A stretch of 19,944 nt of DNA from the NCBI GenBank assembly GCA_913051905.1, contig CAJXBY010000032.1:1-19944 (forward strand), given 5' to 3'. This document shows positions 1 to 19,944 of this stretch, in pieces. Numbering within the stretch: position 1 is the stretch's first letter; every line of letters begins with the position of its first letter. A model generated the notes under the pieces. It made no database searches. It saw only the letters and a program-made list of their open reading frames with translations, and was not told the origin of the DNA. The position numbers and the translations under genes were made by a program. The stretch comes from an uncultured Gammaproteobacteria bacterium (GTDB taxonomy: Bacteria > Pseudomonadota > Gammaproteobacteria > Arenicellales > UBA868).

Positions 1-2267
1 TATGGCTGGGTCATGATGGTGGACCCGGTGGACCCGCTTCGGTCCGCTACCCGTTGCCAGAGTGTTTCTGTTATGAAAGGCATGATCGGATGAAGTAACC
101 GGAGACACGCATCCAGCGTGTTGGCGAGCGTCCGCATCACGCTGAGTTTGCGTTGCTCCGACAGGTTTTCGTCGGCCAGCTGGATCTTGGCGATCTCCAG
201 GTACCAGCTGCAGTATTCATCCCACACAAAGGAATGCAGGCCCAGGGCAATCTGGTCAAAGCGGTACTGTTTGATGGAGGCGCTGACATCGCCGGCAACC
301 TGTTGCAGTCGGGATACAATCCAACGCTCGGCCGGCCCCGAGTCTTCCAAGTCAGCCGGGGCTTTCAAAAGTGGCTCGGTGTTCAGCAGTACAAATCGGG
401 TCGCATTCCAGAGCTTGTTGCAGAAGTTGCGGAACCCCTCAATCCGGCCCAGGTCAAAGCGGATATCCCGGCCCTGTGTTGCAAGGCTGGCAAACGTAAA
501 GCGCAGGGCGTCGGTGCCATAGGATGGAATACCTTCGGGAAACTGGCGCTTCGTATCTTCTGCAATTCGTTTCGCCATTTGTGGTTGCATCAGCCCGGAT
601 ATCCGTTTTTTGACCAGGTCTTCGAGACCTATCCCGTCAATGAGGTCAAGCGGGTCCAGTACATTACCTTTGGATTTGGACATCTTCTGGCCGTCGGCAT
701 CCCGAACCAGGCCATGGACGTAGACATCGTGAAAGGGCACTGCTCCTGCGAACTTCAAACCAAACATGATCATTCTGGCGACCCAGAAAAATATGATGTC
801 AAATCCCGTCACCAGGACGCTGGTCGGGTAGAAGGTTTTTAATTCAAGAGTCTCCTCGGGCCAGCCGAGCGTGGAGAACGGCCATAGTGCCGAGGAAAAC
901 CAGGTATCCAGTACATCATCATCCTGGCGCAACGGTACTTTTCTGCCGTGCATGGCTTCGGCCTTGGCGAGCGCAGACGATTCATCCCGGGCCACGAAAA
1001 TATTGCCGTCGTCGTCATACCAGGCAGGAATTCTGTGGCCCCACCAGATCTGGCGTGAAATACACCAGTCCTGGATGTTGTGCATCCATTCGTAGTAGGT
1101 GTGGCTCCAGTTCTGGGGGATGAACCGAATACGACCATCCTCGACGGCCTTTATGGCGGGCTCGGCGAGCGGTTTTGCCCGGACGTACCACTGATCTGTC
1201 AGGTAGGGCTCAACGACTGAATTCGAACGGTCTCCGCGCGGCACCATCAACCGGTGGTCTTGGATCTTTTCAATCAATCCGGCAGATTCCAGATCAGCCA
1301 CGATTTTCTTACGGGCCGCGTAGCGGTCCATACCATGGTAGGGCGAATCCGGCAGGTCGATTGCTGCATCGGGTGTCAGAATATTGACCGGCTCCAGCTG
1401 GTGACGTAGTCCGACCTCATAGTCGTTGAAGTCGTGAGCGGGTGTTATTTTCAGGCAGCCGGTACCGAATTCGGGATCAACATAATCGTCGGCAATGACC
1501 GGGATCAGACGGTTTGTCAGCGGCAGCTCAGCCTGTTGCCCGACCAGGTCGCGGTAGCGATCGTCTTCCGGGTGTACTGCGACAGCCACATCCCCGAGCA
1601 TGGTCTCCGGGCGTGTTGTCGCGACAATGAGAGGTCTTCCGGTTCCCCTCAGCGGATAACGGATGTGCCACAACTGTCCGGATTCTTCCTCGGAAATGAC
1701 TTCCAGGTCAGACAGGGCAGTGTGCAGAACGGGGTCCCAGTTGACCAGGCGTTTACCTCGATAGATCAACCCCTCATCGTACAGCTGGACGAAGACCTCG
1801 CGAACAGCGTGTGAAAGCGCTTCGTCCATGGTGAAGCGTTCACGTGTCCAGTCAACCGAAGCCCCCATTCGGCGCAGCTGACGGCTGATAGTGCCGCCGG
1901 ACTCATGTTTCCACTGCCAGACCCGCTCTATGAAGCTCTCACGGCCCAGGTCGTGACGGCTTTTCCCTTCGCTTTCCAACTGTCGTTCAACAACCATCTG
2001 GGTGGCGATCCCGGCATGATCGGTTCCGGCCTGCCACAGCGTACGTGTGCCGGCCATCCGTTGATGACGGATCAGGGCATCCATGATGGTGTCCTGGAAG
2101 GCATGCCCCATGTGCAGGCTTCCGGTCACATTGGGAGGCGGAATTACGATGCAGTAAGGCTCGCCGTCACCTGCTGGGGAGAAAAACCCAGCCTTCTCCC
2201 ACTGTTGGTAGAGCGCCTGCTCAATGGTATGAGGATCGAAACTCTTGCCCAGTTCGGCCTGAGACAT
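1..2267 (-). CDS. valS: Valyl-tRNA synthetase (C-terminus cut by the window edge)
   Basis: Charges tRNA-Val with valine in the cytoplasm and edits mischarged threonine. I translated the minus strand from the ATG at 2265-2267. The frame stays open to base 3 (755 codons), so only the C-terminal anticodon-binding and coiled-coil part is missing. The N-terminus reads [19 protein letters not shown]. The class I HIGH signature appears as HMGH at about residues 52-55 and KMSKS at about 528-532 (bases 672-686). Between them lie the CP1 editing domain and a stretch with [10 protein letters not shown], both typical of ValRS. It is the last gene of the minus-strand pepA-holC-hypothetical-valS set and follows the hypothetical gene after 105 bases, so it may have its own promoter. 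The ribosome-binding site is weak. Family identity is certain. Confidence 0.97.
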
Positions 2268-2325
2268 ACATTGACCCGAGTGTTTAGTTCGATGTGAAAA
2301 GACGGTCGACGTTCAAAGTGGCCGA

Positions 2326-2331
2326 AGTATA
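2326..2331 (-). promoter_or_regulatory. Possible -10 box for valS
   Basis: Read on the minus strand, this is TATACT, a 5/6 match to the sigma-70 -10 consensus. It lies about 60 bases upstream of the valS start, inside the 105-base gap after the hypothetical gene. No good -35 box stands at the right distance, so this is only a candidate. The rest of the gap (2268-2372) shows nothing else I can name. Confidence 0.22.
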
Positions 2332-2372
2332 TGCCAACCACTGCACCCCGGTAGCCGTGAACACTGTAGAAG

Positions 2373-2927
2373 TCAGTCCCTGATCAACCAGTTCCTGAGT
2401 TGGTGGCCCATCTCAGCATGCAGTTTGTCGCGTAGGGTTTCATCCAGAGTCTCTCCGGAACGGTGGGACAGTGTCTTCACGACAAGGTTGACCAGTTCAA
2501 CGCAGAGTTCGTCGATCGTGTCGGGGTCGAGTCCGACATCAGAGCTGGCCGGTTGCGATGTGGCTGGCCCAGGCTGAGGCGGTTCCGGTCGAAGTACATC
2601 CGGCTGCGCACGGGCCGGAGCATCTGTTTCGGGCGATTGGGGTTCCTCTGGTAGTGTTTCTGTGCCGGTGAGGGTATGTGCGGGTGGCGTGTGACTGGAT
2701 GCTGTGACTGTTCCGGAGTCAAACATGTCGACTGTTTCTAGAGACGGATTCTCTTGCGGCGGTTCAGCGGGGTGTCCACCCACAGAGTCGGAGGCGGGCG
2801 CAGTCTCCGGAGAGAAACCGCCCGTGGTCTCCTCCGGCTTCTCCGGGACCGTCTCAGTATCAGAATCAAGCAGTCGGCCGAGTTTCTTAAGTTCGGCTAT
2901 GAGTTCAGTTTCTTCCCGGTCAGCCAT
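2373..2927 (-). CDS. Unrecognised acidic, proline-rich protein between holC and valS
   Basis: A 184-residue protein I do not recognise. It begins MADREETELIAELKKLGRLL, a short amphipathic helix. A long low-complexity stretch rich in Pro, Glu, Thr, Ser and Asp follows (about residues 22-130) and is likely disordered. It ends in a compact, probably helical segment (about 133-184) containing TIDELCVELVNLVVKTL and ending RNWLIRD. There is no signal peptide or membrane segment, so it should be cytoplasmic. It starts 30 bases after the holC stop in the same direction and is probably co-transcribed with pepA and holC. The structure suggests two short helical interaction modules joined by a flexible linker, possibly a partner of replication or of the neighbouring products. 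That is inference from shape and position only. Confidence 0.75.
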   Translation of the reverse strand: MADREETELIAELKKLGRLLDSDTETVPEKPEETTGGFSPETAPASDSVGGHPAEPPQENPSLETVDMFDSGTVTASSHTPPAHTLTGTETLPEEPQSPETDAPARAQPDVLRPEPPQPGPATSQPASSDVGLDPDTIDELCVELVNLVVKTLSHRSGETLDETLRDKLHAEMGHQLRNWLIRD

Positions 2928-2957
2928 GATCGATGATTCGCCAATCGAATCCGACGA

Positions 2958-3383
2958 CTACAGTGAAATCCTGTGAGTCATTGGTTCTATACCGTGGTCA
3001 CGGTAAAAGCGGTAGCGGGTCCTACCGGATTTCTTTTCGGCCTCTTCACTGCCGACGATTTCGGCCACGCGGATGAAGCTAGAATAATCCGCAACAGGTT
3101 CATCGGCGACTGAAACCACAATCTCTGCCTGTTCTGGACTCGGGGCGAGATGACTGATCCGCACCGGCGCGTCTGTCTTGTCGTCGTATCCGCAGCTGTG
3201 GGGCACGAAGCTGCTCTGCGAGAACGTCCACAATAGGTCATCAAGGGTACGGGCCTCAGCATCGTCTCGGGCCCGCAGATAAACGCTGTGGCCACTGGTG
3301 TAGGCTTTCTCGACGACACGACAGGCCAGTTTCAGCCGACCGCTACTGGAGCCAGGTTCGAGCACGTAGAAATCGATTCGCAC
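2958..3383 (-). CDS. holC: DNA polymerase III chi subunit
   Basis: Chi belongs to the clamp-loader complex of the replicative polymerase, where it pairs with psi (HolD) and contacts single-strand binding protein. The 141-residue product begins MRIDFYVLEPGSSSGRLKLA and contains ACRVVEKAYTSGHSVYLRA followed by LDDLLWTFSQSSFVPH, which match the usual opening of HolC. Its length is close to the 147 residues of the E. coli protein. The start codon is GTG (bases 3381-3383). It lies 21 bases after the pepA stop, which is the conserved pepA-holC order. The stop is TAG at 2958-2960. Identity is based on recognising the family pattern and the neighbourhood. Confidence 0.92.
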   Translation of the reverse strand: MRIDFYVLEPGSSSGRLKLACRVVEKAYTSGHSVYLRARDDAEARTLDDLLWTFSQSSFVPHSCGYDDKTDAPVRISHLAPSPEQAEIVVSVADEPVADYSSFIRVAEIVGSEEAEKKSGRTRYRFYRDHGIEPMTHRISL

Positions 3384-3404
3384 CGGGGTCTCACGAGGAC
3401 GAGG

Positions 3405-4892
3405 TCATGATGCCCGGTTGATCAGAAACTGGGTCAATAGTGTGACAGGCCGACCCGTCGCACCAATCTTGGTGCCTGACTTCCAGGCGCTGCCGGCAAT
3501 GTCCAGGTGAGCCCAGGTCATGCCTTCTGCGAAACGGGACAGAAAACAGGCTGCCGTGACTGCTCCGGCACCCCGCCCACCAATATTGGCAACGTCGGCA
3601 AAGCCGCTTCTGAGTTGGGCCTGGTATTCATCCCATAAGGGCATGTGCCAGGCTCGGTCGCGGGTCTCTTCACCTGCTTTCAAGAGTTCGCGGGCGAGTT
3701 CGTCATTGTTGCTGAAGACGGCACTGGCAGGATGTCCCAGCGCCACCACGCATGCGCCGGTCAACGTAGCAATATCGATCACTGCAGCGGGCTTGTATCG
3801 TTCTGCGTAAGTCAGGGCATCGCACAGAATCAGCCGCCCTTCGGCATCGGTATTCAGAATCTCGATCGTCTTGCCGGACATACTGGTGACGATGTCCCCT
3901 GGTTTGTTAGCAGCGCCGTCAGGGAGGTTTTCGCTGCTGGGTACCATGCCGATCACGTTCAGTTTCAGACCCATTTCCGCTACTGCGACCAGCGCGCCAA
4001 ATACACTGGCGCCACCGCACATGTCGTATTTCATTTCATGCATACCGCCCGCAGGCTTCAGAGAAATGCCGCCCGCATCGAAGGTCAGTCCCTTTCCGAT
4101 CAATGCGATGGGTGCTTGGCCGCGGCCTCCACCCTGGTGCTCCATGATGATCAGCTTGGCAGGTTGCCGGCTGCCCTTGGATACCGACAGCAACGAACCC
4201 ATCCCGAGTTGTTCCATCTTTCTTTCATCGAGGATGGATACCTTCAGGCCATGGCTGCGTCTGAGCTTACGCGCCTGGGTCGCGAGGTAAGTCGGCGTGC
4301 AAATATTTCCCGGCAGGTTGCTGAGGTCTCTCGCAAGATTCAGTCCGCTGGCAAGCGCCTGGCTTTCCTGGACGGCCCGCCTGGCGTGACGAGTCGAAGC
4401 GCGGTCCGTCATGGAAAAACTCACCCGGTTGAGCGTGTTCTTTTTACGGGGTTTCTTGCTCTTCAGCTGGTCGAAGTGATACGTCGCATCGGTGATCGAA
4501 CTGGCCAGTAGTCGGACACGGGCATGCACATCGAGATCTGAGATCACCGCTTCGGCAAGTGTAATCACGGCATTTTGAACCGGTAACCGGGACAAGGCGC
4601 GGGCGGCTGCGTCAGCTGCCTGTTTGAATTCAGCGATGCCTGACGTGCTGGCCTTACCCAGCCCAACCAGCAACAGTCGCTGTGTCGTCGTGCTGGAAAG
4701 GTCGGGTACTATGAGGGTCTCGCCGCAGTTGCCCTGGATATCCCCGCGCCGTACCAGCCGGCGGACCAGGCCCTGGTTGGCGCGGTCTGCTTTTTGCGCA
4801 CTGGGCGTTAATTTGCCTTCGGCGAGTATTCCGACAACGAGGCAGTCAGTTTTAAGGGTCGTGGGATCAGAGCGGGTCAGGTTAAATTTCAT
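3405..4892 (-). CDS. pepA: Leucyl aminopeptidase (cytosol aminopeptidase, M17 family)
   Basis: A two-metal aminopeptidase that removes N-terminal residues, with a preference for leucine. In E. coli the homologue also binds DNA as an accessory factor for Xer recombination and as a regulator. The 495-residue product is of standard length. The metal and active-site segments are intact: KGLTFDAGG at about residues 267-275 and the M17 signature NTDAEGRL at about 347-354 (bases 3831-3854). The N-terminal macro-like domain occupies roughly the first 160 residues. The start is ATG, giving MKFNLTRSDPTTLKTDCLVV. It is the first gene of the minus-strand set and diverges from lptF across a gap of 115 bases. 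Whether this copy keeps the DNA-binding role cannot be told from sequence. Confidence 0.97.
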   Translation of the reverse strand: MKFNLTRSDPTTLKTDCLVVGILAEGKLTPSAQKADRANQGLVRRLVRRGDIQGNCGETLIVPDLSSTTTQRLLLVGLGKASTSGIAEFKQAADAAARALSRLPVQNAVITLAEAVISDLDVHARVRLLASSITDATYHFDQLKSKKPRKKNTLNRVSFSMTDRASTRHARRAVQESQALASGLNLARDLSNLPGNICTPTYLATQARKLRRSHGLKVSILDERKMEQLGMGSLLSVSKGSRQPAKLIIMEHQGGGRGQAPIALIGKGLTFDAGGISLKPAGGMHEMKYDMCGGASVFGALVAVAEMGLKLNVIGMVPSSENLPDGAANKPGDIVTSMSGKTIEILNTDAEGRLILCDALTYAERYKPAAVIDIATLTGACVVALGHPASAVFSNNDELARELLKAGEETRDRAWHMPLWDEYQAQLRSGFADVANIGGRGAGAVTAACFLSRFAEGMTWAHLDIAGSAWKSGTKIGATGRPVTLLTQFLINRAS

Positions 4893-4955
4893 GTGATTCC
4901 TGTGGGTTGCAGTCCGGGCTGGCAGTTGGCCGTGTCATTTTCATAGAATGGCAGT

Positions 4956-4985
4956 ATTGTGGTGTTTTGCTCCCGATCCTGTCAA
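4956..4985 (-). promoter_or_regulatory. Candidate promoter for pepA
   Basis: On the minus strand a perfect TTGACA (-35, bases 4980-4985) is followed after 18 bases by CACAAT (-10, bases 4956-4961), about 64 bases upstream of the pepA ATG. The -10 box is only a 4/6 match. The site sits inside the 5' leader of the divergent lptF, so the two transcripts may influence each other. Confidence 0.4.
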
Positions 4986-5007
4986 AGCAGGCGTAGGCAT
5001 CAGAGGC

Positions 5008-6117
5008 ATGATTCTTCCACGGGCTTTTATACGAGAGGTGCTGGTGACGAGCAGCGCCGTCACGTTGGTCATCGTGATGATCTTTCTGGTTGTCCGCGCA
5101 TTGGGGTTTCTCAGCCAGGCAGCCGAAGGCTTGATTCCGATCGACAGTATCTTTCTTTTGCTGTTGCTCAAGGTAATGACCTATATGGACGTTATCTTTC
5201 CGCTCATGCTATTTCTGGCGATCCTGATGGTTCTCGAGCGCTGGAACCGGGACAATGAAACACTAATTATGCTGACAGCTGGCTTCGGGCCAGGATACCT
5301 GCTCAAGCCGACCCTATTTCTGTTGTTGATAGGCGCAATTCTGGTGGGCGGCTTCTCGTTCTATTTTTCCCCACTTTCGGTACGGGTCGGCGGGGCGATA
5401 GAGCATGATTTCCGGAACAGCAACGAGATCAGCGGAATCGTACCCGGTGTTTTCATGGAAACCCGCAACGGCCAGGGGGTCTATTTTGTCCAACGCGTAG
5501 ACCGTGAAACGTCGTTATACGAGCACGTGTTCGCCTACGGTTCCAACGCAGGTCAGGATGGCGTCATCATCGCAACCCGGGCTAAGCAGCAGTTTGGCGA
5601 AAACGGAGACCGGTTTCTCGTTCTTGAGAGCGGTGTCCGGTATGAAGGAGTGCCGGGTGAATCAGCCTACCGAGTGGTTGAGTTCGAGTCGTATATTCTG
5701 CGCCTGAAACTGGGGTTCATTCCGGAACCGCCGCTACCGCTGAGGGGCTGGGCCAACCGGGATCTGTGGGCGGAGTACGGAAACTATGGCGGTCTTGCCC
5801 GGTCGGAACTTCACTGGCGGCTGTCAAAGGTCGTCGTATTACCGGTGCTGATCCTGTTCGCCCTGAGCCTTGGCCAGATGGGCTCGAGGGGGAAACGCTT
5901 GCCGGCACTGTTTACTGCACTGGTCGTGTATTTCTGCTACACCAATTTCACCTCTCTGGCGGTAGCTGCGATGCGTAGAAGCGAGTCTGAATTTTCTCCG
6001 GTTCTGGGGTTGTGGACGGTACACGGGGTCTTTGCCCTGCTCGCGGTCTATCTGTTCTGGTGTAGGGCCAATAACCGGCCATTCCTGTCTTTAAATTTTC
6101 GTCCGATCGGTATTTGA
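5008..6117 (+). CDS. lptF: Lipopolysaccharide export permease LptF
   Basis: Inner-membrane subunit of the LptB2FG transporter, which extracts lipopolysaccharide from the inner membrane and passes it to LptC and the periplasmic bridge. From ATG 5008 the product is 369 residues, near the E. coli length of 366. It starts MILPRAFIREVLVTSSAV, the usual LptF opening. Layout: three N-terminal membrane helices, a periplasmic beta-jellyroll (about residues 120-260, with GVYFVQRVD and LESGVRYEG), then three C-terminal helices. A longer reading from ATG 4948 adds 20 residues unlike the family and overlaps the promoter zone, so I prefer 5008. The ribosome-binding site is weak for both. lptG follows after 4 bases. 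Confidence 0.95.
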   Translation: MILPRAFIREVLVTSSAVTLVIVMIFLVVRALGFLSQAAEGLIPIDSIFLLLLLKVMTYMDVIFPLMLFLAILMVLERWNRDNETLIMLTAGFGPGYLLKPTLFLLLIGAILVGGFSFYFSPLSVRVGGAIEHDFRNSNEISGIVPGVFMETRNGQGVYFVQRVDRETSLYEHVFAYGSNAGQDGVIIATRAKQQFGENGDRFLVLESGVRYEGVPGESAYRVVEFESYILRLKLGFIPEPPLPLRGWANRDLWAEYGNYGGLARSELHWRLSKVVVLPVLILFALSLGQMGSRGKRLPALFTALVVYFCYTNFTSLAVAAMRRSESEFSPVLGLWTVHGVFALLAVYLFWCRANNRPFLSLNFRPIGI

Positions 6118-6121
6118 GCAG

Positions 6122-7195
6122 ATGCGGCTTATCGATTTCCACATCGGACGAACCATCTTGCTGCATTCCCTCATGGTTATGGGCGTCCTGGTCGGCATTT
6201 TCCTTTTCCTGACTTTTATTGATCAGTTGTCAGACCTCGGTACCGGTTCCTACGGTTTACTTGCCGTGTTGAGGTATGTCTTGTTGAGCACGCCCGGAAT
6301 TGTCTACCAGATCTTTCCGATGGCTGCTTTGGTAGGCACCATACTCGGCCTTTCCGTTCTGGCCCGTCATTCCGAGCTGGTGGTAATGCGGGCGAGCGGT
6401 GTCTCGCTAGGCCAGATTACGGGTTCGGTACTTAAACTGGGTCTGTTGTTTGTGTTCAGTTCGATCGTCGTCGGTGAGTTGGTGAGCCCCTGGACCGAAA
6501 CTATGGCACAGCGTGGGCGGGCGGAAGCGCTAGAAAGAAACATTGAGCAGAAACACAGCTCCGGGCTATGGATGCGGGACCAGAGCACGTATGTGAATGT
6601 TGGCGAAGTCCTTCCGGACTTGAGCCTCTTGCAAGTCAAGATATTTGAGTTCGATTGGCAGAAGCGTGACAGACTTCGCTCGCTGGTCTATGCGGCCAGC
6701 GGGCGCTATGCAGATGCTCGCTGGCATCTGCACCGGGTCCGCCGTACTGACATCGACGAAAAGGGCTTTGTTACGGCCTCGCACAGTGATGATCAGCGCT
6801 GGGAGACGAGTGTGACACCAGAAATGATGTCAGTTTTTCTGGTGCAGCCGGGACAGCTTCCGGTCTGGAAGCTGAAAAAATACATTGAGCATCTGTTGCA
6901 GAACAGCCAGGATACGCGTGCCTACGAACTGGCTTACTGGGGGAAGTTGTTTCTACCTCTGTCCACGGCAGTCATGGTGATTTTGGCGATTCCTTTTGTG
7001 TTCGGCAGTCTGCGTTCGGGAAGCCTTGGTCGGCAGCTCTTCTTCGGAATCATGATCGGTCTGGGGTTCTATGTCTTAAACAAGGCACTGGGCTATATTG
7101 TGCTCGTCTACGGCGTACCTCCCCTCATTGGTGTAATTTCAGCCCCACTGGTTGTTCTTTGCGCAGCCGTCGTTCTCTATCGCCGGGTGGCTTGA
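6122..7195 (+). CDS. lptG: Lipopolysaccharide export permease LptG
   Basis: Partner of LptF in the LptB2FG lipopolysaccharide exporter. The 357-residue product matches the usual length of about 360. It opens MRLIDFHIGRTILLHSLMV and has the same build as LptF: three membrane helices with the coupling segment LARHSELVVMRASGVS after the second, a periplasmic jellyroll domain (about residues 120-255), and three closing helices with LPLSTAVMVILAIPFVFGSLR. It starts 4 bases after the lptF stop and is surely co-transcribed. It is the last housekeeping gene before the catabolic region. The 72 bases to the convergent xsc contain a small imperfect CCCGG/CCGGG hairpin (7243-7257) without a T run, which is not convincing as a terminator. 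Confidence 0.96.
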   Translation: MRLIDFHIGRTILLHSLMVMGVLVGIFLFLTFIDQLSDLGTGSYGLLAVLRYVLLSTPGIVYQIFPMAALVGTILGLSVLARHSELVVMRASGVSLGQITGSVLKLGLLFVFSSIVVGELVSPWTETMAQRGRAEALERNIEQKHSSGLWMRDQSTYVNVGEVLPDLSLLQVKIFEFDWQKRDRLRSLVYAASGRYADARWHLHRVRRTDIDEKGFVTASHSDDQRWETSVTPEMMSVFLVQPGQLPVWKLKKYIEHLLQNSQDTRAYELAYWGKLFLPLSTAVMVILAIPFVFGSLRSGSLGRQLFFGIMIGLGFYVLNKALGYIVLVYGVPPLIGVISAPLVVLCAAVVLYRRVA

Positions 7196-7267
7196 CTCGG
7201 CTAGAGTAAGTCCTGCGTTCCCAACAGATGATCGGGAAATGGCCCGGCCAGTCCGGGTCAGCCCTGG

Positions 7268-9046
7268 TCAGTTGACCTGTTGTTGCTGCATGTCAGCGGG
7301 GTCGATTCCGGCCACCTTTACCGGGGTCTTCATGGCGTCGCGGCGGAAGGGTTCTCCGAGTTCCTGATTCAGCACAACCTCAATAAAGGTTGTGATGTTC
7401 TCATTCATCTGCTCTTTAATGGCGGTTCGAAGGCTCTCGGTGAGTTCTTTCATGTCTCGTACCTTAATGCCCTTCACACCGCAGGCTTCTGCGATCTGTG
7501 CGTACTCCACTCCAACGTTCAATTCGGTGCCGACGAAATTGTCGTCAAACCAGAGTGTGGTATTGCGTTTTTCGGCGCCCCACTGGTAATTACGGAAAAC
7601 CACCATGGTGATCGCCGGCCATTCATTACGTCCGCAGGCCGTCATTTCATTCATCGAGATGCCAAAAGCCCCGTCGCCGGCAAAACCAACGACCGGCACA
7701 TTCGGACAGCCGATTTTTGCCCCGAGTATTGATGGAAAACCATAACCGCAGGGGCCGAAAAGTCCGGGCGCGAGATATTTTCGGCCTTGTTCGAAAGTCG
7801 GGTAGGCATTGCCGATAGCACAGTTGTTGCCGATATCAGATGAGATGATGGCTTCTTTGGGAAGCGCCGCGATGATGGCGCGCCATGCCATTCGCGGGGA
7901 CATGCAGTTGGGTTCGCGGTCCCGAGAACGCTGGTTCCAGGTAGTTCCGGGGTCATCGTCTTCGTGATCCATGGTGACCAGCTCTTTCTGCCAGTCTGAT
8001 TTTGATTTTGAGATCAGTTCCAAGCGAGATTCGCGGCCTTTATCGCCGGCGTCCTCGGTGAGATTCTGCAGGATCTGTTCGGCAACCCGACGGGCGTCAC
8101 CCTGAATGGCAACATCAACTTTCTTGGTCAGTCCGATACGGTCTGGATTGATGTCCACCTGAATGATACGGGCCTTCGACGGCCAGTAATCGATGCCGTA
8201 GCACGGTAGGGTCGAGAAGGGATTAAGCCGCGTTCCCAGTGCCAGCACCACATCAGCTCTGGAGATCAGTTCCATGGCAGCCTTGGATCCGTTATACCCC
8301 AGCGGTCCGGCAAAAAGTCGGTGCGATCCGATAAATGCGTCATTGTGTTGATAATTGCAACATACCGGCGAGTCGATTTTTTCCGCCAGTGCCCGCACCG
8401 AATCGATCGCACCGCTAAGGACCACCCCGGCACCATTGAGAATCACGGGAAAACTGGCATCAGAGAGAAGATTTGCGGCTTCTAGGATGGCCTTTCCCCC
8501 GCCAGGTGAACGCTCCATGCGGATGATCTGTGGTAACTCGATGTCGATCACCTGGGTCCAGTAGTCCCGCGGTACGTTGATCTGGGCCGGTGCGGATTCC
8601 CGCCGCGCTTTCTCGATCACTCGGTTCAGGACCTCGGTGATACGGGTGGGGTCGCGTACCTCCTCCTGGTAACAGACCATGTTTTCGAATGCGGCCATTT
8701 GTTTGACTTCCTGAAAGCCGCCCTGTTCTATGGTCTTGTTGGCTGCCTGGGGTGTCACTAGGAGCAGCGGTGAGTGGTTCCAGTACGCAGTGGCGATGGG
8801 GGTGACAAAATTTGTGATGCCGGGACCGTTTTGGGCGATGGCCATGCACATTTTTCCGGTCGCCCGCGTATATCCATCCGCACTCATCCCCGCATTGCAT
8901 TCGTGGGCACAGTCCCAGAACTTGATTCCTGCGGCGGGAAACAGATCCGAGACCGGCATCATTGCTGAACCTATGATGCCGAATGCATGCTCGATGCCAT
9001 GCATCTGCAGGACTTTCACAAACGCTTCTTCAGTGGTCATTTTCAT
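7268..9046 (-). CDS. xsc: Sulfoacetaldehyde acetyltransferase (thiamine diphosphate enzyme)
   Basis: Converts sulfoacetaldehyde plus phosphate to acetyl phosphate and sulfite, the C-S bond-breaking step of taurine and isethionate breakdown. The 592-residue product has the family length and opening, MKMTTEEAFVKVLQMHGIE. The conserved thiamine diphosphate glutamate is E49 in WDCAHECNAGMSADGYTRA. The diphosphate-binding motif begins with GDGAFG at about residue 457 and continues to NYQWGAEKRNTT. The overall pattern is that of Xsc and not acetolactate synthase. It is read after ald with a 73-base gap, and a fair ribosome-binding site (TAGGGGAT) precedes the ATG. Phosphate acetyltransferase and a sulfite exporter or oxidase, which would handle the products, are not in this window. 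Confidence 0.95.
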   Translation of the reverse strand: MKMTTEEAFVKVLQMHGIEHAFGIIGSAMMPVSDLFPAAGIKFWDCAHECNAGMSADGYTRATGKMCMAIAQNGPGITNFVTPIATAYWNHSPLLLVTPQAANKTIEQGGFQEVKQMAAFENMVCYQEEVRDPTRITEVLNRVIEKARRESAPAQINVPRDYWTQVIDIELPQIIRMERSPGGGKAILEAANLLSDASFPVILNGAGVVLSGAIDSVRALAEKIDSPVCCNYQHNDAFIGSHRLFAGPLGYNGSKAAMELISRADVVLALGTRLNPFSTLPCYGIDYWPSKARIIQVDINPDRIGLTKKVDVAIQGDARRVAEQILQNLTEDAGDKGRESRLELISKSKSDWQKELVTMDHEDDDPGTTWNQRSRDREPNCMSPRMAWRAIIAALPKEAIISSDIGNNCAIGNAYPTFEQGRKYLAPGLFGPCGYGFPSILGAKIGCPNVPVVGFAGDGAFGISMNEMTACGRNEWPAITMVVFRNYQWGAEKRNTTLWFDDNFVGTELNVGVEYAQIAEACGVKGIKVRDMKELTESLRTAIKEQMNENITTFIEVVLNQELGEPFRRDAMKTPVKVAGIDPADMQQQQVN

Positions 9047-9119
9047 GTTTCTTATCCCCTATCAAGAAATAAATTCAATGGATTATCGAACCCGTGACGC
9101 CCTGTGTGCAGGTGACTGC

Positions 9120-10235
9120 TCAGGCATTGAGCGCGGCCAGGGGTTCAGTAAATTCGTAGCCGAGATCGTCTGCCACTTCCCTGCAGGTGATCTTGCCACC
9201 GTGGACATTGAGTCCGTTTCTGAGGTGTTCGTCATCCACCAGCGCCTGTCGGTAGCCTTTGTTGGCGAGAGTCATGACGTGTGGGAGGGTAACGTTGTTC
9301 AGCGCGTAGGTCGATGTCCGGGGAACGCCGCCCGGCATATTAGCGACGCAGTAATGCACCACGTCGTCGACCACATAGGTGGGATCCGCGTGGGTGGTAG
9401 CCCGCGAGGTCTCACAGCAGCCGCCCTGGTCAATGGCCACATCGACGATGACAGAACCGGGCTTCATGGCACTGACCATATCGGATGTCACAAGCTTGGG
9501 CGCCGCTGCTCCTGGAATCAGTACCCCGCCGATGACCAGATCAGCTTCGAGGACGTGGCGTTCTATGGCATCTCGCGTGGAGAACACCGAGTTGGTGGAG
9601 CGCCCGAACTGTTGCCAGTGAGCCTCTATTACCTCCGGGCTCCGGTCTATGACCCAGACGTCGGCTCCCATGCCGACTGCAATATGCGTGGCGTGAGTGC
9701 CCACCATACCGGCTCCAAGAATGACCACTTTTGCGGGGTCGACACCGGGGACTCCGCCGAGCAGCATACCGAGCCCGCCGTGCGGATGTTCCAGGCAGTA
9801 GGCACCGGCTTGAATCGACATGCGGCCCGCGACTTTGGACATTGGCGCCAGCAATGGCAGTCCGCCGGCCGGTGAGGTGACGGTTTCATAAGCGATGCAT
9901 ATGGCGCCGCTTTTGACGAGATCTGAAGTTTGCTCTGGATCGGGCGCCAGATGAAGGTAGGTAAACAGAATCTGGCCTTCGCGCAGCATCGCACGCTCTG
10001 GTGCCTGTGGTTCCTTGACCTTTACGATCATGTCTGCGCTAAAAGCCTCGGCAGGGTCATTTGTGATCGTCGCACCTGCTGCGCGGTAATCTTCATCGGT
10101 TGCCCCGATGCCTTCACCGGCGAGGGTCTGAACGATCACCCGGTGGCCCTGTGCGGCTACTTCCCGGACACTGGCCGGTGCGAGTCCGACCCGGTATTCA
10201 TGATTTTTTATCTCTTTAGGCACACCGATCAGCAT
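9120..10235 (-). CDS. ald: Alanine dehydrogenase
   Basis: NAD-dependent oxidation of L-alanine to pyruvate and ammonium. Beside a taurine aminotransferase its role is to regenerate the pyruvate acceptor and release the nitrogen. I start at the ATG at 10233-10235, which gives 371 residues, the standard length. A GAGGA ribosome-binding site sits 5 bases ahead. A TTG 15 bases upstream would use up that site. Substrate and catalytic residues are present: R15 in [11 protein letters not shown]74 in VKVKEP and H95 in YLHLAPDP. The Rossmann motif is GAGMVG within [19 protein letters not shown]. It is the first gene of the ald-xsc pair and diverges from the aminotransferase gene across about 50-90 bases. 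Confidence 0.95.
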
Positions 10236-10282
10236 GATTGTCCTCGTCAAATTGGCACGGTTGAGTCAGGGTTCTTTTGGTG

Positions 10283-11632
10283 ATGAACTATAGCAGTCCG
10301 AAACCAGGGAATTGTCCAGGCATGAAATACGATCTTGAATTTCTTGAAAACTACTGGATGCCATTTACTTCAAACCGCGATTTTAAGGCCGATCCTAGGC
10401 TGGTTGTAAGAGGTGAAGGGGTCTACATGTACAGTCAGGAGGGCGAGCGCATACTCGATGGTTCGTCTGGACTGTTCTGCTGTGCCGCCGGCCACAGTCG
10501 ACCTGAGATTGCCGAGGCGGTCTATGCCCAGTTGAAGGAAGCGGCCTATGTGCCACCGTTCCAACTGAGCCAGCCTCTGGCATTTGAACTTGCGCGCCGC
10601 GTATCACAGTTGACGCCCGATGGCCTGGACCACATCTTTTTCGTTAATTCTGGCTCGGAGGCGGTTGATACCGCTATGAAAGTCGCCTATGCATACCACT
10701 ATGCACGGGGCGAAGGGCAGCGTCAGCGGTTCGTGTCGCGTGAACGGGCGTACCACGGGGTCAACATGGCCGGGGTGTCGCTGAGCGGTATGATCAAGAA
10801 CCGGCAGGTGTTTGGTCCGGGGATTCCAGGCGTGGTGCACATGCGGCACACCTGGCTGCCGGAGAACCGTTTTGTCAAAGGTCAGCCAGAAACTGGAATC
10901 GAACTGGCCGACGATCTCGAGCGTATCGCCATGAATTACGGTCCCGATACCATCGCAGCCTGTGTCGTCGAGCCAGTCGCCGGCTCGACCGGTTGTCTGG
11001 TACCGCCAGCCGGTTACCTCGAACGGTTACGAGAGATCTGCGATTGTTACGGAATTCTGCTGATTTTCGATGAAGTGATTTGTGGTTTCGGCCGACTGGG
11101 GGCACCGTTTGGTGCGCAGGCGTTCGGAGTGACGCCCGATGTGATGACCATGGCCAAGGCGCTCACTAACGCTGCGCAACCCATGGGTGCCGTCGCTGTC
11201 AGCGACAGGGTCCACAGTACCATCATCGAAGCGGCGCCCGATAATGCTGTCGAATTTCCCCACGGCTATACTTATTCGGCGCACCCGGCAGCCTGTGCAG
11301 CGGGGCTTGCCACTCTGGACATCTTTGAGAACGAGAAACTGGTTGAACGGGCCTCTGATCTTGGGCCGTATTTCCTGGGTCAGGTATTTGCGTTAAGTGA
11401 TCTTTCCATCATCACTGACATTCGGGGCTACGGCCTTTTTGCGGGATTCGATATTGCCCCGGACGGTGGGGCGGGCATACGCGGCCTGGATTTCCAGAAA
11501 AGACTGTATCGCAACGGCCTACATGTGAAGATGACCGGAGATGCAGGGCTGCTCGCACCACCGCTGATTTCAGAGCACCGTCATGTGGACCAGATGTGCG
11601 AGATTCTCAGACAGACACTCGCGGAATACTGA
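10283..11632 (+). CDS. tpa: Omega-amino-acid:pyruvate aminotransferase, probable taurine:pyruvate aminotransferase
   Basis: A class III, PLP-dependent aminotransferase. By context it would move the amino group of taurine to pyruvate, giving sulfoacetaldehyde for Xsc and alanine for Ald. Visible features are YWMPFTSNRDF near the N-terminus, VNSGSEAVDTAMK in the cofactor phosphate region, FDEVICGFGRLG with the PLP-binding Asp, and the Schiff-base lysine in TMAKALTNAAQPMG (codon 11156-11158). The sequence resembles beta-alanine:pyruvate (omega-amino acid) aminotransferases at least as much as the described Tpa enzymes. The taurine call therefore depends on xsc and ald next door, and beta-alanine or hypotaurine are possible additional substrates. 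The start is uncertain: ATG 10283 (449 residues) or ATG 10322 (436 residues, MKYDLEFLENYW), neither with a strong ribosome-binding site. Confidence 0.85.
   Translation: MNYSSPKPGNCPGMKYDLEFLENYWMPFTSNRDFKADPRLVVRGEGVYMYSQEGERILDGSSGLFCCAAGHSRPEIAEAVYAQLKEAAYVPPFQLSQPLAFELARRVSQLTPDGLDHIFFVNSGSEAVDTAMKVAYAYHYARGEGQRQRFVSRERAYHGVNMAGVSLSGMIKNRQVFGPGIPGVVHMRHTWLPENRFVKGQPETGIELADDLERIAMNYGPDTIAACVVEPVAGSTGCLVPPAGYLERLREICDCYGILLIFDEVICGFGRLGAPFGAQAFGVTPDVMTMAKALTNAAQPMGAVAVSDRVHSTIIEAAPDNAVEFPHGYTYSAHPAACAAGLATLDIFENEKLVERASDLGPYFLGQVFALSDLSIITDIRGYGLFAGFDIAPDGGAGIRGLDFQKRLYRNGLHVKMTGDAGLLAPPLISEHRHVDQMCEILRQTLAEY
10287..10318 (-). promoter_or_regulatory. Weak candidate promoter for ald-xsc
   Basis: On the minus strand TATAGT (5/6 to the -10 consensus, bases 10287-10292) follows TGGACA (5/6 to -35, bases 10313-10318), but the 20-base spacer is longer than ideal. 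It would start transcription about 45 bases before the ald ATG. The site lies in the space between the two possible starts of the divergent aminotransferase gene. If real, it favours the later start at 10322. Confidence 0.22.
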
Positions 11633-11718
11633 GAATTGCTCCCTTGCGGATTCTTATGAATAGAGTAAAAATGTGCCATCCGTAACCTAAATGCAACAAT
11701 TAACGGTAAAAATGCGTT

Positions 11719-11748
11719 CGGCAAGTTACGGCAAGTGTAGTGTTGCCG
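11719..11748. promoter_or_regulatory. Candidate operator: two direct CGGCAAGT copies plus an inverted copy
   Basis: In the 157-base gap before the binding-protein gene, CGGCAAGT occurs at 11719-11726 and again at 11729-11736, ten bases (one helical turn) apart. TTGCCG at 11743-11748 pairs with the second copy as an inverted repeat with an 8-base spacer. This is the kind of array a transcription factor would bind. No clear -35/-10 pair was found nearby; TTGCGG at 11644 with AAAAAT 17 bases on is weak. The gap ends with a perfect AGGAGG eight bases before the next ATG. Confidence 0.35.
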
Positions 11749-11789
11749 GTTTTCATGAGTAATTTCATCTTAAACAGGAGGAATAAAGT

Positions 11790-12974
11790 ATGAGTAGACG
11801 CACACAATCCGGCGGGTTGAACCAGAGTCGCCGGCGTTTCGTCAAGAGCACAGCGGTCGCCACCACCGCAGCTGCGGTGGGTCCTTGGGTGATCCGCTCC
11901 GAGGTTTTGGCCGCCTCGGGCCAGGTCAATGTCCTGATGTGGTCGGACTACCTGCCGCCGGGATTCCTTAAGGCCTTCACTGACAATACCGGTATCGCTG
12001 TCAACTACACGGGGATCGGCTCCAATGAGGAGATTCTCAATAAAATGAAAGCGACAAAGGGCAAGGGTTTCGATATCTGCAGTCCGACCAACATGCGTTC
12101 ACTGCAATGGGAGCCGCTTGGTTTACTGGCGCCCTTTGACTACGGCCGGATCAAGAATCTCGGTAACGTGAACCCGGCGATGCTCGTCGTGGGTGACCAG
12201 GAGTGGAATTTTGCTGGTAAAGGCTCGCATTGGCTTCCGCACATTTGGGGTACTGAAGGAGTCGCCTGGCGGACTGACAAGTGGACGCCACCGCGAGCTG
12301 GTGAAGTGCCCAGTTACGGCGACATCTGGCAGCCCGACATGGAAGGCAAGACCATGATGCGGCCACATTCCGGCATGCTGGGTGCGGGTCTATATCTGGA
12401 GGCCAATGGAACACTGGCGCCGGGCGCGATGCGGGCTGCCTACAGCGACGAGGCGACCATGCGTAAGACTTGGGCCGTTGTCACCGACTTCTGCATCAAG
12501 CACAAAAGTCAAGTGAAACTGTTCTGGAATGATGCCGACACGCAGAAAAACGGCCTGATGAACCAGGGTGTGGTGGTCGGCCAGACCTGGGATGGCCCAC
12601 CGATAACCCTGATGCAGAACGGTGATCCGGTCCAGTACCGCGCTCCAGCGGAAGGCTCCCTGGCCTGGGTCGACGGCATGTCCCTGTCGACGGCAGCGGA
12701 AGATATCGATGCGGTCTACGCATTTATCGATTACTGCTTCGCGCCGGAGCCGGCCGGTAAATCGATCGACGGCGGTGGCGACAGCAACTGGGGCGGCCAT
12801 GGCTACAACTCTGCCGTCCTCGGCGCTGATCGCTATGCCAGTGGAGCATACGGCAAGATGTTCGGCACGGTTTATCCAGGAGATTCCTTGGCAAACCTCT
12901 GGCCGTGGCCCAAGGAGCCGCAGTGGTATGCCGACGTTCGGACCGAGTACCGCAACAAGTTCGTAAACGCCTGA
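11790..12974 (+). CDS. ABC importer substrate-binding protein, PotD/YdcS type, Tat-exported
   Basis: Periplasmic binding protein of 394 residues for the ABC importer encoded just downstream. The N-terminus has an exact twin-arginine motif, SRRRFVK at residues 13-19, then a hydrophobic Ala-rich stretch and a likely cleavage near VLAAS (about residue 41). It should therefore be exported folded. The mature part opens VNVLMWSDYLPPGFLKAF, the pattern of the spermidine/putrescine-binding (PotD/PotF/YdcS) family. The ligand cannot be read from sequence. The neighbouring aminotransferase, ald and xsc point to taurine or a related aminosulfonate, but a polyamine or another amino compound remains possible. 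A perfect AGGAGG ribosome-binding site suggests strong translation. A hairpin after the stop may keep its mRNA above the level of the membrane components. Confidence 0.88.
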   Translation: MSRRTQSGGLNQSRRRFVKSTAVATTAAAVGPWVIRSEVLAASGQVNVLMWSDYLPPGFLKAFTDNTGIAVNYTGIGSNEEILNKMKATKGKGFDICSPTNMRSLQWEPLGLLAPFDYGRIKNLGNVNPAMLVVGDQEWNFAGKGSHWLPHIWGTEGVAWRTDKWTPPRAGEVPSYGDIWQPDMEGKTMMRPHSGMLGAGLYLEANGTLAPGAMRAAYSDEATMRKTWAVVTDFCIKHKSQVKLFWNDADTQKNGLMNQGVVVGQTWDGPPITLMQNGDPVQYRAPAEGSLAWVDGMSLSTAAEDIDAVYAFIDYCFAPEPAGKSIDGGGDSNWGGHGYNSAVLGADRYASGAYGKMFGTVYPGDSLANLWPWPKEPQWYADVRTEYRNKFVNA

Positions 12975-12987
12975 TAAGGCAGTCTTC

Positions 12988-13012
12988 AGCCCCCCGGTAC
13001 ACCCGGGGGGCT
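12988..13012 (+). terminator. GC-rich hairpin after the binding-protein gene (attenuator or mRNA stabiliser)
   Basis: AGCCCCCC (12988-12995) and GGGGGGCT (13005-13012) form a perfect 8-base-pair stem around a 9-base loop, 13 bases after the stop codon. Only a poor T run follows (TCGATTT), so termination would be partial. Such hairpins between a binding-protein gene and its permease genes commonly protect the upstream mRNA or reduce read-through. The remainder of the gap to 13124 shows only a small CCCGG/CCGGG inverted repeat around 13065-13078. Confidence 0.55.
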
Positions 13013-13124
13013 TCGATTTCTCAGGTGTTGCCCGCACCTTCAAGGCGACAACACGTGATAGACCCGGAATTTCCCGGGATGTCAGTCGCTCGGAATTCGT
13101 GACTGCTCTGCCTAGGGGTGGGTT

Positions 13125-14219
13125 ATGAGTGCTGACGTACAATTGGAGGACATTGGTGTCCGTTTCGGAGACTTTGTCGCCGTGCGCGACGCCAATGTGA
13201 CGGTCAAGGGGGGCGAGTTTTTCAGTTTCCTGGGCCCGTCCGGTTGTGGCAAGACAACCCTGTTGCGCACCATATCCGGTTTCCAGACACCTAGCACGGG
13301 CAGGGTACTGATCGACGGACGAGACATGGCCGGTACCGGCCCCAATCAGCGTCCGACGGCGTTGATTTTTCAGAACTTGGCCCTGTTCCCCCTGATGACG
13401 GTCTGGGAAAACATCTCCTTTGCCCTGGAGGTCAAAGGTGTCGGCAAGCGCGAGCGGCGCAGACGTGCTGACGAGTTGCTTGAACTGGTCGCTCTACCTG
13501 GCCAAGCCGAAAAGATGGTCGATGAGCTTTCCGGTGGCCAGAAGCAGAGGGTGGCCGTTGCCCGGGCGCTTTGTGCCGAGCCGGAGGTTCTGCTCCTTGA
13601 TGAACCGTTGTCCGCACTGGATCTGAAGCTGCGCCAGCGGATGCGAACGGAACTGCGTGCAATACAGCAGCGTGCCGGGATCACGTTTATCTATATCACG
13701 CATGACCAGGGTGAGGCTTTGACCATGTCTGACCGGGTGGCAGTGATGCGTCAGGGTGTGATCGAGCAGGTGGCCGACGGCACCACGGTTTACGATCATC
13801 CGGAAACAGCCTTTGTCGCTTCTTTTGTCGGCGAAAACAATGCGTTTAGCGGGCGGGTAGTCGATAGACAGGAGGATGTGGTTTCAGTAGAGACCTCAAC
13901 GGGCGTTTTCCGATGTCGGACCTCGGGGTCCGAGTCACTGTCAACGGGTGACGATGCGCTCGTTTTTGTCCGTCCGGAGTCATTGACCTTCAGCGATGTC
14001 GGGCGCTCTGATAATCTGCTCAAGGTCCGTCTCACAAACCAGGAATTTGAAGGTCATTTCTGGCACTTGGTCCTGAAAACAACGGACGGTAGCCCGATCC
14101 GTATGTCGGTGGTCAATGACGCCACCTCGCGGGCCCACCAGATCGACAGCGAGGTCACCATCGGGTTTGATATCGCCGGGGCGATCGCCCTGCCGAGCGG
14201 CGCGCTGGCTGCTGAATGA
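13125..14219 (+). CDS. ABC importer ATP-binding protein, PotA type
   Basis: Cytoplasmic ATPase that powers the importer. All nucleotide-binding elements are intact in its 364 residues: Walker A GPSGCGKT (37-44), Q-loop glutamine Q83 in IFQNLALFP, signature LSGGQ (135-139), Walker B LLLDEP with D159 and E160, and switch histidine H193 in ITHDQGEAL. The C-terminal part, about residues 240-364, forms the TOBE-like regulatory domain typical of the polyamine and CUT1-type families, which TauB-type ATPases lack. The start ATG follows an AGGGGTGGG ribosome-binding site. It sits 150 bases after the binding-protein gene and 19 bases before the first permease. Confidence 0.93.
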   Translation: MSADVQLEDIGVRFGDFVAVRDANVTVKGGEFFSFLGPSGCGKTTLLRTISGFQTPSTGRVLIDGRDMAGTGPNQRPTALIFQNLALFPLMTVWENISFALEVKGVGKRERRRRADELLELVALPGQAEKMVDELSGGQKQRVAVARALCAEPEVLLLDEPLSALDLKLRQRMRTELRAIQQRAGITFIYITHDQGEALTMSDRVAVMRQGVIEQVADGTTVYDHPETAFVASFVGENNAFSGRVVDRQEDVVSVETSTGVFRCRTSGSESLSTGDDALVFVRPESLTFSDVGRSDNLLKVRLTNQEFEGHFWHLVLKTTDGSPIRMSVVNDATSRAHQIDSEVTIGFDIAGAIALPSGALAAE

Positions 14220-14238
14220 CCAGGTAAGGGGCGGGCCT

Positions 14239-15171
14239 ATGTCCGACTGGTTTCAGAAATTTTTCAGGCGAAACGGCTTTGGACTTTCGCTATTCATGCT
14301 GGCCGTTGTGTTTTTCTGGATCGTGGTCATGATCGTTCTGCCACAGCTGTTGATGCTGGACTTCTCATTCCGTTTCAACTGGCACCACATGGCCCCGGCC
14401 AAGATGGGTGGGCCAGAGGATGTTTACACTCTGACGCATTACAAGTTCCTGATTTATGGTAGTCCCAACAACCCTGACCCATTTAACATCGTCGATGTCA
14501 CGGTGTTTTTCCGGACGATTCTGGCCGCGATCTGTATCACCGGATTTGATCTCGCACTATGTTATCCCATTGCCTATTACCTGGCCCAGGTCGCAAAAGG
14601 CGGTAAAGCCAGGTTCTTTGTCCTGGCACTAATCGTCCCGTTCTGGGTCAACGAGATTCTGCGGGCATTTGCCTTCCGCATACTGTTCGGGGAGGAAGGC
14701 ACTATAAATGCGTTGCTGCTTGCAACGGACCTGCTCGACCAGCCGATCGACTTTGTCCGGGAAAACGTCGCACTTTATGCGGGGTTGGGTTATGCCTATG
14801 TTCTTTTGATGATTTTTCCGATTTATAACGCTGTGGAAAGCCTGGACCGCAACCAGATCGAGGCCGCACGTGACCTCGGTGCGGGTTGGCCTCGAATCCA
14901 CTGGCGGGTGGTCATTCCGTTTGCCAAGCCGGGCATTACCTCGGGCTGCACCATGGTATTCATGCTGACTGCCGGTGCACTGGCGCTGCCGCAGATCATT
15001 GGTGGCCCCAGCAGTCTGTGGTTTACACAGATCATCTACCAGTGGTTCAACACCGGAAGCAACTGGCCAAGAGGCTCGGCATATGCCATCGTGCTGCTCA
15101 TCTCCTGTGTCTTGCTCGTGCTGCTGATGATGCGAGTGTTCAAAGTCCGTATCGGTGAGATAGGCAGATGA
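14239..15171 (+). CDS. ABC importer permease 1, PotB type
   Basis: First membrane subunit of the importer, 310 residues from ATG 14239, which follows an AAGGGGCGGG ribosome-binding site. A longer reading from 14116 overlaps the end of the ATPase gene and adds 41 unlikely residues, so I rejected it. The product opens MSDWFQKFFRRNGFGLS and has about six membrane helices, the first near residues 15-37. The EAA coupling loop reads IEAARDLGAGWPRIHWRVV and contacts the ATPase. A periplasmic loop of about 50 residues after helix 1 is usual for PotB-like proteins. Its stop overlaps the start of the next permease (ATGA), a sign of coupled translation. Confidence 0.92.
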   Translation: MSDWFQKFFRRNGFGLSLFMLAVVFFWIVVMIVLPQLLMLDFSFRFNWHHMAPAKMGGPEDVYTLTHYKFLIYGSPNNPDPFNIVDVTVFFRTILAAICITGFDLALCYPIAYYLAQVAKGGKARFFVLALIVPFWVNEILRAFAFRILFGEEGTINALLLATDLLDQPIDFVRENVALYAGLGYAYVLLMIFPIYNAVESLDRNQIEAARDLGAGWPRIHWRVVIPFAKPGITSGCTMVFMLTAGALALPQIIGGPSSLWFTQIIYQWFNTGSNWPRGSAYAIVLLISCVLLVLLMMRVFKVRIGEIGR

Positions 15172-16460
15172 CGGCACAGACTGTTTTAAGGCTTTCGGTA
15201 GGCTTCTATATCCTGCTGTTCTTCGGCTATCTGTTTGGGCCGCTTGTGATCATGTCGATCACAGCTTTCAATAGTTCCACGTTTCCGGCGGTGTCTCCGT
15301 GGGAATGTCTGTCTGGAGAGTGGTTTCGCGTGCTGGTTGAAGACGACAAGATCATGACTGGCCTGCGCAACAGTCTGCTCCTCGGTGCCGGGGTGGTCAT
15401 GGTGGCAGTCCCTATTGGACTTGCCGGCGCTTTGCTCCTGACTCAGTTGCGACATCGGGTGCGGTCGTTGATCTACATCATTACGATTTCACCCATCCTG
15501 GTCCCTGGTGTGGTTCTAGGAATATCAACCCTGATTTTTTGGGAGCGCATCGACCGCGTGGTGCTGGACACCGACTTTTTCTACGATGGATTTTTTCTCA
15601 CGATCATTGGCCAGTCTACTTTTATCTCGGCCTACACTATGTTGATTTTTATCGCTCGCCTGCAGCGATTCGATCCGCTGCTGGAAGAGGCTGCTCTGGA
15701 TCTGGGCGCGACCCATATGCAGGCCTTCCGCAAGATTCTGCTGCCGTTTCTGAAACCGGCAATCGGGTCTGCGGCAGTTCTGGCATTTCTGGCCTCATTC
15801 GAGAACTACAACACGACCGTTTTTACGATCGTGTCGGAGAGCACACTGACCACAGTTCTAGCCAGCAAGGTACGGTACGGCATCAACCCGTCAATCAGCT
15901 CGTTAGCGGTCATCATTATCAGTCTGACCGTGCTGTTAGCAGTGATTCATGAGTTATTCAAACGCCGGGAGAAAAAGCTTCAAGCGCACCGCGAATCTTA
16001 CGCACTTGGCACAGCTGTACCAGCGCGTCGTCAACGCCCGATGATGGTGCCAGTGACGGCTGTGGTAGCGGTCGTTTTTGTCTCTCTGCTCGGTACCAGC
16101 TGGGTCGCCCGGGGTTACAGTGTGAATGAATGCAAGGTCCGGGTGGTCGAGGAGAAAAGGAAGCGGACCGAGCAACTGAGCGAGCAGCGCATCGCCGAAT
16201 CCCGTGCCAGGCGGGCTGCCGAGCAGTCCAAAGAATCCAGCGATTCCGCGCTCAAAGCCAACGCTGAAGGGCGCCAGTATCAGAGCATCTTTGCTCCGAG
16301 CAATCTTGCTGGTCAGGTCGATTCCGATAGTGAATCTGATCAGGAAAAGGGTACCCAGAGCGCTGTCGAGGCGAACAAAGAAGGGCGCCAGTATCAGAGC
16401 ATCTTTTCTCCCAGCAATCTTAAGAATCAGGTGGATTCCAGCAAGGACTCGAACCAGTAA
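15168..16460 (+). CDS. ABC importer permease 2, PotC type, with an unusual repeat-bearing C-terminal tail
   Basis: Second membrane subunit. Residues 1-265 are an ordinary PotC-type permease with six helices and the EAA loop EEAALDLGATHMQAFRKILL (173-192). PotC proteins normally end there, at about 260-280 residues, but this one continues to 430. The extra part holds a seventh hydrophobic helix (about 291-313, MMVPVTAVVAVVFVSLLGT), a highly charged and probably coiled-coil stretch (about 322-356), and two 32-residue repeats (361-392 and 399-430), each with the core EGRQYQSIF followed by PSNL and QVDS. Since the permease core should end in the cytoplasm, the added helix would place the tail in the periplasm, where it could meet the binding protein or the cell wall. 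The topology is inferred. The gene overlaps permease 1 by 4 bases. Confidence 0.9.
   Translation: MTAQTVLRLSVGFYILLFFGYLFGPLVIMSITAFNSSTFPAVSPWECLSGEWFRVLVEDDKIMTGLRNSLLLGAGVVMVAVPIGLAGALLLTQLRHRVRSLIYIITISPILVPGVVLGISTLIFWERIDRVVLDTDFFYDGFFLTIIGQSTFISAYTMLIFIARLQRFDPLLEEAALDLGATHMQAFRKILLPFLKPAIGSAAVLAFLASFENYNTTVFTIVSESTLTTVLASKVRYGINPSISSLAVIIISLTVLLAVIHELFKRREKKLQAHRESYALGTAVPARRQRPMMVPVTAVVAVVFVSLLGTSWVARGYSVNECKVRVVEEKRKRTEQLSEQRIAESRARRAAEQSKESSDSALKANAEGRQYQSIFAPSNLAGQVDSDSESDQEKGTQSAVEANKEGRQYQSIFSPSNLKNQVDSSKDSNQ
16257..16439 (+). repeat. Two-copy in-frame repeat inside the permease 2 tail
   Basis: Two 69-base units (16257-16325 and 16371-16439) repeat with a period of 114 bases, that is 38 codons. 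By hand I count 57 of 69 identical positions, including an unbroken 27-base identical block covering codons for EGRQYQSIF. Most differences change codons for small or charged residues and leave the motif EGRQYQSIF-x-PSNL-xx-QVDS intact. The close DNA identity suggests a fairly recent tandem duplication, or gene conversion, under selection for the motif. Confidence 0.9.
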
Positions 16461-16483
16461 TAAACGGCGATGTCAGGCGGGGG

Positions 16484-17578
16484 GTGAATACTGACCACCG
16501 TCTAGCGTCCCATGTCGTAAACACCATGATTGAAACCACCTGTATCGGCGCCTACCCCAAGCCCGTTTATGTCGAGCTTCCGGACTGGTTCAAAAACCCG
16601 GAAGGTCTTGACACCGCCGACACGACGCTGTTGTGGCAGGCGGCACTGGCATCAATGGGCGGAGATGCCGAGGCAATCATTTCTCGAGGCGTAGAGGAAG
16701 TCATCCAGGACCAGGTGGCGGCCGGCATCGACGTGCCTACCGACGGTGAGGTGCCCCGCGAGAACTACATTCACTATCACTGCCGACATATCAAGGGTAT
16801 TGATTTCGGCACACTGACCGAAGTGTCGCTGCGAAACGGTGCGTATTCAGCGAGACTACCCACAGTTACCGGCCCCGTCAGTGCCTGTGATGACTTTCTG
16901 GTCCATGACTGGAAGAGAGCACAGCGATGTACTGAGCGGCCCGTTAAAATGACCTTGCCGGGTCCGATGACGATCAGCGACACGACCGCGGATGCCTATT
17001 ACGGTGACCCGGCCCGGCTGGGGGCAGACCTAGCCGACGCCCTGAACCAGGAGGTCAGGGCTTTGGCCGACTCTGGATGCCCCAACATTCAGATCGACGA
17101 GCCGCTATTTGCGCGCAAACCCGACGCGGCACTTGAATATGGGTTTGAAAATCTGGAGCGGGCGTTTCATGGTTGCCCTAAAACGGTCACGCGAACCGTC
17201 CATATGTGCTGCGGCTACCCGGACCGGCTGGATAATCCCGACTATCCCAAAGCGGACCGGCAGGCCTATTTCGAGCTGGCAGAATCCATCGAGTACTCGT
17301 CGATTATGGCGATCTCGTTCGAAGACGCGCATCGTCATAACGACCTCAAGTTGCTGGAGCATTTTGCCCGGACCAGTGTAATTCTGGGCGTGGTCGCGAT
17401 AGCTAGGAGTGAGATTGAGTCATCCGATGAAATCGCCGCACGTCTCGAAGCTGCCTTACAGCATATCGATCGTGATCGATTGGTCGCCGCGCCCGACTGC
17501 GGTCTGGGTCTGCTCGGCCGCGAACTCGCCATCACCAAGCTGTCGAACCTGTGTGAAGCCGCATCGCGGGTTGACTAA
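16484..17578 (+). CDS. MetE-like zinc methyltransferase core protein, substrate unknown
   Basis: A protein of 364 residues (GTG start) that matches the C-terminal catalytic barrel of cobalamin-independent methionine synthase and lacks the N-terminal half of true MetE (about 750 residues). The zinc ligands of the family are all present: H240-x-C242 in VHMCCGYPD, E280 in ISFEDA and C339 in APDCGLG. QIDEPLF (203-209) and TDGEVPRE (87-94) are further family segments. Relatives include core methionine synthases and epoxyalkane:coenzyme M transferase, all of which move an alkyl group to a thiol. It starts 23 bases after permease 2 and belongs to the same run, so its substrate may be linked to the imported compound. 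An ATG at 16526 (MIETTCIGAYPKP) is the other possible start, but it has no ribosome-binding site, whereas AGGCGG precedes the GTG. Confidence 0.85.
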   Translation: MNTDHRLASHVVNTMIETTCIGAYPKPVYVELPDWFKNPEGLDTADTTLLWQAALASMGGDAEAIISRGVEEVIQDQVAAGIDVPTDGEVPRENYIHYHCRHIKGIDFGTLTEVSLRNGAYSARLPTVTGPVSACDDFLVHDWKRAQRCTERPVKMTLPGPMTISDTTADAYYGDPARLGADLADALNQEVRALADSGCPNIQIDEPLFARKPDAALEYGFENLERAFHGCPKTVTRTVHMCCGYPDRLDNPDYPKADRQAYFELAESIEYSSIMAISFEDAHRHNDLKLLEHFARTSVILGVVAIARSEIESSDEIAARLEAALQHIDRDRLVAAPDCGLGLLGRELAITKLSNLCEAASRVD

Positions 17579-17993
17579 AACCGTTGGGCGCTGCCTTTCG
17601 GTTCTGCTGGTCACAATGGTGGCCGGAATTACTGCCTGTAACGACCCTGACAACATCGCTGTTCAGACCGAAGATGCTGCAGAGATCCCGTCCAAGACGC
17701 AACAGCCAACTGTAGAAACCGGATCGGTCCTGCCCTGGCATCTGGAGTTGAGCCTTGAGATCAGGCACACAGATACCGATCAACTCGCGACCGGTTCGAA
17801 TCCGGTTTCCGGTGCATCCGATAATGCACTGCTCGAGCGTATACAGCGCGTGAGGGGCGGTGACCTTGACGAGATTCACCAACGTCGTTTCCTACGGGTG
17901 CTGGTGACGTACAGCCGGACCAATTTCTTCTTTGATCGGGGGGCTCGAAGGGTTATGAGTATGAACAATTGGAGGCGTACGAGAAATTCCTGA
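17571..17993 (+). pseudogene. mltF: N-terminal part of a frameshifted MltF-type lytic transglycosylase
   Basis: This frame carries the beginning of the gene that continues in a different frame at 17969. From the TTG at 17571, which overlaps the preceding stop, it encodes a lipoprotein signal: positively charged start, hydrophobic LSVLLVTMVAG, then a lipobox ITAC. A GTG at 17553 is an alternative start. A low-complexity linker follows, and then FLRVLVTYSRTNFFFDRG, the conserved opening of the MltF substrate-binding-like domain. After that the frame runs into unrelated residues and stops at 17993. Adding one G in the six-G run 17938-17943 (or in the GGG at 17950-17952) restores the expected GYEYEQLEAYEKFLN. 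The segment therefore belongs to the next entry and is not a gene in its own right. Confidence 0.8.
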
Positions 17994-19111
17994 ACCAGGG
18001 GGTCCAAAGGCGTGAAAACCGGGTCAAGCTGGTCTTCATTCCGGTGCCATTCGACCAGTTGCTCGAACGCCTGGCCTCAGGTCAGGGCGACATCGCGGTA
18101 GCAGGGTTGACCATCACCTCGGCTCGACAGAAGTCGGTTGCCTTTACTGACCCTTACTTGAAGGATGTGACCGAAGTGGTGGTCGGTCGACCGGGCCTGG
18201 GGGAGTTGCCCGATCTGGCATCCCTGGCCGGCCGCCAGGTCTTTGTCCGCCGCGGCTCAAGTTATGTTGATCATCTCGAAACCGTGAGCCACCGGCTTGA
18301 GAGCCTCGGCTATTCAGCGATCAAAATCCACCAGGCCGACAGCAGGCTCGCGACCGAAGATATTCTCGAACTGGTCAACTCTGGGGCTTTCGACCTGACA
18401 GTTGCCGACAGTCACATCGCGAAGATCTGGGCAGAAGTATTTCCGGCACTCAAGGTATACGAACATCTGAAAATCAATGAAGGGGGGAGAATTGCCTGGG
18501 CTATCCGCAAGGACAGCCCGAATCTTGCCGAACACCTTAACCGGTTCATCGACGAAAACAAGAAAGGCTCACTGCTCGGCAATATTCTGTTTACCCGGTA
18601 TTACAAGACCAACCGCTGGATCACTAATCCACTGTCTGGCGCGGACCAGGAGCGGTTGCAGCAACTGAAAGCCCTGTTTGAACGTTATGGCCGGATGTAC
18701 GGCATCGACTGGCTCAAACTGGCTGCCCAGGCCTACCAAGAATCACAGCTTGATCAGAGCGTGCGCAGTCCTGCAGGTGCCATTGGGATAATGCAGTTGC
18801 TGCCCAGCACTGCTTCTGGGCAGCCGATCAATGTTCACAACATCGAGCAACTAGAGAACAACATACATGCGGGCGCAAAGTATATGCACCACCTGCGTAC
18901 CAGCTATTTTAATGACACTGCGATTTCCGTAGCGGACCAGGTTGATTTCGCCTGGGCTGCGTATAACGCGGGCCCTGCTCGCATCAGAAAGCTGCGCAGC
19001 GTTGCTGCCGGTCGGGGATTCGACCCGAACCGGTGGTTCGGCCATGTAGAGGTTTTTGCTGCTGAGAAAATCGGCCGGGAGACGGTCGACTATTGTGAGA
19101 AACATCAATAA
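17969..19111 (+). CDS. mltF: MltF-type membrane-bound lytic transglycosylase, main part after the frameshift
   Basis: MltF-type enzymes cleave the glycan strands of peptidoglycan from a lipid anchor and carry a regulatory domain resembling amino-acid-binding proteins. Here the binding-like domain (about residues 1-205 of this frame, with LASGQGDIAVAGLTIT) is followed by the transglycosylase domain. The latter has the catalytic glutamate in AYQESQLD (codon 18740-18742), then SPAGAIGIMQLLPSTA and AAYNAGPARI. The first codons of this frame (TTG 17969) lie inside a conserved segment, so it is not a natural start. The true N-terminus is in the preceding entry, a different frame. If the deletion is real, no anchored enzyme would be made. 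If it is a sequencing slip, the gene is intact from 17571 or 17553. The 71 bases after the stop contain only a weak GGGC-TTT-GCCC hairpin (19168-19178). Confidence 0.85.
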   Translation: MEAYEKFLNQGVQRRENRVKLVFIPVPFDQLLERLASGQGDIAVAGLTITSARQKSVAFTDPYLKDVTEVVVGRPGLGELPDLASLAGRQVFVRRGSSYVDHLETVSHRLESLGYSAIKIHQADSRLATEDILELVNSGAFDLTVADSHIAKIWAEVFPALKVYEHLKINEGGRIAWAIRKDSPNLAEHLNRFIDENKKGSLLGNILFTRYYKTNRWITNPLSGADQERLQQLKALFERYGRMYGIDWLKLAAQAYQESQLDQSVRSPAGAIGIMQLLPSTASGQPINVHNIEQLENNIHAGAKYMHHLRTSYFNDTAISVADQVDFAWAAYNAGPARIRKLRSVAAGRGFDPNRWFGHVEVFAAEKIGRETVDYCEKHQ

Positions 19112-19182
19112 ATACTACGTTGCCTACAAACTCTATTTAGACATTCAGGCGGGGGATGGCAGTTGACGGGCTTTGCCCCTGT

Positions 19183-19944
19183 TTAGTCGCTCAACTTCCA
19201 AGGATCCTGGTCTGGTAGAAAATCCTGGTTGATGTTTGCCACATCATTGTGACCGAAGACGCCTTCAACTCTGAAGGTGACCCTGAAAGTTGCATCGTGA
19301 TCTTGCTCGGCAGGAAAGCGCACCCCCGGTTCTATCTCCCAGAATAACCATTCGCGGGCTGTCATGCGCCGATAACGCAGTTTGACTTCCGCATCATTCA
19401 GTTCTAGATCAGGCTGGTTCCGAAGGAAAAAATTGAGATCGTAGGCGATCGCCTGCTGTTTCTCGCGCTTCAGGCGCTGGAACAAAGTGAAGTACTGGTC
19501 AAAACAGAGCCCGTCGTTACACATTTCCGGATTTTCTTCATACCAGCGGATCTCCGTTGTGGGGCGAAAGAACAGATGGGATGATATCAGGCGGTTGAAA
19601 TCAATTCTGCCGTTATATTCGAATCCTGCTTTCGTGAAGTAATAGAGCTTGTTGGTGAGAGTCGGTACCGATCGTCCACCGGTCACGTAGCTCTTGCGAT
19701 GACTCATCCGGCCATACGGCTGGTATTTACCGATGCGTTTACGTATTCCGATATCGAACCTCAGCTTGTGCCTCCGTTTGTCGGACCGTGGCTTGATCCT
19801 GAGGCTGATGTTCTGGTCGTCTTCGGCGAGGTCCCGGTTGGCTTCGTGCTCGTCGCTACCAAAGATAATATGGAGTCGTTCCTCCGTGCGGGGTAGAGAG
19901 AGCTTGCCCCGCAGCCCGCCGCCCAGGCTGGTACCGTCCTGGCC
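19183..19944 (-). CDS. Unrecognised beta-strand-rich protein, possibly an outer-membrane barrel (N-terminus cut by the window edge)
   Basis: The frame is open from the right edge to the TGA/TAG-type stop at 19183, giving 253 visible residues plus the stop. The internal ATG at 19707 is unlikely to be the start. The visible part begins with a Gly-rich segment (GTSLGGGLRGKLSLPRTEER) and then shows many short stretches of alternating polar and nonpolar residues with aromatic girdle-like ends, such as KLYYFTKAGFEYNGRIDF, HLFFRPTTEIRWYEE, AEVKLRYRRM and TFRVTFRVEGVFG. These look like beta-hairpins. It has paired Cys in EMCNDGLCF, which would fit an extracytoplasmic disulphide. It does not end in a classical C-terminal aromatic residue, so the barrel assignment is uncertain. 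I do not recognise the family. It converges on the mltF-like gene. Confidence 0.65.
   Translation of the reverse strand, partial: GQDGTSLGGGLRGKLSLPRTEERLHIIFGSDEHEANRDLAEDDQNISLRIKPRSDKRRHKLRFDIGIRKRIGKYQPYGRMSHRKSYVTGGRSVPTLTNKLYYFTKAGFEYNGRIDFNRLISSHLFFRPTTEIRWYEENPEMCNDGLCFDQYFTLFQRLKREKQQAIAYDLNFFLRNQPDLELNDAEVKLRYRRMTAREWLFWEIEPGVRFPAEQDHDATFRVTFRVEGVFGHNDVANINQDFLPDQDPWKLSD

Follow-up and report, generated by a model that had tools for sequence, protein, structure and literature searches.

The window analysed here, i.e., the whole stretch of 19,944 nucleotides, carries the four genes of a PotABCD-type ABC importer among genes for sulfoacetaldehyde acetyltransferase (Xsc) and other enzymes, in the order Xsc, alanine dehydrogenase, aminotransferase, substrate-binding protein (SBP), ATPase, PermB, PermC and MetE-like methyltransferase, with the first two on the minus strand (Table 1). 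The class III aminotransferase, by inference, is a taurine aminotransferase. Positions 17969-19111 of the window encode an MltF-like protein with an SBP_bac_3 and a lytic transglycosylase domain.

Table 1. Genes and permease features in the window
Feature	Position	Strand	Basis
Sulfoacetaldehyde acetyltransferase Xsc	7268..9046	-	above NCBIfam cut-off
Alanine dehydrogenase	9120..10250	-	above NCBIfam cut-off
Class III aminotransferase	10277..11632	+	above NCBIfam cut-off of 'omega-aminotransferase AptA'
Substrate-binding protein (PotD-like), Tat signal	11790..12974	+	
ATPase subunit (PotA-like)	13125..14219	+	
Partner permease (PotB-like; PermB), start set at ATG 14239	14239..15171	+	
PotC-like ABC importer permease (PermC) with predicted C-terminal arm, 430 aa	15168..16460	+	ORF, Pfam, NCBIfam, AlphaFold2
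Six-helix permease core, residues 1-266; same end point as E. coli PotC	15168..15965	+	
Codon of Cys47, predicted periplasmic loop 1, tied to tail presence	15306..15308	+	
Predicted seventh membrane helix, residues ~291-316	16038..16115	+	hydrophobicity, AlphaFold2
Mixed-charge long helix, residues 319-358	16122..16241	+	AlphaFold2
Codon of Cys322, tail base, just after seventh helix	16131..16133	+	
Motif copy 1, EGRQYQSIFAPSNLAGQVDS, residues 367-386	16266..16325	+	
Motif copy 2, EGRQYQSIFSPSNLKNQVDS, residues 405-424	16380..16439	+	
MetE-like methyltransferase, catalytic domain only, after permease	16484..17578	+	

A preliminary description of this locus had proposed that a PotC-like core ends near residue 265 of PermC and that the gene continues in frame for about 165 residues, and this was confirmed, as ORF 15168-16460 runs uninterrupted through 430 codons, from the core into the tail without a stop codon. 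Pfam BPD_transp_1 (PF00528) matches residues 81-269 (51.7 bits versus a cut-off of 26.4), which identifies a type I ABC importer permease, while the residues outside 81-269 did not match any Pfam family. Residues 173-193 (EEAALDLGATHMQAFRKILLP), mostly invariant in our alignment, were assigned to the cytoplasmic EAA loop, which we take to be the motif for contact with the ATPase. The best NCBIfam match of the permease is PotC (residues 11-269), at 115.1 bits against a cut-off of 326 for the PotC equivalog NF007047. Two further features depart from PotC, namely the approximately 165 extra residues, including a seventh membrane helix (TM7), where PotC has six helices and nothing after TM6, and Gly114, invariant in 70 rows, at the position aligned with PotC Asp108; we caution against labelling tailed permeases as plain PotC in annotation. 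No Pfam SBP family matched the permease chain at E 0.001, the single matching NCBIfam fusion model covers the permease part only (residues 13-270), and the repeats of the tail are without a match among the Pfam and NCBIfam models.

The added membrane helix of the preliminary description is supported by hydrophobicity and by structure prediction, since 19-residue hydrophobic windows span residues 289 to 317 and AlphaFold2 places a helix at 295-316. The long helix that follows was modelled with a mean pLDDT per ten residues of 85-92 for residues 321-350 and 75 for 351-360, and the repeats were modelled at low confidence (pLDDT 43-55; mean pLDDT 72 and pTM 0.56 for the whole model). A predicted model of a Pelagibacteraceae relative shows helices at 316-337 and 343-368 (mean pLDDT 66.5, pTM 0.55), and here, too, pLDDT is low over the motif regions. 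The tail motif is indeed duplicated, with EGRQYQSIFxPSNLxxQVDS present twice, but the repeat unit is not the 32 residues initially proposed; rather, the two copies share a motif of 20 residues with a period of 38 residues. At the DNA level, this corresponds to two 100 nt copies that are 74% identical and start 114 nt (38 codons) apart. When the tail is compared with itself without gaps, the best 20-residue match contains 17 identities, a value reached by 0 of 1000 shuffles (shuffle maximum, 9). Across relatives, the general motif is [YF]xx[IV]FxxxxL, usually in one to three copies.

The two DNA copies, as well as a comparison of homologue P0002 with the window, give the repeats the look of tandem duplications, and the linkers are poorly conserved, as could be expected if the tail were neutral, a generic stretch of low complexity or the product of an assembly fusion; conservation of the motifs themselves argues against this. 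Of 7997 candidates scored in a protein search, 4438 matched; among the best 120 of these 4438 homologues plus the window (n=121), 98 carry two motif copies, 20 carry three, two carry one and one carries none, and the ends of the low-copy rows (P0085, P0101 and P0102) appear cut. C47, C322, K323, Y371, F375, N379, L380 and Q383 are invariant in 20 diverse rows, and in an alignment of 70 rows F375 and L380 never vary, with C47, C322 and F413 each conserved in more than 90%. Motif start-to-start spacing ranges from 25 to 62 residues among the commonest 20 spacings. In a set of 202 sequences, from which six named rows had been removed beforehand, instances grouped by pattern rather than by taxonomy form three motif dialects, YQxIFxPxNLxxQV (307 instances), FGxVFxPxxL (63) and YxDIFGDPxLFxDF (36), and the search pattern finds two copies per protein in 136, three in 32, one in 30, four in two and none in two. 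Since the aromatic, aliphatic, Phe/Trp and Leu/Ile positions are set by the search pattern itself, evidence comes from the free positions only: Pro comes next in 96% of the 307 and 95% of the 63 instances of the first two dialects, and Asp is found in 36 of 36 instances of the third. Given this conservation of free positions and of F375 and L380, a tree in which tailed rows can form one clade (see below) and the presence of the tail in many separate assemblies, we regard a neutral or artefactual tail as scarcely credible.

That the tail might result from an assembly fusion, a concern raised in the preliminary description, was thus rejected, with the tail present in 203 of the 245 distinct relatives compared. 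A scan of species genomes yielded at least 561 relatives; among the best 80 loci, which were kept, 44 encode a permease of more than 360 residues, and these 44 belong to Gammaproteobacteria (Arenicellales, Granulosicoccaceae), Roseobacters (Roseovarius, Ruegeria, Phaeobacter, Leisingera, Litoreibacter and others), SAR116, Pelagibacteraceae and a few other Alphaproteobacteria. The remaining loci of the best 80 have shorter, mostly tailless permeases and come mostly from other Alphaproteobacteria. The same predicted arm design recurs in ocean bacteria, including SAR11 relatives. Tails of the Pelagibacteraceae/SAR116 type comprise approximately 90-110 residues counted from just before TM7 (136 in L034). 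Two Roseobacter-type tails (L011 and L024) have an extra motif-like GVFDPDE within the charged-helix region, and P0103 (735 aa) has PermB and PermC in one chain, which represents either a fusion or a frame error on a single contig.

With regard to the history of the tail, a core tree of 86 rows (85 labelled) needs one change of state for the tail, with a support of 87. In a 121-row tree, the free search needs two changes, but likelihood is higher for the tree that keeps all tailed rows in one group (p-AU 0.8). As these core trees are quick trees with long branches, we put forward a single origin of the tail only as the simplest reading of the sequences.

Genome searches with a tail-only profile found one match each in 17 of 17 genomes known to carry the tail, and the motif, which the preliminary description suggested searching for in other proteins, thus does not represent a generic repeat of unrelated permeases; in many of 53 genomes from the family of a Pelagibacteraceae genome, the tailed type of approximately 402 aa is accompanied by tailless PotC-like permeases of approximately 271 and 291 aa. 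Tail matches were found in 31 of these 53 genomes, in 25 of 60 genomes from the order of an Arenicellales genome, in 6 of 120 from the family of a Phaeobacter genome and in 7 of 299 from the phylum of the latter (completeness not stated for any of these sets); two of the seven phylum-level matches (E 0.006-0.009) were without a permease. L148 and L149, also among the seven, encode tailed permeases with drifted motifs, and the search pattern finds no motif in L149. Nine of the 25 positive genomes in the Arenicellales-order search have two matches, with seven of the second matches adjoining the first on the same contig; those in G118 and G122 lie on different contigs, where the frames have 33 and 30 residues, and in one of them (L140, 1609 bases) no permease core was seen. 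Among the 53 Pelagibacteraceae genomes, the permeases of approximately 271 and 291 aa have PotC-model scores far above those of the tailed type, and the 271-aa type has Gly at the Cys47 position in all six permeases readable from 10 loci. A SAR11 PotABCD has been described, as indicated by the available part of the source (PMC8437039); with this limit, an identity of the tailed importer with that system is not supported, as the same genomes often hold the better-scoring PotC-like permeases of approximately 271 and 291 aa.

The tail-only search gave 149 matches, of which 120 were examined, and all 120 match tailed permeases, with at most 25 unmatched N-terminal residues in 108 and more in 12. 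These 12 have unlike N-terminal sequences and are mostly on short contigs; we read them as chimaeric contigs rather than as evidence for a stand-alone or shared module, a reading checked for P0197 and P0224 only. On these two short contigs, an FxsA-like start is joined to the tail at a similar stretch; since FxsA-like frames (mostly 148-163 aa) and tail frames (mostly 400-408 aa) are found at separate places in the 53 Pelagibacteraceae genomes, P0197 and P0224 were taken as chimaeras. The remaining ten matches may include a rare true fusion.

Six core helices plus a seventh would place the tail in the periplasm, as the preliminary description had predicted, and two observations support this topology. 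First, the net charge per residue is 0.12 before TM7 and 0.02 after it, and is higher before TM7 in 94.6% of 202 rows. Second, a cysteine just after TM7 (Cys322) occurs jointly with Cys47. The available part of a study on PotC (PMC11414716) describes a subunit with six membrane helices. Of its three periplasmic loops, the third connects TM5 with TM6, which puts loop 1, the site of Cys47, between TM1 and TM2. In the comparison of 245 distinct permeases, four without N-terminus were set aside; both cysteines are present in 199 of the 203 tailed permeases, neither in three and Cys47 only in one (P0080, which lacks a short segment at the site of the second cysteine), while 35 tailless relatives have neither. 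Cys47 is present without a visible tail in three rows, two of which end early (L069, P0102) and one of which has a broken frame (L132). It could be argued that TM7 is un- or half-inserted and that the motifs act on a cytoplasmic partner, as the stretch after TM7 is rich in Lys/Arg as well as in Glu; however, the charge bias, the co-occurrence of Cys322 with a loop-1 cysteine and the helix at the place of TM7 in the models of two far relatives make a cytoplasmic tail very improbable.

The joint gain of the two cysteines coincides with the tail, and the three tailed rows with neither cysteine (L020, L031 and L133) are mutual nearest kin and therefore represent about one joint loss. The evidence for the pairing hence amounts to about one gain and one loss, each of both cysteines together, and a sign test has two to three independent pairs, too few for significance. 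Group-specific cysteines are also found in other subunits, i.e., at SBP column 235 (33 of 34 tailed versus 0 of 28 tailless systems) and at ATPase column 150 (26 of 41 tailed versus 1 of 31 tailless), suggesting that descent alone can yield such patterns. A disulphide is favoured nevertheless, because the cysteines were lost jointly and fit the topology; the tail is thus probably periplasmic and stapled by a disulphide, a reading with few independent events beneath it. SBP Cys235 was rejected as a partner of the arm since its distribution differs from that of the permease pair (L031 has Cys235 without the pair, and L010 shows the reverse). PermB cysteine columns 111, 240 and 293 are occupied in tailless systems as well.

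A MetE-like match lies near the importer in 18 of the 44 tailed loci, some of which are cut short, and is on the opposite strand in L044. Xsc matches were found in the tailed loci L007 (83% identity) and L044 (Pelagibacteraceae, 75%), and matches at 45%, perhaps to a related enzyme, in L003, L005, L006 and L008. An association with xsc, implied in the preliminary description by reference to permeases beside this gene, does not hold as a general rule; no xsc match was found in the Roseobacter tailed loci, and a match is present in each of the tailless systems L045 and L053. For the relatives of the window, pathway knowledge leads us to infer taurine or a related sulfonate as the cargo. In L044, with xsc and alanine dehydrogenase upstream, an agmatinase-type gene (L044:9212-10183) directly follows the tailed permease, and our guess for the cargo there is a guanidino form of taurine. 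The available part of PMC11414716 reports that PotC Asp108 contacts spermidine, and Gly at the aligned position of the window permease disfavours, to that extent, a polyamine as cargo.

We selected 20 long tailed loci (5 Gammaproteobacterial, 10 Roseobacter and 5 SAR-type) and compared every ORF that encodes 100 residues or more. Exactly four families, SBP, ATPase, PermB and PermC, were present in 50% or more of the loci from every group, and each of the four was found in 20 of 20. As the families common to all groups are only those of the importer, a partner of the tail inside the importer is the simplest assumption. A Tat signal was found by pattern in the SBPs of 33 of 35 tailed and 26 of 29 tailless systems and no lipobox was seen by pattern in either, suggesting that the SBPs are probably soluble in both; the presence of Tat SBPs in tailless systems also means that a soluble SBP alone does not call for an arm.

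The preliminary description had suggested that the tail may tether the binding protein, dock on the wall or an outer-membrane partner, or act as a ligand sensor. We tentatively propose, at somewhat less than an even chance, that the tail serves as a periplasmic arm of a PotABCD-type importer, with multivalent motifs that catch the soluble, Tat-exported SBP of the same operon. The evidence counted towards such an arm includes the motif copies, the single-clade tree, F375 and L380, the cysteine pair, the charge bias and the shared operon. The proposed mechanism starts from an architecture that the sequences themselves show, with a core, a seventh hydrophobic helix, a further helix and, as a rule, one to four short motifs, kept across Gammaproteobacteria, Roseobacters, SAR116 and Pelagibacteraceae. 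The extra helix would put the C-terminus in the periplasm, and a Cys322-Cys47 disulphide, supported by the cysteine patterns, would fix the base of the arm beside the pore mouth. The charged helix would represent a strut, and the flexible [YF]xx[IV]FxxxxL motifs would bind the cognate SBP weakly and several at once, which may raise the local SBP concentration or help docking; short motifs would thereby do the job of the fused binding domains in OpuA or GlnPQ. The cargo delivered in relatives of the window would be taurine or a related sulfonate.

Alternatively, the motifs may bind another component of the envelope, such as an outer-membrane protein, a lipoprotein or peptidoglycan, and thus fix the position of the importer in the cell envelope or gather importers into clusters. 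A flexible tail that bears one to four motifs suits docking, and a partner encoded elsewhere would explain why no further gene family is common to the three groups; a ubiquitous partner encoded away from the locus may indeed exist. However, a general dock would be expected on other importers, while the tail is found on one permease only (one match in each of 17 genomes), and the Pelagibacteraceae/SAR116-type tails, at approximately 90-110 residues, would appear short for spanning the periplasm; we consider such a dock rather unlikely. That the tail instead folds back on the PermB and PermC loops and regulates the importer, for instance as an inhibitory or gating arm perhaps redox-controlled through Cys47-Cys322, is in line with a cysteine pair that would link the base of the tail with the chain's own loop 1, near the gate, and with the finding that only the importer's own genes are common to all groups. 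Motifs that vary in number and spacing are hard to reconcile with a fixed intramolecular site, though. The low pLDDT of the motif regions in both models also speaks against such folding back, and self-regulation of this type appears unlikely. For the preferred arm that catches the SBP, a fuller account, in which a disulphide-stapled arm recruits freely diffusing SBP through repeated short linear motifs, arose once and represents a free-to-fused intermediate in a marine ABC importer clade of the same four groups, is possible, and we hold it with more doubt than assent.

For bacteria of the oligotrophic ocean, it is an active question how soluble SBPs reach importers that are few in number within a crowded periplasm. 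A conserved arm whose motifs can be counted, present on one of a cell's several PotC-type importers, provides a natural experiment. The literature searched, in the parts available, holds no description of a periplasmic arm or tail of this kind. E. coli PotC of the PotD-PotABC system (PDB 8y5f, 8y5i) has 264 aa and stops after TM6, without TM7 or an arm; it has Gly at the position aligned with Cys47 of the window permease, in addition to Asp108 aligned with Gly114. The PotCD-type fusion NF043073 ('permease/substrate-binding protein') resembles the window permease in that a PotC-type permease is followed by a long C-terminal extension, and the window core scores 73.6 bits against its permease part (cut-off, 1250). 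In this fusion, which we take to be of mycoplasma origin, the extension is, by the model name, a whole binding protein, whereas the window tail consists of a helix and short motifs. The periplasmic loop P2 of MalF is likewise an addition on one permease that touches the binding protein; unlike a C-terminal arm after an added helix, it is a folded loop domain between helices. OpuA and GlnPQ, as portrayed in the available parts of the sources, share the functional idea that a covalent extension keeps the binding domain at the pore, but theirs are folded binding domains, whereas the importer of the window combines predicted disordered motifs with a separate SBP gene. The closest precedents of the tailed permease are thus permeases with a fused binding domain, i.e., the PotCD-type fusion, OpuA and GlnPQ.
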